From NCBI RefSeq assembly GCF_947496075.1, contig NZ_CANMBJ010000001.1, positions 310,001-374,000 on the forward strand: a DNA stretch of 64,000 nt, read 5' to 3'. The notes below the pieces were generated by a model. The model did not search any database. It was not told the DNA's origin and saw only the letters and a list, made by a program, of their open reading frames with translations. A program made the translations under genes and the position numbers. Positions 1-64,000 of the stretch are shown here, in pieces. The first letter of the stretch is position 1, and each line of letters opens with the position of its first letter. The DNA comes from an uncultured Tateyamaria sp. GTDB lineage: Bacteria; Pseudomonadota; Alphaproteobacteria; Rhodobacterales; Rhodobacteraceae.

Positions 1-45
1 GACATCAGATCGTCCGCGCCAGGAAAATTGTACTTAGCTTAAGGA

Positions 46-1020
46 TCAGGCGCGCGAAAGCGATGCAGATACACCGCGCCAGATCGGCGTGATGATCTTT
101 TCCCCAACCGGGATGAGTACAAAGCCCATGGCAAGGCCCAAGATTCCATCAACACCAGCCTTGGTGATCCAAGACACGAAGCCCGACGCCCCCTCGACCA
201 TGGCTCCCGCCGATTTGCCGAGGCCATAGATTATCTCTTCCGGTGTGTGCCAACCCATTTCTGCCAAGCCGTGCACAATGATGGACCCGCCAACCCAAAG
301 CATGGCCGCCGTACCAACGATTGTCAGCAGTTTCATAAAGCCTGGCATCACCTTGACCAGCCCACGTCCCAGCGCCCGTGTAAGGCCAAGGCGACCATTG
401 TTTGCCATGGCAAGGCCTGCGTCGTCCGCCTTCACGATCAATGCAACCGATCCATAGACCGCCACCGTGATCATAATGGCCACAGCCGCCAGCGTCGCGG
501 CTTCCATCCAAAAGTTGCTTTCGGGGATTGCAGCCAGTGAGATCGTCATGATCTCCGCCGACAGGATAAAATCGGTCTTGATGGCACCTTGGGCCTTCTG
601 CTCTTCCAGATGCGCCGGGTCTTGAACTTCAGTCTCTTTGCCTGGGTAATCATCGTGCCCATGGCCCCACCCCAGCACATGCGCCACCTTCTCCGCCCCT
701 TCGAAACACAAATAGGCTCCGCCCAGCATCAGAAGCGGCGGAATGGCCCAAGGCGCAAAGTTGGCCAGCAGCAGACCGATGGGCAACAGGAACACGAGCT
801 TGTTCTTGAACGACCCCTTGGCGATACGCCAGATGATTGGCAATTCGCGGTCAGCTGAAAAGCCCGCAACGTATTTCGGCGTCACCGCAGCGTCGTCGAT
901 CACAGCGCCAGCCGCCTTCGCCCCGGCCTTGGCTGCCTGCCCAATCACATCATCCACTGATGCGGCCGCCACTTTGGCGATTCCCGCAACGTCGTCCAAA
1001 AGAGCCAAAAGTCCGCTCAT
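46..1020 (-). CDS. DUF808 family inner-membrane protein
   Basis: A 324-residue protein of the DUF808 (YedI-like) family, whose function is unknown. The N-terminus (MSGLLALLDDVAGIAK) is the characteristic family start, followed by an Ala-rich stretch and a conserved block that includes VTPKYVAGF and the sequence around residues 60-75. Several hydrophobic segments follow (about residues 75-105, 150-200, 225-250 and 285-310), so it should be a polytopic inner-membrane protein. It is transcribed away from the gap genes, with about 200 bases between the two starts. The length is usual for the family. The family call is firm; no role can be given. Confidence 0.85.
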   Translation of the reverse strand: MSGLLALLDDVAGIAKVAAASVDDVIGQAAKAGAKAAGAVIDDAAVTPKYVAGFSADRELPIIWRIAKGSFKNKLVFLLPIGLLLANFAPWAIPPLLMLGGAYLCFEGAEKVAHVLGWGHGHDDYPGKETEVQDPAHLEEQKAQGAIKTDFILSAEIMTISLAAIPESNFWMEAATLAAVAIMITVAVYGSVALIVKADDAGLAMANNGRLGLTRALGRGLVKVMPGFMKLLTIVGTAAMLWVGGSIIVHGLAEMGWHTPEEIIYGLGKSAGAMVEGASGFVSWITKAGVDGILGLAMGFVLIPVGEKIITPIWRGVSASLSRA

Positions 1021-1048
1021 TTCGCCCGTTCCCTCGTTTTGTCCTTAC

Positions 1049-1128
1049 GTTAGCGCATAACACAGTGTGGCGGTTCCGCATACTGTTAGCGCGAACTGCA
1101 TACAATGGAACACGTTTATCGCTAACAC
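1049..1128. promoter_or_regulatory. Three degenerate TTAGCG operator-like sites before gap 1
   Basis: The DUF808-gap intergenic region holds GTTAGCGCATAAC (1049-1061), TGTTAGCGCGAAC (1084-1096) and GTTTATCGCTAAC (1114-1126, which reads GTTAGCGATAAAC on the other strand). All share TTAGCG with a partial inverted TAAC arm. The same core stands before gap 2, pdhA and lpdA in this window. A LacI-type regulator with a central CG is plausible. CceR, a central-carbon regulator known from Rhodobacter sphaeroides, is a candidate by inference only. Confidence 0.5.
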
Positions 1129-1225
1129 TCTGATTAATATTCTCTTTTCCCCTTCTCTCATTGCGGCGCAGCGGCTATCACGCTCGCGACATTCAAGCTG
1201 CCCCAGCGGAAGGACGACCGGAAAC

Positions 1226-2227
1226 ATGACCATCAAAGTCGGAATTAACGGGTTTGGACGCATTGGGCGCTGCACCCTCAGCCATATTGCAACGTCGCTG
1301 CGCAACGACATCGATGTGGTGGCTGTGAACGCAACGGGGCCGTTGGAAACTGCCGCCCACCTGATCAAGTATGACAGCGTGCACGGTCGTTTCCCAAACG
1401 AGGTGAAACTGACCAACGATACGATAGATCTGGGCCGTGGACCGATCCGCATGATGTCCACCTACGACATGAATGATTTGGACTGGACCGGCGTGGACGT
1501 GGTGCTGGAGTGCACGGGCAAGTTCAACGACGGCGAAAAAGCCAGGGTCCACATGGACCGCGGCGCCAAGAAAGTGCTGCTGTCGGCCCCAGGCAAGAAC
1601 GTGGACAAGACGGTTGTCTTCGGCGTGAACGACGAACAGCTCGCCGCCAATGACCGGATGATTTCCAACGGGTCCTGCACCACCAATTGCCTTGCCCCGC
1701 TGGCCAAGGTTCTGGATCGCGCTTTTGGCATCGAACGCGGTGTGATGACCACGATCCACAGCTACACGGGCGATCAGCCGACACTGGACCGTCGCCACGA
1801 CGATTTATACCGGGCCCGCGCCGCGGCGATGGCAATGATCCCGACGTCAACCGGTGCCGCCAAGGCGTTGGGGGAAGTCCTTCCGAACCTCGCGGGCAAG
1901 TTGGATGGCACCGCCATGCGCGTGCCCACACCGAACGTGAGCGCCGTGGACCTAACATTCGAAGCGGGTCGCGACGTCACCGTCGAAGAAGTCAACGCCG
2001 CTATGGCCGAGGCTGCAGCCGGCCCCATGGGTCGTGTGCTAGCCTATGATGACGAACAGAAGGTCAGCGTTGATTTCAACCACACCGAACACTCGTCCAT
2101 CTTTGCCCCCGATCAGACAAAGGTGGTGGGCAACCGGATGGTGCGCGTCCTGGCATGGTATGACAACGAATGGGCGTTTTCGGTCCGCATGGCCGATGTG
2201 GCCGTTGCCATGGGTCGCCTGACCTGA
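1226..2227 (+). CDS. gap: Glyceraldehyde-3-phosphate dehydrogenase, type I (first copy)
   Basis: A 333-residue GAPDH that converts glyceraldehyde-3-phosphate, phosphate and NAD(P) to 1,3-bisphosphoglycerate. The N-terminal Rossmann motif NGFGRIGR (residues 8-15) and the catalytic Cys151 in SCTTNC are present. The ATG at 1226 is chosen because the family start [14 protein letters not shown] begins there and an AGGA lies upstream; the longer open frame to 1067 is leader. Oddly, the residue after Asn35 is Ala36, where the second copy has Asp36. That acidic residue normally contacts the NAD adenosine ribose, so this copy may accept NADP. It is followed by a terminator, a small ORF and the second gap gene. 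Confidence 0.95.
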   Translation: MTIKVGINGFGRIGRCTLSHIATSLRNDIDVVAVNATGPLETAAHLIKYDSVHGRFPNEVKLTNDTIDLGRGPIRMMSTYDMNDLDWTGVDVVLECTGKFNDGEKARVHMDRGAKKVLLSAPGKNVDKTVVFGVNDEQLAANDRMISNGSCTTNCLAPLAKVLDRAFGIERGVMTTIHSYTGDQPTLDRRHDDLYRARAAAMAMIPTSTGAAKALGEVLPNLAGKLDGTAMRVPTPNVSAVDLTFEAGRDVTVEEVNAAMAEAAAGPMGRVLAYDDEQKVSVDFNHTEHSSIFAPDQTKVVGNRMVRVLAWYDNEWAFSVRMADVAVAMGRLT

Positions 2228-2256
2228 ACAACGCGACAGGTTGCAAGCATCGGGTG

Positions 2257-2286
2257 GGGCTGTCACAACAGCCCTGCCCTTTTTCT
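2257..2286 (+). terminator. Rho-independent terminator after gap 1
   Basis: The inverted repeat GGGCTGT-CACA-ACAGCCC (2257-2274) is followed by a T-rich run (tgcccttttcttt). It lies 30 bases after the gap 1 stop codon. Confidence 0.7.
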
Positions 2287-2301
2287 TTGTGACGCAGCCC
2301 C

Positions 2302-2445
2302 ATGACCAACCGCATCGCTCTTGTCCTTGCCCTGCTGATCATCGGCGCGATCACCCTGGATGTGATGCTGTATGGCATGGAACACCTGATTTTCCTGGGC
2401 AAGAAATTCGCTGAGCTGCTGGAGTGGATCGCCTTCTGGCGCTGA
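2302..2445 (+). CDS. Small hydrophobic protein between the gap genes (47 aa)
   Basis: An ORF of 47 codons starting MTNRIALVLALLIIGA and ending LLEWIAFWR. It has one N-terminal hydrophobic segment (about residues 5-22), so it is probably a single-pass membrane peptide. It lies just after the gap 1 terminator and 143 bases before gap 2. No function is known to me. From memory, a peptide of this kind occurs between tandem gap genes in other Rhodobacterales, which would support it being real. No strong Shine-Dalgarno sequence is visible. Confidence 0.6.
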   Translation: MTNRIALVLALLIIGAITLDVMLYGMEHLIFLGKKFAELLEWIAFWR

Positions 2446-2487
2446 CCCGTGCCCGACATGTCGCACCGATTTGACCGGCATCCCCGG

Positions 2488-2524
2488 TTGACAATCGCGC
2501 CGCTTTGCATTTGTTAGCGGTAAC
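2488..2524 (+). promoter_or_regulatory. Putative gap 2 promoter overlapped by a palindromic operator
   Basis: A consensus -35 hexamer TTGACA lies at 2488-2493. Seventeen bases later a weak -10 (TTGTTA, 2511-2516) is overlapped by the near-perfect palindrome GTTAGCGGTAAC (2513-2524). An operator across the -10 is the usual layout for repression. The core TTAGCGNTAA matches the sites before gap 1, pdhA and lpdA. Confidence 0.5.
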
Positions 2525-2588
2525 GGCGCACCCCTCAAGTTCGGGGCCGCGTTCAGACATCATTCTGACACCAGACATGGGGGATACC

Positions 2589-3593
<1,005 letters not shown>

Positions 3594-3614
3594 CCTGTAT
3601 CGCACCACAGATCG

Positions 3615-3644
3615 AAAAGGCGCCCCGCACGGGCGCCTTTTTTG
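3615..3644 (+). terminator. Rho-independent terminator after gap 2
   Basis: An 11-bp stem (AAAAGGCGCCC, 3615-3625, pairing with GGGCGCCTTTT, 3631-3641) with a 5-base loop is followed by further T residues. Confidence 0.9.
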
Positions 3645-3734
3645 TTTGCAGCCTCGGCCCCGCGACACAACGCAGATATCCGAGTGGCCACTCGATCTTT
3701 CCCGCTTGACGCGCCCCTGTTTCTAGCAGATCGT

Positions 3735-3925
3735 TTTTCGCGATGGTTCCCGGATGCCAACGGCTACCCGGGATGAAAAGGGAATACGGTGAGGATGCCA
3801 ATTGGCGCCAAATCCGTAACTGCCCCCGCAACTGTGAGCGGTGAGCGACCCCGATGATCACCACTGAACGCCTGCGTTCGGGAAGGATCGGGCAAGCCCG
3901 GACCCGCGAGTCAGGAGACCTGCCA
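3735..3925 (+). promoter_or_regulatory. Cobalamin (adenosylcobalamin-type) riboswitch
   Basis: The segment carries the conserved core blocks of a B12 riboswitch in order: GGGAA then ACGGTGAGG (about 3779-3795), AAATCCGTAACTGCC and CCCGCAACTGTGAGCGG (about 3810-3840), CCACTGAACGCC, GGGAAGG, and the B12 box GAGTCAGGAGACCTGCC near 3908-3924. It precedes the DUF1636/ABC transporter operon. No U-rich terminator follows. Instead the hairpin CCGGAC-GGGGC-GTCCGG (3945-3961) abuts an AGGAGG (3964-3969), which suggests translational control. B12 would be expected to turn the operon off. Confidence 0.95.
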
Positions 3926-3971
3926 TCATCGATGTAACTTCAACCCGGACGGGGCGTCCGGACAGGAGGCC

Positions 3972-4127
3972 ATGATGGTTTTTGCGGAACACCCCGCTGA
4001 AAGTGACATGTCTGCCGTACGCCTCGAACTATCGCGGAGGGCGACATGGGCCAACCACCACAGAAGATCACGATATGTACATCCTGTCGGCACAAGGGCA
4101 GCAATTGCCGACCTGGCTATGAACTGA
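3972..4127 (+). CDS. Possible 51-codon leader ORF overlapping DUF1636
   Basis: An ORF of 51 codons starts at ATGATG (3972 or 3975), directly after a perfect AGGAGG (3964-3969). It ends at 4127, inside the DUF1636 gene and in another frame. The predicted peptide (MMVFAEHPAESDMSAV...) is not recognisable. It could be a leader whose translation, gated by the riboswitch hairpin, is coupled to the DUF1636 start at 4046. It may equally be a chance ORF behind a ribosome-binding site left from rearrangement. Confidence 0.3.
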   Translation: MMVFAEHPAESDMSAVRLELSRRATWANHHRRSRYVHPVGTRAAIADLAMN

Positions 4128-4450
4128 TTGCAAAATTGCGCGCTGCGATTGTCGCGGCGGGCGACAGCATCACGGACGAGTTTGAAATCTCTGGCGTGGC
4201 CTGCATGGCCGGATGCGATCGCCCCTGCACCGTTGCCTATCACGGCACCCGCAAGGCCACGTACCTGTTTGGGGATATCGAAGCGGACACAGACATAGAC
4301 GACCTCGTGGCATTTGCGCAGCAGTACGCACGGATAGACGACGGCTGGTGTTCATCCGTAAACCGCCCCGGAAAACTGCGCACATCGACACTGGCGCGTG
4401 TGCCCGCCGCCATCATCGCGCTGGAAGACAGCGACGTGCGTGTGTCATGA
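4046..4450 (+). CDS. DUF1636 cysteine-rich metal-binding protein
   Basis: A 134-residue DUF1636 protein. Six cysteines stand in two clusters, C11-x2-C14-x6-C21 and C53-x3-C57-x3-C61, a pattern like thioredoxin-fold [2Fe-2S] ferredoxins, so metal or Fe-S binding is likely. A GGAGGG precedes the ATG at 4046. It is the first clear gene after the cobalamin riboswitch, and its stop overlaps the start of the ABC ATPase (ATGA at 4447). The context ties it to corrinoid or cobalt handling. Its exact reaction is unknown; a redox role (for example in corrinoid reduction) is inference. Confidence 0.85.
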   Translation: MGQPPQKITICTSCRHKGSNCRPGYELIAKLRAAIVAAGDSITDEFEISGVACMAGCDRPCTVAYHGTRKATYLFGDIEADTDIDDLVAFAQQYARIDDGWCSSVNRPGKLRTSTLARVPAAIIALEDSDVRVS

Positions 4451-5229
4451 GCGCAGCGGACGTTATTGCCGAAAACGTCAGTTGGACACCACAGCGTGGC
4501 TCGGCCCCGCTGCTGAAACCGACCAGCTTTCACGTTCAGGCTGGGCAGGTTCTGGGTGTCGTTGGGCCAAACGGGGCTGGTAAATCAACGCTGCTGCGGA
4601 TGATTTACCGCTACTACCGCCCTCTGACCGGGCAAATTCGCATCGCGGGCGAAGACATCTGGTCTGTCCCGCCGCGCATGGCCGCACAACGTGTGGCGGC
4701 GGTCTTGCAGGAACAGGCCTCTTCCTTTGGGTTGACCGTACGCGAGGTCGTGACGCTTGGCCGCACACCGCACCGCGCCGGGTTTTCCACTAGCGGCGCA
4801 CGGGATGCCGACATCGTCGCAAGAACGATCAAGCAATTGCACCTTCAGGATTTTGCGGACCGGGACCTGGCAACACTGTCCGGTGGAGAACGGCAACGGG
4901 TCATGGTGGCCCGCGCGCTGGCGCAAGAACCCCAGGTTCTGGTGTTGGATGAGCCGACCAATCACCTCGATATCCGCCATCAACTGGAGGTCTTGGCCCT
5001 GATCCGTCAACTTGACCTGACCATCATCGTCTCACTGCACGACCTGAACATGGCCGCGCAGACCTGTGACGCCATCCTGCTTCTTGAGAATGGCCACACC
5101 AAGGGCTTTGGCCCTCCCGATCAGGTGCTGACCGAAGCACAGGTGTCATCCGCATTCCGTGTCGATGCGCGGCGCGAGCGGCTGAGCCCAAGCGATACCA
5201 GACATTTTTCATTCCATTTGCCGACGTAA
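4447..5229 (+). CDS. ABC transporter ATP-binding protein, FecE/BtuD type
   Basis: A 260-residue ATPase of the iron-siderophore/vitamin B12 importer family. Walker A GPNGAGKST lies at about residues 39-47, the signature is LSGGERQRV, and Walker B is VLVLDEPTNHLD. The start ATG at 4447 overlaps the DUF1636 stop codon, so the two are translationally coupled. The longer open frame from 4213 is out of context. With the binding protein and permease that follow, and the B12 riboswitch upstream, it most likely powers corrinoid uptake (BtuCDF-like). Siderophore uptake cannot be excluded from the ATPase alone. Confidence 0.9.
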   Translation: MSAADVIAENVSWTPQRGSAPLLKPTSFHVQAGQVLGVVGPNGAGKSTLLRMIYRYYRPLTGQIRIAGEDIWSVPPRMAAQRVAAVLQEQASSFGLTVREVVTLGRTPHRAGFSTSGARDADIVARTIKQLHLQDFADRDLATLSGGERQRVMVARALAQEPQVLVLDEPTNHLDIRHQLEVLALIRQLDLTIIVSLHDLNMAAQTCDAILLLENGHTKGFGPPDQVLTEAQVSSAFRVDARRERLSPSDTRHFSFHLPT

Positions 5230-5241
5230 GGACCCCCACAA

Positions 5242-6177
5242 ATGAAACGCACACTCACGATCCTTGCCACCACCTTGTGCGCCACGGGCGCATTGGCGCA
5301 AACCACGGTTCAAAGCTGTGACCGCACCGTGACCTTCGATGCCCCGCCACAGGCTGCAATTTCGAACGATGTGAACCTGACCGAGATGATGCTTGTCCTG
5401 GGCCTTGCAGACCGGATGGTCGGTTACACAGGTATTTCGGGCTGGAAAACACTAGACGAAGAGATGACGGCGGGCATCGAAGCGCTGCCAGAATTGTCCG
5501 CAAAATACCCCAGCAAAGAGGTGCTGATCGGAGCAGACGCAGACTTCTTCTTTGCCGGTTGGAACTACGGCATGAAGGTCGGAGGCGATGTCACGCCTGA
5601 AACGCTCGCGCCCTTTGGCATCGACGTGTACGAGCTGACGGAAAGCTGCATTCACATCGGCGACAAAGGCGCGGCCAGCATGGACGACATGTACAACGAC
5701 CTGCTGAAGCTGGGTGCGATTTTTGACGTTTCTGACAAGGCCGAAGCATTGGTCGCAGACTACCGCGCCGATCTGGAGGGGTTTACGGCGGAGCTAGAGC
5801 CACTTGAGGCGGCCCCCCGTGTCTTTGTCTATGACAGTGGTGAAGATGTGCCATTTACGGCAGGGCGCTATGCCATGCCCAACGCCCTGATCGAAGCAGC
5901 GGGTGGCGCCAACATCATGAATGACTTTGAAAAAAGTTGGGCCACCGTCGGTTGGGAAGCGGTGGTTGAGCGCAATCCCGAAATCATTGTGATCGTGAAT
6001 TACGGTGAGGTCACAGCTGAGGAAAAACGCGTCTTCATGATGTCCAACCCCGCCTTTGCCGAGATTGATGCAGTCAAAAATAATCGCTTCGTCACCTTGG
6101 AATATGTCGAGGCAACACCGGGTCCCCGCAACATCAACGCGGTGAAGACGCTCGCCGCCGCATTCCGCGTGGAGTGA
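5242..6177 (+). CDS. ABC transporter periplasmic substrate-binding protein (BtuF-like)
   Basis: A 311-residue periplasmic binding protein of the helical-backbone class (peripla_BP_2) used for B12 and siderophores. A signal peptide (MKRTLTILATTLCATGALAQ) with a cleavage site after ALA is clear. The mature part has two lobes and a long linking helix. It starts 12 bases after the ATPase stop, and its TGA overlaps a GTG start of the permease. Riboswitch control points to corrinoids as ligand. No TonB-dependent receptor gene is nearby in this window. Confidence 0.88.
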   Translation: MKRTLTILATTLCATGALAQTTVQSCDRTVTFDAPPQAAISNDVNLTEMMLVLGLADRMVGYTGISGWKTLDEEMTAGIEALPELSAKYPSKEVLIGADADFFFAGWNYGMKVGGDVTPETLAPFGIDVYELTESCIHIGDKGAASMDDMYNDLLKLGAIFDVSDKAEALVADYRADLEGFTAELEPLEAAPRVFVYDSGEDVPFTAGRYAMPNALIEAAGGANIMNDFEKSWATVGWEAVVERNPEIIVIVNYGEVTAEEKRVFMMSNPAFAEIDAVKNNRFVTLEYVEATPGPRNINAVKTLAAAFRVE

Positions 6178-7229
6178 TCCGCATGGAGAGAACCAGTGCA
6201 GCTGTAAAAAACCGCACTTTGACGCGCCCGTTCGCGATCATGGTGGGCTTTGCTGTTCTGGTCCTTTCCATTTCTGCAGCTATTGGCCTGGGTGCGATTC
6301 CGATCCCGATGTCGGTGGTCTGGGGCGTAGTCGCTAACAAGATATCGCCCGACTGGGTACCGGTGGTATGGTCTTCGGGGCGCGAGGCGATTGTGTGGGA
6401 CATCCGCTTTCCCCGCGCGCTTCTGGCGTGTTGTGTCGGGGCCGGACTTGCAATGGTCGGGGCCAGCCTGCAGGCCGTTACACGCAATCCGCTGGCCGAT
6501 CCCCATCTTCTGGGCATCTCTGCCGGAGGAGCCTTTGGTGCCATCCTGGCCTTGCTGCATACGGGTCTGTTTCTGGGCCTGCTCACCGTACCGCTTTTGG
6601 CCTTCCTTGGTGCGCTCGCAGCGACGCTGCTTGTGCTGGCGGTGTCCCAGTTTGCCTCGGCAACCAGCGCAGATCGTCTGATCCTCGCAGGTGTTGCCGT
6701 GTCCTTCATCGTCATGTCACTGGCCAACATGCTGATCTTTCTTGGTGATCCGCGCGCAACCCATACTGTAGTGTTCTGGATGCTGGGTGGGCTTGGCCTC
6801 GCCCAGTGGGGCCAGCTTGTCTTTCCATTTGCAATCCTGGTCGCAGGCGGCGCTTACCTGTGGCTCAACGCCAGCAACCTGAATGCCATGACCATCGGGG
6901 ATGAAACAGCATCCACTTTGGGCATTTCGGTGGCTCAGTTTCGCCTCTCCGTTTTCGTGGTGGGCGCGCTGATCACCGGTGTCATGGTGGCCTTCTCCGG
7001 CATCATCGGTTTTGTTGGCCTGATGGTGCCACACATCGTGCGCCTGATCGTCGGGGGCGACTATGCGCGCGTTCTACCTGCTTCTGCCCTACTGGGTGCC
7101 GTGTTCCTGATCTGGGCCGATGTTCTTGCGCGCACATTCATGGCGCCCGACGAGGTGCCAATTGGCGTCATCACCGGGCTCATTGGTGGTGTCTTCTTTG
7201 TCTGGCTGCTGCGCAGGCGCGTGGGCTAG
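6174..7229 (+). CDS. ABC transporter permease, FecCD/BtuC family
   Basis: A 351-residue polytopic permease with the expected FecCD features: the TRNPLADPHLLGISAGGAFGA motif (about residues 101-121), multiple hydrophobic helices, and the ATPase-contact loop VAFSGIIGFVGLMVPHIVR (about residues 265-283). The start is GTG at 6174, overlapping the binding-protein stop, or ATG at 6183; the overlap favours coupled translation. It is the last gene of the riboswitch-led operon and converges with coaD 38 bases downstream. Confidence 0.92.
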   Translation: MIRMERTSAAVKNRTLTRPFAIMVGFAVLVLSISAAIGLGAIPIPMSVVWGVVANKISPDWVPVVWSSGREAIVWDIRFPRALLACCVGAGLAMVGASLQAVTRNPLADPHLLGISAGGAFGAILALLHTGLFLGLLTVPLLAFLGALAATLLVLAVSQFASATSADRLILAGVAVSFIVMSLANMLIFLGDPRATHTVVFWMLGGLGLAQWGQLVFPFAILVAGGAYLWLNASNLNAMTIGDETASTLGISVAQFRLSVFVVGALITGVMVAFSGIIGFVGLMVPHIVRLIVGGDYARVLPASALLGAVFLIWADVLARTFMAPDEVPIGVITGLIGGVFFVWLLRRRVG

Positions 7230-7267
7230 ACGAAAGTGTCCTCGAAGAACGTGTCGAAAGATCCAGA

Positions 7268-7759
7268 TCAACCGAACCGCTGTTCCAGCGCGTCATTCAC
7301 AAGCGGTGTCACAAACTTGCTGACATCGCCCCCAAGGCGGGCGATTTCCTTGACCAGCTTGGATGCAATCGCCTGGTGTTCGGCTTCGGCCATCAGGAAT
7401 ACGGTTTCGATGCTGTTATCAAGCTGGCGGTTCATGCCGACCATCTGGAATTCGTATTCAAAATCGGCAACGGCCCGCAGTCCACGAATGATAAGCTGTG
7501 CTCCGACGTCACGAGCACAATCGATCAACAGGTTTTCAAAGGGATGGGCGACAATCTCGGTCCCCGTCTGCGCGCTCAACTTCGCGCATTCGGCCTCGAT
7601 CATTGCCACGCGTTCTTCCAATGAGAACAAAGGCCCTTTGTCGCGGTTGATGGCAACGCCAATCACCAACCTGTCGACCATGGGACTGGCCCGCCGAATG
7701 ATATCAATGTGCCCCAGCGTGATGGGATCGAAGGTGCCAGGGTAAAGGCCGATGCGCAT
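7268..7759 (-). CDS. coaD: Phosphopantetheine adenylyltransferase
   Basis: A 163-residue enzyme that transfers AMP from ATP to 4'-phosphopantetheine in coenzyme A synthesis. The nucleotidyltransferase motif GTFDPITLGHIDII lies at residues 8-21, and the second motif is LIIRGLRAVADFEYEFQM. Start chosen at ATG 7759 (MRIGLYPGTFDP), the usual family N-terminus; ten upstream codons are dropped. Length is typical. Confidence 0.97.
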   Translation of the reverse strand: MRIGLYPGTFDPITLGHIDIIRRASPMVDRLVIGVAINRDKGPLFSLEERVAMIEAECAKLSAQTGTEIVAHPFENLLIDCARDVGAQLIIRGLRAVADFEYEFQMVGMNRQLDNSIETVFLMAEAEHQAIASKLVKEIARLGGDVSKFVTPLVNDALEQRFG

Positions 7760-7839
7760 TGGCGGCTCCGTCAGTCGTCTTGGCCGCAATGCAGCATTTC
7801 AGACACGCGATTGCAAGCAAACACGACGCAAGTGTCTGG

Positions 7840-8274
7840 TCAGTGGCCCATAATCATGCCTTGAAGCGCTTCCTTCTCCATCGACAGCTCGGTCAGCCGC
7901 GCCTTGACCACGTCGCCCAGGGTAATCAGCCCCACGAGTTGCCCGTCCTCGACGACGGGCATGTGGCGAAATCGGCCTTCCGTCATCTGGGCCAAGATAT
8001 CGTCCGCCTTGTCGTCGCGCTGGCATGTCACCAGTTTCGAGGTCATGAAGTTGTCCACCGGCTCGTTCAGGATGGCTCCACCCCGCTTGGCCAGAAACCG
8101 CACGATGTCGCGCTCCGACAGGATACCCTCAGCGGTTAGCCCATCTGTTGAGACGACGACTGTCCCGATCCTGCGCTCGGCAAGGATCTTCGCCGCTTCG
8201 GACACCTGCGTGCCGGGTTTCACCGTAACAACAGCGTCATCGGATTTGGACTTGAGAATCTGGTGCACAAGCAT
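7840..8274 (-). CDS. CBS-domain protein
   Basis: A 144-residue protein made of two CBS domains (about residues 8-65 and 73-130) and little else; such pairs bind adenosyl nucleotides and sense energy state. Motifs include GTVVVSTDGLTAEGILSERDIVR and RHMPVVEDGQLVGLITLGDVV. Start taken at ATG 8274 (MLVHQILKSK), six codons inside the longest frame. It lies upstream of coaD on the same strand. Partner unknown. Confidence 0.85.
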   Translation of the reverse strand: MLVHQILKSKSDDAVVTVKPGTQVSEAAKILAERRIGTVVVSTDGLTAEGILSERDIVRFLAKRGGAILNEPVDNFMTSKLVTCQRDDKADDILAQMTEGRFRHMPVVEDGQLVGLITLGDVVKARLTELSMEKEALQGMIMGH

Positions 8275-8448
8275 GGATCTGGACCTCGTCAATACTGCGG
8301 CATAACCCAGCGTCTGCCGCCAAGGCCCTGTCTGTCAAGTGTACGAACGTCGCCCGGCGATCCACTGCCGGTTGAAATCTGCCCGTGAGCGCGACCGCTA
8401 CGCGCTAAATTGGAAGTTGAGCGTATGCCTGCAAGCATTTGATTTTAT

Positions 8449-9360
8449 TCACACACAGCCTTCAAGTCGCGCAATCTCGGACCGGACCCCTTGCACCAGA
8501 AGCTCGGCAAACGCGTTCAACCGTCGGTCACGGGTGTCAGACTGATGCCGGATCAGGAAAAAACTGCGCAACAGAGACATCTGGTCCAGAAGCACTCGGC
8601 GCAGACCAGATGCGAATGGCAAGGCAAAGTCGTGCACCACACCGACGCCCGCACCCTGCCGCAGTAGGTTCAACTGCACCGCGACCGAGTTGGACGCCAG
8701 TGCAACCCGTTCGACCCCGGCATCGGCCAGATAATCCAGTTCTCGATCAAAAATCATGTCAGGGATGTATCCAACAATCCGGTGTGACTGCAGGTCGGTC
8801 ATCTTGGCCAGCGGCGCAGCACCCTCCAAATAGGTCTCACTGGCAGCCAGATGCAGCCGGTAATCTGTAATACGTTGCACCGTCAGCTGCCCCGCTGTCG
8901 GTGCACTTACGCCAATGGCCAGATCCGCCTCGCGACGGGACAGGTTGAACACCCGGGGCAAGGCAACGATCTGAATATCGAGCGCGGGGTGCGCTTTCCC
9001 CAAGGCGGCACAGACCTGCGGCAGCACGTAGTTCGCGCATCCATCCGGCGCACCGATGCGCACCTGACCGGTCAACCCGGTCTCAGCTTGGGTAGGCCCT
9101 GCCCCGGAAATCCCTTCCGTTGCGGCGCGCATGGCGGCCTCTGCGGTCTCTGCCCGCTCCAGCAACTGCGCCCCCGCATCCGTCAACGCATATCCCTGCG
9201 GAGATTTGCGAAATAGAACCACATCCAGATCCCGCTCCAGTCGCGCCACACGCCGACCCAAGGTCGCGGCATCCTTGCGGACATCCGTGGCGGCCGCCGA
9301 AAGCGTTTCAGCGCGCGCCACCGCCAGAAACAGGCGCAGATCATCCCAATGTGGCAGCAT
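8449..9360 (-). CDS. LysR-family transcriptional regulator, divergent from the valine operon
   Basis: A 303-residue LysR-type regulator. The winged helix-turn-helix is at residues 1-60 (WDDLRLFLAVARAETLSAAATDV...RVARLERDL), followed by a substrate-binding domain. The ATG at 9360 is the family start; the open frame to 9465 has no family sequence. It is divergent from mmsA, with a 124-base gap rich in TTTTGC repeats, so it probably controls the valine-degradation operon. The inducer is unknown. Confidence 0.85.
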   Translation of the reverse strand: MLPHWDDLRLFLAVARAETLSAAATDVRKDAATLGRRVARLERDLDVVLFRKSPQGYALTDAGAQLLERAETAEAAMRAATEGISGAGPTQAETGLTGQVRIGAPDGCANYVLPQVCAALGKAHPALDIQIVALPRVFNLSRREADLAIGVSAPTAGQLTVQRITDYRLHLAASETYLEGAAPLAKMTDLQSHRIVGYIPDMIFDRELDYLADAGVERVALASNSVAVQLNLLRQGAGVGVVHDFALPFASGLRRVLLDQMSLLRSFFLIRHQSDTRDRRLNAFAELLVQGVRSEIARLEGCV

Positions 9361-9378
9361 CAAAACCTCTTTCAGTCT

Positions 9379-9430
9379 GCAAAAATGCAAAATGGTTTTG
9401 CCTACTTGCCTCTTTTGCCAGATATTTTGC
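9379..9430. promoter_or_regulatory. Repeated GCAAAA/TTTTGC operator region between lysR and mmsA
   Basis: Five GCAAAA or TTTTGC units lie in 52 bases (9379, 9387, 9396, 9413 and 9425). The pair GCAAAA-TGG-TTTTGC (9387-9401) is a perfect palindrome. Several phased units suit LysR-type tetramer binding. That this is the site of the divergent regulator is inference from position. Confidence 0.5.
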
Positions 9431-9484
9431 AAGACTATCCTGCCGCCAACTTCGAAACTCAACACCCCCTCGGGAGGACGCAGA

Positions 9485-10984
9485 ATGCAGGAACTGACCC
9501 ACTACATCGATGGTGCCCACGTCAAAGGAACATCGGGCCGTTTTGCCGACGTCATGAACCCCGCCACGGGTGAGGTGCAGGCAAAGGTGCCGCTCGCTTC
9601 GGCAAGCGAATTGGCCCATGCCGTCGACATTGCTGCCAAAGCGCAACCGGCTTGGGCGGCCACCAACCCGCAACGCCGGGCGCGCGTGTTGATGAAGTTC
9701 GTGACTTTGCTCAATCGCGACATGGAAAAGCTGGCCGAAGCGCTCAGCCGCGAGCACGGCAAGACACTTCCCGATGCGGCAGGCGACGTGCAGCGCGGCC
9801 TCGAAGTTGTCGAGTACTGCATCGGCGCGCCGCACCTGCTGAAAGGCGAATACACCGACAGCGCCGGCCCCGGCATCGACATGTATTCCATGCGTCAGGC
9901 GCTGGGTGTGACGGCGGGCATCACGCCATTCAATTTCCCCGCCATGATCCCGATGTGGATGTTCGCGCCTGCCATCGCCTGCGGCAACGCCTTTATCCTC
10001 AAACCGTCCGAACGCGACCCGTCGGTTCCCCTGATGCTGGCCGAATTGATGGAAGAGGCGGGCCTGCCCAAAGGTATCCTGCAAGTGGTCAATGGCGACA
10101 AGGAAGCCGTGGACGCGATCCTGCACCACGACGTGATCCAGTCCATTGGCTTTGTCGGATCAACCCCCATCGCGGAATACATCTATGCCACGGGCTGTGC
10201 GAACGGCAAACGCGTTCAGTGCTTTGGCGGGGCCAAGAACCATATGATCGTCATGCCCGACGCCGACATGGATCAGGCCGCCGATGCGCTGGTCGGTGCA
10301 GGCTATGGCGCAGCGGGCGAACGCTGCATGGCGATCTCGGTGGCAGTGCCCGTCGGCGACGAAACCGCAGACCGTCTGATTGAAAAACTGGTGCCGCGCA
10401 TCGAAAAGCTTAAGGTTGGCCCCTACACCGCAGGCAATGACGTGGACTATGGCCCCGTTGTGACCGGCGCAGCCAAGGCCAACATCGAACGGCTTGTGCA
10501 AACCGGTATTGATCAGGGCGCCGAACTGGTTGTCGATGGGCGTGATTTCAAACTTCAAGGCTACGAAGAGGGATACTTTGTCGGTCCGCATCTTTTCGAC
10601 CGTGCGACCAAAGACATGGATATCTACAAGCAGGAAATCTTTGGCCCTGTCCTGACAACCGTCCGCGCACAAACCTACGAAGAGGCCATCGGCCTTGCCA
10701 TGGATCATGAATACGGAAACGGGACCGCAATCTTCACCCGGGACGGTGACACAGCCCGCGATTTTGCCAACCGAATCAACATCGGCATGGTAGGCATTAA
10801 TGTCCCAATTCCCGTGCCATTGGCCTATCATACATTTGGGGGCTGGAAAAAATCCGTATTTGGTGACCTAAATCAACACGGTCCTGACGCATTTAAGTTC
10901 TATACGCGTACGAAGACAGTGACGGCCCGTTGGCCATCTGGAATAAAGGAAGGCGGAGAATTTTCGATCCCCGTAATGGAATAG
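9485..10984 (+). CDS. mmsA: CoA-acylating methylmalonate-semialdehyde dehydrogenase
   Basis: A 499-residue aldehyde dehydrogenase that turns (methyl)malonate semialdehyde into propionyl- or acetyl-CoA, NADH and CO2, the last step of valine degradation. The catalytic Cys281 in GERCMAIS, the cofactor motif GFVGSTPIAEYIY, and the MMSDH-type ITPFNFPAMIPMWM are present. The ATG at 9485 begins MQELTHYIDG, the family start. The upstream part of the long frame is antisense to lysR. It leads an operon with the other valine-pathway enzymes. Confidence 0.95.
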   Translation: MQELTHYIDGAHVKGTSGRFADVMNPATGEVQAKVPLASASELAHAVDIAAKAQPAWAATNPQRRARVLMKFVTLLNRDMEKLAEALSREHGKTLPDAAGDVQRGLEVVEYCIGAPHLLKGEYTDSAGPGIDMYSMRQALGVTAGITPFNFPAMIPMWMFAPAIACGNAFILKPSERDPSVPLMLAELMEEAGLPKGILQVVNGDKEAVDAILHHDVIQSIGFVGSTPIAEYIYATGCANGKRVQCFGGAKNHMIVMPDADMDQAADALVGAGYGAAGERCMAISVAVPVGDETADRLIEKLVPRIEKLKVGPYTAGNDVDYGPVVTGAAKANIERLVQTGIDQGAELVVDGRDFKLQGYEEGYFVGPHLFDRATKDMDIYKQEIFGPVLTTVRAQTYEEAIGLAMDHEYGNGTAIFTRDGDTARDFANRINIGMVGINVPIPVPLAYHTFGGWKKSVFGDLNQHGPDAFKFYTRTKTVTARWPSGIKEGGEFSIPVME

Positions 10985-10985
10985 C

Positions 10986-11420
10986 ATGCCCATACGTTTT
11001 CGCATCATCCCGGACCGCGGCTTGGTCGTGGTCCGGTATTCAGGTTTCGTGACCATAGACGACACACTCGGTGCCACCCAAACCTATTTGGCCCACCCGC
11101 ACTATGCGCTTGGCCAAAAGCAGTTGGTCGATTTCAGCAGCATCACCGACTATGAACGGGACTATGTTCGTTTCATGCAGATGCAAGCGACCAAAGTAGA
11201 TCGCTTTGCCAACTCCGGCGTGCAATCGCTTGTTGTCTATATCGCACCAACGCAGATCAGTCAGGAACTGAGCGCGCTGTTCATTAAATCCTGGGACAAC
11301 GTGGATGCGGTTGTGCCGATGGTGCAGCACTCGGAATCCGAGGCACTGACGCTACTTGGTCAGCCTGAAAAATCCCTTGATATGCTTCTGCCCCCGGTCG
11401 GAAAGCAGGCCTTGCAATAG
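10986..11420 (+). CDS. Unknown protein in the valine operon (STAS/SpoIIAA-like size)
   Basis: A 144-residue cytoplasmic protein beginning one base after the mmsA stop. It has no signal peptide or membrane segment. The N-terminal half (IIPDRGLVVVRYSGFVTIDDTL...QKQLVDFSSI) alternates beta strands with helices in a way that recalls SpoIIAA/STAS-like proteins. I do not recognise a family with certainty. Position suggests co-transcription with mmsA, but nothing ties it to catalysis. Confidence 0.7.
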   Translation: MPIRFRIIPDRGLVVVRYSGFVTIDDTLGATQTYLAHPHYALGQKQLVDFSSITDYERDYVRFMQMQATKVDRFANSGVQSLVVYIAPTQISQELSALFIKSWDNVDAVVPMVQHSESEALTLLGQPEKSLDMLLPPVGKQALQ

Positions 11421-11481
11421 TCCTGCAAACATCGGAATTTAACGTGCGTTCAATTCAAGCCATTGCGCTATGGGAGGCAGC

Positions 11482-12624
11482 ATGGATTTCGCACTGACCG
11501 AGGAACAGACCGCAATTTTCGACATGGCCCATGCCTTTGGCCAGTCCGAGATCGCGCCCCATGCGCGCGATTGGGAAGCTGCTGGCACCATCCCCAAAGA
11601 CCTGTGGCTCAAGGTGGGTGAACTGGGCTTTGCTTCGCTCTATGTCTCGGAAGATGCGGGCGGTGCGGGTCTGTCCCGGCTTGATGCAACGCTGGTGTTC
11701 GAGGCGCTGAGCATGGCCTGCCCATCCGTTGCGGCCTTCCTGTCGATCCACAACATGTGCGCCAAGATGCTCGACAGCTTTGCGGGTGACGGTCTGAAGG
11801 TCCGCGTGATGCCGGACGTCCTGAGCATGAACACCGTGCTCAGCTATTGCCTGACCGAACCCGGCTCTGGTTCCGACGCGGCGGCCTTGCGCACCCGTGC
11901 GGATCGCACGAATGAGGGCTACACCCTGAACGGCACCAAAGCGTTCATCTCTGGTGGCGGATACTCGGATGCGTATGTCTGCATGGTGCGCACTGGAGAA
12001 GACGGGCCAAAGGGCGTGTCCACAGTCTATGTCGAAGACGAAACCGAAGGTTTGTCATTTGGTGGGCTGGAAGACAAAATGGGCTGGCGCAGCCAACCCA
12101 CTGCGCAGGTCCAGTTCGACAATTGCAATATCCCCAGCGGCAATCTGGTCGGAGAAGAAGGCCAAGGCTTTAAATATGCGATGATGGGCCTCGATGGCGG
12201 TCGTCTGAACATTGCCGCCTGTTCATTGGGCGCAGCCCAGACGGCTTTGAATGTGACGCTGGCCTATATGGGCGAGCGCAAGGCGTTTGGTCAGCCCATC
12301 GACCAGTTCCAGGGCCTGCAATTCCGCCTCGCGGATATGGAGATCGAACTGCAAGCCGCCCGCACTTTCCTGCGCCAAGCCGCATGGAAGCTCGACAACG
12401 GCGCGCCTGATGCCACCAAATTCTGCGCCATGGCCAAGAAGTTCGTGACTGACGCGGGATCCAGGGTCGTTGACCAGTGCCTGCAATTGCATGGCGGTTA
12501 TGGCTATCTAGCGGATTACGGCATCGAAAAACTGGTCCGCGATTTGCGCGTGCACCAGATCCTTGAAGGCACCAACGAAATCATGCGCGTGATCGTGGCG
12601 CGAGACATGTTGAAGAACCGATGA
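11482..12624 (+). CDS. Acyl-CoA dehydrogenase, probably isobutyryl-CoA dehydrogenase
   Basis: A 380-residue FAD-dependent acyl-CoA dehydrogenase. FAD/substrate motifs are CLTEPGSGSDAAALRT and KAFISGGGYSDAYV. The catalytic Glu sits in QILEGTNEIMR near the C-terminus, as in short/branched-chain enzymes. The ATG at 11482 follows GGGAGG. An ATG four codons upstream (11470) overlaps that ribosome-binding site and is less likely. Between mmsA and the hydrolase-dehydrogenase gene, it most likely oxidises isobutyryl-CoA to methacrylyl-CoA. The stop overlaps the RidA start by 4 bases. Confidence 0.92.
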   Translation: MDFALTEEQTAIFDMAHAFGQSEIAPHARDWEAAGTIPKDLWLKVGELGFASLYVSEDAGGAGLSRLDATLVFEALSMACPSVAAFLSIHNMCAKMLDSFAGDGLKVRVMPDVLSMNTVLSYCLTEPGSGSDAAALRTRADRTNEGYTLNGTKAFISGGGYSDAYVCMVRTGEDGPKGVSTVYVEDETEGLSFGGLEDKMGWRSQPTAQVQFDNCNIPSGNLVGEEGQGFKYAMMGLDGGRLNIAACSLGAAQTALNVTLAYMGERKAFGQPIDQFQGLQFRLADMEIELQAARTFLRQAAWKLDNGAPDATKFCAMAKKFVTDAGSRVVDQCLQLHGGYGYLADYGIEKLVRDLRVHQILEGTNEIMRVIVARDMLKNR

Positions 12625-12971
12625 CCGACATCAAGCGCTTCGATTCGGACAAACGGATGAGCCAGGCGGTTGTGCACGGTCAGACCGCTTATCTTGCCGG
12701 GCAGTGTGGTACCGCCTTTGCACCGATCCAGACCCAAACACGCGAAGCGCTGGCCAAGGTCGATCATCACCTTGCCGCCATGGGCACTGACAAAACCCGA
12801 TTGCTGTCCGTGACCATCTGGCTCGCCTCTATATCCGACTATGACGCCATCAACGAGGTTTGGGACGCATGGGTGCCCGCTGGTACCGCCCCCGCCCGGT
12901 CGTGCGGAGAGGTACAGATTGGTGGCGAAGGCTACGACATCGAAATCATCTGCACGGCGGCTTTGCCATGA
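12621..12971 (+). CDS. RidA/YjgF family protein
   Basis: A 116-residue RidA-family protein; members hydrolyse reactive enamine/imine intermediates. The conserved PARSCGEV region keeps the Arg that binds the substrate carboxylate, and the beta-sheet core LSVTIWLASISDY is typical. It overlaps its neighbours by ATGA on both sides (12621 and 12968), so translation is coupled to the valine enzymes. A role in removing imines formed during branched-chain amino acid breakdown is inference. Confidence 0.88.
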   Translation: MTDIKRFDSDKRMSQAVVHGQTAYLAGQCGTAFAPIQTQTREALAKVDHHLAAMGTDKTRLLSVTIWLASISDYDAINEVWDAWVPAGTAPARSCGEVQIGGEGYDIEIICTAALP

Positions 12972-14881
12972 CTGACATCTCCATCCGTATCACCGGGCGC
13001 GCGGGCCGGATCACCTTGCAGCGTCCCCAAGCGCTCAACGCGATGACCTATGAGATGTGCCTCGCCATCGAAGCGGCATTGGACGCATGGCGCAGCGATG
13101 ACAGTGTCGAAGTGGTGGTGTTCGATGCGATCGGCGACCGCGCCTTCTGTTCGGGCGGTGACATTGCCGAACTCTACGAAACAGGGACTAAGGGCGACTA
13201 TGCCTACGGCCAAACATTCTGGGCCGACGAATACCGACTGAACCACAAGATCTTTCACTATCCCAAGCCGGTGGTCAGCTTCCTGCAAGGGTTCACCATG
13301 GGCGGCGGGGTCGGCATTGGCTGTCACGGGTCACACCGCGTCGTGGGCGACAGCAGCCAGATCGCCATGCCAGAATGCGGCATCGGCCTTGTTCCGGATG
13401 TGGGTGGGTCGCTGATGCTCTCCCTCGCCCCGGGTCGTTTGGGGGAGTACTTGGGCACCACGGCGGCGCGGATGAATGCAAGCGACGCGATCTTTGCTGG
13501 CTTCGCCGACCACTACGTGGCCGAAGCACACTGGCCCGCACTGATAGCCACGCTTGAGGCCACGGGCGACACATCCTGCATCGCTGCTGCCGCCACGGAT
13601 CCGGAGCGCGGACCACTTCAACAAGCAATGCCTGACATTGACAGGCATTTTCATGGCGCGTCACTCAGCGACGTGCTGACCACGCTGCGGGACGAGGACA
13701 GTGACTTTGCTCGCGATACACTCAAGCGCATGGGCCGCAACAGCCCCCTCTCCATGGCCTGTACCATCGAAGCCCAGCACCGCCTGCGCGGTCCATCGCT
13801 GACCTTGGACAAGGCGCTGGACCTTGAATACCGTTTCACCGCGCGCGCAATGGAGCATGGTGACTTCCTTGAAGGGATCAGGGCGGCCATCATAGACAAG
13901 GACCGCACACCGAAATGGCAATATGCCGACGGCGCGGTCCCGCCCGCCGCGGTCAGCAAGATGCTGATGCCGCTTGGGGACATGGCACTCAAACTGGGAG
14001 GAACGGGCATGAAGATCGGATTTGTTGGGCTGGGCAACATGGGTGCCCCGATGGCCGCGAACCTTGCGAAGGCCGGGCATAGCGTGACCGGGTTCGACGT
14101 GGCCGGAACCACTGCCGAGGGCGTCACGAATGCCCCAAGCGCTGCTGAGGCCGCTACCGATCAGGACATCGTCATCACGATGCTGCCCAATGGCGACATC
14201 CTGCGCGCCGTCGCCGCCGAAGTGATCCCCGCGATGAAACCCGGCGCAACTCTGATCGACTGCTCGACCGTTGATGTGGAAAGCGCGCGTGCGGTCGCCG
14301 CACAGGCAGATGCTGCCGGGCTGGGCTCTGTCGACGCACCCGTCTCTGGTGGCATCGGCGGCGCTGCTGGTGGAACACTCACCTTCATGGCGGGCGGCAG
14401 CCCAGCGGCGTTCGACGCCGCCAAACCACTCTTCGACATCATGGGCCAGAAGGCCGTGCATTGCGGCGATGCAGGCGCCGGTCAGGCGGCCAAGATCTGC
14501 AACAACATGATCCTCGGCGCGACCATGATCGCCACCTGCGAAGCCTTTGCCCTGGCCGACAAACTCGGACTTGACCGACAAAAAATGTTCGATGTGGTCA
14601 GCACATCCTCGGGCTATTCTTGGACAATTAACGCCTATTGCCCTGCCCCGGGTGTCGGCCCGCAAAGCCCCGCGGACAATGGCTACACCCCGGGCTTCGC
14701 AGCGGAACTGATGCTGAAAGACCTCGGGCTGAGCCAGCAGGCGGCAGAGGCCGTCGACGCGGACACCCCGATGGGTCAACGCGCGCTCGAACTCTACCGC
14801 CAGTTTGTCGAAAACGAGGATGGTCTGGGCAAGGATTTCAGCGCCATGCTACCCCGGTTCGAAACCCGCGGGCGCGGCTGA
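12968..14881 (+). CDS. Fusion: 3-hydroxyisobutyryl-CoA hydrolase + 3-hydroxyisobutyrate dehydrogenase
   Basis: One uninterrupted 637-residue frame. Residues 1-347 are a complete crotonase-fold HIBCH-type hydrolase: FCSGGDIAELY (60-70), GFTMGGGVGIG oxyanion region (109-118), and MPECGIGLVPDVGGS (134-148) with Glu136 and Asp144. Residues 348-637 are a complete HIBADH/MmsB: KIGFVGLGNMGAPM NAD motif, APVSGGIGGAAGGT, and catalytic Lys at about 509 in AAKICNN. The enzymes act consecutively in valine catabolism. No stop separates them; the junction reads LGDMALKLGGTG-MKIGF. A GGAGGA lies 8 bases before the internal ATG (14009), so MmsB may also be made alone. A lost stop codon or a sequencing error are alternatives. 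The start ATG overlaps the RidA stop. Confidence 0.85.
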   Translation: MTDISIRITGRAGRITLQRPQALNAMTYEMCLAIEAALDAWRSDDSVEVVVFDAIGDRAFCSGGDIAELYETGTKGDYAYGQTFWADEYRLNHKIFHYPKPVVSFLQGFTMGGGVGIGCHGSHRVVGDSSQIAMPECGIGLVPDVGGSLMLSLAPGRLGEYLGTTAARMNASDAIFAGFADHYVAEAHWPALIATLEATGDTSCIAAAATDPERGPLQQAMPDIDRHFHGASLSDVLTTLRDEDSDFARDTLKRMGRNSPLSMACTIEAQHRLRGPSLTLDKALDLEYRFTARAMEHGDFLEGIRAAIIDKDRTPKWQYADGAVPPAAVSKMLMPLGDMALKLGGTGMKIGFVGLGNMGAPMAANLAKAGHSVTGFDVAGTTAEGVTNAPSAAEAATDQDIVITMLPNGDILRAVAAEVIPAMKPGATLIDCSTVDVESARAVAAQADAAGLGSVDAPVSGGIGGAAGGTLTFMAGGSPAAFDAAKPLFDIMGQKAVHCGDAGAGQAAKICNNMILGATMIATCEAFALADKLGLDRQKMFDVVSTSSGYSWTINAYCPAPGVGPQSPADNGYTPGFAAELMLKDLGLSQQAAEAVDADTPMGQRALELYRQFVENEDGLGKDFSAMLPRFETRGRG

Positions 14882-14884
14882 TTG

Positions 14885-15142
14885 CTATTTCCCCACGGTG
14901 ATCAGCATTAAGCCTGCGAAAATCACAAAGACAAGGAACAGGGCCACGATGATCAGGGCTGGATACCCCCATGTGGCAATGGCCAGCCCCCATGCGACCA
15001 CCAAGGCCAGTATGCCCAGCAACACGTAAAGCTCCGGGCCAACCACGGCAGAGAACATGGTGCGCGCGGCATCCGATATTTTCTGCATCCCGGCTCGGAT
15101 AAAACCCAACTGTCGCGCAGCGTTGGTGTTTGTCGTGGTCAT
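14885..15142 (-). CDS. Small two-helix membrane protein
   Basis: An 85-residue protein with two hydrophobic helices at about residues 36-56 and 60-82 and a polar N-terminus. It converges with the valine operon; the two stops are 3 bases apart. No known domain is recognised. A 15-base palindrome lies about 50 bases upstream of its start. Confidence 0.65.
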   Translation of the reverse strand: MTTTNTNAARQLGFIRAGMQKISDAARTMFSAVVGPELYVLLGILALVVAWGLAIATWGYPALIIVALFLVFVIFAGLMLITVGK

Positions 15143-15190
15143 GTTTGGTCTGCTCCATCAAAGGTTTCCCATCAGATAGGAGGCTTGGAA

Positions 15191-15205
15191 CCGCATTGAA
15201 TGCGG
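15191..15205. promoter_or_regulatory. Palindrome upstream of the small membrane protein
   Basis: CCGCATT-G-AATGCGG is a perfect 15-base inverted repeat, 49 bases before the start at 15142. It could be an operator. No regulator can be named. Confidence 0.3.
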
Positions 15206-15332
15206 CATTCTGACCAAAACAATCGGACTTCCCTGCGTCGCCCTTCACGCGACACGGGAGCCGAACGTGCACGATGCGCAACGTTTACCAGCCTTGCCCG
15301 ATTGGCGGCTTATACAGCAACTGAAGAACGGT

Positions 15333-16040
15333 TCAGGACCCGGGCAGGCTCACTTCCCCGCCTGAGCTTTCCTTCACCTTCACATCCATCGGCGCACCTT
15401 CCACATTAATGTCGCCCCCGCTGGAGGCGCGTGCGAACAAGGTCTCGGAGACATGGATTTCGATGTCCGACCCGCTTGAGGCGCGTGCATGGACGTCCCG
15501 GCATTCCAGATCTTCACCATCAATGTCCGACCCACTGGAGGCCTCGACCACAAGGGACCCGCAGGAGCCGCGCACGTCCAGGTCCGAGCCCGAACTGGCC
15601 TTGAGGAACACCGTTTCGGTGTCCAACCCGTCAATATCGACATCGGCACCACTGCTGCTCATCGCTTCGAACGCATCGGTAAACGTGCCTGATACTTCGA
15701 CATCAACCCCGCGACTGCCAATGATCGACGTCAACTCTGGCATATGCACCGTGACGGTATAGTAATCGGCCATCCCCATGAGGATCATCGACGACCCACC
15801 CTGGCGTTTGATCGACAACGTGTCGCCGTCCTGTTCCACCACCAGCCGACGTTCGCGCGCAGTGCCAGAGACATCGGACACAACGCGGTAGTCCGAGCCT
15901 GAAAACACCCGGACCGTCACACCATCAGCGGCGATTATCTTGGTAAAACCTGAAAAGTCATGAACTGTTTCGCGAGCCGCCAGCGGGGTGGCCAAGGCAA
16001 CCACACAGACAGCAGGCACGACGTACAAAGGTCGTCTCAT
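15333..16040 (-). CDS. Exported DUF2807 (GIN-domain) beta-repeat protein
   Basis: A 235-residue protein with an N-terminal signal peptide (cleavage near ATPLAARE, residues 17-24) and a DUF2807 head-GIN domain. From about residue 127 the motif (A/S/E)SSG(S/A/G)(D/E)(L/I/V) recurs six times with a spacing of 18-20 residues (128, 148, 167, 187, 205, 224), the mark of a right-handed beta-solenoid. The start is ATG 16040, because a GGGAG sits at a proper distance; a GTG two codons upstream is too close to it. Probably periplasmic or surface; ligand unknown. Confidence 0.85.
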   Translation of the reverse strand: MRRPLYVVPAVCVVALATPLAARETVHDFSGFTKIIAADGVTVRVFSGSDYRVVSDVSGTARERRLVVEQDGDTLSIKRQGGSSMILMGMADYYTVTVHMPELTSIIGSRGVDVEVSGTFTDAFEAMSSSGADVDIDGLDTETVFLKASSGSDLDVRGSCGSLVVEASSGSDIDGEDLECRDVHARASSGSDIEIHVSETLFARASSGGDINVEGAPMDVKVKESSGGEVSLPGS

Positions 16041-16093
16041 CTTCACTCTCCCGATGTGAATACGAAGATGAGATGGTGTTAATCAGATTAACA
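16035..16093 (-). promoter_or_regulatory. Start-codon hairpin and upstream palindrome of the DUF2807 gene
   Basis: TCTCATCTTC (16035-16044) and its exact inverse complement GAAGATGAGA (16064-16073) flank 19 bases. In the mRNA this puts the AUG in a 10-bp stem and the Shine-Dalgarno GGGAG in the loop. Just upstream TGTTAATC-A-GATTAACA (16077-16093) is a perfect palindrome and a probable operator. Both lie between uvrA and this gene. Confidence 0.5.
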
Positions 16094-16113
16094 TTCAAGA
16101 CACCTGAGCCTAT

Positions 16114-18996
16114 TTACTCTGCTGCCACCCTGCGCTGTGCCAGCATCGGCTTCAGGTACCGGCCGGTATGGCTCTCGGCCACCTCCGCCACTTCCTCCGG
16201 CGTACCGGTCGCAACAACCTGACCACCACCATCGCCACCCTCTGGGCCAATGTCGATGATATGGTCAGCGGTTTTTACGACATCCAGATTGTGTTCGATC
16301 ACAACGACCGAATTGCCCTGATCCACCAATTCATGCAGCACTTCCAAAAGCTTGCGCACATCTTCGAAGTGCAGACCGGTCGTCGGCTCATCGAGAATAT
16401 AGAGCGTCCGGCCCGTCGACCGTTTCGACAGTTCCTTCGACAGCTTTACCCGCTGCGCCTCGCCCCCGGACAGGGTCGTCGCCTGTTGGCCCACCTTGAT
16501 GTAGCCCAGCCCCACGCGCATCAGCGCATCCATTTTTTCACGGATCGACGGCACGGCCTGGAAAAACGTCTGGGCATCCTCAACCGTCATACCCAGTACA
16601 TCGGCAATGGACTTGCCCTTGAACTTGATCTCAAGCGTTTCACGGTTGTAGCGCGCGCCTTTACACGTCTCGCACTCGACATAAACATCCGGCAGGAAGT
16701 GCATCTCGATCTTGATGACACCATCGCCCTGACAAGCCTCGCACCGCCCACCCTTCACGTTGAAGGAAAAACGCCCCGGCTTATAACCACGCGCCTTGGC
16801 CTCCGGCAGTCCCGCGAACCAGTCGCGGATTGGGGTGAATGCCCCGGTATAGGTCGCAGGGTTGGACCGCGGAGTGCGCCCGATGGGGCGCTGGTCGATG
16901 TCGATCACCTTGTCCAGATGCTCCAGCCCCTTGATCGTCTCGCAGGGCGCAGGTGTCTGGCGCGCACCGTTCAGCGCCATGGACGCCGTCTTGAACAGCG
17001 TTTCAATTGTCAGCGTGGACTTGCCCCCGCCCGACACGCCCGTCACGCAGACAAACTTGCCCAAGGGAAAGTCGACAGTCACGTTCTGCAGATTGTTGCC
17101 CGTCGCCTTGACGACAGTGACCTTCTTTTTGCCCTTCTTACCCTTGCGACGCTCTGTCGGCACCGCGATCTCGCGCTTGCCAGACAAGTAGTCGCCGGTG
17201 ATGGACCCGCTGGCGGCCAGCACATCCGGCGTCCCATGCGCCACGACCTGCCCGCCATGCACCCCCGCACCCGGGCCAATGTCGAAGACATAGTCGGCCT
17301 CGCGAATGGCCTCTTCATCATGTTCCACCACGATGACAGTGTTGCCCTGATCCCGCAGGTTCTTGAGCGTGCCCAAAAGCCGGTCATTGTCGCGCTGGTG
17401 CAGGCCAATCGACGGTTCGTCAAGCACATACAGAACGCCGGTCAAACCGGACCCGATTTGGGAGGCCAACCGAATACGCTGGCTCTCTCCCCCGCTCAGC
17501 GTGCCACTTGAACGTGACATCGTAAGATACTCAAGACCAACGTTATTCAGGAACCCAAGCCTCTCGCGAATCTCCTTCAGAATGGCCCGCGCAATCTCGT
17601 TATTCTGGTCCGTCAGATGCTCCGGCACGGTCTGACACCAGTCAAAGGCCTCGCGGATCGACATCTCGACCACCTGCCCCACATGCAGCAGCCGTTCGGG
17701 GTCATCACGTGGCCCGATCTTCACCGCCAACGCTTCGGGCCGCAGGCGGAACCCGCCACAATCGCCACAAGGACGGTTGTTCTGGTACCGTTCGAACTCT
17801 TCGCGAATCCAGTTCGAATCCGTCTCGCGATAGCGGCGCTCCATGTTGGGGATCACGCCCTCGAACACGCGCGTCACCTGATAAACGCGCCCGCCCTCAT
17901 CATAACGGAACGGGATCTCCTCATCACCGGAGCCGTAAAGGAACACCTGCTTCACATGCGCTGGCAGATCCTTCCACTTGGTCTGCGGGTCAAACTCGTA
18001 GTGGGCCGCAATCGCCTCAATGGTCTGCAGGAAATACGGCGATTTCCCCTTCCGCCACGGTGCCAGCGCCCCGTCATAGACCTTCAATGTCTGGTCCGGC
18101 ACCACCAACCGTTCGTCAAAAAACAGCTCGTGCCCCAGCCCATCGCAGGACGGGCACGCTCCAAAGGGCGCGTTGAACGAAAACAGACGTGGCTCAATCT
18201 CGGGGATCGTGAAGCCACTGACAGGGCAGGCAAATTTCTCGGAAAAGGTCGTGCGCTCGGGATCACCTTCGCTCGGCGCAGTCTCAAGGATCGCAATCCC
18301 GTCGGCCAAATCCAGCGCCGTCCGCAGCGAATCTGCTAACCGCGTCTCCAGCCCCTCGCGCACCACGATCCGGTCCACCACAACGTCGATGTCATGGCGA
18401 AACTTCTTGTCCAATGTCGGCGGCTCGTCCAACTCATAGAACGACCCGTCCACCTTGACCCGCTGGAAACCCTGCTTGCGCAGCTCCAGGAACTCCTTGC
18501 GGTACTCACCCTTCCGGTCGCGGATGATGGGGGCCAGAAGATAGGCGCGCGTCCCCTCCTCCATCGTCATGATGCGGTCCACCATGTCCTGCACCTGCTG
18601 CGCCTCGATCGGCTTGCCAGTGGCAGGCGAATAGGGCGTGCCGACGCGGGCAAAGAGCAGACGCATGTAGTCGTAGATTTCAGTCACAGTGCCAACAGTC
18701 GATCGAGGGTTCTTCGACGTCGTCTTCTGCTCGATGGAAATCGCGGGGCTCAGGCCCGAGATGTGATCCACATCCGGCTTCTGCATCATGTCCAGGAACT
18801 GACGCGCGTAAGCCGACAGTGATTCCACGTAGCGGCGCTGCCCCTCGGCATAGATCGTGTCGAAGGCCAGCGATGACTTGCCCGACCCGGAAAGCCCAGT
18901 GATCACAACCAGTTGGTCGCGCGGGATATCCACGTCGATGGACTTGAGGTTGTGCTCGCGCGCGCCACGCACCTCGATATTCTTCTGCTCGGCCAT
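16114..18996 (-). CDS. uvrA: Excinuclease ABC subunit A
   Basis: A 960-residue UvrA, the damage-recognition ATPase of nucleotide excision repair. It has two ABC modules: Walker [10 protein letters not shown] near residue 36 and GVSGGGKST in the C-terminal half; signatures SGGESQR and SGGEAQRV. Zinc-module cysteines lie in CPSCDGLG and CEACQGDG...[10 protein letters not shown]. Start chosen at ATG 18996 ([18 protein letters not shown]), the family N-terminus; the frame runs ten codons further up. A LexA box lies 66-80 bases upstream, so it should be part of the SOS regulon. Confidence 0.98.
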
Positions 18997-19061
18997 ATCA
19001 GCCCCCCGGATTAACGGTTTGTACATAGGTCAGATGGCCGAAACAGCCAATGAAAAAATGA

Positions 19062-19076
19062 GAACATGTCGTGAAC
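19062..19076 (-). promoter_or_regulatory. LexA (SOS) box of uvrA
   Basis: GAAC-ATGTCGT-GAAC, which is GTTC-N7-GTTC on the uvrA strand, is the direct-repeat LexA site known for alphaproteobacteria. It lies in the 87-base gap upstream of uvrA. Confidence 0.85.
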
Positions 19077-19083
19077 ATGTCGC

Positions 19084-20253
19084 TTACTGCCGAATGGTGT
19101 CAGTACGCCGCCGCGTCGCCATCCACGCATGGACCGCAATCCCGCAACCAAAGACGGCGACGCACGTCCAGACCAACCCCGGAAAGCCAGCTATACCCAG
19201 CACGGCCAACAACACGGGCGTGCCCAGCGTGTTGCCCAGATTGCCGGTCTGCGCCAAGCCACCATAGGCTTGGGATTGGTGGGCGGCAGTCCGGTTCAAC
19301 TGCGGCACAGCAGCAAAGCTTGCCCCCTGCACCAGCCCCAAGGCTCCTGCCAACGCCAGGCACGCAGCGGGCAAGCCCGGCGCGGCCCAAAGCCATAACA
19401 GAGACAGGATGCACAGCACAAAACCAATCTGCACCAGCATGATCGCAGACATGAACCGCATCGCAAAAACGCCCAGCGTCAGGGACACGGCAATCGAGGT
19501 CAAAGGCATCGCCCCCATGACCCAAGCCCGCCATTCCTGCGCGATGTAGGGCGGCAAAACTGTCAGGATCGCCAGAAAGCAAAACGTATAGAACAACCAA
19601 CCGGCCCCCGGTGCCGCAATGCTGGGGGAACGGTAGATGGTCACGTGATCGCGCAAGATGCCCCGCAGGGACAAAGTACCCCCTGGCGGCACCTCAATTG
19701 GGTGCAGGAACACACCAAGGGTAACCGCGAAAACGGCCAGCCAAATGGAATGAGCGACGAACAACGCAGGCACTCCCATCGCATCCACAAGCGGCAGGCC
19801 AAGGGCGACCAAAAGGGTGAAGGCGACGGAAAAGAACGTACTCCACAGTGTCAGGGTAAAGCCGCGATGCCGCTCGGCACTCAGCTGCGCGATAAGCGTA
19901 GGCGCGGCAACAACCATCGCCAGATGCGACACGCCCTCAAGCGCACGGCTCACCAGCATCAAGGGCAAGCTCGGCAAAGTCGCCTGATAAAGTGACAGCG
20001 CCGCACCCGCCCAAAGCGCCCACAGCATCGCCCGCCGATACCGGATGCGCGCGACAACCAGGCCAGCCACGACGCCCAAAAGGATACCCAGAAATCCAAC
20101 AAGAGACACGGTGAACCCAAGCGCTGCACCAGCATCAGGATAAACAGCGGGCAGCCTGTCAAAGATCACCGAGATTTTGGCATACTGCCCCGCAGCGCCC
20201 AACCCCGCGCCCCAGAGAGCAAAGACGAGCGGGAATGAAGTGCGATCAGTCAT
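19084..20253 (-). CDS. MFS transporter
   Basis: A 389-residue major facilitator protein with about 12 hydrophobic helices. The MFS loop motif after helix 2 is present in weak form ([15 protein letters not shown], about residues 66-80). Substrate cannot be told. It lies upstream of uvrA on the same strand, with uvrA having its own LexA-controlled promoter. Confidence 0.85.
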
Positions 20254-20294
20254 TCCCGACGCTCATCACAAGCGCCGGGGAGGTGCAAGGCCCG

Positions 20295-20693
20295 TTAACC
20301 GGCGGCTTCGAAGATTTGCACGCGCGTCACGGTGTTGCCGTTGCCGAAAACCCGGACGAGAACGAAGCCGATGAACTGAGAACGGATACGCTCGACCGTA
20401 TGGTAAGAAGGATCGTACTCGCATCGCCCCGCAATCATTGCCCGCCGCTCCGCCGTGGTAAAGAACGGGTCGATATTGTCCGCCGAGTCGCGTCTGCCGA
20501 ATTTGTGGACGTTGGCGCGATCCTGCTGCACGATCCCACACACGTCATTCAAAGGCAGGCCGCTTGAGTTGTAAGTGTCCTGTGGTGACAGCATCGCGTA
20601 GTACTCAAATGTAAACTGCTGCGCAGAGGTCGGTGCGACTGTCAGCCCCAAACCAAAAAAGGCGGCGGCCAGCATCATCAAACATCTTTTCAT
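20295..20693 (-). CDS. Exported protein of unknown function
   Basis: A 132-residue protein with a clear signal peptide (MKRCLMMLAAAFFGLGLTVAPTSAQ, cleavage after TSA). The mature part has two Cys (in DVCGIV and AGRCEYD) that could form a disulfide. No family is recognised. ATG 20693 is used; the open frame begins one codon earlier at a TTG. It ends 41 bases before the MFS start. Confidence 0.7.
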   Translation of the reverse strand: MKRCLMMLAAAFFGLGLTVAPTSAQQFTFEYYAMLSPQDTYNSSGLPLNDVCGIVQQDRANVHKFGRRDSADNIDPFFTTAERRAMIAGRCEYDPSYHTVERIRSQFIGFVLVRVFGNGNTVTRVQIFEAAG

Positions 20694-20772
20694 CAATCAT
20701 TCCCCAGAATCAAAAAAACCGATGAGCGTAGGATAACGATCATCAGTTTTTTCAGACAATAAATGTCGCGCC

Positions 20773-22170
20773 TTACATGTGGATCACACGATCATAGGCA
20801 TCCAGCACGCTTTCGTGCATCATCTCCGACAATGTCGGGTGCGGGAAGACAGCATGCATAAGGTCTTCTTCCGTTGTCTCCAGCGCTTGCCCCACTACAT
20901 ACCCCTGGATGAGCTCGGTCACCTCGGCACCGATCATATGCGCGCCCAGCAACTCACCCGTTTTGGCATCGAACACGGTCTTGATCATGCCCTCTGGCTC
21001 GCCCAGGGCAATCGCCTTGCCGTTGCCGATGAACGGGAACTTCCCGACCTTCAGTGTATAGCCAGCCTCTTTGGCCGCCGCCTCGGTCAGACCAACAGAC
21101 GCGACCTGCGGGTGGCAGTAGGTACATCCGGCAATGGAGTTGGGTTTGATCGGGTGAACATCGTTCTTGCCAGCAATCAGTTCAGCCACCATGACGCCCT
21201 CGTGTGACGCCTTATGTGCCAACCACGGCGCGCCAGCAATGTCGCCGATGGCATAAATCCCCTCGACACCGGTCCGGCAGTATTCGTCCGTCACAACGTG
21301 GGTGCGATCCACCTTCACGCCCAGTTTTTCAAGGTTCAGCCCCTCGACATTCCCAACGATACCAACGGCGGAAATAACTGTGTCGAAATCATGCTTCTCA
21401 ACCTTGCCACCGACCTCGATATGGGCCGTCACCTTGCCCTTTGCTCGATCAAGTTGCTTGACCATCGCCTTTTGCATGATCTTCATGCCCTGCTTTTCGA
21501 ACGCCTTCTTGGCAAAGGCCGAAATCTCGGCATCCTCAACAGGCAGCACACGATCCATGACTTCCACCACGGTCGTTTCGGCCCCCAACGTATTGTAGAA
21601 GCTGGCAAACTCGATCCCGATAGCACCGGAGCCGATCACCAGCAGCTTTTTTGGCATCCGCTTCGGCGTCAGCGCCGCCCGGTAGGTCCAGACAAGATCG
21701 CCATCCGCCTCAAGCCCCGGCAACTCACGCGCCCGCGCGCCAGTGGCAAGGATGATGCTCTTCGCTGTCAGCTCCTCGGTGCCCTTGTCGGTCTTGACGC
21801 TGACCTTACCCTTGGACGGGATCGTCCCCTCGCCCATTATGACCGTCACCTTGTTCTTCTTCAGCAGATGCTGAACACCGCCGGACAGCTGACCAGCCAC
21901 CTTGCGTGAGCGTTCAACAACAGCGGGCAGATCATAGTCCACACCGGTCGCCTTCAGGCCAAACTCCTTGGCGCGGTGCATTAAGTGGAACACTTCCGAA
22001 CTGCGCAACATCGCCTTGGTCGGGATGCAGCCCCAGTTCAAGCAGATGCCGCCAAGACTCTCGCGCTCCACCACGCAGGTACTCAGCCCCAGTTGCGCCG
22101 CACGAATGGCTGCCACATACCCGCCTGGGCCAGATCCGATCACCACCACATCAAAGGATTTCGCCGCCAT
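20773..22170 (-). CDS. lpdA: Dihydrolipoyl dehydrogenase (E3)
   Basis: A 465-residue flavoprotein that reoxidises dihydrolipoyl groups of 2-oxo acid dehydrogenase complexes with NAD. The FAD motif GSGPGGYVAA (12-21), the redox disulfide GGICLNWGCIPTK (40-52), the NAD motif GSGAIGIEFASF, and the C-terminal HPTLSEMMHE with the catalytic His are all present. The pdhABC operon in this window has no lpd gene of its own. The two loci share a palindromic operator, so this is probably the E3 of the pyruvate dehydrogenase complex. Confidence 0.96.
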   Translation of the reverse strand: MAAKSFDVVVIGSGPGGYVAAIRAAQLGLSTCVVERESLGGICLNWGCIPTKAMLRSSEVFHLMHRAKEFGLKATGVDYDLPAVVERSRKVAGQLSGGVQHLLKKNKVTVIMGEGTIPSKGKVSVKTDKGTEELTAKSIILATGARARELPGLEADGDLVWTYRAALTPKRMPKKLLVIGSGAIGIEFASFYNTLGAETTVVEVMDRVLPVEDAEISAFAKKAFEKQGMKIMQKAMVKQLDRAKGKVTAHIEVGGKVEKHDFDTVISAVGIVGNVEGLNLEKLGVKVDRTHVVTDEYCRTGVEGIYAIGDIAGAPWLAHKASHEGVMVAELIAGKNDVHPIKPNSIAGCTYCHPQVASVGLTEAAAKEAGYTLKVGKFPFIGNGKAIALGEPEGMIKTVFDAKTGELLGAHMIGAEVTELIQGYVVGQALETTEEDLMHAVFPHPTLSEMMHESVLDAYDRVIHM

Positions 22171-22202
22171 TTCAATGCCCTCGCCAAACGCTGCGCCAGA
22201 TT

Positions 22203-22220
22203 TAGTTTACCGTTAAACTA
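22203..22220 (-). promoter_or_regulatory. Palindromic operator upstream of lpdA
   Basis: TAGTTTA-CCGT-TAAACTA is an 18-base palindrome whose outer CAGA...TCTG flanks extend it to about 30 bases. It lies 33-50 bases before the lpdA start. It is nearly the same as the site before pdhA. Confidence 0.65.
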
Positions 22221-22314
22221 TTTCTGAACACTTCACAACGGAAGCATGGCGCGACAAAACGCCTGACGCAAGGGAAGCCCCGCGCCAGCTCGTCATTGAA
22301 ACAGAAAAAGTTTG

Positions 22315-22893
22315 TCAGGCAGCCTTGTCGGCCTGCATGCCCCGCAGAACGGCACCATAACCGCCTGCGTCCAGATGCGCTTTTTCCGCTGCCGTCGTGG
22401 CCCGTCTCAGAACCGCATTGCGGTGCGGAAAGCGGCCAAATTCGCGGATCACTTCGCGATGCGCACGGGCATGTAGCAGAAACTCGTCATCCTTCATCCG
22501 CTCACAAATCAAGCGCACGGCCCGATCCTGGTCACACAGGTTTTCCGAATGCTCAAGCGGCATGTAAAAGAACTGGCGCGCAGGCAGATCTATCCGCATG
22601 TCCCAGCCTTTCGCGATCGCGGATTTGGCCGCGGCAAGGGCCGCCTTGTCCGTGGAAAAGGCTGCTGCATCATCGCGAAACATATTGCGTGGGAACTGGT
22701 CTGTCAGAATGATATAGGCCAGCGCCCCCGACGGATATGTCAACCAAAGCGCAAACTTGCCTTCCGTCGCCGCCTTCCACGCGCCGCCAAAACGGTCGCG
22801 TATTTTTTGATCGAATGCAGCGTCAGATTTAAACCAATCATCCGGCGTGCACTCATCCAACCAGAAACTCAATACTTCGTCCGGACCAACCAT
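22315..22893 (-). CDS. DUF924 family protein
   Basis: A 192-residue DUF924 protein, all-helical by appearance, with the family signature LTDQFPRNMFRDDAAAF, the N-terminal VLSFWLDE, and the C-terminal FGRFPHRNAVLRR. Start at ATG 22893, which has a GGGAG nine bases upstream; an ATG seven codons earlier is less likely. Function unknown. Confidence 0.88.
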   Translation of the reverse strand: MVGPDEVLSFWLDECTPDDWFKSDAAFDQKIRDRFGGAWKAATEGKFALWLTYPSGALAYIILTDQFPRNMFRDDAAAFSTDKAALAAAKSAIAKGWDMRIDLPARQFFYMPLEHSENLCDQDRAVRLICERMKDDEFLLHARAHREVIREFGRFPHRNAVLRRATTAAEKAHLDAGGYGAVLRGMQADKAA

Positions 22894-22990
22894 GGTTTGT
22901 CTCCCGCTTCCCATGCCCCGTACTCAAATCGTTACATAAGTTTTCCACAGACCCCAATCACGAAATACGACAGGTGCGACACATTGCGTG

Positions 22991-24262
22991 TTAGGATGCC
23001 GCTTGTGCGTCATCTTCCGCCTCCAAATCAGCCTCAATGGCGTATTCTTGCGCGAATTCCATGCCAACCGGCGTCGTGGTGGCCTGGGACATCACAACAT
23101 ACGAACCCGTTTCTTCGACGGGAACCGCAGCCCGTTGCGTTCTCCGGTAGGCTGCATAGGAAACCAACGCGGCAAACAGCACACCAGTGAACATATAAAA
23201 ACCCGATGGCCCCACGCTTTCCATCAGCGCACCAACGATCAGCGGACCGAAAACAGCACCCAGACCATTGATAAAAACCAACCCGCCAGACGCGGCCGCC
23301 ATATCATCGTGATCAAGAAAGTCGTTCGTGTGGGCCAAAAGCAGGGAATAAAGCGGGTTTGACATGCCCCCCACGACAAAAGCCGACACCAGAAGCATTG
23401 CGAAATTGCCACCCAGAATCAGGCCAAGGACTGACCCACCACCGCCGATGGCTGCGACGATCAGGATCAGCGCCCGGCGGTCCATCCGGTCCGAAATCCA
23501 GCCAATGGGATATTGCAACAGCATGGCCCCGACAAAGAAGGTCGACACAAAGGCCGAAATCTGCGCGACCGACAGCCCTACTTGCGTGCCGTAAACCGCC
23601 GACATCCCGAATTGCGCGGCAAAGACACCTCCCAGCAGGAACATGCCCACACAGCCCAAGGGCGAGGTCGCGACAAGCGCGCGCAGCGACATCGGCTTGG
23701 TTGTTTCAAAGGCCGGCACCGGACTGATCGACAACAGGATGGGCGTAATCGCCAGCGACACCAGCACCGACGGGATGACAAACAGGACAAAGCCCGAGGG
23801 ATCGGCGGTCAGCAGCAAATACTGGCTGACCACAATGCCGAATGTTTGCACAATCATGTACAAAGACAGAGCCTTGCCCCGGTTCGAATTGTCGGCCGCA
23901 TCGTTCAGCCAGCTTTCCGCCGTGACATAGACGGCAGAAAAGCAAAAACCGATAACAACACGCCCGATGGTCCATGCCCACGGATCCGCAAAGGTTGGGT
24001 ACAGGATCATTACCGCCGAAATCAGCGACGCGAGTGCCGCAAAGACGCGCACATGGCCCACCCGCTGGATCATCCTTGGGGCCAGACGGCTGCCACCGAG
24101 AAATCCAAGGAAGTAAGCCGACATGACAATCGACATCTGGGCGGTCGAGAATCCCTCGATCTCCCCCCGAATACCAAGCAACGTGCCTTGCATCCCGTTG
24201 CCCACCATCAAAAGCCCCATGCCAAACAGCAGGGCCCAGGCGCTTGTCAGAACTTGGAACAT
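22991..24262 (-). CDS. MFS transporter
   Basis: A 423-residue major facilitator protein with 12 predicted helices (from residue 5) and a long acidic C-terminal tail. The region YFLGFLGGSRLAPRMIQRVGHVRVFAA carries the loop 2-3 motif. It resembles the YcaD-like group. Substrate unknown. It stands alone on the minus strand. Confidence 0.85.
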   Translation of the reverse strand: MFQVLTSAWALLFGMGLLMVGNGMQGTLLGIRGEIEGFSTAQMSIVMSAYFLGFLGGSRLAPRMIQRVGHVRVFAALASLISAVMILYPTFADPWAWTIGRVVIGFCFSAVYVTAESWLNDAADNSNRGKALSLYMIVQTFGIVVSQYLLLTADPSGFVLFVIPSVLVSLAITPILLSISPVPAFETTKPMSLRALVATSPLGCVGMFLLGGVFAAQFGMSAVYGTQVGLSVAQISAFVSTFFVGAMLLQYPIGWISDRMDRRALILIVAAIGGGGSVLGLILGGNFAMLLVSAFVVGGMSNPLYSLLLAHTNDFLDHDDMAAASGGLVFINGLGAVFGPLIVGALMESVGPSGFYMFTGVLFAALVSYAAYRRTQRAAVPVEETGSYVVMSQATTTPVGMEFAQEYAIEADLEAEDDAQAAS

Positions 24263-24356
24263 GATGCGGAACTCCTTGAAGGGGTGAAATCACCCTGCCC
24301 TGCATTTGCCGACCGTGTCGCAGATATGTGCGACCAGTGTGTGTCGGTTTCCGGTG

Positions 24357-25409
24357 TCACGTTTGCGGCAACAAAAGCGACGCATCCCCATATGAAAAGA
24401 ACCGGTACTCCGATTTCACGGCGTGGTCATAGATGGCGCGAATGCGATCCTGCCCCATCAGGGCTGACACAAGCATCATCAATGTCGATTTGGGCAGGTG
24501 GAAGTTGGTCATCAACCCGTCCGCCACGCCAAAGCTGAAACCGGGATAGATGAAGATATCCGTTTCCCCCTCCCACGGCGCGATGCCGCCATCCCGCGCC
24601 ATCGTCTCGATCAAACGCAGGGCCGTGGTGCCAACGGGAATCACCCGGGCACCGCGCGCCTTGGCTGCCGCTATGTCCCGCGCGGCCCGGCCCGAAACCT
24701 GCCCCCATTCGGCGTGCATCTTGTGCTTGGTCACATCATCCACCTTGACCGGCAGAAATGTGCCTGCACCGACGTGCAATGTCACATGGGTCGTCTCGAC
24801 CCCGTGCGCGGCCAGCGCTTGCATCAACGTTTCGTCGAAATGCAGCGAGGCCGTTGGTGCCGCCACAGCGCCACTGCGCTTGGCCCAGATGGTTTGGTAA
24901 TCGGTCTTGTCCTGTGCGTCTGCAGGACGTTTGGCGGCGATGTACGGCGGCAGCGGCATCGCACCGGCCTCAGCCAGCGCCGCGTCGAAATCCTTACCCG
25001 TCAGGTTGAACCTCAAATGCCCCTGCCCGTCGGCGCTGCCTTCAAGCGTGGCCGACAGATCATCGGAAAAGCGGATCACCTCGCCCGGCTTCACCTTCTT
25101 CAACGGTTTGACCAAAGCCGACCATGTGCCGTCAGCGCGGGGCTCCAGCAGGGTCGCCTCGATCCGTGCTTCGGTCAGGCCTTGCGCACTTTCCCGTGCG
25201 CGGGTGCCGAACAGGCGCGCCGGGATCACACGCGTGTCGTTCAAAACCAGCAAATCGCCAGGACGCAGCCATGATACAAGGTCCGTGACCATCTGATCGT
25301 GGATCGAGTCCCCAACGGCCACCAGCAACCGCGCCGATGACCGCGGTGATGCGGGACGGGTCGCAATCAGCGCCTCGGGCAAATCAAAATCGAAATCATC
25401 CAGTTTCAT
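24357..25409 (-). CDS. queA: S-adenosylmethionine:tRNA ribosyltransferase-isomerase
   Basis: A 350-residue QueA, which makes epoxyqueuosine in tRNA by transferring and rearranging the ribose of S-adenosylmethionine. Family motifs include [13 protein letters not shown] (4-16), [15 protein letters not shown] and [14 protein letters not shown]; the C-terminus ends [16 protein letters not shown] 25409 ([11 protein letters not shown]) is the family start, seven codons inside the longest frame. It follows the AsmA-like gene by 21 bases and probably shares its transcript. Confidence 0.97.
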
Positions 25410-25430
25410 GCGCGCCACGTAGCGACGCAA

Positions 25431-28400
25431 TCACCGATCATCAATGCGTTTTTGCCGTTCAATCCGTCTTTGTTCGGCACGGCTGGGTCCTGTGTCCTCG
25501 GGCACAAAGGCCTCCGGTACGACCGGCGCCACCTGCTCCCCTTCGACCCGGGGAACATCCGGCGCCGGGGCGCGGAAAATCTCGCGGAACACGCCGGGCG
25601 TCAGCGCCGACAGCGGATTGACCTGCACGCGCGGGTTCGCCGCCGGGCCGCGCAAACGGTAGTTGAAACCGATCAAACCCTCGCCGCGCCGAGGGGTAAA
25701 GATGCCGCCGATCCCATTGATCAGAAACAGGGGTGAGATCACGCCCTGCATGTTCAGACGCCCGCCTGCCACATCATAAACACCATCCATGGACAGCCCC
25801 ATCGATGGCCCCGTCGCACTGGCCTGTGTCAGTGTCATCGTGGATGGGGTCAGGCGGAAAGAGGCATCGACATTCTGAAAGTGAATGCCGCTGCCGCTCA
25901 TCTGCTCCAACAGGCCGACAACACTAAGCGCATTCAAAAGAGCGGCAATGGCCGGCGCATCCTGCACCCGCGTTTCCTTGACACTCAACGTGCCGTCAAA
26001 GGCCGCATCGCCTACAGGCAACAGGGTCAGGGACAAGGACCCGCCGCGCGCCTGTTTCAAAATACCGGCTGAGGCCGCCACACCACCAGCATCGTCCGAC
26101 GTGATGCGGATCGCACTGCGACCGTTCTGCGGCAGCACCTGGCCACGGATCGGCGTTCGGCCATTCACCCGGGCACGAAACTCGCCATCCAACCCGCGCG
26201 CCATGTTGAAATCACCCGTCACGCGATCAAGCGCGATGGTGTCGGTGATCTGCAATCGATCCAATGTCAGGCTCAGCGGCCCGCCCCCCTGCTGCCCGCC
26301 GGTGCCCGCACCCGAACCACCAAAATCCGCCGCGCGCAGATCCAGCACGCCGCCACGCACCTCGACCGCCGGCGCAGCGCCCGAGCCACGGCCCCACAGA
26401 TCCACCGGGCCATTCATCCAGTTTCCGACACGAACAGAGCTGAAACTCGCCCGCTCCAGCCCCCCGCCCGGAATGAACGTGATTGCCCCTTCCGCCTGCA
26501 AGCCAGGCGTATCCAGCGCAATCCGATCCACACGCGGCAACGGCCCAAGTTGCCCGGCCAGGGTCAAGGACGCAGCAGCTGACGCAGGCTTCGACCACCC
26601 CAGCGGCGGCGATGACAGGCGCACCCCACGCAGGTTGGTCGACAAGGCAAAGGAGGGGACACCGCCGCCCACCGGCAGGTCAATGGTGATGTTACCGGTC
26701 CCCCGGCCCGTCACCAACCCGGGCGGAAGGCCCAGTTCAAACGCATCAATCGTGCGCTCTGACAGCTCGATTGTGCCCGTGACCTGGCTCGGTTGCGGCG
26801 ATCCCTGCCCCAATGGCTGCGCCCAGCGCGCATCAAACGGCACCCCATCCAACGTTCCGGGGCCAGACACCTCAACCCTGTTTTGCGAGGCGATGACCCG
26901 CAACGTGTCCGCCGCCAGACGTCGCCCTTCGATCAGGGTGGTGCTCAACACATCCCGGGCAGTGCCGGTCGCATCATACTCAACATCCTGGGGCTTCAGC
27001 CCCTTCTTCATGGCAAAGGCCAGCGTACCGGCGGCTTGCAAACGCCCGTCCGCCAGTGTCGGAGACAACCCCGCGCGCTCCATCACGCTCAGCGGTGGCA
27101 AATCCAACAGCGACAGGCCCGCCGTCACTGTCCCGTCTGTTTCCAACCGGACGACGGCAGGCACACCCTCACGCGCACGCACATCGGGAATGATGAAGGA
27201 CGACCCGCTGACATCGATACGGCCACCACGCGGTGACGCGACAAAGCCCTGATCAACGGCAACCACAAAACGGCCATCCAGCAGGCTGGCGCTCCCCCTC
27301 GCCTGCTCGACCGGGGGCATCGTCTTGAGGTAACGCACCCGCGCGTCCTCGTAAGCAAACCCGGCATAGGCGACCGTTGGACTGCCGGGCGTATCCCGCA
27401 GTGCAACATCAATGTCGCGCATGAACCCATCTTGCAGGTTCTCCAGCACCCATTTGCGGGCCTTGGGTGCATAGCGATCCGGCCAGATCTCAAGCAGACG
27501 TTCAGGCATCATGCCCGCCACCTGCGCATCCAGCTCATAGCTCCACCCATTTGGGGCCGCCAACAAGGAACCCTGCGCAATCAGGTTTTGCCCATGGTCC
27601 TCAAACAAAGCCTGTCCGATATCCAGCCGAAAGGGATCAAGGCGCAAACGAAAATCCAGCTGCGCCGCCTGCATCTCGATCGGTTCAGGATACAGGTTAT
27701 CCGGATTTGCACTTAACGACGTGGCCCGAAACTGGCCGACAAGATCATCAAGACCGCCCTGATCGTCCAACCCCAAAACCGCCTGACCGTCGATCTGCGC
27801 CGTGATCCATGCGCTTTCGACGGACAATTCGTTAAAGGTCAGGACGGTGTCGCCGGGATCGTAGCTGAAGTAACTGCGCGCCGACTGGAACGGCACCGGT
27901 CGTGTCGCGTCGGTTGGTTGAATAACACCCGCGCCGATATTCAGCGACACATTTAGCGGGGCCAGCACGCCATCCGCGCCCACGCCGCCACGCACCGCAC
28001 CCGATATCGGGGCACGCACCACGTCAAGCCATTCAAAAGCCGGTGCGAGAACCGCAATATCTCCGGCATCCACATCGCTGACCAAGACACCAAAGGTGGC
28101 CGATGACTGCCCGACCTGACCCTCGTAATTGGCCTCCAGCGTCGCCACGTCCTCGCCACCGCTCAGCAAGGCAAGGTCCGAAGTAATGCGCACTGCGTCG
28201 CCGTCGCGCGCCAATCGCATCCGACCACCGTCAACCGTCCACGCGCGGGAGGATCTGACATCCTCGACCCGCAGGGTCAGCGCCTGAATGTCGCCCGAGG
28301 TCAGGGCAGACAAGCCCGGCAAGGTCAGCAGTTCGTCAACGCTTTCGATCAGCAGGGCCAGGTTGGCCGCCCGCTGCGTGGGTCCGGTCAGATCCAGACC

Positions 28401-28850
28401 GCCGGACAGAATGACCGAGCCATCAATCTCACGCCGCATACTGGCAAAGACGCCGGACACACTGATGTCCGTGGGGCGAAACTCTCCCTGCGCCAGACCG
28501 GTCACGGATAAACCAATCCGCATTTCGGAAAAGCCCACAATCTCTACGCCAGCTGTGTTCAGCACTTGCACATTGCTCATGCGGACCCGTGGCTTGCTGC
28601 TGTCCTCGACGACAAGATCGAGCGCATCAAAGCGCAGCGACGCCGCGCCCAACGCTTGTCCTGCCCGCACCTCGATCCGGTCGCGCAACCAATCCGGTGC
28701 CGCAATCGGTCGCCCGATCAGCACATAGATGGCGGTGCCCAGAATGACGGCAAAGAAAAGACTGAAAAACAGGCTCCCCAGCCCAAGGCGACGCCACAGG
28801 CTTTTTTTCCGCCGCGCGGGCGGTTCAGGAGTCGGGTCTTCACTGCTCAT
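25431..28850 (-). CDS. Large AsmA/YhdP-like (DUF3971) envelope protein
   Basis: A 1139-residue protein with a cytoplasmic N-tail rich in Pro/Arg/Lys (about 1-22), one transmembrane helix (about 25-47), and a very long periplasmic region. The C-terminal part (about 850-1080, including GLSMDGVYDVAGGRLNMQGVISPLFLINGIG) matches the AsmA-like C-terminal domain. Proteins of this group (YhdP, TamB, AsmA) are elongated bridges for lipid movement between membranes. The tail ends in an Arg-rich EQRRIERQKRI. Start ATG 28850. It heads a probable transcript with queA. Confidence 0.88.
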   Translation of the reverse strand: MSSEDPTPEPPARRKKSLWRRLGLGSLFFSLFFAVILGTAIYVLIGRPIAAPDWLRDRIEVRAGQALGAASLRFDALDLVVEDSSKPRVRMSNVQVLNTAGVEIVGFSEMRIGLSVTGLAQGEFRPTDISVSGVFASMRREIDGSVILSGGLDLTGPTQRAANLALLIESVDELLTLPGLSALTSGDIQALTLRVEDVRSSRAWTVDGGRMRLARDGDAVRITSDLALLSGGEDVATLEANYEGQVGQSSATFGVLVSDVDAGDIAVLAPAFEWLDVVRAPISGAVRGGVGADGVLAPLNVSLNIGAGVIQPTDATRPVPFQSARSYFSYDPGDTVLTFNELSVESAWITAQIDGQAVLGLDDQGGLDDLVGQFRATSLSANPDNLYPEPIEMQAAQLDFRLRLDPFRLDIGQALFEDHGQNLIAQGSLLAAPNGWSYELDAQVAGMMPERLLEIWPDRYAPKARKWVLENLQDGFMRDIDVALRDTPGSPTVAYAGFAYEDARVRYLKTMPPVEQARGSASLLDGRFVVAVDQGFVASPRGGRIDVSGSSFIIPDVRAREGVPAVVRLETDGTVTAGLSLLDLPPLSVMERAGLSPTLADGRLQAAGTLAFAMKKGLKPQDVEYDATGTARDVLSTTLIEGRRLAADTLRVIASQNRVEVSGPGTLDGVPFDARWAQPLGQGSPQPSQVTGTIELSERTIDAFELGLPPGLVTGRGTGNITIDLPVGGGVPSFALSTNLRGVRLSSPPLGWSKPASAAASLTLAGQLGPLPRVDRIALDTPGLQAEGAITFIPGGGLERASFSSVRVGNWMNGPVDLWGRGSGAAPAVEVRGGVLDLRAADFGGSGAGTGGQQGGGPLSLTLDRLQITDTIALDRVTGDFNMARGLDGEFRARVNGRTPIRGQVLPQNGRSAIRITSDDAGGVAASAGILKQARGGSLSLTLLPVGDAAFDGTLSVKETRVQDAPAIAALLNALSVVGLLEQMSGSGIHFQNVDASFRLTPSTMTLTQASATGPSMGLSMDGVYDVAGGRLNMQGVISPLFLINGIGGIFTPRRGEGLIGFNYRLRGPAANPRVQVNPLSALTPGVFREIFRAPAPDVPRVEGEQVAPVVPEAFVPEDTGPSRAEQRRIERQKRIDDR

Positions 28851-28922
28851 GTCTTTATTCTTGTCCGCCCAGCCCTATCATGCCAGTCACAACTTTCCCA
28901 AGTCTTATGAAAAGGCCGAAAC

Positions 28923-29384
28923 ATGCTCGATATCGCCTCCCCCGCCCCTGACTTCACCTTGCCTGACAGTGATGGAAATGATGTGACCTTGTCGGCGATG
29001 CAAGGCGGTCCGATCGTACTTTATTTCTATCCACGCGATGACACGCCGGGCTGCACCAAGGAATCGATCGCCTTTTCAGAACATCTGGCCGAATTTGAAT
29101 CCGCTGGCGCCAAGGTTTTTGGCATCTCCAAGGACAGCGTCGCCAGCCATGCCAAGTTCGCCAAGAAACGCGAGCTGACCGTGGGGCTTTTGTCGGACGA
29201 AAACGGCTCGGTCTGCGAGGATTACGGCGTTTGGAAGGAAAAGAACATGTACGGAAAAAAGTACATGGGCATCGAACGCACCACCTACCTCATCGACGCC
29301 AACGGCAGTGTTGCAATGGTCTGGCCCAAGGTGAAGGTGCCCGGTCACGCCGAAGCGGTGCTGGCGGCTGTCAAAGCCCTGTGA
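28923..29384 (+). CDS. bcp: Peroxiredoxin, BCP/PrxQ type
   Basis: A 153-residue thiol peroxidase. The peroxidatic Cys44 is in DDTPGCTKES. The resolving Cys found five residues later in E. coli BCP is absent (Ile here). The only other Cys is Cys98, a position used in some BCPs, so resolution by Cys98 or by an outside thiol is possible. It is divergent from the AsmA-like gene. Its TGA overlaps the GTG start of the hydrolase. Confidence 0.95.
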   Translation: MLDIASPAPDFTLPDSDGNDVTLSAMQGGPIVLYFYPRDDTPGCTKESIAFSEHLAEFESAGAKVFGISKDSVASHAKFAKKRELTVGLLSDENGSVCEDYGVWKEKNMYGKKYMGIERTTYLIDANGSVAMVWPKVKVPGHAEAVLAAVKAL

Positions 29385-30202
29385 CCGGATGGCATCTGCC
29401 TGAGCGGTTCCAGACGTCAGCAGGTTTTGTTGCTGCTGGTCGATCCGGCACCGGCCCCGCGCTGGTGCTGGCCCATGGCTGGCCCTGGTCGTCCTTTTCC
29501 TGGCACCGCGTGATTGCACGCCTGTCCGAACAGTTCACCGTGCACTGGTACGACATGCCCGATTTCGGCGCTTCGGAACATCGGGCCGACCGTCCCAGCG
29601 GGATTGATGCGCAAGCGCAGGTCTTGGCCGAGATGCTCGATCATTTCGACCTGCGCGCACCCATCGTGTGGGCGCATGATTTCGGCGGCGCGATTACATT
29701 GCGGGCGCATCTGATGGGCGGTGTCGAATATACCCGTCTGGTCCTGATGAACGTGGTGATGATGCGCCCGTGGGGGTCAGGCTTTTTCGATCATGTGAAA
29801 CGCCATGTCGATGTGTTCTCCGCCGTGCCGCCGCACATACATCGGGGTATTGTCGAAGCGTATATCGGCGGCGCTTTCGCACATGGCATCGCCGGGGACG
29901 ACATGGAGCAACTGGTCGCGCCCTGGCTGGATGCAGAGGGGCAGATCGCATTCTATCGCCAGTTCGCGCAAGCGGACGAGGCGCTCACCGCAGCGTTCGA
30001 GGACAAGCTGGATCAGGTCAGATGCCCGGTTCACATCTTGTGGGGCGCTGATGATCCGTGGATACCCTTGGCGCGTGGGCGCGAATTGGCTTTGGCGATG
30101 GACCGCCTACCCATGACAGAACTGCCGGGACTCGGACATATGCCGCAACTCGAAAACGCTGACGCAACGCTCCGGGCCGCCCTGCCCGCCCTCGCCCCAT
30201 GA
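29381..30202 (+). CDS. Alpha/beta hydrolase with Asp nucleophile (epoxide hydrolase/dehalogenase type)
   Basis: A 273-residue alpha/beta hydrolase. GTG 29381 is chosen as start because it overlaps the bcp stop (GTGA) and gives the full first strand; the upstream frame is a bcp shadow. The oxyanion motif HGWPWSS is at 32-38, and the nucleophile elbow VWAHDFGG has Asp100, as in epoxide hydrolases and haloalkane or haloacetate dehalogenases. The base His is in GLGHMPQLE. Substrate unknown. Confidence 0.85.
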   Translation: MTGWHLPERFQTSAGFVAAGRSGTGPALVLAHGWPWSSFSWHRVIARLSEQFTVHWYDMPDFGASEHRADRPSGIDAQAQVLAEMLDHFDLRAPIVWAHDFGGAITLRAHLMGGVEYTRLVLMNVVMMRPWGSGFFDHVKRHVDVFSAVPPHIHRGIVEAYIGGAFAHGIAGDDMEQLVAPWLDAEGQIAFYRQFAQADEALTAAFEDKLDQVRCPVHILWGADDPWIPLARGRELALAMDRLPMTELPGLGHMPQLENADATLRAALPALAP

Positions 30203-31008
30203 TGCCCCTTGCGCAAATGGCGGAGGCTGTGCTGCGCACCGCAGATGGCCGGGAAAAGACGGCCCTGTCCCGCAAGCTGGCCGCCGAATGGAAAGCGGCA
30301 CGGGCCGACGGGCACACACCTGACATCGGCACGGCTTCCCCGCCCATGCACCCGGCCCGGCCATCAACGCCCGAACTGCTCAGCCCCCGTGACGTGCCGC
30401 GCCGCCGCCCCGGCAGCCCGCAGGGGCGCATCGCGCTGCTGCACGCCGTGGCCCATATCGAACTCAACGCCGTCGACCTGCACTGGGACATCATCGCCCG
30501 CTTCACCCATGTGCCGATGCCCATGGGGTTTTATGACGACTGGGTGAAAGCGGCAGACGAAGAATCCAAACACTTCAACCTGATGTGCGACTGCCTCGAA
30601 GAGTTGGGCAGCCACTACGGCGCCCTTCCGGCCCATGCGGGCATGTGGCGCGCCGCCGAAGACACGGTAGAGGATTTCATGGGCCGTCTGGCCGTTGTCC
30701 CCATGGTCCTCGAAGCCCGCGGTCTCGACGTGACGCCGGGCATGATCGACATCTTCCGAAAAGCGAAACTCGACAGCGCCGTCGCAGCACTCGAAACCAT
30801 CTATGCCGAGGAAGTGGCCCACGTCGCTTACGGCTCGAAATGGTTCCACTTCATGTGTGGGCGCTACAATCTTGACCCCAAGGATGCGTTCCACGCCTTG
30901 GTTCAGAAATACTTCCACAGCCCCCTCAAACCACCCTTCAACGAAGAGAAAAGGGCAGAGGCCGGGCTGCCCCCGGATTTCTACTGGCCTCTTGCGCTAA
31001 CGGACTGA
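30199..31008 (+). CDS. DUF455 ferritin-like diiron protein
   Basis: A 269-residue DUF455 protein. The helical core carries a full diiron pattern: E88, E122-x2-H125, E172 and E205-x2-H208. DUF455 proteins have no settled function; the fold is ferritin-like. The ATG at 30199 overlaps the hydrolase stop. Together with bcp and the hydrolase it forms a tightly coupled trio, which suggests a part in oxidative or electrophile stress (inference). Confidence 0.88.
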   Translation: MMPLAQMAEAVLRTADGREKTALSRKLAAEWKAARADGHTPDIGTASPPMHPARPSTPELLSPRDVPRRRPGSPQGRIALLHAVAHIELNAVDLHWDIIARFTHVPMPMGFYDDWVKAADEESKHFNLMCDCLEELGSHYGALPAHAGMWRAAEDTVEDFMGRLAVVPMVLEARGLDVTPGMIDIFRKAKLDSAVAALETIYAEEVAHVAYGSKWFHFMCGRYNLDPKDAFHALVQKYFHSPLKPPFNEEKRAEAGLPPDFYWPLALTD

Positions 31009-31161
31009 TCCGTATGGATATCATGCGCGGTTTTCCGCCAATTTGATACATTTCCGCACCGGTTTTACACAGAACGTAGCGTGAGACTTGCCGCCAAAGC
31101 GCTGTGACTTTATGCACAGGCGTTAGGGCGTCGTGTTTGGGGATATGAGCGCCGCTGTGGG

Positions 31162-32517
31162 ATGGGAACTAAAGGGACGAGCGTTTTGCGGACACGCCTC
31201 GGCATTAAGTGGCACGGACTTCTGGAAAAGTATTTTCCCGAGCGTCGCGTCTTTCTCAAATCGGACAATGACACCAGGTTCATCCGGCTTCGGCCCGGCA
31301 CACAACTGCTCGCTTTCGCGGGCAGTTCTTTTGTTGTGGCATGGGCAATCGTGGCAACGGCCATCCTGCTCATGGACAGCATCGGGTCCGGCAACTTCCG
31401 TGAACAGGCCAAACGTGATCAAACCACCTATCAGGCCCGCCTGAACGATCTGGCTGGTCAACGCGACGCCCGCGCTGAGGAAGCGCTGGCCGCACAAAAC
31501 CGCTTCAACGCCGCCCTTCAACAGATCTCCGTCATGCAATCAGAACTGCTGACGTCCGAGACACGCCGCCGCGAACTTGAAACCGGGATCGAAGTGATCC
31601 AGGCGACGCTGCGCGGCACCATGAAGGACCGTGAAACAGCACGCGAGCAGCTGGCCGCACTGCAGGACCAGGTTGAGACCGGTGGCGCAGGCACGGCACT
31701 CGCCGCAAGCGGTGGTGGGGCACCCATGGATTTTGTGGCAGACGCGCTCGCCAAAACCGCTGCCGAACGCGACAAGATCGAACAGGACGCGCAGGATGCG
31801 CTGCTTGCCGCCGACGCAATGGCGACCGAAATTGCGCTGATGCGCGAACAGAACGATCAGATTTTCCGCCAGCTCGAAGAAGCGATGACCGTCTCCGTTG
31901 CACCGCTGGACAAGATGTTCCGCTCCGCTGGTATGCCCACCGACCGGATTATCGAGCAGGTCCGGCGCGGCTATTCCGGCCAAGGCGGCCCGCTGACCCC
32001 CCTGTCCTTCTCGACACGGGGTGAAGAACCCAGCCCCGACACGCTGCGCGCCAATCGTCTGCTGAACCAGATGGACACGCTGAACCTCTACCGGATTGCC
32101 GCACAGAAAGCCCCCTTTGCCACCCCGGTCAAATCCGCCTTCCGCTTCACATCGTCGTTCGGCTTCCGCCGCGACCCCAAAACGGGCGGTCGACGCATGC
32201 ACAAAGGCGTCGATTTCGCCGCCGGTCTGGGCACACCGCTATATGCCACGGCCGACGGCGTTGTGACCCATGCAGGCTGGCAATCGGGCTATGGCAGACT
32301 TGTCAAAATCCAACATGAATTCGGGATCGAAACCCGCTACGCGCACCTGTCACGGCTGCGTGTGAAAGTTGGTCAAAAGGTCTCGCGCGGGGACCGGATA
32401 GGTGATATGGGAGCGTCTGGACGGGTAACCGGCGTGCATCTGCACTACGAAGTCCGCGTCGGCGGAAAAGCCGTCAACCCGATGATCTATATCAAGGCAG
32501 CCAACGATGTTTTCTAA
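31162..32517 (+). CDS. M23-family peptidoglycan endopeptidase with coiled coil
   Basis: A 451-residue membrane-anchored protein. There is a cytoplasmic N-terminus, one transmembrane helix (about 50-70), a long coiled coil (about 80-240, broken by a Gly/Ala stretch), and a C-terminal LytM/M23 domain (about 320-450). Zinc-site motifs are HKGVDFAAG and HLHYEV, plus YAHLSRLRV. It overlaps the bactofilin gene by 11 bases. M23 peptidases next to bactofilins are a known cell-shape pair, so the bactofilin probably positions this enzyme. Confidence 0.93.
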   Translation: MGTKGTSVLRTRLGIKWHGLLEKYFPERRVFLKSDNDTRFIRLRPGTQLLAFAGSSFVVAWAIVATAILLMDSIGSGNFREQAKRDQTTYQARLNDLAGQRDARAEEALAAQNRFNAALQQISVMQSELLTSETRRRELETGIEVIQATLRGTMKDRETAREQLAALQDQVETGGAGTALAASGGGAPMDFVADALAKTAAERDKIEQDAQDALLAADAMATEIALMREQNDQIFRQLEEAMTVSVAPLDKMFRSAGMPTDRIIEQVRRGYSGQGGPLTPLSFSTRGEEPSPDTLRANRLLNQMDTLNLYRIAAQKAPFATPVKSAFRFTSSFGFRRDPKTGGRRMHKGVDFAAGLGTPLYATADGVVTHAGWQSGYGRLVKIQHEFGIETRYAHLSRLRVKVGQKVSRGDRIGDMGASGRVTGVHLHYEVRVGGKAVNPMIYIKAANDVF

Positions 32518-33019
32518 GAGCAAAATCAACGATCCCGCGCCCAGCACCGATGCGGAGAAAAAAGCGGCACCGGCCGCCCCTGCCCCCGCAGCGCCCAAAC
32601 AGCAAAGCGAATTCAAGGCCAGCGCGCCCAAGGCGAAACCACCCGCATCGCTTCTCTCAGCTGACCTGCACGTCACGGGCAACATGAAAACCACCGGCGA
32701 CATCCAGGTCGAAGGCACAGTTGAGGGCGACATTCGCGCCCACCTGCTGACCATCGGTGAAAGCGCCACGATCAAGGGCGAGGTCGTCGCGGACGACGTC
32801 GTGATCAACGGTCGCATCGTGGGCCGCGTCCGTGGCCTGAAAGTGCGCCTGACCTCGACCGCACGGGTCGAAGGCGACATCATTCACAAGACCATCGCCA
32901 TCGAAAGCGGTGCCCATTTCGAAGGGTCCGTACAGCGTCAGGACGATCCCCTGAACGCGGGCGGCAACAAGCCCAAGGCACCACCGCAGCAGCCATCGCC
33001 AGCGCCGCAAAACGGCTAG
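32507..33019 (+). CDS. Bactofilin (polymer-forming cytoskeletal protein)
   Basis: A 170-residue bactofilin: a disordered Lys/Pro/Ala-rich N-terminus (1-45), a beta-helical core (about 46-140, with repeating VEGTVEGDI, IKGEVVADDVVINGRIVG), and a Pro/Gln-rich tail. It forms membrane-bound filaments that localise cell-wall enzymes. The start overlaps the M23 gene, so the two are co-expressed. Confidence 0.95.
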   Translation: MFSKSKINDPAPSTDAEKKAAPAAPAPAAPKQQSEFKASAPKAKPPASLLSADLHVTGNMKTTGDIQVEGTVEGDIRAHLLTIGESATIKGEVVADDVVINGRIVGRVRGLKVRLTSTARVEGDIIHKTIAIESGAHFEGSVQRQDDPLNAGGNKPKAPPQQPSPAPQNG

Positions 33020-33031
33020 GGTCTTTTTCAC

Positions 33032-34498
33032 ATGACAGACACACGGGCGCCCCAGACCACTGCGGCGCCCGTTTTTCATCCCGGGTTCTGCGCGGAACGC
33101 AGTCGCCCCTACATCCTTGTTGCGGCGGTACTCGCCTCGGCCCTGGGCATCATCGATGGCACGGTCGTAGCCATCGCCCTGCCCGCCATGCGCGACAGCC
33201 TGGGCGCGGGGCTGGTACAGGCACAGTGGATTCACAACGCTTATATGCTCACGCTGGCGGCCCTGATCCTTGTCGGCGGGGCCATGGGCGACCGTTTTGG
33301 ACTGGGCCGCGTTTTTGGGCTTGGCATTGCGCTTTTTGTTGTGGCGTCGATGTTTTGCGCCCTCGCCCCCACGCCGCTCTTCATGATTGTCGCACGCGCG
33401 GTGCAGGGTGTGGGCGCGGCCATCATGGTGCCCGGCTCGCTCGCCCTGATTGCCCGCGCCTATCCCCGCGAAAGTCGGGGGCGCGCCATCGGCATCTGGG
33501 CCTCTGCAACTGCAGTCACCACTGCAGCGGGGCCCATCATCGGCGGGCTTACCCTGACCATTGGCGGGCCCGAAATGTGGCGCTGGATCTTTGCCATCAA
33601 CCTGCCGCTGGGCGCTTTGGCGCTGTTTCTGCTGTACCGCCATCTGGGCGACGACCCAGCCAAGGAGAATGCCCGCGTTGACATTCCCGGTGCCCTGACC
33701 GCCACTGCCGCTTTGCTAGCCATCGCATGGGGACTGACCTCGCTTGATCATGGCGGCAACGCGACGATGTGGCTGATCGTTGGCGCGATGATGCTGGTGG
33801 CTTTCCTCTGGACGCAAACGCGCAGCGATCATCCTATGATGCCGCTCACACTCTTTGCCTCGCGCCCCTTCTCTGCCGCCAACGCGCTGACGTTCACGCT
33901 CTATTCCGCGCTGTCGATGATGTTCTTCTTCATGCCGATGACCTTCATCGCAGGCTGGGGGCTCAGCGAGATTGCAGCCTCCGCCGCTTTCGCGCCCATG
34001 TCGGTGTTCATTTCACTGTTATCAGCCCGCGCGGGCAAACTGGCTGACCGGATCGGCCCTGCGCCCCTGCTCATTGGGGGATCACTGGTGGTTGCGACGG
34101 GCTACGCGGCGATGGCGATCCTCGCATCGTATCAGAATTTCTGGGGTCACATCCTGCCTGCCATGTGCCTCGTAGGCCTTGGCATGGCAGCCGTTGTGGC
34201 CCCGCTCTCAACCTCAATCATGGCAGCGGTGGACGAAACCCAATCCGGCACGGCCTCGGGCATTAACAACGCCGTCACGCGGATGGCAGGCCTCATCTCG
34301 GTGGCCGCTGTCGGCGGGTTCGTCGCGGCCCTCTACGCAGGCGCAGGGGGCACCGCCAGCTTCGGAATCGAGAGCGATACAGCAGGTCACGGCGCGGCCA
34401 TGACAACGGCATTCACAGGGCTTGCTTGGATCGCCACAACGCTCGCAGTGATCAGCGCAGGCCTCGGCTGGTTGACCCGACGTGTAAACGAAAATTAA
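33032..34498 (+). CDS. MFS drug-efflux-type transporter (DHA2, EmrB/QacA)
   Basis: A 488-residue transporter with about 14 hydrophobic helices. DHA2 hallmarks are ALGIIDGTVVAIALPAM in helix 1 (residues 37-53), the motif GDRFGLGRVFGLGIALF, and motif C-like GPIIGGL. It starts 12 bases after the bactofilin stop. Substrate unknown; proton-driven export of drugs or amphiphiles is usual. Confidence 0.9.
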   Translation: MTDTRAPQTTAAPVFHPGFCAERSRPYILVAAVLASALGIIDGTVVAIALPAMRDSLGAGLVQAQWIHNAYMLTLAALILVGGAMGDRFGLGRVFGLGIALFVVASMFCALAPTPLFMIVARAVQGVGAAIMVPGSLALIARAYPRESRGRAIGIWASATAVTTAAGPIIGGLTLTIGGPEMWRWIFAINLPLGALALFLLYRHLGDDPAKENARVDIPGALTATAALLAIAWGLTSLDHGGNATMWLIVGAMMLVAFLWTQTRSDHPMMPLTLFASRPFSAANALTFTLYSALSMMFFFMPMTFIAGWGLSEIAASAAFAPMSVFISLLSARAGKLADRIGPAPLLIGGSLVVATGYAAMAILASYQNFWGHILPAMCLVGLGMAAVVAPLSTSIMAAVDETQSGTASGINNAVTRMAGLISVAAVGGFVAALYAGAGGTASFGIESDTAGHGAAMTTAFTGLAWIATTLAVISAGLGWLTRRVNEN

Positions 34499-34555
34499 CC
34501 TTCAACCACTTTTTAATCGTTGAATACTGCAGGTTAAGTCGTTGCACGAAAACGC

Positions 34556-34604
34556 AAAAAGGGCACACTTAAAGTGTGCCCTTTCAACGTGTCCCCGCGG
34601 GGAC
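34556..34604. terminator. Two hairpins between convergent MFS and cyclophilin genes
   Basis: The first hairpin, GGGCACAC-TTAAA-GTGTGCCC (34561-34581), is flanked by five A before and TTT after, so it can act in both directions. The second is the perfect palindrome GTCCCCGCGGGGAC (34591-34604), followed by AGATTTTTATT. The same 14-bp palindrome recurs between mltG and the GTA cluster. Confidence 0.75.
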
Positions 34605-34610
34605 AGATTT

Positions 34611-35171
34611 TTATTCGGTGACCGACACCTTGGTCATCACATCCGGCGCACCTTCAATCGCACCCGACCGCGGGTGCCCCCGCTTGATCTGGTCCAGCAC
34701 CTCAAGGCCCGAGGTCACGCGGCCTACAACGGTGTACTGGCCATCCAGAAACGGCCCCGGCTGGAACATGATAAAGAACTGGCTGTTGGCACTGTTCGGG
34801 CTTTGCGACCGCGCCATGCCGACAACCCCACGGTCAAAGGTGACGTCCGAAAATTCGGCTGGCAGATCCGGTTGGTCGGAACCCCCGGTCCCCGCACGAC
34901 GACCATCATAGTCACCGCTCGTATCTCCGAACTGCACGTCACCGGTCTGCGCCATGAAGCCGTCGATCACCCGATGAAAGGCCACCCCGTCATACTCACC
35001 ACCTTCGGCCAGCGCCGTGATGCGCGCGACATGTTGCGGTGCCGTGTCTTCCAGAAGATCGATGGCGATGGTGCCATTGGCCTCACCGCTCACCTCAATC
35101 TCAAGGCCCGAGGCCAGCGCTGTCCCCGCAGGGACAACAAGTGCTGCGGCGGCGATCAGGTTACGCCACAT
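34611..35171 (-). CDS. Peptidyl-prolyl isomerase, cyclophilin type, exported
   Basis: A 186-residue cyclophilin with an N-terminal signal peptide (MWRNLIAAAALVVPAGTALA). Core motifs FHRVIDGFMAQTGD and NSANSQFFIMF are intact, so it should isomerise prolyl bonds in periplasmic proteins. It overlaps the end of the cytoplasmic cyclophilin gene by 11 bases. Confidence 0.94.
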   Translation of the reverse strand: MWRNLIAAAALVVPAGTALASGLEIEVSGEANGTIAIDLLEDTAPQHVARITALAEGGEYDGVAFHRVIDGFMAQTGDVQFGDTSGDYDGRRAGTGGSDQPDLPAEFSDVTFDRGVVGMARSQSPNSANSQFFIMFQPGPFLDGQYTVVGRVTSGLEVLDQIKRGHPRSGAIEGAPDVMTKVSVTE

Positions 35172-35670
35172 CGGCGGCCACCTTTACGCTGATCATACGG
35201 TCAGGCTCGGCAGGCGGCTCGCCGCGGGTGATTGCATCGACGTGCTCCATGCCAGAGGTCACCTGACCATAAACGGTGTACTGACCGTTCAGGAAATCAT
35301 TGTCCTTGAAGTTGATAAAGAACTGGCTGTTGGCGCTGTCGGGGTTGGCCGACCGCGCAGCCCCCAGCGAACCACGGGCGTGGGGGACCTTGGAGAACTC
35401 GGCCGGAACGTCCGGCTTGTCCGAACCACCTGTGCCGGCCATGCGGATATTGAACCCGTCTTCCATGTCGCCATGCTGCACGTCGCCCGTCTGCGCCATG
35501 AAACCGTCGATTACACGGTGAAACGCGACGTTGTCATATTCACCGGCACGCGCCAGTTCCTTCATCCGCTCGACATGCTTGGGGGCCACGTCGGGCAGCA
35601 GTTGAATGGTGACGGTTCCGCCTTTGAGCTCCATCAGGATCGTGTTTTCGGGGTCTTTGATCTCGGCCAT
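35161..35670 (-). CDS. Peptidyl-prolyl isomerase, cyclophilin type, cytoplasmic
   Basis: A 169-residue cyclophilin without a signal peptide (MAEIKDPENTILMELKGG). It has FHRVIDGFMAQTGD, DSANSQFFINF and the C-terminal GEPPAEPDRM. It is a tandem paralogue of the exported copy downstream and shares its transcript. The pair covers both compartments. Confidence 0.95.
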   Translation of the reverse strand: MAEIKDPENTILMELKGGTVTIQLLPDVAPKHVERMKELARAGEYDNVAFHRVIDGFMAQTGDVQHGDMEDGFNIRMAGTGGSDKPDVPAEFSKVPHARGSLGAARSANPDSANSQFFINFKDNDFLNGQYTVYGQVTSGMEHVDAITRGEPPAEPDRMISVKVAADVA

Positions 35671-35799
35671 GTGCGCCTCTTTCCAATTGGTTTGGGCATC
35701 TACCTAAGCCGGTGGGCACGCAGGGACAAGTCACCCGGTTGACCCGAGGTGCATTTGCCGCGATGCAAGGGCCAACACAGAGGCAAAGGAGTGCGCAAC

Positions 35800-36987
35800 A
35801 TGGGCTGGAAATCGCTGGATGATATGGATCTGAACGGTAAGCGCGTGTTGACCCGCGTCGATATCAACGTGCCCATGGAGGATGGCCGGGTGACCGACGC
35901 CACCCGCATTGAGCGGATCGTGCCCACCATCAAGGACATCCGCGCAAAAGGCGGCAGCCCGGTGTTGCTGGCCCATTTCGGACGGCCCAAGGGCCAGCCC
36001 AACCCCGAGATGTCTTTGCAGCCCCTCGTCCCTGCCCTCGAACAGGCGTTCGGGTGCGCGGTCATCTTTGTCGAACGTCCCAGCCGGGACTGGATCGACG
36101 CGCAACCTGCCGACGCTGTCATTCTTGTGGAGAACACCCGCTTTTCCCCAATGGAAGAAGCCAACGATCCGCAGATGGCACAATTCCTTGCCACGCTCGG
36201 CGACGCCTATTGCAACGACGCATTTTCTGCAGCGCACCGGGCGCATGCCTCGACCACCGGCGTGGCCCACCTGCTGCCCAACTGCGCGGGTCGGTTGATG
36301 CAGGCGGAACTGGAAGCGCTAGAAGCGGCCTTGTCCAACCCGAAGCGTCCCGTAGGAGCCGTTGTGGGTGGAGCCAAAGTGTCGACCAAGCTGGACCTGC
36401 TGCAGAACCTCGTGAAGAAGATCGACGTGTTGATCATCGGCGGGGGCATGGCCAATACATTCATCGCGGCACAAGGCGCGGACCTTGGCGCATCGCTGCA
36501 AGAGGCGGACCTGCACAACTCCGCGCGGGACATCATGGCGGCAGCCAAGGACGCAGGCTGCACCGTGATCCTGCCGACAGACGGACGTGTCGCGCGCGAA
36601 TTCAAAGCCGGTGCGGACCATGAGGTGATTGCCCTTGGGCAAGATACGAAACTGGCAGATGACCAGATGGTTCTGGATGCTGGCGATGATGCAGCCGACA
36701 CCATCGCACGGGCGTTTAGCGATTTGGAAACGTTGATCTGGAACGGGCCACTCGGCGCATTCGAGATCGCGCCATTCGATACGGCAACAGTGACCGCAGC
36801 CAAGGCCGCTGCAGCGCTGACCAAGGCAGGCAAGCTGGTCACCGTCGCAGGTGGCGGAGACACGGTGGCCGCGCTCAATCAGGCGGGTGTTGCAGGTGAC
36901 TTCACCTATATCTCCACCGCCGGGGGCGCATTCCTCGAATGGATGGAGGGTAAAGACCTGCCTGGGGTAGCTGCGCTCACTCAATAG
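35800..36987 (+). CDS. pgk: Phosphoglycerate kinase
   Basis: A 395-residue enzyme that makes ATP from 1,3-bisphosphoglycerate in glycolysis. N-terminal motif [27 protein letters not shown], the nucleotide region [11 protein letters not shown], and the C-terminal [12 protein letters not shown] are present. ATG 35800 ([14 protein letters not shown]) has an AAGGAG upstream; the longer frame to 35749 is leader. It acts on the product of the two gap genes at the left of the window but is not linked to them. Confidence 0.97.
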
Positions 36988-37065
36988 TCAGCGCGAGCCG
37001 GTTGGCGCAGACGCGCCTTAACTCATATGATGCCCTATCGATCTGCATCAAATGGGGGACACGAC

Positions 37066-37839
37066 ATGGCCTGGACACTGATCACCGGCGCATCCGAAGG
37101 TTTGGGTGTAGAGTTCGCGTGCGTTGCGGCCAAGGAAAACCGCAATGTGATCCTGGCCGCGCGGTCCAAGGACAAGCTTGACGCGGTCGCCGAGGAGGCG
37201 CGCAGCCACGGGGTTGAGGCGGTGGTGATCCCCGCCGATCTGTCCGACATGGCGGAGGTCGACCGGTTGTGGTCCGAAGCGAGTAACGGACGCGAGATTG
37301 ATGTCCTCGTGAACAACGCAGGTCTTGGCTATAGCGGGCCGTTCGACGCCGGTCAGGGATGGGAGCGCGAGCTGGCCTCGATCAACGTGAACATGCTGGC
37401 ACTGACCCGGCTGATGAAGCTGGCGATCCCGCACATGCAGGGTTTGCCCAAGGGGCGTATCCTGAACGTCGCCTCTGTCGCTGGGTTCACCCCCGGTCCG
37501 CAGATGGCAGTGTATCACGCCACGAAAGCTTATGTTCTGTCCCTGTCCGAAGCAGTAGCCGAAGAATTGCGCGGATCATCCGTGACCGTGACGGCACTGT
37601 GCCCTGGTGCGACTGCCACCAATTTTTTCGATGACGCCGACATGCACGGCGTGCGCCTGCTCAGGATGTCGAAGCCCATGAACGCCAGGGACGTGGCCGA
37701 GGCCGGTTGGCTACACGCACGGATCGGCAAGCGGATCGTCGTACCCGGTGCCATGAACAAGATGTTGGCTTTCCTGCCCCGGATATCGCCGCGAACCCTG
37801 ACAACGCGGATAGCCGCGCAAATGATGGGAAAACACTAG
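37066..37839 (+). CDS. Short-chain dehydrogenase/reductase
   Basis: A 257-residue SDR: NAD(P) motif TGASEGLG (6-13), NNAG (near 82), catalytic Ser in NVASVAGF, and Tyr-x3-Lys in YHATK. RSKDKL after the second strand suggests NADP preference. ATG 37066 is chosen (MAWTLITGASEG). The substrate is not evident. Confidence 0.9.
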   Translation: MAWTLITGASEGLGVEFACVAAKENRNVILAARSKDKLDAVAEEARSHGVEAVVIPADLSDMAEVDRLWSEASNGREIDVLVNNAGLGYSGPFDAGQGWERELASINVNMLALTRLMKLAIPHMQGLPKGRILNVASVAGFTPGPQMAVYHATKAYVLSLSEAVAEELRGSSVTVTALCPGATATNFFDDADMHGVRLLRMSKPMNARDVAEAGWLHARIGKRIVVPGAMNKMLAFLPRISPRTLTTRIAAQMMGKH

Positions 37840-37932
37840 GCCTTGTAAACAAAAGGGATTCACAGCGCGAATCACCTGTGTCATAGTGTTCGAAACCGCC
37901 CAAAGAGGCGGGAACAAAGGCAGTAGTTTCAC

Positions 37933-38232
37933 ATGACCCGTACAGCGCGCCCCGCCGTGGGCACATTTATCTTCTTCTCGATTACGTTCGCTTTGGCGAT
38001 CTATTTCACCTTTGCCGCCGTACAGGGGGATTTTGGTCTGTTCCGCCGTGCCGAGATCGAAGCAGAAGCGCGGGACCTGTCGCGCCAGCTTTCTGAGGTC
38101 CAAGTGCAGGTGGCACAGATGGAGAACCTGACCAAGCGTTTGTCGGATGATTACCTAGACCTTGACCTGCTAGACGAACAGGCCCGCAGCGTGCTCGGCA
38201 TGTTGCGCAGTGACGAAATCGTCATACGCTGA
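37933..38232 (+). CDS. ftsB: Septum formation initiator FtsB/DivIC-like
   Basis: A 99-residue bitopic protein: one transmembrane helix (about 10-30), then a coiled coil (about 40-75), then the LDLLDEQARSVLGM motif of the DivIC/FtsB family. It links FtsL and FtsQ in the divisome. Its place just before pdhA is a common alphaproteobacterial arrangement. Confidence 0.88.
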   Translation: MTRTARPAVGTFIFFSITFALAIYFTFAAVQGDFGLFRRAEIEAEARDLSRQLSEVQVQVAQMENLTKRLSDDYLDLDLLDEQARSVLGMLRSDEIVIR

Positions 38233-38311
38233 CCCCTGAAAAACAAGCATTATTGGTGCAAGTTGCCCTCGCGGCAGATTGGCACTCGCCTCGCGTGAAC
38301 GAATCCTGTAG

Positions 38312-38337
38312 GGAATAGTTTAACGCTAAACTATTCC
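38312..38337 (+). promoter_or_regulatory. Perfect 26-base palindromic operator upstream of pdhA
   Basis: GGAATAGTTTA and its exact inverse complement flank ACGC. It lies 21-46 bases before the pdhA start. The core ATAGTTTAACG(C/G)TAAACTA is shared with the lpdA upstream site, so E1, E2 and E3 of the complex are probably co-regulated. Confidence 0.75.
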
Positions 38338-38357
38338 TTGTCAGGGAGGTCGCCGCC

Positions 38358-39347
38358 ATGGCCGCGCGCAAAGCCCAAACGAAACCAAACGTGTCAGCGG
38401 AGGAGCTGCAGGGCTACTACCGCGACATGTTGCTGATCCGCCGGTTCGAGGAAAAAGCCGGGCAGTTGTACGGCATGGGCCTGATCGGTGGGTTTTGCCA
38501 CCTTTATATCGGGCAGGAAGCCGTGGTTGTGGGCCTGGAGGCTGCGGCCGAGGACGGCGACAAGCGCATCACGTCCTACCGCGATCACGGCCACATGCTG
38601 GCCTGTGGCATGGATCCCAATGGCGTGATGGCCGAGCTGACGGGTCGCGAGGGCGGCTATTCCAAGGGCAAGGGTGGCTCCATGCACATGTTCTCGAAAG
38701 AGAAGCATTTCTATGGGGGGCATGGCATCGTTGCCGCGCAGGTGCCCCTTGGTGCGGGCCTCGCCTTTGCTGACAAGTATAAGGAAAACGGGCGCGTCAC
38801 CTTTACCTATTTCGGTGATGGTGCGGCCAACCAGGGCCAGGTCTACGAGGCCTATAACATGGCCGAGCTCTGGGACCTGCCGGTCGTATTCGTCATAGAG
38901 AACAACCAGTACGCCATGGGCACCTCCACCAAGCGGTCAACGAAGTCGCCCAGCTATTGGGAACGTGGTGCGGCTTATGGCATCCCCGGCGAGGAAGTAG
39001 ATGGCATGGATGTGTTGGCGGTCAAGGCGGCGGGTCAGAAGGCCGTCGCGCACTGCCGGGCTGGCAAGGGTCCGTATATCCTTGAGATCAAGACATATCG
39101 GTATCGCGGTCACTCGATGTCCGATCCAGCCAAGTATCGCACCCGCGAGGAAGTGCAGAAGATGCGCGATGAGCGTGATCCGATCGAGGCCGTCCGTTCC
39201 ATGCTACTGACCGGCAAGCACGCGACCGAGGATGACCTGAAGGCCATCGACAAAGAGATCAAGGAAATCGTGAACGCCTCGGCCGAGTTTGCGAAGGAAA
39301 GCCCGGAACCAGCGCTCGACGAGCTTTGGACCGATATTTACGCCTGA
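38358..39347 (+). CDS. pdhA: Pyruvate dehydrogenase E1 component, alpha subunit
   Basis: A 329-residue E1-alpha. The thiamine diphosphate motif GDGAANQGQVYEAYNMAELW ends in NN (IENN). The phosphorylation-loop region YRYRGHSMSDPAKYR is conserved as in alphaproteobacterial and mitochondrial enzymes. A strong AGGGAGG precedes the ATG. It decarboxylates pyruvate together with PdhB, whose gene starts 15 bases on. Confidence 0.97.
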   Translation: MAARKAQTKPNVSAEELQGYYRDMLLIRRFEEKAGQLYGMGLIGGFCHLYIGQEAVVVGLEAAAEDGDKRITSYRDHGHMLACGMDPNGVMAELTGREGGYSKGKGGSMHMFSKEKHFYGGHGIVAAQVPLGAGLAFADKYKENGRVTFTYFGDGAANQGQVYEAYNMAELWDLPVVFVIENNQYAMGTSTKRSTKSPSYWERGAAYGIPGEEVDGMDVLAVKAAGQKAVAHCRAGKGPYILEIKTYRYRGHSMSDPAKYRTREEVQKMRDERDPIEAVRSMLLTGKHATEDDLKAIDKEIKEIVNASAEFAKESPEPALDELWTDIYA

Positions 39348-39362
39348 GGGGAGACGAGACTT

Positions 39363-40727
39363 ATGGCAACCGAAATTCTCATGCCCGCCCTGTCCCCCAC
39401 CATGGAGGAAGGCACGCTGGCGAAATGGCTGGTGAAGGAGGGCGATACGGTATCGTCCGGTGACATCATGGCCGAGATCGAGACCGACAAGGCGACGATG
39501 GAGTTCGAAGCCGTCGATGAAGGGATTGTTGGCAAGATCCTGATCGCGGAAGGCACCGAGGGTGTGAAGGTGAACACGCCCATCGCCATTCTGGTCGACG
39601 AAGGTGAAGAGGTCGGCGACGTATCTGCCGCCCCTGCCCCGGCAGCCGAAGCCGCCCCTGCGGTTGAAGCATCTGCATCTGCCGCTACGGCGGCGCCTGC
39701 CGCACCGCAGGTCGACCTGACGCCGGACTGGCCGGAAGGCACCGCGATGAAGGAGCAAACGGTCCGCGAAGCGTTGCGCGACGCCATGGCCGAAGAGATG
39801 CGGTCTGATGACACCGTGTTTCTGATGGGCGAGGAAGTGGCCGAGTACCAGGGTGCGTATAAGATATCGCAAGGATTGCTGGACGAATTCGGGGCAAAGC
39901 GTGTGATTGACACGCCCATCACGGAACACGGCTTTGCCGGGATCGGTGTCGGTGCTGCGTTCGGTGGCTTGCGCCCGATTGTCGAGTTCATGACCTTCAA
40001 CTTCGCGATGCAGGCAATTGACCAGATCATCAACTCGGCAGCCAAGACGCTGTATATGTCCGGCGGTCAGATGGGTGCGCCCATGGTGTTCCGCGGCCCG
40101 AACGGTGCTGCCGCCCGCGTGGGTGCGCAGCACTCTCAGGACTACGCGGCGTGGTACATGCAGGTTCCAGGTCTGAAGGTGGTCATGCCCTATTCGGCCT
40201 CGGACGCCAAAGGTCTGATGAAGACGGCGATCCGCGACAACAACCCCGTCATCTTCCTGGAAAACGAGATCCTCTACGGCCGCACCTTTGACGTGCCGGA
40301 CATGGACGATTTCACAGTGCCCTTCGGCAAGGCGCGCATTTGGCGCGAAGGTGACGATGTGACCATCGTATCCTTCGGCATCGGGATGCAATACGCGCTG
40401 GAGGCTGCGGACAAGCTGGCCGCTGAAGGCATCAATGCCGAGGTTATCGACCTGCGTACCCTGCGCCCGATGGATACGGGCACGATCATCAATTCGGTAA
40501 TGAAAACAAATCGCTGTGTGACTGTTGAAGAGGGTTGGCCGCAAGGCTCTGTAGGCAACTACATCAGCTCGGTCATCATGCAGCAGGCCTTCGACTACCT
40601 CGATGCACCGGTCATCAACTGCACAGGCAAGGATGTTCCAATGCCGTATGCCGCGAACCTCGAAAAGCACGCGCTGATCACCACGGACGAGGTGATCGAA
40701 GCCGTCAAGCAAGTCACCTACCGCTAA
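39363..40727 (+). CDS. pdhB: Pyruvate dehydrogenase E1 beta with N-terminal lipoyl domain
   Basis: A 454-residue E1-beta carrying an extra lipoyl domain (1-80, lipoyl Lys43 in ETDKATMEF), an Ala/Pro linker (about 85-120), and then the transketolase-like E1-beta domain (about 130-454). The added lipoyl domain is typical of alphaproteobacteria. Residues 1-75 match the lipoyl domain of PdhC at 70 of 75 positions. Confidence 0.97.
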
Positions 40728-40739
40728 GGAGCCGCAGAC

Positions 40740-42038
40740 ATGCCGACAGAAATTCTCATGCCCGCACTGTCTCCGACCATGGAGGAAGGTACACTTGCGA
40801 AATGGCTGGTGAAAGAAGGGGATACCGTATCGTCTGGTGATCTACTGGCCGAGATCGAGACCGACAAGGCAACCATGGAATTCGAAGCGGTCGATGAAGG
40901 GATCGTCGGCAAGATTCTGGTCGCGGAAGGTTCGGAAGGTGTGAAGGTGAACACCCCCATCGCTGTATTGCTGGAAGACGGCGAAAGCGCAGACGATATT
41001 GGCAGCGCAAGCACCGCGTCGACGGCCCCCGCGCCAGCAACCGTTGAAGCCCCAGCCAGCGAACCTGCAGCCGCGGTAGCCGCTGCACCTGCTCCGTCTG
41101 CGCCCAAGAGCAACGACGGAACCCGTATCTTTGCATCCCCGCTTGCGCGACGCATTGCGGCGCAGAAAAGGCTCGACCTGAGTGCGATCAAAGGATCCGG
41201 GCCGCATGGTCGCATCGTCAAGGCGGATGTTGAACAGGTAGAGGCTGCTCAAGTGCAGGCTGCACCGGCGACAGCAGCAGCCACACCGATTGCGGCAGCC
41301 CCAGCAGGCCCCAGCAGCGACACCATTGCGAAAATGTATGAGGGGCGCGAATACGAAGAAGTCAAACTCGACGGGATGCGGAAAACCATTGCTGCACGGC
41401 TCACTGAAGCCAAGCAGACGGTCCCACACTTCTACCTCCGGCGCGATATCAAACTGGACGCGCTGCTCGAATTCCGCAGCACCCTCAATGGGCAGCTGTC
41501 CGAGCGCGGGGTGAAACTGTCCGTGAACGACTTTATCATCAAAGCCTGCGCGCTGGCGCTGCAACAAGTGCCTGACGCGAACGCGGTTTGGGCAGGTGAC
41601 AAAGTGCTCAAGCTCACGCCTTCCGATGTTGCCGTCGCAGTAGCAATTGAAGGCGGACTTTTCACACCCGTGTTGCAAGACGCACATCAGAAATCGCTGT
41701 CCGCACTTTCCGCGGAGATGAAGGATTTGGCAGGTCGCGCCCGTGATCGTAAACTCGCCCCGCATGAGTATCAGGGTGGTAGTTTCGCCATCTCGAACTT
41801 GGGTATGTTTGGGATCGACAACTTCGACGCGGTTATCAATCCCCCACACGGCGCAATTCTCGCCGTTGGCGCCGGTGTCAAAAAACCAGTGGTAGGCGCG
41901 GATGGAGAATTGCAAGTCGCGACCGTGATGTCCGTCACCCTATCCGTGGATCACCGTGTGATTGACGGAGCTCTTGGTGCGAACCTTTTGAAAGCCATTG
42001 TGGACAATCTGGAAAATCCATTGGCAATGCTTGCTTGA
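40740..42038 (+). CDS. pdhC: Dihydrolipoamide acetyltransferase (E2) of pyruvate dehydrogenase
   Basis: A 432-residue E2 with one lipoyl domain (1-80, Lys43), an Ala/Pro linker, a peripheral subunit-binding domain (about 123-158, [17 protein letters not shown]...GRIVKADV), and the catalytic acetyltransferase core (about 200-432) with the active-site motif [11 protein letters not shown]. It starts 12 bases after pdhB. The E3 (lpdA) is encoded 18 kb away. Confidence 0.97.
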
Positions 42039-42040
42039 TA

Positions 42041-42069
42041 CAGAAAAAACCCCTGGCGAACGCCAGGGG
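42041..42069 (-). terminator. Terminator for cysE (and pdhC)
   Basis: CCCCTGGCG-AA-CGCCAGGGG (42050-42069 with flanks) has six A on its left, which read as a T-run on the minus strand. It therefore suits cysE best and probably also stops pdhC. The rest of the 135 bases between pdhC and cysE holds nothing else I can identify. Confidence 0.8.
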
Positions 42070-42173
42070 CTCTACTCGCTATTCGGCTGCACCTGATTTG
42101 CCAAGACTAATAAGAAAAACAGCCTCAACAACAAAGACTTTCAGCTAGTTTTCACAATCGCAAGATAGATCGC

Positions 42174-42983
42174 TTACTGATCCTTACCCAGCATGTGGTT
42201 CATGGATACCGAGGGTTGATCACAGCCAGCCTCGCCTACAATCCGCGCCGGAATTCCAGCAACTGTTTTGCACGGCGGGACCTCTTCCAAAACAACAGAA
42301 CCCGCTGCAATACGGCTGCAGTTACCCACCAGAATGTTTCCAAGCACTTTGGCACCGGCACCAATAAGAACACCATCACCGATCTTGGGGTGCCTATCTT
42401 CTTCCTCTTTGCCGGTCCCGCCCAGGGTCACGGAATGCAACATGGATACGTTGTCGCCCACAACAGCGGTTTCACCGATAACGATGGAATGTGCGTGATC
42501 GATCATGATGCCCTTGCCAATGTGCGCGGCTGGGTGAATGTCTACACCAAATATCTCGGACACGCGCATCTGGAAGAAATAGGCAAGGTCGGTATGGCCT
42601 TCCTGCCAAAGAAAGTGCCCCACACGATACGCCTGCATTGCCTGATACCCCTTGAAGTACAAGATGGGTTGCAGCAACCGATGGCATGCCGGGTCACGTT
42701 CATAAACAGCAACAAGGTCTGCGCGAGCAGCCTCTACCAGCGCCGGCGACTTCTGGTAGGCTTCTTCGACAATCTCGCGCACGACAACCATGGACATCTC
42801 GTTCGAAGCCAGCTTGGCCGCAATCCGATAAGACAGCGCTTTTTCCACAGATTTGTGATGTAGAATGCATGCGTGTACGAACCCACCGATCAACGGTTCG
42901 TCTGAAACAGCTCGGCGCGCCTCTTCCGTAATCTGGTCCCAAACCGGATCAATCGAAGCGATGTTTGTGCGTAGGTCAGCCAT
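42174..42983 (-). CDS. cysE: Serine O-acetyltransferase
   Basis: A 269-residue enzyme that makes O-acetylserine for cysteine synthesis. A helical N-terminal domain (1-135) is followed by a left-handed beta-helix of hexapeptide repeats (about 140-250) with DIHPAAHIGKGIMIDHAH and GDNVSMLHSVTLGG. The C-terminal tail (SVSMNHMLGKDQ) is the part that usually mediates complex formation with cysteine synthase. It lies downstream of GTA g15 on the same strand, 189 bases away. Confidence 0.96.
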   Translation of the reverse strand: MADLRTNIASIDPVWDQITEEARRAVSDEPLIGGFVHACILHHKSVEKALSYRIAAKLASNEMSMVVVREIVEEAYQKSPALVEAARADLVAVYERDPACHRLLQPILYFKGYQAMQAYRVGHFLWQEGHTDLAYFFQMRVSEIFGVDIHPAAHIGKGIMIDHAHSIVIGETAVVGDNVSMLHSVTLGGTGKEEEDRHPKIGDGVLIGAGAKVLGNILVGNCSRIAAGSVVLEEVPPCKTVAGIPARIVGEAGCDQPSVSMNHMLGKDQ

Positions 42984-43172
42984 AGAGTGTCCTTTCGGAT
43001 TCTTCCTACCCTATTTAAGACCTTTTCTCCAAACGCAAACCCGTGATGTGTCCCATCTCGAAACTGGATCATTTGCCCATGCTCGCGCAGGCTGGTTCCA
43101 CGGCAAAGCTCCCAACACAGTTAATGCCGCGCAAGTGCTACAGGCTGCATAGCCCCTGTTCGAATCGCCATG

Positions 43173-46100
43173 TCATTCAGACCAGATCGCTGTTTTGAAC
43201 GGCCCTGGCCCAAATCGGGCAGAGTTCTGGGCCACCGAGACCTCAAAATCTCCAGTAAGTCCATCAGCTTGCTGCATAGCGCTTGTGTATGTCCAAGACG
43301 GCTCTGATACGACAACTTCACGAACAACTTGTCCAAGCGTCCCTACCCGAACTGTATAGCTCTCTGTCTCTTCAGCCAACGGTACCTCAGGCAAGTCCCA
43401 ACCGTCACCATCCAATCTCGTGCGACGAACCCACTCGACATCAACACCGGTACCGCTGCTGGCAAGCTTAAGATGAACCGGTGCATAGGGCCTCAATCCA
43501 TTCCCATTAAAGGCATGAATGGCCTCCGTATAAGATGGGTCGTCATAGCTGCGCTTGGACGGCCCAATTCGGAAAGTTTGCGAGATCCGACGCAAAGAGC
43601 GAAGCAGATTGATCTGAGACGGAACACCGTTCATGTGCACGAACCAAGAACCAACTGGCCATTCAATAGGAATATAGGCATCCGTTCCAGCTTGTCCGCG
43701 CAACCTGTTGGACAGCAAATACTGGTTCGGCCCAATCAACTCGGCGTCCTTGAACTGGATCAGCTCCCAGTTGTCAGGCGAACCATCTCCGACAGCAACA
43801 AGATTTCCACCGCTCAGAAACGCGGACTCTGGGATTGACTGCAGAGTCCCATGGATCATTTTAACATCAAGTGGAGCACCTCGATCTACCAGCCCGGGCA
43901 CGGCACGCGGCAAGGGCGAATTCAGAAAGCCGATATTCGCCCGGGCGGCAATCACTGTGTTGAGCACAAAGTCAGAGTCAGTTGGCGACTGATACACCGC
44001 CACGCCACCCGGCCAAGGTGAGCCTGTCACGGCCAGATGTGGTGCGTGCTCCACCTCATCCCCAGTGAGCAATGGCAAGTCCATGAATACTGATGTCAAT
44101 GGAACCGGTGGAACAAACTCACGGACACCTGCCAACTCGTCGGAAAGATCCGAGGGCGTATATACTTCAGGTTCAATCCGCACAGCTTCCAACAACTGCA
44201 TATGGCCTTGTTCCACCCGGTCCACGCGGTAAAGCCCAGCACCCTCAGATTGATCGGCCGTCACCTCGATAACGTCACCAGCACCTACACCAATTTGTGA
44301 CGGCGGCAGCGCAAGCTTGATTGCTTCGCGGGCAACCCTCGCCTCGGTCAACCAACGCTCTGCCACCTGCCGACCCTCGGGACGGGTCAACGCCATCACA
44401 ATCTCACTCGTGGATACGGCATGCGTGGTATCGTCCGCCAGAATGGCTTCCTCCGACAGCACGTCGAAATTCCCGTCAGTCTGTACAAAGCGAACGCGTA
44501 CACGCCCCGCCAACTCGGCCTCGGATTCGCGCGACTGCTCCAAGCGGCCGTTGAGGTCAGAGTGGATTGCAAGTGTTTCCGGCGGCAGTTCAACCGCCCC
44601 TGTTCCAGAGCGCGAGACAAACTTCAGAACACCATCACGCTCAATTGCATCAAAAGCAAATCGCAGCATCAGCGGCTGCAACGCCCCCCGCGCATCAGTG
44701 ACATCATCAACAACGAACCCACGCACATATCCAAACAGCTCAGATGTGTCGTAGTGTTGTAGCCCGGACCGTTCGCAGATTTCACCAACAACCGACGCAA
44801 GCGACCGGCCCGACGTGCGCCCGTTGATCCAGTGACCACGCGGGTAGTTCTCTCCATCGGACCAAATGCGCAGCGAGTTTGGAAAGAATGGATACGGCCT
44901 TGCATCCCAAGCCCAGACAAAGGCCCGAGACATGTCCACCATCGGAGCCTCATACTCAACCGATACTGGATTGTTCTCGGTAGCCCGCCAATACGAATGC
45001 ATCGCCCTGAGGTATTGCTTCTGGATCAGATCGTCGCGCGCGCCATTCGAATACTTCGGCAGGCTGCTCTCAGATGATTTCTGGTCCAAAAACTTGTTGG
45101 GCTGGTTCGTACCCTTGTCGATGGCAGCGCACCCAAGCTCTGTGAACCAGATTGGCTTGGACTCCGGGACCCAAGACGTAGGAAGTGCCGACCGCACGCC
45201 CGCGATACGTTCATAGTGCGCATTGCCCCACCAGTTGCGAATGTCCTTGTAGCGATACACCCAAGGCTCGTCATGCGCGCCATCTGTGATTGGCGTTCTT
45301 ATTTGCGCAGTATCGGCTTCCTGTGACCGATAATACCAATCGTAGCCCTCGCCACCCTCAATGTTGGAGCGCAGGTAGTCGATGTTGTATAAGCTCTGCC
45401 ACTCTGCGTCCGCATGATCTTCGCCATCGCGCCAATCCGAAATCGGCATGTAGTTGTCGATCCCGATGAAGTCGATGTTCTCATCTGCCCACAGAGGATC
45501 CAGGTGAAAATAGCGATCGCCACTCCCGTCCTGCGGCTGATACCCAAAGTATTCCGTCCAATCAGCGGCATAGCTGATCTTGGTGTCTGGGCCCAGGATA
45601 ATGCGCACCTGAGCCGCCAACTCTCGCAGTTTCTGGACGGCGTAGAATTGGTTTCCTGTACCACGAATTTGCGTCAAGCCACGCATCTCCGACCCAATGC
45701 AGAACGCGTCAACTCCCCCTGCCTGACGGCACAATGCCGCGTAGTGCAAAATAAACCGCGACAACGTCCACTCCTGCGGGCCGACATACTGGTAATTTCC
45801 GTGAGTATTGAAGTGGGATGCATTTACATTACCAAAGAATGCATCAACCTCCGCTTCGGCAGCAGCGGTACCATCCGGTGATCCGTCGATCCCTAGTGCC
45901 CGCGACAAGGTGATCCTACCCCGCCAGGGAAGGTAAGGCTGCGTTTCATCAGGTGCGTACGGGTTGGGCAGCTCATTACCTTCCAACTGATCCATCAGAA
46001 TGAAAGGATAGAACATGACCTTCTTTCCGGATGCATTCATGGCTTGAATAGCTTGCATGACCGACCCATCCGCAGGTGTGCCGCCATAGATCGGGCGATC

Positions 46101-47117
46101 ATCGACACGAGCGATCTCCGCCACCCCTTGGCGTGACACTCCAGCGACATGCCATGGCATGTTCTCAGCCTCAATGTCGCGGCGCTCTACCTTCGGCTGC
46201 ACCTGGCAAGATCCGCAGCGCAAGTCATTCCCAAACCACGACACAATCAACGAAGCGGCCTCACAATTCGGCAGCTCATCATTCAGCGCATCAAGAGACA
46301 TGTTAAAGTCGGGCTGGCCTGCCGGCGTGTTAATGTTGGCACTCCAGCGACCGCGATTTTGGTCAACATAGTTCACCGGCGTCGTTGCCAGCGCATATTC
46401 TCCGGTTCCTGGCATAAGCGCGACGGCTTTGACAGCGCGGGTGATCTCTTCTTCGGCCCCGGCTTCTTCTGGCTGCTCCGGGCGTACAACCTCGAACGAA
46501 AACTGCGGGACCCGATTGCCAAAAGGACCTAAGGCCAGATTTTCAATCACGACATAGGCGGTTCCACGATACGCCGGCACCAACCCCTGCCCTTCAATGG
46601 CTTCCATCAGCGGGTCCGGCAATTGATCCTGCGTTCCCTTGTAAACGCGCATGTTCAGATCATTGATCGCAACTTCTTCGCCATCGGCCCAGACGCGGCC
46701 GATACGGGCGATTTCTCCTTCGCAGACAGCAAGTGCCATGCTCAGCGAATAGCTGTATTCACGAACCTCGGGCTGTGGTGACGGTGCCGGGCCACCCTTG
46801 CCGCCTCCTCCTCCTCCGCCGCCTGTTACGGTAACAGTCTCCAGAAAGTCCGAGGACCAGATCACCTGCCCACCCAAGCGCATACGCCCATAAAGCTGGG
46901 AAATCGGTGCGCCTTCACCCGAATTCGACAAGCGAAACCGGTCCACCTTACCATGCTCAACGACCTCAGACCCCTGACCCATAACACGCTGATCAATCAC
47001 CTTGCCCAAGGTCGCACCAATGGCACGCCCGATGGCAACGGATGACAACCCAAGCGCAGAGCCACCAATCGAGCCGCCAATGGCCGCGCCAGCGGCAGAA
47101 AGTACTACGGTCGCCAT
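43173..47117 (-). CDS. g15: GTA g15: host-specificity/tail-fibre protein with TIM-barrel domain
   Basis: A 1314-residue protein, the largest GTA gene product. The N-terminal Gly/Ala-rich segment is followed by tail-tip sequence with a Gly/Pro stretch (about 95-112), the GTA TIM-barrel-like domain (about 420-720, including YQYVGPQEWTLSRFILHYA and WFTELGCAAIDKGTNQPNKF), and a phage-tail_3 domain (about 780-930). In RcGTA the homologue forms the tail-tip complex that contacts the recipient. It shares one base with g14. It is intact and ends 190 bases before cysE. Confidence 0.95.
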   Translation of the reverse strand: MATVVLSAAGAAIGGSIGGSALGLSSVAIGRAIGATLGKVIDQRVMGQGSEVVEHGKVDRFRLSNSGEGAPISQLYGRMRLGGQVIWSSDFLETVTVTGGGGGGGGKGGPAPSPQPEVREYSYSLSMALAVCEGEIARIGRVWADGEEVAINDLNMRVYKGTQDQLPDPLMEAIEGQGLVPAYRGTAYVVIENLALGPFGNRVPQFSFEVVRPEQPEEAGAEEEITRAVKAVALMPGTGEYALATTPVNYVDQNRGRWSANINTPAGQPDFNMSLDALNDELPNCEAASLIVSWFGNDLRCGSCQVQPKVERRDIEAENMPWHVAGVSRQGVAEIARVDDRPIYGGTPADGSVMQAIQAMNASGKKVMFYPFILMDQLEGNELPNPYAPDETQPYLPWRGRITLSRALGIDGSPDGTAAAEAEVDAFFGNVNASHFNTHGNYQYVGPQEWTLSRFILHYAALCRQAGGVDAFCIGSEMRGLTQIRGTGNQFYAVQKLRELAAQVRIILGPDTKISYAADWTEYFGYQPQDGSGDRYFHLDPLWADENIDFIGIDNYMPISDWRDGEDHADAEWQSLYNIDYLRSNIEGGEGYDWYYRSQEADTAQIRTPITDGAHDEPWVYRYKDIRNWWGNAHYERIAGVRSALPTSWVPESKPIWFTELGCAAIDKGTNQPNKFLDQKSSESSLPKYSNGARDDLIQKQYLRAMHSYWRATENNPVSVEYEAPMVDMSRAFVWAWDARPYPFFPNSLRIWSDGENYPRGHWINGRTSGRSLASVVGEICERSGLQHYDTSELFGYVRGFVVDDVTDARGALQPLMLRFAFDAIERDGVLKFVSRSGTGAVELPPETLAIHSDLNGRLEQSRESEAELAGRVRVRFVQTDGNFDVLSEEAILADDTTHAVSTSEIVMALTRPEGRQVAERWLTEARVAREAIKLALPPSQIGVGAGDVIEVTADQSEGAGLYRVDRVEQGHMQLLEAVRIEPEVYTPSDLSDELAGVREFVPPVPLTSVFMDLPLLTGDEVEHAPHLAVTGSPWPGGVAVYQSPTDSDFVLNTVIAARANIGFLNSPLPRAVPGLVDRGAPLDVKMIHGTLQSIPESAFLSGGNLVAVGDGSPDNWELIQFKDAELIGPNQYLLSNRLRGQAGTDAYIPIEWPVGSWFVHMNGVPSQINLLRSLRRISQTFRIGPSKRSYDDPSYTEAIHAFNGNGLRPYAPVHLKLASSGTGVDVEWVRRTRLDGDGWDLPEVPLAEETESYTVRVGTLGQVVREVVVSEPSWTYTSAMQQADGLTGDFEVSVAQNSARFGPGPFKTAIWSE

Positions 47118-47566
47118 CAGTCGGCCTCCACATCAGGGAATTGAAAACGGGCCACGATCCGTCGAGCCCACGGTGCACTCAGCGGGCTCTCGACAACGCC
47201 GTGACCGCTATAGGCGTGAATAAACTTAGGCGCAGTGCCCACGTCTGACTGAATACCAAGGTGTTTGGCCACCCCGCCCTCGCGCATACGAAACAGGATC
47301 ACATCTCCACACGCCGCCAATGACACTGTCTTTGGTGACAGATGGCGCAGCGCCGCTGCCCAGAGTTGTTCTTGTCCCTGCGGCTCAGACCAATCCATGC
47401 TGTATGCAGGCGGCCGCTCCGGTTCGCTGCCGACCACGGCACGCCAAACCCCACGGATAAGCCCAAGACAATCAGTGCCTGCCCCACGCGCGGCCATCTG
47501 GTGAATGTACGGCGTGCCGATCCAGGCGCGCGCTTCATCCACAATAAAGGAATGCGCCAGTGTCAT
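47117..47566 (-). CDS. g14: GTA g14: NlpC/P60 cell-wall peptidase
   Basis: A 149-residue NlpC/P60 peptidase. The likely triad is Cys33 (GTDCLGL), His102 (KHLGI) and His117 (FIHA). In RcGTA this tail-tip peptidase cuts recipient peptidoglycan during DNA entry. It overlaps g13 by 4 bases. Confidence 0.94.
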   Translation of the reverse strand: MTLAHSFIVDEARAWIGTPYIHQMAARGAGTDCLGLIRGVWRAVVGSEPERPPAYSMDWSEPQGQEQLWAAALRHLSPKTVSLAACGDVILFRMREGGVAKHLGIQSDVGTAPKFIHAYSGHGVVESPLSAPWARRIVARFQFPDVEAD

Positions 47567-48450
47567 CGCAGGCTGCCTCCGCTGTTTGAGCCGCCGGTTG
47601 TCGGATATGCCATCATCCAGTCGTCACTGGGCAAGTCCGGGAAACCTTGGAAGTTCAAAAGGTTGGCAAACTTCAGGCGACAGGTTTCGAACCGCTTGTC
47701 ACAACCTGCCGTCAAACGCACTTGGTCCTGCGCACTGACCTGGCCGCGCACCGCTTCCCAAAGCTCGATCCGGCGCACACCATCTTCGACGACATCGCGC
47801 TTGATCATGCCCCACAGACCACTGGCAGGTCCGGACGTGACATCAAGCCGCCCTCGCATGAACCACTGCGGCTCAAAGCCGCTCAGATCGTTCCACTCAA
47901 AGATCCGACCATCGATCACGCGATCTGGCTGCCCTTCGAACCGATACCCCGGCTGCTCCAGATTGAAACGGCATGCACGGTCACCCAGAACGGCGGTACA
48001 TGGCTTTTGATAGATGCGGCCCAACGGCCGGTTCAATGCCTCGGTCAAGCCGCGCAGTTCAGCGTGAAAAGCTCCACCAGAACGCCGCAGTTCGCCGATG
48101 GAGCCTCGAAACTGCAACCAACGAACATCAGGATCAGCCCAGTTCACCAACCACGCGCGGACCTCCGCATTGTCAAAGCGCCCTGCTTCGATCTCGTCTT
48201 CGCGCACCGACGCATCAGTCAGCGCGCCCAACGCTTCAGTATTGTCAACGCTCAGTCCAGTGCTTTGCGCCAACGCCGCAGCAGACAGGCCGGTGTCAGC
48301 GCGAAACTCAAGCCCGTCAAAGGTCAGCGGCGTGTCATGGTCAGTAAACCCGAAAGTCTTGCCATCCGTCCGCAGAATGGCCCAAGCCCGACACAGGGTC
48401 GTAACGCCCTTTGCCGTGTGTGCAAGAAACTCTTCGCTCTGCCCGCTCAT
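47563..48450 (-). CDS. g13: GTA g13: tail hub protein with Fe-S cysteines (DUF2163)
   Basis: A 295-residue DUF2163/TIGR02218 protein, the hub of the tail baseplate. Four cysteines, C151, C160, C250 and C257, match the four ligands of the iron-sulfur cluster seen in the RcGTA hub. ATG 48450 shares one base with the g12 stop; a GTG one codon upstream would overlap by four. Confidence 0.93.
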   Translation of the reverse strand: MSGQSEEFLAHTAKGVTTLCRAWAILRTDGKTFGFTDHDTPLTFDGLEFRADTGLSAAALAQSTGLSVDNTEALGALTDASVREDEIEAGRFDNAEVRAWLVNWADPDVRWLQFRGSIGELRRSGGAFHAELRGLTEALNRPLGRIYQKPCTAVLGDRACRFNLEQPGYRFEGQPDRVIDGRIFEWNDLSGFEPQWFMRGRLDVTSGPASGLWGMIKRDVVEDGVRRIELWEAVRGQVSAQDQVRLTAGCDKRFETCRLKFANLLNFQGFPDLPSDDWMMAYPTTGGSNSGGSLR

Positions 48451-49082
48451 CACACACGCACCTCGACAATGGGCACGTTTGGAACGGTACCCGCCTGAAA
48501 ACTGGCTACGGATGTCTGGATCTGGTCCGTGTCGAAGCGCACAGGCACATCGAATTCAAAGCCGGCCGTGATCTCTTCATCTTGCTCAGGCGGGTGCTGA
48601 AAGGTGACAAGCCCGGTGTTCAATTCGACTTCGTAGTCGACCCCTTCTTGCATCTCATCACGCCCAAGACCCACGCGCACTGTTCCGGAAACGGGCTTCG
48701 AGATCGGTCGTGAATAGGCAAACTCTCCTGATCGATACGTCTTGAGCAACGGAAACGCGGCTTGCACGCCATCACCGGTGGCAATCGTCTGATCCAGAAA
48801 AGTCGGATCAGCACTCGCCGCACCCGACTTGAAGTCCGCCCAATCCTTCCAACGGAACCCGTACATCTGCCCCATGCGTGCTTCAAAGAAAGCAATCAGG
48901 GTTTCCACGTCATCCAGTGACCGCATCCCCAGTCCCGCGTCATAGCGGCGACGCGAGTGCGCCCAGGGCGTGTTCCGTTCCTCGAATCCGTTGGCGAGCG
49001 TCACAACCTCTGTCCGGCGCTCCGGCCCGCCGACCGAGCCAAAGCTCAAGGATGCGGGAAATCGAACCTCGTGAAAATTCAT
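48450..49082 (-). CDS. g12: GTA g12: distal tail protein (DUF2460)
   Basis: A 210-residue DUF2460/TIGR02217 protein, the distal tail ring linking tube and hub. Motifs FHEVRFPASLSFGSVGGPERRTEVV and RRRYDAGLGMRSLDDVETLIAFFEAR are characteristic. Start ATG 49082, 23 bases after g11. Confidence 0.93.
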   Translation of the reverse strand: MNFHEVRFPASLSFGSVGGPERRTEVVTLANGFEERNTPWAHSRRRYDAGLGMRSLDDVETLIAFFEARMGQMYGFRWKDWADFKSGAASADPTFLDQTIATGDGVQAAFPLLKTYRSGEFAYSRPISKPVSGTVRVGLGRDEMQEGVDYEVELNTGLVTFQHPPEQDEEITAGFEFDVPVRFDTDQIQTSVASFQAGTVPNVPIVEVRV

Positions 49083-49105
49083 GGCCTTGGCTCCCCTTCC
49101 ATTTG

Positions 49106-49771
49106 TTATCTGTTGCGGTTCGCGCGGCTCAGTGCGCGGTTCATCTGTGCGGCGATCTGGTTTTGCGATCGGGCAAAGCCCTGCACGTCCGGTGTGGTGA
49201 TGTTCATCACGACGGTCGGGCCGCTTTGCCCACCACCGCCACGCACACCCAGCTTGCCATCAGGACCACGGGCAAGCGGCATGATGGCCTCTGGCCCCGC
49301 CTCCCCCATGACACCCATACCGCCCCGCATGCCAAACGGCGTGGCCGAACTGACGACACCGCCTGATGCGAAGGGCATTACGCGCCCCTGGCTGAACGGC
49401 GCACCATCGGCAAAGGGCAGGATATTCTCGAGCAACCCACCCGCACCCGAGGCCAGCAATCCACCGACATGATCAGTCACGGGCTTGATGGCCGCATTGT
49501 AAGTCGCGTTGATCATCGAGTTGGCCAGCCCATCCAGGGCATCCGACAGGCTCGCCCCATCAAAAACCAAACCATCAAAGGCCTTGCGCAATCCACGCGA
49601 CAGCCCTTTCTCAAGCGTCGCCACGTCCTTGTTGGTCGCCGCCAGACTCTCACGCATGCGGCGCAATTCGCTGTCGAAACCGGTGACCATGTCCGAGGTT
49701 GCACTCAGCGTGAAGCGCAAATCTTCGGCGTTCTCGTCAAGGTTCTCGATCTCATCTCGGTAATCAGTCAT
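49106..49771 (-). CDS. g11: GTA g11: tape-measure protein
   Basis: A 221-residue tape-measure protein, very short for a siphovirus but about normal for RcGTA. It has an N-terminal coiled coil (about 5-65), a central helical membrane-like part, and a Gly-rich tail with the phage tape-measure C-terminal sequence (ASGGVVSSATPFGMRGGMGV, GEAGPEAIMPLARG). Tail length in GTAs scales with this gene. It overlaps 10.1 by 4 bases. Confidence 0.93.
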   Translation of the reverse strand: MTDYRDEIENLDENAEDLRFTLSATSDMVTGFDSELRRMRESLAATNKDVATLEKGLSRGLRKAFDGLVFDGASLSDALDGLANSMINATYNAAIKPVTDHVGGLLASGAGGLLENILPFADGAPFSQGRVMPFASGGVVSSATPFGMRGGMGVMGEAGPEAIMPLARGPDGKLGVRGGGGQSGPTVVMNITTPDVQGFARSQNQIAAQMNRALSRANRNR

Positions 49772-49974
49772 TCCGGATCCCCTTCCGACCGTTCATCCGG
49801 CCAGGCCGCCATCAACGCGTCCAGACCGTCGCTCAACAGCGGTGCGGCCTGGCCCGGTGTGCCCAGCATCATCTGCAATTCGGCAGGGGTCAGCGCCCAG
49901 AACGCCTCTGGCGTTAGGCGCAGCCCCTGCATCCCGGCCCGCATCAGCGCGGGCCAGTCCAATGTCTTTGTCAT
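49768..49974 (-). CDS. g10.1: GTA g10.1: small tail-assembly protein (TIGR02216)
   Basis: A 68-residue protein (MTKTLDWPALMRAGMQGLRL...PAELQMMLG). The gene sits between the tube/chaperone gene g10 and the tape measure, where tail chaperone partners are usual in phages. It overlaps both neighbours by 4 bases. Confidence 0.9.
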   Translation of the reverse strand: MTKTLDWPALMRAGMQGLRLTPEAFWALTPAELQMMLGTPGQAAPLLSDGLDALMAAWPDERSEGDPE

Positions 49975-50288
49975 GCCTCAGGCACCACGAAGGCCCGCGC
50001 GATCAACTCGGCCGCAGCACGGGCAGCGCCCATGGGGCCGCCCGCAATGTCAGCATGATCCAACCGATCGACATCAAAGGCGCAGCCGCCCCCAGCCAAA
50101 CCAGCCTTCAGCACAGCCAGCACGTCCGTACTGGAAAAGCGGCCCTGCTCAAACCGCTCCACCAAGGCAACCAGCGATGGCTCTGCCAATGCCGCCTCAA
50201 GCCCCGCCAAAGCCCCAAGGGTCAGCCGCATCACCTGAGGCTGACCGTCGATCACCAGCGTGACCTCTCCCCTCCACGGATTGGTCAT
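49971..50288 (-). CDS. g10: GTA g10: gene transfer agent family protein (tail chaperone-like)
   Basis: A 105-residue protein of the GTA g10 (DUF3356) family, with RGEVTLVIDGQPQVMRLTLGALAGLEAAL at its start. In position and size it corresponds to a tail assembly chaperone. It shares one base with g9. Confidence 0.9.
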   Translation of the reverse strand: MTNPWRGEVTLVIDGQPQVMRLTLGALAGLEAALAEPSLVALVERFEQGRFSSTDVLAVLKAGLAGGGCAFDVDRLDHADIAGGPMGAARAAAELIARAFVVPEA

Positions 50289-50707
50289 CAGGCTACAAGT
50301 GCCGTAAAGGTCAATGCACCGGCCGAGGCCAACGACATCTCGTAAGTCGCCTCGCCATTGTGGCTGCCGCTGTACTCAAGCGACGTCACCTGAAACGGCC
50401 CTTCGACAACGCCGAAATCAGGAATGATCACCTGAAAATCCGGCGTCTCGCCGTCAAAGAAGATCTGGCGCGCACGCTCATCCGTGCCTTCATCCTTGAA
50501 CACACCGGCGCCCGTGATGTTGGCGGACCGCACACCGGCCCCCGCCAGCAGCTCACGCCACCCGCCCTGGCTCTCCAGGCTGGTGACATCCACGCTCTCG
50601 GCGTTGAAACTGACGCGCGTGGCCCGCAGACCCGCAATGGTTTCGAACTGCCCGTCCGAGGTCATGTCGACCTTCAGAAGCAGGTCCTTTCCGTTCTGAG
50701 CACCCAT
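50288..50707 (-). CDS. g9: GTA g9: major tail tube protein
   Basis: A 139-residue major tail protein (TIGR02126 family; MGAQNGKDLLLKVDM...TSLEYSGSHNGEATYEMSLASAG). Rings of it build the tail tube. It starts 12 bases after g8. Confidence 0.93.
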   Translation of the reverse strand: MGAQNGKDLLLKVDMTSDGQFETIAGLRATRVSFNAESVDVTSLESQGGWRELLAGAGVRSANITGAGVFKDEGTDERARQIFFDGETPDFQVIIPDFGVVEGPFQVTSLEYSGSHNGEATYEMSLASAGALTFTALVA

Positions 50708-50719
50708 GGGTTTTCTCCG

Positions 50720-51145
50720 TTAGATATTGGTTGATTGGTTGTCTTCCGTCCGCGCGCGGAACGTCAGGTCGATGCGGCGGCCCGTGCCCTTGTCGATCTT
50801 TACGGCACGCGCGCGCTCAAATCGCAGGGACACCAGCCGCCCACGATCAAGCGTCAGAGCGGCATCATGCAGAACATCGCAAACAGCGCCCGCCGCTTCC
50901 TTGGCGGCAAGGAACCCCGGCACCTCGGTCACGACCGACACGACAAAGCTGTGGACGGCGCCGCTGCCTGTCTTGTCATCCGCAACACGCACGGTTTCCG
51001 GACCAAGGTTGATGTACATGTTCGGCAACGCACCACTGGGCACCGCGTCATAGACAGCGTCGCCAACTGCATCACCAACCGCGATGTCTGACGCAATTGC
51101 TGTAAACACGGCACTCTGAAGGGCTGCAGAAACGGCATAGCTCAT
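50720..51145 (-). CDS. g8: GTA g8: tail terminator (DUF3168)
   Basis: A 141-residue DUF3168 protein (MSYAVSAALQSAVFTAIASD...VGDAVYDAVPSG) that caps the tail tube at the head side. It overlaps g7 by 4 bases. Confidence 0.92.
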   Translation of the reverse strand: MSYAVSAALQSAVFTAIASDIAVGDAVGDAVYDAVPSGALPNMYINLGPETVRVADDKTGSGAVHSFVVSVVTEVPGFLAAKEAAGAVCDVLHDAALTLDRGRLVSLRFERARAVKIDKGTGRRIDLTFRARTEDNQSTNI

Positions 51146-51480
51146 ATCGCGACCTCCTCATCGGTCATGCAGACCAGGTAACGGCCTTCAGGATCACGCT
51201 CCGCAACGCTGCGGATGTGAAACACACGGTTGCCATCACGGAACCGCTGATCGGCAATAGGACGCTCCGGGTGCCCCACCGGGGCACCACGAACGACAAC
51301 CGAATACGGAACGGCGGACACCGCCGCGCCAGTGGCGATCGTCTCTCGGCCTGTCCGTGCAGTCAGCTCGGCCCACAGGACACCCAAGGGCATCCAGCGT
51401 TCCGAGAAACCACCGGCGCCATCAGACACACGCGATGGGCTCTCCAGGGTCAGGCGCCGGTTCAGGCGCGGCAGTTTCAT
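51142..51480 (-). CDS. g7: GTA g7: head-tail stopper/adaptor
   Basis: A 112-residue head-tail adaptor (TIGR01563 type) with LNRRLTLESPSRVSDGAGGF near the start. ATG 51480 overlaps the g6 stop by 4 bases; the longer frame to 51549 runs inside g6. It closes the neck between connector and tail. Confidence 0.92.
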   Translation of the reverse strand: MKLPRLNRRLTLESPSRVSDGAGGFSERWMPLGVLWAELTARTGRETIATGAAVSAVPYSVVVRGAPVGHPERPIADQRFRDGNRVFHIRSVAERDPEGRYLVCMTDEEVAI

Positions 51481-52073
51481 CGTGCGCCTCCGCCCAAACG
51501 TATGGGCCTGTAACGCTCGATCAGGCTGGTCACGCCAAAGGGCATGCACCCTTCGCTCAATGCCGTCTCGTTGCGGAACTCGTAGTAGTGAGCCGCCAAA
51601 AGCATCACGGCCTGCGCCAGATCCGCCGGAATGTCAGACCACACCGCGCCAAACCCGGCGGTGAAAGACACACGCATAGTCCCGGCAGCTGGAATCTGGG
51701 GCAAAGAATGCCCGACCGAACGCAACCGCGGACGGTGCGTATCGCGCTCCAACCAATAGGTGTCACCGGCCACACTTGTTTCCGCGCCAGCACGATCCAC
51801 AAAGGTAACTGTGTGCACCGCCGTCACCGGAGCAACAGGAAATGCAACTGCATCCGTGGTGGCCAGTGACGAAACTGACAAAGAAAAATCATGCTCGATC
51901 AGGGCTTTGCCCGTACGAGCCTCAATTGCCGCGACAGCCGCGCGCAGGAAACTGACAAGCACCGCGTCCTGCACGGTATCATTGCCAAACCCACTGCCCA
52001 GACGCAGATGCGCCTTGAATTCTTCGACCGGCAGCGCGGCGTCGGGCACCGTGGTCTCTTCGTTCAACATCAT
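51477..52073 (-). CDS. g6: GTA g6: head-tail connector protein
   Basis: A 198-residue connector (TIGR02215, phiE125 gp8-like), with PVEEFKAHLRLG near residue 15 and a helical pattern typical of gp6/gp15 adaptors. The start ATG 52073 has a GGAG upstream. A 162-base structured spacer separates it from the capsid gene. Confidence 0.92.
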   Translation of the reverse strand: MMLNEETTVPDAALPVEEFKAHLRLGSGFGNDTVQDAVLVSFLRAAVAAIEARTGKALIEHDFSLSVSSLATTDAVAFPVAPVTAVHTVTFVDRAGAETSVAGDTYWLERDTHRPRLRSVGHSLPQIPAAGTMRVSFTAGFGAVWSDIPADLAQAVMLLAAHYYEFRNETALSEGCMPFGVTSLIERYRPIRLGGGAR

Positions 52074-52194
52074 GGAACATCTCCAGGAAAATTCTGCCCC
52101 TCGGCTCCAAAGGCCCGGGCGCGCGCCAGTCCGCGTTGCTCGGACGGAGGGGAGCAGCTAGACAACACGGCGCACTTCCAGCGCGCACCCGGAA

Positions 52195-52218
52195 CCGGGG
52201 GCAGTTGCCCACCCCCGG
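52195..52218 (-). repeat. GC-rich hairpin between capsid g5 and g6
   Basis: CCGGGGG-N10-CCCCCGG lies 18 bases after the capsid stop in the 162-base g5-g6 gap. A nested GGGCA-GT-TGCCC can pair instead, and CCCCTC/GAGGGG arms lie further on. There is no T-run, so an RNA-stability or partial-attenuation element is more likely than a full terminator. Confidence 0.5.
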
Positions 52219-52235
52219 CCATCCGCATCAGCCGT

Positions 52236-53414
52236 TCAGGCCGTTGCGAATTTCAGCAGCTTGATCGCCGCAAAGTCGCTCACGTCGCCGCCCACGCGCT
52301 TGGTGGCATAGAACAGAACGTGAGGTTTCGCGCTGAAGGGGTCACGCAGCACACGCAGGTCGGGGCGCTCGGCCACGGTGTAACCTGCGTTGAAGTCACC
52401 AAAGGCGATGGCGTCGGCACCCGTTCCGGCGTCAGGCATGTCCTCGGCGATCAGAACCGGGTAGCCCATCAGGGTCGCGGGCTGACCGGCAGCCAGACCA
52501 TCGGACCACAGGAAGCGGCCGTCATTGTCCTTGAGCTTGCGCACGATGCCAGCCGTCTTGGAGTTCATGACAAAGGTCGCGTTGGCGCGGTACTCGGCAC
52601 CCAGTGCGTACACGACATCAATGATCGACTCGGCAGTCACGTCACCGTCGATACCAGAAGGCACGTAGCCAAGGTTGCCCCAGGCCCAGACATCATTGTC
52701 GACCGATGTATGGGTCAGGAAACCACGGGGTTTGTCGATGCCGTCACCGTTGACGAATGCAGCAGCCTCGGCGCGGGCAAACTTGTCGGCAATGCGACCT
52801 GCCAGCCACGCTTCAATGTCGAACGCGCTGTCGTCCAGCAAACGCTGCGATGCTTTCGGCAGGGCCGACAGCTCGTGCAGCGGGATGGTGATGCGGTCGA
52901 TGGTGGGGGTGTCGGTCTCGGCCTGTGTGGCGGTTTCGGTCGCCCAGCCTGCACCTACATCGGTGTGATCGACCAGCACGTCAAAGGATGTCGCCTCGAC
53001 ATTCACCACGGACGCGATGGAACGGATCGACGCGGTGGCATTCAGAACCGATTTCACGGTCTCTGACGTCTGCGGGTCAACGAGGTAACCACCGTCCGAG
53101 TTCACGGCAGTGGACAGCGATTTGCCCTCCAGCTCCAGGCCGCGCAGGCCATCATCCTCACCCGAACGCAGATAGGCGTTGAACGCCTTCTGATGGGGGG
53201 CACCCGTTTCGACGGCACCTGCCAGAGGGGTGCGCGCCGCAGTCATGTTTTTCCGATCCAGCATGGTCAGTCGCTCTTCCGTTTGTTGAAGTTTGGTTTG
53301 AAAGTCGGCTTGGAAGCCTTTGAATTCGGTCACGAAACCCGTTACGGCCTCTGCAACCTCCTGAGCCGGGGACAAACCTTCCCCGGCCCGAGCCTTGATC
53401 TCGGTCTTGCTCAT
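52236..53414 (-). CDS. g5: GTA g5: major capsid protein (HK97 fold)
   Basis: A 392-residue HK97-type capsid protein. The N-terminal 100 or so residues, with a coiled coil (VTGFVTEFKGFQADFQTKLQQTEERL), act as a scaffold and are expected to be cut off by the g4 protease. ATG 53414 is chosen because AAGGA stands 7 bases before it; the ATG two codons earlier is only one base from that site. Length agrees with the RcGTA capsid. Confidence 0.95.
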   Translation of the reverse strand: MSKTEIKARAGEGLSPAQEVAEAVTGFVTEFKGFQADFQTKLQQTEERLTMLDRKNMTAARTPLAGAVETGAPHQKAFNAYLRSGEDDGLRGLELEGKSLSTAVNSDGGYLVDPQTSETVKSVLNATASIRSIASVVNVEATSFDVLVDHTDVGAGWATETATQAETDTPTIDRITIPLHELSALPKASQRLLDDSAFDIEAWLAGRIADKFARAEAAAFVNGDGIDKPRGFLTHTSVDNDVWAWGNLGYVPSGIDGDVTAESIIDVVYALGAEYRANATFVMNSKTAGIVRKLKDNDGRFLWSDGLAAGQPATLMGYPVLIAEDMPDAGTGADAIAFGDFNAGYTVAERPDLRVLRDPFSAKPHVLFYATKRVGGDVSDFAAIKLLKFATA

Positions 53415-53454
53415 CAGCATGTCCTTGATGGTTGGTGTGAAACGGCCCCGCGCT

Positions 53455-54018
53455 TTAGCGCTGCGCCAACTCCGCGCGCGCAGCCCGCAGGGCCGCCGCC
53501 ATGTCGCGCAAATGGTCGTCCTGATCCGAAGGCATCTCTTCGGACTTGGCCGCCACCCGCGCACTGGGCAGCATCGGGAAGGTCACAAGCGACACCTCCC
53601 AAAGCTCCAGTTCGGTCAAGAGCCGCTGGCCCTTGTCATTCTTCGTGGCCTTCACGGTCCGGTAGCCGATGGACAGACCATCAATGGCCCCGGCCCCGAT
53701 CAGCTCCGCCGCCTCGCGGCCCTTGGCGATTGAGGGCAGCAAACGCCCCTTCACCCACAGCCCCTTGGCATCTTCCCGCACCTCGTCCCACACGCCGATA
53801 GGAAAGGCCGGGTCGTGCTGCCACAGCATCTTCACGTTGCGCCCTTCGGCAGCGATGGCCTTGAGCGACGCCGCATAAGCGCCCTTTCCCACCACATCGC
53901 CCCCCTGGTCACAGGCACCGAACAGGCTCGCATAGCCCTCTACACCCAGGCCATCCTTCACCTCGACACCTTCGCCAAAGCGCGCAAATTTCGTCTCCAG
54001 ACCGGTCTCTGCCTGCAT
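53455..54018 (-). CDS. g4: GTA g4: prohead protease (HK97 family)
   Basis: A 187-residue serine protease that matures the capsid. GYASLFGACDQGGDVV, catalytic His in MLWQHDP, and Ser in GLSIGYR are present. It lies 40 bases before the capsid gene, as is usual. Confidence 0.94.
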   Translation of the reverse strand: MQAETGLETKFARFGEGVEVKDGLGVEGYASLFGACDQGGDVVGKGAYAASLKAIAAEGRNVKMLWQHDPAFPIGVWDEVREDAKGLWVKGRLLPSIAKGREAAELIGAGAIDGLSIGYRTVKATKNDKGQRLLTELELWEVSLVTFPMLPSARVAAKSEEMPSDQDDHLRDMAAALRAARAELAQR

Positions 54019-54045
54019 CTGCTCTCTCCTCTTCGATGCGGATCC

Positions 54046-54273
54046 CTAGTGAGGAATGGCCGCCATAATCGATTGAAATCCGGTCGCCAGCACAACCGCC
54101 ACGACACCGTAAACGGTCAGCCACAACCGCTTCTCCAACCGCTCCATCAACTTTTCCAACCGCTCCAAACGGTCGGAAATATTGGCAAAATGGACTTCGG
54201 TCAGACGCTCATGGGCTTCCAGCTTCAGGCCCGGGCCACAGGCAAACCGTTCCCACAGCTTGGCGTCATCCAT
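54046..54273 (-). CDS. g3.5: GTA g3.5: small membrane/coiled-coil protein
   Basis: A 75-residue protein: MDDAKLWERFACGPGLKLE, an amphipathic coiled coil (about 25-50) and a C-terminal transmembrane helix (about 52-70). ATG 54273 has GAGGA 8 bases upstream; the GTG two codons earlier is too near. It overlaps the portal gene by 8 bases. The RcGTA homologue is needed for head formation, but its mechanism is unclear. Confidence 0.88.
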   Translation of the reverse strand: MDDAKLWERFACGPGLKLEAHERLTEVHFANISDRLERLEKLMERLEKRLWLTVYGVVAVVLATGFQSIMAAIPH

Positions 54274-55450
54274 CCGCACCGTCCTCGGCCACAGCTGGCA
54301 GCCCCAAAAGGCGGCGCTTCTCAGCCACGCTCAGGAAATCCGCTTTGGCCACCCGCGCCCACTGCGCATCCCGCTCGCTCGACAAGGCAGGCACCTGATC
54401 CAGATCGGGGGCCAGCACCACATCCTCACCGGTATGCGCGCCCAACCATTCGGCCAAGGCGGCAGCCACACGGGTCGCCAGCGGCAATACGGTCAGACGA
54501 TAGAAAGCCCGGTTGGCCTCTTGATAGTTGGCATAGGTGGCATCACCCTGAATACCCAACAGCATCGGAGGCACACCAAAGGCCAAGGCAATCTCCCGCG
54601 CCGCCGCCTCCTTGGTCTTCTGGAACTCCATGTCCGATGGCGAAAAGCCCATCGGCTTCCAATCCAAACCACCTTCCAGCAACATCGGACGCCCCGCATT
54701 GCGCGCACCCGAATGATTGGCCTCAATCTCACTCACCAAACGATCATACTGATCCCCCGACAATTGCGACTGTCCGTCCTGCCCGCGATACACGATGGCC
54801 CCCGAAGGACGTGCGGCGTTATCGAGCAACGACTTCGACCATCGCGACGCCGCCGTATGGACATCCAACGCCATCGCCGCCGCCTGCATGGGCGAGAACC
54901 CGTAATGATCATCCTGCGGGTGAAAGCTCTTGATGTGACAGATCGGGCTCACCGGCCCTGACGCATCAAAGCGATGTGTCTTGCCCCCCACGGAATAGTC
55001 ATAGGCCACAGGCCACCCATCGGCGCCAGGCACGACAGACATCCGATCCGACCGCAGAACATGCAACTCCAGCGGCGCGCCGCTTTCACCGGCAACAGCC
55101 TCCACATAAGCGTTCCCCGACAACAGCAGCTGCGCATAAAGCGCTTCCAACAGCTCGGCCCGCCCCTGCCCCGGATTGGGCCGCTTGATCAGGCTCAGCA
55201 ACGGATGCGTCTCAAACCGCTGCTCCACATCCTGCAACACCAAGGGCAAAGCCGCTGCGGCCTCAGCAATCAGCTTGACCGACCGAAACCCGACCGGGTT
55301 CCCGGAAAAGCCCGCTCGGGTCAACGACACGGCATCGCGCGGTGACCAGGCCACACGGCCACCTGTCTGCCAGGCCACAACCTTCCCCGTCGCACTTGCC
55401 TTCTGCTCTGGTACATCCGCCACAGCCCGGTTCCGAAAGAAATCAAACAC
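54266..55450 (-). CDS. g3: GTA g3: portal protein (HK97 family)
   Basis: A 394-residue phage portal. Motifs GFSGNPVGFRSVKLIAEAAAALPLVL, LLSGNAYVEAV, CHIKSFHP and FGVPPMLLGI are typical of HK97 portals. The start is GTG 55450, with AGGAG 7-8 bases upstream. It forms the DNA-entry ring of the head. Confidence 0.95.
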   Translation of the reverse strand: MFDFFRNRAVADVPEQKASATGKVVAWQTGGRVAWSPRDAVSLTRAGFSGNPVGFRSVKLIAEAAAALPLVLQDVEQRFETHPLLSLIKRPNPGQGRAELLEALYAQLLLSGNAYVEAVAGESGAPLELHVLRSDRMSVVPGADGWPVAYDYSVGGKTHRFDASGPVSPICHIKSFHPQDDHYGFSPMQAAAMALDVHTAASRWSKSLLDNAARPSGAIVYRGQDGQSQLSGDQYDRLVSEIEANHSGARNAGRPMLLEGGLDWKPMGFSPSDMEFQKTKEAAAREIALAFGVPPMLLGIQGDATYANYQEANRAFYRLTVLPLATRVAAALAEWLGAHTGEDVVLAPDLDQVPALSSERDAQWARVAKADFLSVAEKRRLLGLPAVAEDGADG

Positions 55451-55474
55451 GAAGGGTCTCCTTTTGATCCCAAA

Positions 55475-55583
55475 GGGCCGCCCGGCCCGTCGCTCAAAGA
55501 AAAAGGCGGCCCGAATGGAACCGCCTCACCGCAAGGGGCATCCCCTGCTTCATCTTGCCAAATAAACTTCCCCCGGAGGGGAA
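55475..55583 (-). repeat. Three hairpins between GTA g2 and g3
   Basis: In the 152-base gap between terminase and portal lie GGGCCGCC (55475-55482) with GGCGGCCC (55505-55512); AGGGG-CAT-CCCCT (about 55534-55546); and TTCCCC-CGGA-GGGGAA (55568-55583). On the minus strand the last is followed by GTTTATTT and so resembles a terminator just after g2. They may damp read-through or protect the mRNA. Confidence 0.55.
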
Positions 55584-55602
55584 AGCGCCACACGCGGCGC
55601 GC

Positions 55603-56973
55603 TTACAAACTCCGCACGCCCGGCCGCCGATAGGCATTGCCGGGCTCGATCATCAACTCGTGCAACGCCCACACCAACGCATCGACGCGGTCCGGCGATC
55701 CCTCGCCCTCATATCCAACCCGCGTCATCCGGGTCATCTGATCCTCAAGATCACCCAACCCAAGGGCATGTGTCACCCGATCCTGCTCATAGAGCGCTGC
55801 CACAGGCTCCGCCCGTGCCACCTTGCCCTTCGAGGCATGTACGGTCTTGAGTGACACCAAAGGATCCACCTGCCGGATCACCTCGCTTACCAGTTGTCCG
55901 CCCTGATTGACCTCAGCCACCAGACGGTCAGCATTGTACTTGTCCATCGCGTCTATCGCCACCTTCGCCCATTGGGTGGGCCCAACGCCCTGCACGGTGC
56001 AATCAGCAATCACATGGGCCCGCCAGTCCTGCGGCGGCCCATCCATCGACACGCCTGCAACAACGATGCCGCACGCATCAGAAGAGCGTCCCGCGCTCAC
56101 CGCCGGGTCCAACGCGACAACCACACGGTCCAGCTTCGGCTTACGCTTCCGACGCACCGCATCCAGCATCGCCGTGGTCCAAAACGCGCCTTCGGCATCA
56201 CGCAGCAAGATGCCTTCCAATTCCTGTCGCCCCAACCGGGTCCCGGCATAGCGACGACGCACCTCTTCCAGAAACGAACCCGCCAGGTTGGCCGCATTGG
56301 CCTCGGTCGGCGCGTGCGTAACAACAGTCGATGACTGCGCCAGCAAATCCTTCAACACTTCGACGTTGCGGGGCGTCGTCGTCACGCAGACACGCGGATC
56401 ATCGCCCAGCCGCAACGCAAACTGCAGCATGTCCCAGGTTTCCTGTCCCCTCTTCCACTTGGCCAGCTCATCAACCCAGGCACAATCAAATTGCGGCCCC
56501 CTCAGCCCCTCGGGGTCATGGGCCGTGTGAATGGTCGCGACAGCTCCGTTCGGCCACTCCAGCATCTTCCGCGTCGCATGGAACTTCGGGCGGCGATCAG
56601 ACGGCGTGCACACCAGCAACCCGCTCTCGCCAAAAATCATCACCTCGCGGACCTGCTCGATGGTTTCACCAACCAAGGCAACCCGCTTGGCCTTGCCCTT
56701 GTCCAGCGGCATCGGTCCTTCGACCATGGACCGGACCCACTCAGCCCCTGCGCGCGTCTTGCCAGCCCCGCGCCCGCCCATGATCACCCAGGACCGCCAA
56801 TCGCCTTCAGGCGGCAACTGATGCTCCATCGCCCAGAATTCGAACAGAAAAGGGAGGGCGCCCAAGGCGCCCTCTCCCAACTCACTCAGAAACTGTTCCT
56901 GCGCCTCCACAGGCGCGGAGGCGACCAAGCGCGCACCGTACCTCAGCTCGGGCAAAGTCAAGGTCGAAGGCAT
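55603..56973 (-). CDS. g2: GTA g2: terminase large subunit
   Basis: A 456-residue (from ATG 56973) DNA-packaging motor. Walker A MGGRGAGKTRAG, Walker B FDCAWVDEL, and the nuclease segment VVVALDPAVSAGRSSD are present. It overlaps the 3' end of g1. An upstream TTG at 57018 with GGAG before it would add 15 residues; I cannot decide between them. GTA terminases pack heads without sequence specificity, which makes transfer generalised. Confidence 0.94.
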   Translation of the reverse strand: MPSTLTLPELRYGARLVASAPVEAQEQFLSELGEGALGALPFLFEFWAMEHQLPPEGDWRSWVIMGGRGAGKTRAGAEWVRSMVEGPMPLDKGKAKRVALVGETIEQVREVMIFGESGLLVCTPSDRRPKFHATRKMLEWPNGAVATIHTAHDPEGLRGPQFDCAWVDELAKWKRGQETWDMLQFALRLGDDPRVCVTTTPRNVEVLKDLLAQSSTVVTHAPTEANAANLAGSFLEEVRRRYAGTRLGRQELEGILLRDAEGAFWTTAMLDAVRRKRKPKLDRVVVALDPAVSAGRSSDACGIVVAGVSMDGPPQDWRAHVIADCTVQGVGPTQWAKVAIDAMDKYNADRLVAEVNQGGQLVSEVIRQVDPLVSLKTVHASKGKVARAEPVAALYEQDRVTHALGLGDLEDQMTRMTRVGYEGEGSPDRVDALVWALHELMIEPGNAYRRPGVRSL

Positions 56974-57226
56974 ATCCGTTCTGGGCGATGCCGGTTCGGG
57001 CTTGTCGAAATTCGTCAAGCTTCTTCTCCATACCTTCCAGGTTCACGATCAGCTTGTTCAACGTGACAAGCTGGCTGTTCACCTCAGTTTCCTTCACATC
57101 CTCCCCGGCTTCTGCCTTTCTTGTGAAGGCTTTGAAGTGCTTTCGCATAGTCGTCAGGGTGTCATGCATCGACGAGACAAGCTCCTCGCTGCGGTCGCCC
57201 TCAGCCTCCGGGGTAATCAATGCCAT
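56882..57226 (-). CDS. g1: GTA g1: small terminase-like protein
   Basis: A 114-residue protein, mostly helical with a coiled coil (SSMHDTLTTMRKHFKAFTRK...LVTLNKLIVNLEGMEKKLDEF). RcGTA gp1 acts as a small terminase partner of the large subunit but has lost specific DNA binding. ATG 57226 has GAGG nine bases upstream. The first gene of the cluster. Confidence 0.9.
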   Translation of the reverse strand: MALITPEAEGDRSEELVSSMHDTLTTMRKHFKAFTRKAEAGEDVKETEVNSQLVTLNKLIVNLEGMEKKLDEFRQARTGIAQNGYAFDLDFARAEVRCALGRLRACGGAGTVSE

Positions 57227-57427
57227 GTGATATGACCTCTCATGCGTTGGGATAATCTCCGCACGAGCGAAATAGAAAAGCGACCTCCGGGTCACCCCGG
57301 GGCCGCTTACCCACTTCTTCTAGCTTGTCACAAGTTATACGTGTGACCGTTCGCAAAGTCAAGCGAAATCCACTTGAGGAAAACCCTCTAACCGTACGGT
57401 ATGATTAACAAAATCTTACCTCAGTGG

Positions 57428-57442
57428 TTAAGATGTGGTTAA
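57428..57442 (-). promoter_or_regulatory. CtrA binding site upstream of GTA g1
   Basis: TTAA-GATGTGG-TTAA is a full match to the CtrA consensus TTAA-N7-TTAA and lies about 200 bases before the g1 start. CtrA is required for GTA production in R. capsulatus and in Dinoroseobacter, where its effect on structural genes is thought to pass through other regulators. A full site here suggests direct control. Confidence 0.7.
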
Positions 57443-57480
57443 TGCAAGGCGTAAGCCTTTGATCCCCCACAACAACCGTT

Positions 57481-57502
57481 GTTTGTCCCCGCGGGGACAA
57501 AC
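57481..57502. repeat. 22-bp perfect palindrome containing GTCCCCGCGGGGAC
   Basis: The 14-bp core GTCCCCGCGGGGAC (57485-57498) is extended by GTTT/AAAC on each side to 22 perfect base pairs. The same core stands at 34591-34604, also at the end of a transcription unit. It is either a strong hairpin terminator for mltG or a repeated genomic element. Confidence 0.65.
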
Positions 57503-57568
57503 GGGCGGAGAACACCTCGGCCTTACGATTGAACCTTTGCGCCTCGTAAGGCGGACGTGCCGTCCGCC

Positions 57569-58735
57569 CTACCCGTCGTCCGACTGGTTGGCCCGCTCCG
57601 CCTCGATCTCGCGCCACCGCGCGACGTTGCGGTTGTGTTCATCCAATGTCTCGGCAAAGGCGTGCCCGCCGGTCCCGTCAGCCACAAAGAACACGAAGTT
57701 CGTGGCATCCGGCTGCGCCGCAGCCATCAGGCTTTCCCGCCCCGGATTGGCAATCGGAGTCGGCGGCAGACCCTGAATGACATACGTATTCCAAGGGGTC
57801 GCAGCGCGCAGCTCCGACCGGCGCAAGCCCCGGCCCAAAACGCCTTGCCCCTTGGTGATGCCATAGATCACCGTCGGGTCCGTCTGCAGGCGCATGCCAC
57901 GGTTCAACCGGTTCACAAACACCGACGCCACTTGGCGCCGCTCCTCAGCCACCCCCGTCTCCTTCTCGATGATCGAAGCGAGGGTCAGCAACTCCTCCGG
58001 GCTCTCCAGCGGCAGTGCCTCGTCCCGGGCCTCCCAGGCCGCGGACACCCACAACTCCTGCTGTTCGGCCATCTGCGTCAGGATGTCTGCGCGATTGTCA
58101 CCGCTGCGCACCTCATAGCTGTCGGGGGCCAATGCGCCCTCCGGTGGGATTTCAGCGACCTCCCCATCCAGCACATCCATGTTGCGCAACGCGTCCACGA
58201 CCTGCCAGCTCGTCACACCCTCGGCCAGCGCCACACGATATCGCGTGTCCTGCGCGGCGCGCACTTCGGTATAAATCTCAGGCACTTCTTCCTCACCCGG
58301 CTGGAACTCGGCGCGCTCCACGAAACGGTTTGTGCCCGGGTCCAACTCACGGACTTGCGCACTCAAACGGTTCACTCCGATCCGATAGACCACTTCGGTG
58401 CCACAAGTACTGGCCCCACCACGGGTCACAACATCCACGATCTCTTCCATGGACGCACCGGGTTCCACCAGGAAACTCCCGGCCTTCAACGCGCTTGTCT
58501 TGCCCGCGTACTCAGCCCCGGTGCGGAAAATCCAGCCATGGTTGACGGCCCCCTGTTCCTCAAGGTCAGCGCTCACACGGCGAAAATTCGATCCCCGATC
58601 CACCTGAACACAGATCGCCTCAGTCAGCGGACCCGCACCCTCATATTGACCGCGTCCCCACAGGATCAGACCGCCCACCACGAACAGGGCCACGATCAGG
58701 AATGTCAGTGCGTTCGAGGCGATGGATCGCCACAT
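57569..58735 (-). CDS. mltG: Endolytic transglycosylase MltG
   Basis: A 388-residue YceG/MltG. One N-terminal transmembrane helix (about 8-27), a LysM-like part, and the catalytic domain with the Glu in LASIIEKETGVAEERRQVASVF, plus QTDPTVIYGI and TPWNTYVIQGLPPTPIANPG. It cuts nascent glycan strands. It shares one base with fabF, and its stop is followed by a hairpin before the GTA region. Confidence 0.96.
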   Translation of the reverse strand: MWRSIASNALTFLIVALFVVGGLILWGRGQYEGAGPLTEAICVQVDRGSNFRRVSADLEEQGAVNHGWIFRTGAEYAGKTSALKAGSFLVEPGASMEEIVDVVTRGGASTCGTEVVYRIGVNRLSAQVRELDPGTNRFVERAEFQPGEEEVPEIYTEVRAAQDTRYRVALAEGVTSWQVVDALRNMDVLDGEVAEIPPEGALAPDSYEVRSGDNRADILTQMAEQQELWVSAAWEARDEALPLESPEELLTLASIIEKETGVAEERRQVASVFVNRLNRGMRLQTDPTVIYGITKGQGVLGRGLRRSELRAATPWNTYVIQGLPPTPIANPGRESLMAAAQPDATNFVFFVADGTGGHAFAETLDEHNRNVARWREIEAERANQSDDG

Positions 58736-59994
58736 CAGCTGACCTTTCCAAAGATCACGCTGGCATTTGTACCGCCAAAGCCAAAGCTGTTGGACAGGGC
58801 CACGTCGACCTTGCGTTCGCGTTTGGCATTGGGTGCCAGATCAACCGGCGTCGCAACGGCAGGGTTGTCCAGGTTGATGGTCGGTGGGCAGACCTGATCA
58901 CGGATCGCAAGGATCGAGAAGATGGCCTCGATCGCACCCGCAGCACCCAGCAAGTGGCCGGTCGCCGACTTCGTCGAAGACATGGTCACGTTGGCCGCAT
59001 GATTGCCCAGCAAACGCTCGACCGCGCCCAGCTCAATGGTGTCCGCCATGGTCGAGGTGCCGTGCGCGTTAATGTAGTCGATATCCGACGGCTCCAGCCC
59101 CGCATTGCGCAGGGCTGCTTTCATTGAACGCTCACCACCTTCGCCATCCTCGGACGGCGCGGTGATGTGGTAGGCGTCGCCGGACAGGCCATAGCCCCGG
59201 ACTTCGGCGTAAATCTTGGCACCACGGGCCACGGCGTGCTCATATTCCTCAAGCACAACAATGCCCGCGCCTTCACCCATGACGAACCCATCACGGTCTT
59301 CGTCATAGGGACGGCTTGCCGATTGCGGATCATCAGCACGTTTGGTCGACAGCGCCTTGCAGGCGTTGAACCCCGCGATGCCGATCTTGCAGATGGCCGC
59401 CTCGGCCCCACCCGCGATCATCACATCAGCGTCGCCATGCTGGATCAGACGGCTCGCATCACCAATGGCGTGGGCACCTGTCGAACAGGCAGTCACAACA
59501 GAATGGTTCGGCCCCTTGAACCCGTACTTGATGCTCACCTGACCTGAGATCAGGTTGATCAGCGCACCCGGCACAAAGAAGGGAGACACGCGGCGCGGCC
59601 CCTTCTCTTCCATCATCACGGCAGTGTTCGCGATGGAGTTTAGACCACCAATCCCCGAGCCGATCAGAACGCCGGTGCGCTCCAGGCTCTCGGTGTCCTC
59701 GGGCATCCAACCGGCATCCTCGACCGCCTGCTGTGCCGCAGCCAGACCAAACATGATAAAGGTATCGACCTTGCGCTGTTCCTTGGGCGCCATGTAGGCA
59801 TCGCCATTGAACGTGCCATCCGACCCGTCCCCGCGGGGCACTTCGCACGCGTATGTTGTGGTCAGCCCCTCGGGATCGAACTGCGTGATCGGACCCGCGC
59901 CCGATTGCCCGTCCAGAATACGGCTCCAGCTTGCCTCGACCCCGTCCGCCAATGGCGTCACCAGTCCAAGACCTGTCACGACAACTCTGCGCAT
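58735..59994 (-). CDS. fabF: 3-oxoacyl-ACP synthase II
   Basis: A 419-residue KAS II, which elongates fatty acids by condensing malonyl-ACP with acyl-ACP. Catalytic Cys in VTACSTGAHAIG, His in NAHGTSTMADTIE, Lys/His in KSATGHLLGAAG. The N-terminus RRVVVTGLGLVTPL is standard. It lies 150 bases after the GNAT gene. Confidence 0.97.
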   Translation of the reverse strand: MRRVVVTGLGLVTPLADGVEASWSRILDGQSGAGPITQFDPEGLTTTYACEVPRGDGSDGTFNGDAYMAPKEQRKVDTFIMFGLAAAQQAVEDAGWMPEDTESLERTGVLIGSGIGGLNSIANTAVMMEEKGPRRVSPFFVPGALINLISGQVSIKYGFKGPNHSVVTACSTGAHAIGDASRLIQHGDADVMIAGGAEAAICKIGIAGFNACKALSTKRADDPQSASRPYDEDRDGFVMGEGAGIVVLEEYEHAVARGAKIYAEVRGYGLSGDAYHITAPSEDGEGGERSMKAALRNAGLEPSDIDYINAHGTSTMADTIELGAVERLLGNHAANVTMSSTKSATGHLLGAAGAIEAIFSILAIRDQVCPPTINLDNPAVATPVDLAPNAKRERKVDVALSNSFGFGGTNASVIFGKVS

Positions 59995-60144
59995 CTGCTC
60001 ATGCCCCTCTCGTTTCTGGCTCGCCTCTTACCGCGCCCGCATGCCCCTGTTCAAGTCCCGACGGGGTACGGCTCGTTCGCCTCGGCAAGCCAGAAGCGGT
60101 ATATAAACAATGTCGTGCGCCGCAGGCGCGCCTTTGGATCACAC

Positions 60145-60675
60145 CTACGGCGGAGACTTGCGCAGTTTCAGTTGAATGGGGCCGTCATCATCTTCGGCCA
60201 AACGCATGTCGACATAACCAAGTTGTTCGGCGATGCGCGCCGAAGCGGCATGATCAGGGTCCATCATGCAGACCAAGGGGCCCGTCACCACGCGGTCAAA
60301 CCAGTCATGGGCCGCCTGGGCCGCTTCAATGCCCAAGCCAACGCCCTGCGCCTCAGGGGCCAGAACCCAGCCCGCCTCCGGCACAGAATCGAAATCCTCA
60401 CCCAAACCGCGCGCGCCAAAAAAGAACCCGACCTGCCCCACCAGCCGTTTGGATGCATGTTCTTCGATGCCCCACTGGCCAAAGCCGGTCATCTGCCAGT
60501 GCCCTGCATTGATCAGGAATGATTTCCAGCTTTCGCTGCGATTGCGTGGTGCACCGCCAATGTAAACTGCAACCTCGGGCATGGCCCAAATCTCGGCAAA
60601 TCGATCAAACTCGGCTGGTCGTATTGCGCGCAAGGTCACGCGCGCCGTGTTGATGGTCGGCACATGTCTGCCCAT
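60145..60675 (-). CDS. GNAT-family N-acetyltransferase (RimJ-like)
   Basis: A 176-residue acetyltransferase of the RimJ/RimL-like group: TARVTLRAIRPAEFDRFAEIW at the start and the acyl-CoA loop EAQGVGLGIEAAQAAHDWF. ATG 60675 (MGRHVPTINT) is chosen; the frame to 60750 lacks family sequence. It is inserted between acpP and fabF, usually adjacent. Substrate unknown. Confidence 0.85.
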   Translation of the reverse strand: MGRHVPTINTARVTLRAIRPAEFDRFAEIWAMPEVAVYIGGAPRNRSESWKSFLINAGHWQMTGFGQWGIEEHASKRLVGQVGFFFGARGLGEDFDSVPEAGWVLAPEAQGVGLGIEAAQAAHDWFDRVVTGPLVCMMDPDHAASARIAEQLGYVDMRLAEDDDGPIQLKLRKSPP

Positions 60676-60760
60676 GGATGTTGTCCTGCCCGAACGTTTT
60701 GTCGTTTTGCATAACTTTGTCCGTGCACAACCGCCAAAGCAAGAGCGCATGATACATGCA

Positions 60761-60801
60761 CAAAAAAACGGCGCCCTTTCGCACGAAAGAACGCCGTTTT
60801 G
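60761..60801 (-). terminator. Rho-independent terminator after acpP
   Basis: AAAACGGCG (60765-60773) pairs with CGCCGTTTT (60792-60800), with an inner TTTCG/CGAAA stem, and is followed on the minus strand by seven T. It lies 22 bases after the acpP stop, which uncouples acpP from the GNAT gene. Confidence 0.9.
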
Positions 60802-60822
60802 TCGGGCAGTTGCCCGGAATGC

Positions 60823-61056
60823 TTAGGAGGCTTTCGAGATGAAGCCCACTGCGTCGCCGAAGGTCTGGATGGTTTCGGCCGCGTCATCGGGGATCTCGAT
60901 GCCGAACTCTTCTTCGAAGGCCATCACCAGTTCCACGGTGTCCAAGCTGTCTGCGCCCAGATCATCAATGAAGGACGCGTTTTCGCTGACCTTTTCTTCG
61001 TCCACACCCAGGTGCTCTACAACGATCTTTTTAACGCGATCGGCGATGTCGCTCAT
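60823..61056 (-). CDS. acpP: Acyl carrier protein
   Basis: A 77-residue acidic carrier protein with the phosphopantetheine Ser in [15 protein letters not shown]. It starts 183 bases after the fabG stop and has its own terminator, which fits high separate expression. Confidence 0.98.
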
Positions 61057-61239
61057 ATGACTGTCCTCATTTTACCGGGGCAAATATTCGCGCCCCCAAG
61101 TGGTGTCCCCGTGCAAGCAGGGCTCTGGTCTTGCCCCCCTGGGGCGGTGAAGCAACAGACCATTTGCATGGTCTGCCGCCGGAATCTGCGCCGCCTATAG
61201 CACATCCCGTAAAGATGGCAATACGCGGCGTGTTAGCGC

Positions 61240-61977
61240 CTACAACATGGCCATGCCGCCATTGACGTGCAAGGTCGTGCCCGTGACGTAGGCCGCCTCG
61301 GGGCTGGCAAGGTACAGCGTTGCGGCGGCAATTTCATGCGCTTCGCCCATACGACCGGCAGGAATTTGCCCCATGATTCCAGTCTTTTGGTCGTCAGTCA
61401 GCTTATCCGTCATTGCCGTGGCAATGAACCCGGGCGCAATGGCGTTCACAGTAATGCCTCGGCTTGCCACCTCGTAGGCCAGGCTTTTGGACATGCCGAC
61501 CATCCCGGCCTTGGAGGCCGCGTAGTTCGCCTGCCCCGGGTTGCCTGTGGCGCCCACAACCGAGCTGATATTCACGATCCTGCCCCAGCGCGACTTCATC
61601 ATGCCGCGCATGACGCCTTTGCACAGTTTGAAGGTCGACGTCAGGTTCACGTTGATCACCGACTGCCATTCCTCGTCCGACATGCGCATAAAAAGGTTGT
61701 CCCGCGTGATGCCAGCGTTGTTCACAAGGATATCGACGGCCCCCATCGCCTCGATCGCCTGTTTCGGCAGGGCCTCCACGGCCTCCGGATCGCTCAGGTT
61801 GCACGGCAGCACATGCGCGCGTTCGCCAAGCTCTCCCGCCAGCGCCTCAAGCGGGTCAGTCCGCGTGCCGCTTAGGCCCACGGTCGCACCAGCAGCGTGC
61901 AAGGTGCGCGCGATCTCGGCCCCGATGCCGCCCGATGCGCCTGTAATCAGCGCGGATTTACCTGTCAGATCAAACAT
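61240..61977 (-). CDS. fabG: 3-oxoacyl-ACP reductase
   Basis: A 245-residue SDR that reduces 3-oxoacyl-ACP with NADPH. TGASGGIG (11-18), NNAG, NISSVVGATGNPGQANYAASKAG with the catalytic Ser/Tyr/Lys, and the C-terminal TLHVNGGMAML are diagnostic. ATG 61977 is the family start. It follows the GyrI-like gene by 14 bases. Confidence 0.97.
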   Translation of the reverse strand: MFDLTGKSALITGASGGIGAEIARTLHAAGATVGLSGTRTDPLEALAGELGERAHVLPCNLSDPEAVEALPKQAIEAMGAVDILVNNAGITRDNLFMRMSDEEWQSVINVNLTSTFKLCKGVMRGMMKSRWGRIVNISSVVGATGNPGQANYAASKAGMVGMSKSLAYEVASRGITVNAIAPGFIATAMTDKLTDDQKTGIMGQIPAGRMGEAHEIAAATLYLASPEAAYVTGTTLHVNGGMAML

Positions 61978-61991
61978 ATGAACCTCTTTCG

Positions 61992-62429
61992 TTAAGTCTG
62001 GGCCACGTCCATGTAGACGTCGCAAATGTTGAGGGACGCGTCCTTGGCCATAAAGCGGTAGACCTCGCGCGCCCAACCGGTCCGCGTCAGGTCCCGCGCC
62101 TCGACCTCTGCGGTCAGCGCCTGGTAAATGCGCGGCAGCGTATCAAAGGCGCCGTGATGGCGGATGTGGAGGGCCCGCGTTGCATCCACATCGAACATCT
62201 GGAAGCCCGGTAAGGGCTTCGGCAGCGGTACGCCGATCCGGATTTCCATATCGTCGCCGTTGACCCGGTACAGCGCCGTTTGGGGACCGGCAAAGAAGAT
62301 ACCCGCCTGCCCGAGCAGCGAATCCATCCGTCCGAACACATCCGGGATCAGCTGGAACCGACGGGAAAACGGCACCGTATCGATCACACCACCCAAGGTT
62401 TCAGGCGGCAAGGTGACCAGATCAGCCAT
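61992..62429 (-). CDS. Unknown protein, possibly GyrI-like, inside the fab operon
   Basis: A 145-residue protein without signal peptide or membrane helix. The pattern of strands and the segment MEIRIGVPLPKPLPGFQMFDVDATRALHIRHHG recall GyrI-like/SOUL small-molecule-binding domains, but the match is weak. ATG 62429 lies inside the end of fabD (8-base overlap), so it is translationally coupled. It interrupts the usual fabD-fabG pair. Confidence 0.65.
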   Translation of the reverse strand: MADLVTLPPETLGGVIDTVPFSRRFQLIPDVFGRMDSLLGQAGIFFAGPQTALYRVNGDDMEIRIGVPLPKPLPGFQMFDVDATRALHIRHHGAFDTLPRIYQALTAEVEARDLTRTGWAREVYRFMAKDASLNICDVYMDVAQT

Positions 62430-63354
62430 CAACGGCCGCCTTCACATCATCGGGTGTGCCCACAGGACGGGTTGCGATGGAGCGGTCGATGCGGCGGATC
62501 ATGCCGGACAGCGCTTTGCCAGCGCCGATCTCCCAAATCTCGGTCACGCCTTGCTGGCCCATATACATCACCGTTTCACGCCAGCGCACCGAACCTGTCA
62601 CCTGAGACACCAGATGTGCCCGCAATTCATCAGGGGTACTGCATGCCGTGACCGTAACATTGGGAATCACGGGAACTGCAGGTGCATGGATATCAACCGC
62701 ACCCAGCGCATCGGCCATCGCCCGGGCTGCAGGCTCCATCAGGCTGCAATGAAACGGTGCGGACACGGGGAGCATCACGGCGCGTTTCGCCCCTTTCCCC
62801 TTGGCGATCTCGACAGCCCGTTCAACGGCACCCAAGTGGCCGGACACGACCACCTGACCGGGATCGTTGTCATTCGCGGCCTGACACACTTCACCCTGTG
62901 CCGCTTCGGAGGCTATGGCTGTTGCCGTTTCGAAATCCAGACCGAGCAAGGCTGCCATGGCCCCGACGCCAACCGGCACGGCCTCTTGCATGGCCTGCCC
63001 GCGTGTGCGGAGCAATCGTGCGGTGTCAGCAACACTCAGTGCGCCAGCCGCGCAGAGGGCGGAATATTCACCAAGCGAGTGCCCTGCAACGAAGCTGGCC
63101 CTGTCGATACCGATCCCTTCTGCCTCAAGCGCGCGCATGGCAGCCACGGATGTCGCCATCAGCGCCGGTTGCGCGTTCTGGGTCAGTGTCAGCGTGTCCT
63201 GCTCGCCTTCCCAGATCAGCGCGCTCAGCTTCTCGCCCAGCGCCTCGTCCACCTCGTCGAACACAGCGCGCGCTGCCGGGTAGGCATCTGCCAACGCCTT
63301 GCCCATTCCAATTGTCTGTGCACCCTGTCCCGGAAATACAAATGCCACGCTCAT
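62422..63354 (-). CDS. fabD: Malonyl-CoA:ACP transacylase
   Basis: A 310-residue enzyme that loads malonate on ACP. FVFPGQGAQ (5-13), nucleophile Ser in AGHSLGEYSAL, and the His in VSAPFHCSLM are present. ATG 63354 gives the standard start MSVAFVFPGQG. First gene of the fab block. Confidence 0.97.
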   Translation of the reverse strand: MSVAFVFPGQGAQTIGMGKALADAYPAARAVFDEVDEALGEKLSALIWEGEQDTLTLTQNAQPALMATSVAAMRALEAEGIGIDRASFVAGHSLGEYSALCAAGALSVADTARLLRTRGQAMQEAVPVGVGAMAALLGLDFETATAIASEAAQGEVCQAANDNDPGQVVVSGHLGAVERAVEIAKGKGAKRAVMLPVSAPFHCSLMEPAARAMADALGAVDIHAPAVPVIPNVTVTACSTPDELRAHLVSQVTGSVRWRETVMYMGQQGVTEIWEIGAGKALSGMIRRIDRSIATRPVGTPDDVKAAVDG

Positions 63355-63522
63355 GGCCTGCCCCCTCGTTGTCGTTTCCACCGGGTGTAAAGGCCATCCC
63401 CGCGCCAGACAAGGGATCGGTGCACGGCATATGTGCGGGAATTGCGTGTTGTCCCGCGCGCAGGTCGCATAACATTGAGGGCAAAGGTGTTAGACCTACA
63501 CACAAACGCCCGGAGACCGCTT

Positions 63523-64000
63523 ATGGCCCTCGCCAACACCGCCAACCGCTACGGCAGCCTGTCCAAGACTTTTCACTGGCTGACCGCCCTTCTGATCCTG
63601 ACGCTTTTCCCGCTGGGTCTTGTCGCAAACAACATGGCCTATGAATTGCAGAGCATGTCCGCCCCTGCAGATGATCTGGTGGCCCGCACGGCGTGGCTGT
63701 TTTCGCTGCACAAGACATTGGGCGTCACCGTGTTCTTCGTGGCACTGCTGCGCATCCTGTGGGCACTGAACCAGCCAAAGCCAGGCCTTCTGCACCCGGA
63801 TCGCAAGCTGGAAAGTCTGGCTGCGGAAACCGTGCACTGGCTGCTGTATGGCAGTCTGGTTGTCGTGCCTTTGTCCGGATGGATCCACCACGCCGCGGCC
63901 AGCGGCTTTGCCCCGATCTGGTGGCCCTTTGGCCAGACCTTGCCACTGGTGCCCAAATCCGAAGCCGTTGCCGCGGCTATGGGCGGCGCGCACTGGGTGC
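63523..64000 (+). CDS. Cytochrome b561 family protein (partial, runs off the end)
   Basis: The first 159 codons of a cytochrome b561-type protein (MALANTANRYGSLSKTFHWL). Hydrophobic helices stand at about 17-36, 63-82 and 100-120. Likely haem ligands are His18 (FHWL), His66 (LHK) and His105/118 (VHWLL, WIHH). It would shuttle electrons in the membrane. The stop is beyond the window. It is divergent from fabD, with a 168-base gap in which I see no clear site. Confidence 0.88.
   Translation, partial: MALANTANRYGSLSKTFHWLTALLILTLFPLGLVANNMAYELQSMSAPADDLVARTAWLFSLHKTLGVTVFFVALLRILWALNQPKPGLLHPDRKLESLAAETVHWLLYGSLVVVPLSGWIHHAAASGFAPIWWPFGQTLPLVPKSEAVAAAMGGAHWV

Follow-up and report, generated by a model that had tools for sequence, protein, structure and literature searches.

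Two consecutive enzymes of valine catabolism, 3-hydroxyisobutyryl-CoA hydrolase and 3-hydroxyisobutyrate dehydrogenase (HIBADH), are encoded by a single open reading frame in the window analyzed here (the whole stretch of 64,000 nucleotides from the genome of an uncultured Tateyamaria sp., family Rhodobacteraceae), and the dehydrogenase half begins with its own start codon behind a Shine-Dalgarno sequence. The question is whether such a gene makes one bifunctional protein or two products. The evidence from sequence favors the second answer: this one gene probably has two products, a 66.5-kDa fusion and a 29-kDa free HIBADH, the latter from an internal start that has been kept.

Two enzymes in one open reading frame

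12968..14881, + strand: fused ORF, 3-hydroxyisobutyryl-CoA hydrolase plus HIBADH, 637 amino acids
12968..14008, + strand: hydrolase half, residues 1-347 including the C-terminal tail; ECH_2 at residues 13-331
14009..14881, + strand: dehydrogenase half, residues 348-637; NAD_binding_2 at 349-500 and NAD_binding_11 at 503-628

When translated, 12968-14881 yields 637 residues, and the sole stop is the terminal one. The first half passes PF16113 (364.8 bits versus a cut-off of 27.2) and the NCBIfam model of 3-hydroxyisobutyryl-CoA hydrolase, NF004127 (372.1 bits versus a cut-off of 274), of which positions 10 to 352 of 356 are matched by ORF residues 3 to 340, and it is a full-length predicted 3-hydroxyisobutyryl-CoA hydrolase. 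The second half passes the NCBIfam equivalog of HIBADH, TIGR01692 (362.4 bits versus a cut-off of 291.6; profile positions 1 to 284 of 288, ORF residues 352 to 628), and can also be read from the internal ATG as a free HIBADH of 290 amino acids. It contains GLGNMG, DAPVSGG, and the lysine of GQAAKICNN, which we take to be the dinucleotide-binding and catalytic residues of HIBADH; positions G354-G359, D456, P458-G462, K509, and N512-N513 were invariant in all 47 aligned fused proteins. Calculated masses are 66.5 kDa for the whole fusion, 37.3 kDa for the hydrolase half, and 29.2 kDa for the dehydrogenase half. The second-best match within the same genome had 36% identity and covered only the dehydrogenase half.

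An AlphaFold model from the 47 aligned fused proteins (mean pLDDT of 85.4, with low confidence at 110-113, 547-560, and 566-576) predicts two folds whose relative placement is uncertain at a pTM of 0.62. Using Foldseek, the best match of the hydrolase half was 4j2u from Rhodobacter sphaeroides (TMt of 0.93 to 0.95, 56% identity), and the dehydrogenase half matched the solved HIBADH 5y8g (TMt of 0.90 to 0.91). No target spanned both halves among the best 50 matches, the longest target having 467 residues.

The open frame of 637 codons and the Pfam and NCBIfam matches bear out the earlier note on this DNA, which had described a one-frame fusion of two full-length enzymes, and homologues of the same fused layout are present in 20/20 genomes of the window's genus, its own included. 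In the family sample, at least 33 of 295 genomes, among the best matches listed, carried the fusion when checked on the sequence (31 with full-length stop-free matches, G245, in which the gene runs off the contig, and G119, in which it is partial); lower-scoring genomes of this sample would be unfused, because an unbroken gene scores highest. Full-length stop-free matches numbered 2/385 in the class sample (cut-off of 1e-120) and 3/398 in the phylum sample (cut-off of 1e-90), all of them from the window's own family, and no fusion outside this family was seen in either sample. Among the best 25 of 251 matches to plasmid records there was no unbroken fusion, all 25 joining two pieces. Named fused records include Sulfitobacter brevis, Roseobacter sp. 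H9, Thalassovita taeanensis, and Pelagimonas varians, as well as Marivita hallyeonensis, Thalassococcus profundi, Tropicibacter naphthalenivorans, and Maliponia aquimaris.

Loss of a stop codon through a sequencing or assembly error, or an oddity of one genome, would produce a similar frame in the window. This is ruled out by the same open frame in 20/20 genus genomes and 33/295 family genomes, and we consider the chance of such an error negligible. On sequence grounds, two genes for neighboring pathway steps are fused at this locus, with both domains complete, in one frame and kept in independent genomes.

The dehydrogenase start signal inside the frame

13973..14008, + strand: 12-codon junction, LGDMALKLGGTG, its peptide poorly conserved among fused loci
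13996..14002, + strand: internal Shine-Dalgarno sequence GGGAGGA; within the genus, codons 344-345 read GGA GGA almost without exception
14009..14011, + strand: internal ATG, start of the dehydrogenase; ATG in 60/62 fused loci, ATT in one, and TTG in one

The comparison comprised 201 distinct loci, 62 fused and 139 separate (L176, which runs off its contig, was counted as fused; L108 and L114 have no adjacent hydrolase and were excluded). Between P335 and G354, no column was invariant in the 47 aligned fused proteins. Shine-Dalgarno energy, computed over 15 bases from 18 to 4 before the start, had a median of -9.3 kcal/mol at the 62 fused loci (57/62 at -6 or below) and of -9.5 kcal/mol at the 139 separate loci (128/139), versus -2.5 kcal/mol at 1,314 other in-frame Met codons of the fused ORFs, only 11% of which reached -6 or below. 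Fused starts differed from the other Met codons with a p of 1e-34 and from separate starts with a p of 0.11; these p-values, like the others for the start site, are too small and overstate the case, since the loci are related and thus not independent. The mRNA around the start (-20 to +20) was similarly open, with mean folding energies of -3.7 kcal/mol in fused and -4.3 kcal/mol in separate loci (difference, p = 0.03) and of -10.0 kcal/mol at 693 sampled internal Met codons. In these energy and folding comparisons, and in the synonymous redraws below, the start position of L119, the locus with ATT, was placed by hand. Five fused loci (L011, L013, L019, L039, and L043) have their ATG displaced three codons farther upstream relative to the common IGF-type motif, and in them a Shine-Dalgarno sequence precedes the shifted ATG.

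When aligned, the GGAG core occupies two of the three codon phases, one in 40 loci and the other in 21, 18 of which belong to the window's own genus, while none was found in the remaining locus. The peptides that it encodes vary accordingly (GG, EE, RE, KE, and others), and it is DNA rather than peptide that seems to be kept, because the core appears in two phases and in different peptides. We also drew 1,000 synonymous versions of each locus with the codon usage of that ORF and a fixed window. The natural sequence fell in the strongest quarter of its redraws in 55/62 loci, in the strongest 5% in 23/62, and in the weaker half in only 3/62 (p = 1e-11, overstated as above); for the 42 rows outside the window's own genus, 35 were in the strongest quarter and 18 in the strongest 5% (p = 2.5e-8, likewise). 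Within the genus (20 loci), Gly344 is encoded by GGA in 17/17 and Gly345 in 15/16 cases, against 139 GGA among 1,393 Gly codons outside the junction. Of the Gly columns, 66 were conserved in 17 or more of the 20 loci, and only 344 of these columns reached 80% GGA or more; the neighboring Gly347 uses four codons. Fixed columns in the glycine test and a fixed window in the redraws keep both from being circular, unlike a codon table at positions picked by the motif, which is partly circular and was set aside.

Three fused loci break part of the signal. L119, a congener 95% identical to the window's locus, carries ATT where the internal ATG would stand, with its dehydrogenase sequence intact; L148 has TTG at this position; and L058, from Marivita, keeps the ATG with the Shine-Dalgarno sequence absent. 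With these exceptions, the dehydrogenase start signal is, as read from the sequences, retained across 62 distinct fused loci, which is new here, and judging from the synonymous comparisons a constraint preserves it, exceptions being 3/62, beyond what the peptide demands. The earlier note had suggested from GGAGGA and the following ATG that the dehydrogenase may also be made separately, and the Shine-Dalgarno, redraw, and glycine codon tests, all of them sequence evidence, support this.

A Shine-Dalgarno-like stretch could also be kept so that ribosomes pause between two folding domains rather than initiate. The stretch does lie at the domain boundary, L119 and L148 retain it in the absence of an ATG, and a Shine-Dalgarno sequence with open mRNA could serve pausing too; however, an ATG stands at initiation spacing in 60/62 loci and the local structure is no stronger than around the start codons of separate genes, making pausing a very improbable explanation.

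Another possibility is a purely bifunctional enzyme, in which only the fused chain matters and channels 3-hydroxyisobutyrate, the internal start being a relic. The direct passage between active sites that the earlier note envisaged is hypothetical. That consecutive pathway steps are fused in frame would fit, and so would L119, whose dehydrogenase half is still 96.6% identical to that of the window after loss of the internal ATG. Its genome (G295) gave a single match at 1e-60 or below, with no second close HIBADH, so that, unless ATT initiates, L119 may do without a free dehydrogenase and its fused chain must act as the dehydrogenase. L119 supports a working fused enzyme and, as far as its sequence tells, argues against an indispensable free form, although a sequencing error may be behind the ATT. 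Synonymous constraint on the Shine-Dalgarno codons, the open mRNA, and the ATG in 60/62 fused loci nevertheless argue against a relic, repeated switching between states (see below) does not suggest a strong gain, and fusing alone is reported not to promote channeling (PMC4921024). The Shine-Dalgarno sequence, the weak structure, and the codon constraint are what selection on internal initiation would predict and a protein used only in fused form would not. We consider the purely bifunctional enzyme improbable. L119 offers a natural fused-only test case.

Switching between fused and separate genes

On a FastTree phylogeny of both proteins, the state had to change 17 times, with well-supported branches forcing at least 9 of these changes, and IQ-TREE with 176 of the 201 distinct loci (L181, L185, L082, and most of the distant outgroups omitted) gave 18, at least 11 of them forced. 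A single fused clade was rejected by the AU test (p-AU of 0.000185). With equal costs, there were 14 gains and 4 losses of the fusion, while other costs gave anything between 1 gain with 25 losses and 21 gains with none; gain and loss are indistinguishable, the split depending on the costs assumed. Because the fusion has been gained and lost many times, the joining itself is probably near neutral or mildly useful.

Relatives show three types of junction: an in-frame stop one codon before the ATG, a stop farther upstream, and an out-of-frame ATGA overlap. The 139 separate pairs were distributed over the three frames as 87, 15, and 37, numbers biased toward frame 0, as the sequences came from the top, and only a part, of the list of 295 genomes. 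Loss of a stop codon, which the earlier note took to be the simple origin of the fusion, fits the separate locus nearest in the tree, L038, which has an in-frame stop, although its junction is of different length. In L092, the second-nearest separate locus, the genes overlap by ATGA in a different frame. Insertion of one base is an equally good explanation, because the junctions of L097, a separate Sulfitobacter MAG with an ATGA overlap and a 25-base junction word, and of L126, a fused congener, with the same word plus one G, differ over this 26-base stretch only by that extra G. In the window's group, either an extra base inserted into an ATGA overlap or the loss of a stop codon may have produced the fusion. 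In another lineage, substitution of a stop fits L016 (compared with L017 and L021).

These changes could reflect a neutral fusion, a short junction that drifts between the fused and separate states while the free dehydrogenase does the work and the fused portion is an extension that the cell tolerates. This explanation is compatible with the two-product reading, as two products are made in both. The 17 to 18 changes of state, the rejected single clade, start signals equally strong in fused and separate loci, and the poorly conserved junction peptide are all in line with it. Some groups are uniformly fused, however, such as 20/20 genomes of the window's genus, and L119, without the ATG, would rely on a fused dehydrogenase. 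We regard neutral fusion as a doubtful but serious possibility.

Putative products, known systems, and gene context

The two-product reading, which we prefer, would work as follows. Two adjacent valine catabolism genes would have been joined in frame with the ribosome binding site and start codon of the second retained. Ribosomes starting at 12968 would make the hydrolase-dehydrogenase fusion (66.5 kDa), with 3-hydroxyisobutyryl-CoA hydrolysis and 3-hydroxyisobutyrate oxidation on one chain, and those loading at GGGAGGA-ATG (13996-14011) would make the free dehydrogenase (29 kDa), whose subunits would probably complete or dilute the oligomers of the fusion. If oligomers are mixed in this way, the hydrolase would therefore be attached to just a fraction of the dehydrogenase molecules. 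Production of both chains, activity of each half, and formation of a mixed oligomer are our inferences from the sequence. A more specific version, that fused and free chains co-assemble at a ratio set by the internal start, and that this evolved many times within the family by changes of one or a few bases at the junction, is tentative and on balance unlikely. If co-assembly were true, the dehydrogenase oligomer would form while bearing a limited number of hydrolase arms, and the family would offer a natural experiment on when fused enzymes persist and when they revert to separate ones.

The his genes provide prokaryotic fusions of consecutive metabolic enzymes, and the window resembles these in having two neighboring pathway steps on one chain. 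In cheA and infB, an in-frame internal start yields a long and a short product; as in the window, there are two start sites in one frame, but the short product of the window would be a complete former neighbor gene. Translationally coupled pairs, as described in PMC12548453, share with the window the short distance, the same strand, and the Shine-Dalgarno sequence. Unlike them, the fusion has no stop between the genes, which makes reinitiation after termination impossible and requires any start at the second site to be internal initiation. Separate hydrolase (ECH_2) and HIBADH genes occur in Ruegeria pomeroyi as SPO_2211-2213 (PMC3305630). Ruegeria loci have a short junction and a Shine-Dalgarno sequence as in the fused gene; in separate Rhodobacteraceae pairs, unlike in the window, the genes are split by a stop or by a frame change with overlap. 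Compared with the metabolic fusions surveyed in PMC4921024, the window's fusion stands out by frequent switching within one family and by the kept internal start; the survey's main text mentions neither hydroxyisobutyr- nor enoyl-CoA hydratase nor valine. No published description of a hydrolase-HIBADH fusion was found among the matches listed in the open-licence literature. A fusion of consecutive enzymes is of a known kind, and what is distinctive is the frequent switching together with a start signal inside the fused frame.

A gain in channeling is a common reading of fusions between neighboring pathway enzymes. Here, relatives of one family switch state by small changes and retain what is needed to make the second enzyme on its own, allowing direct comparison of the same pair fused and separate. 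A fused annotation may also conceal a second product, and the gene-fusion links used in annotation can stem from drift at a junction.

Upstream of the fusion lie the following genes:

9485..10984, + strand: aldehyde dehydrogenase (PF00171), probably methylmalonate-semialdehyde dehydrogenase (mmsA), the subfamily judged from context
10986-11420: ORF of 144 codons between the aldehyde and acyl-CoA dehydrogenases, no Pfam match
11470..12624, + strand: acyl-CoA dehydrogenase (Pfam Acyl-CoA_dh), probably isobutyryl-CoA dehydrogenase, the specificity judged from context
12621..12971, + strand: RidA-family gene (PF01042), with 4-base overlaps with both neighbors

The acyl-CoA dehydrogenase sits upstream of the fusion in the same gene run, and the whole set fits a valine degradation operon. 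A relative of the 144-codon ORF was found upstream in 4/62 loci tested. The RidA-family gene was absent at the fusion in 62/62 loci of the genome collection for which 2.5 kb or more of upstream sequence was available. It lies between the acyl-CoA dehydrogenase and the fusion in 8/20 genomes of the genus; in nine of the other 12, the acyl-CoA dehydrogenase directly abuts the fusion, and three (L123, L124, and L127) have at that place a different stretch of about 340 to 390 bases with no RidA match.
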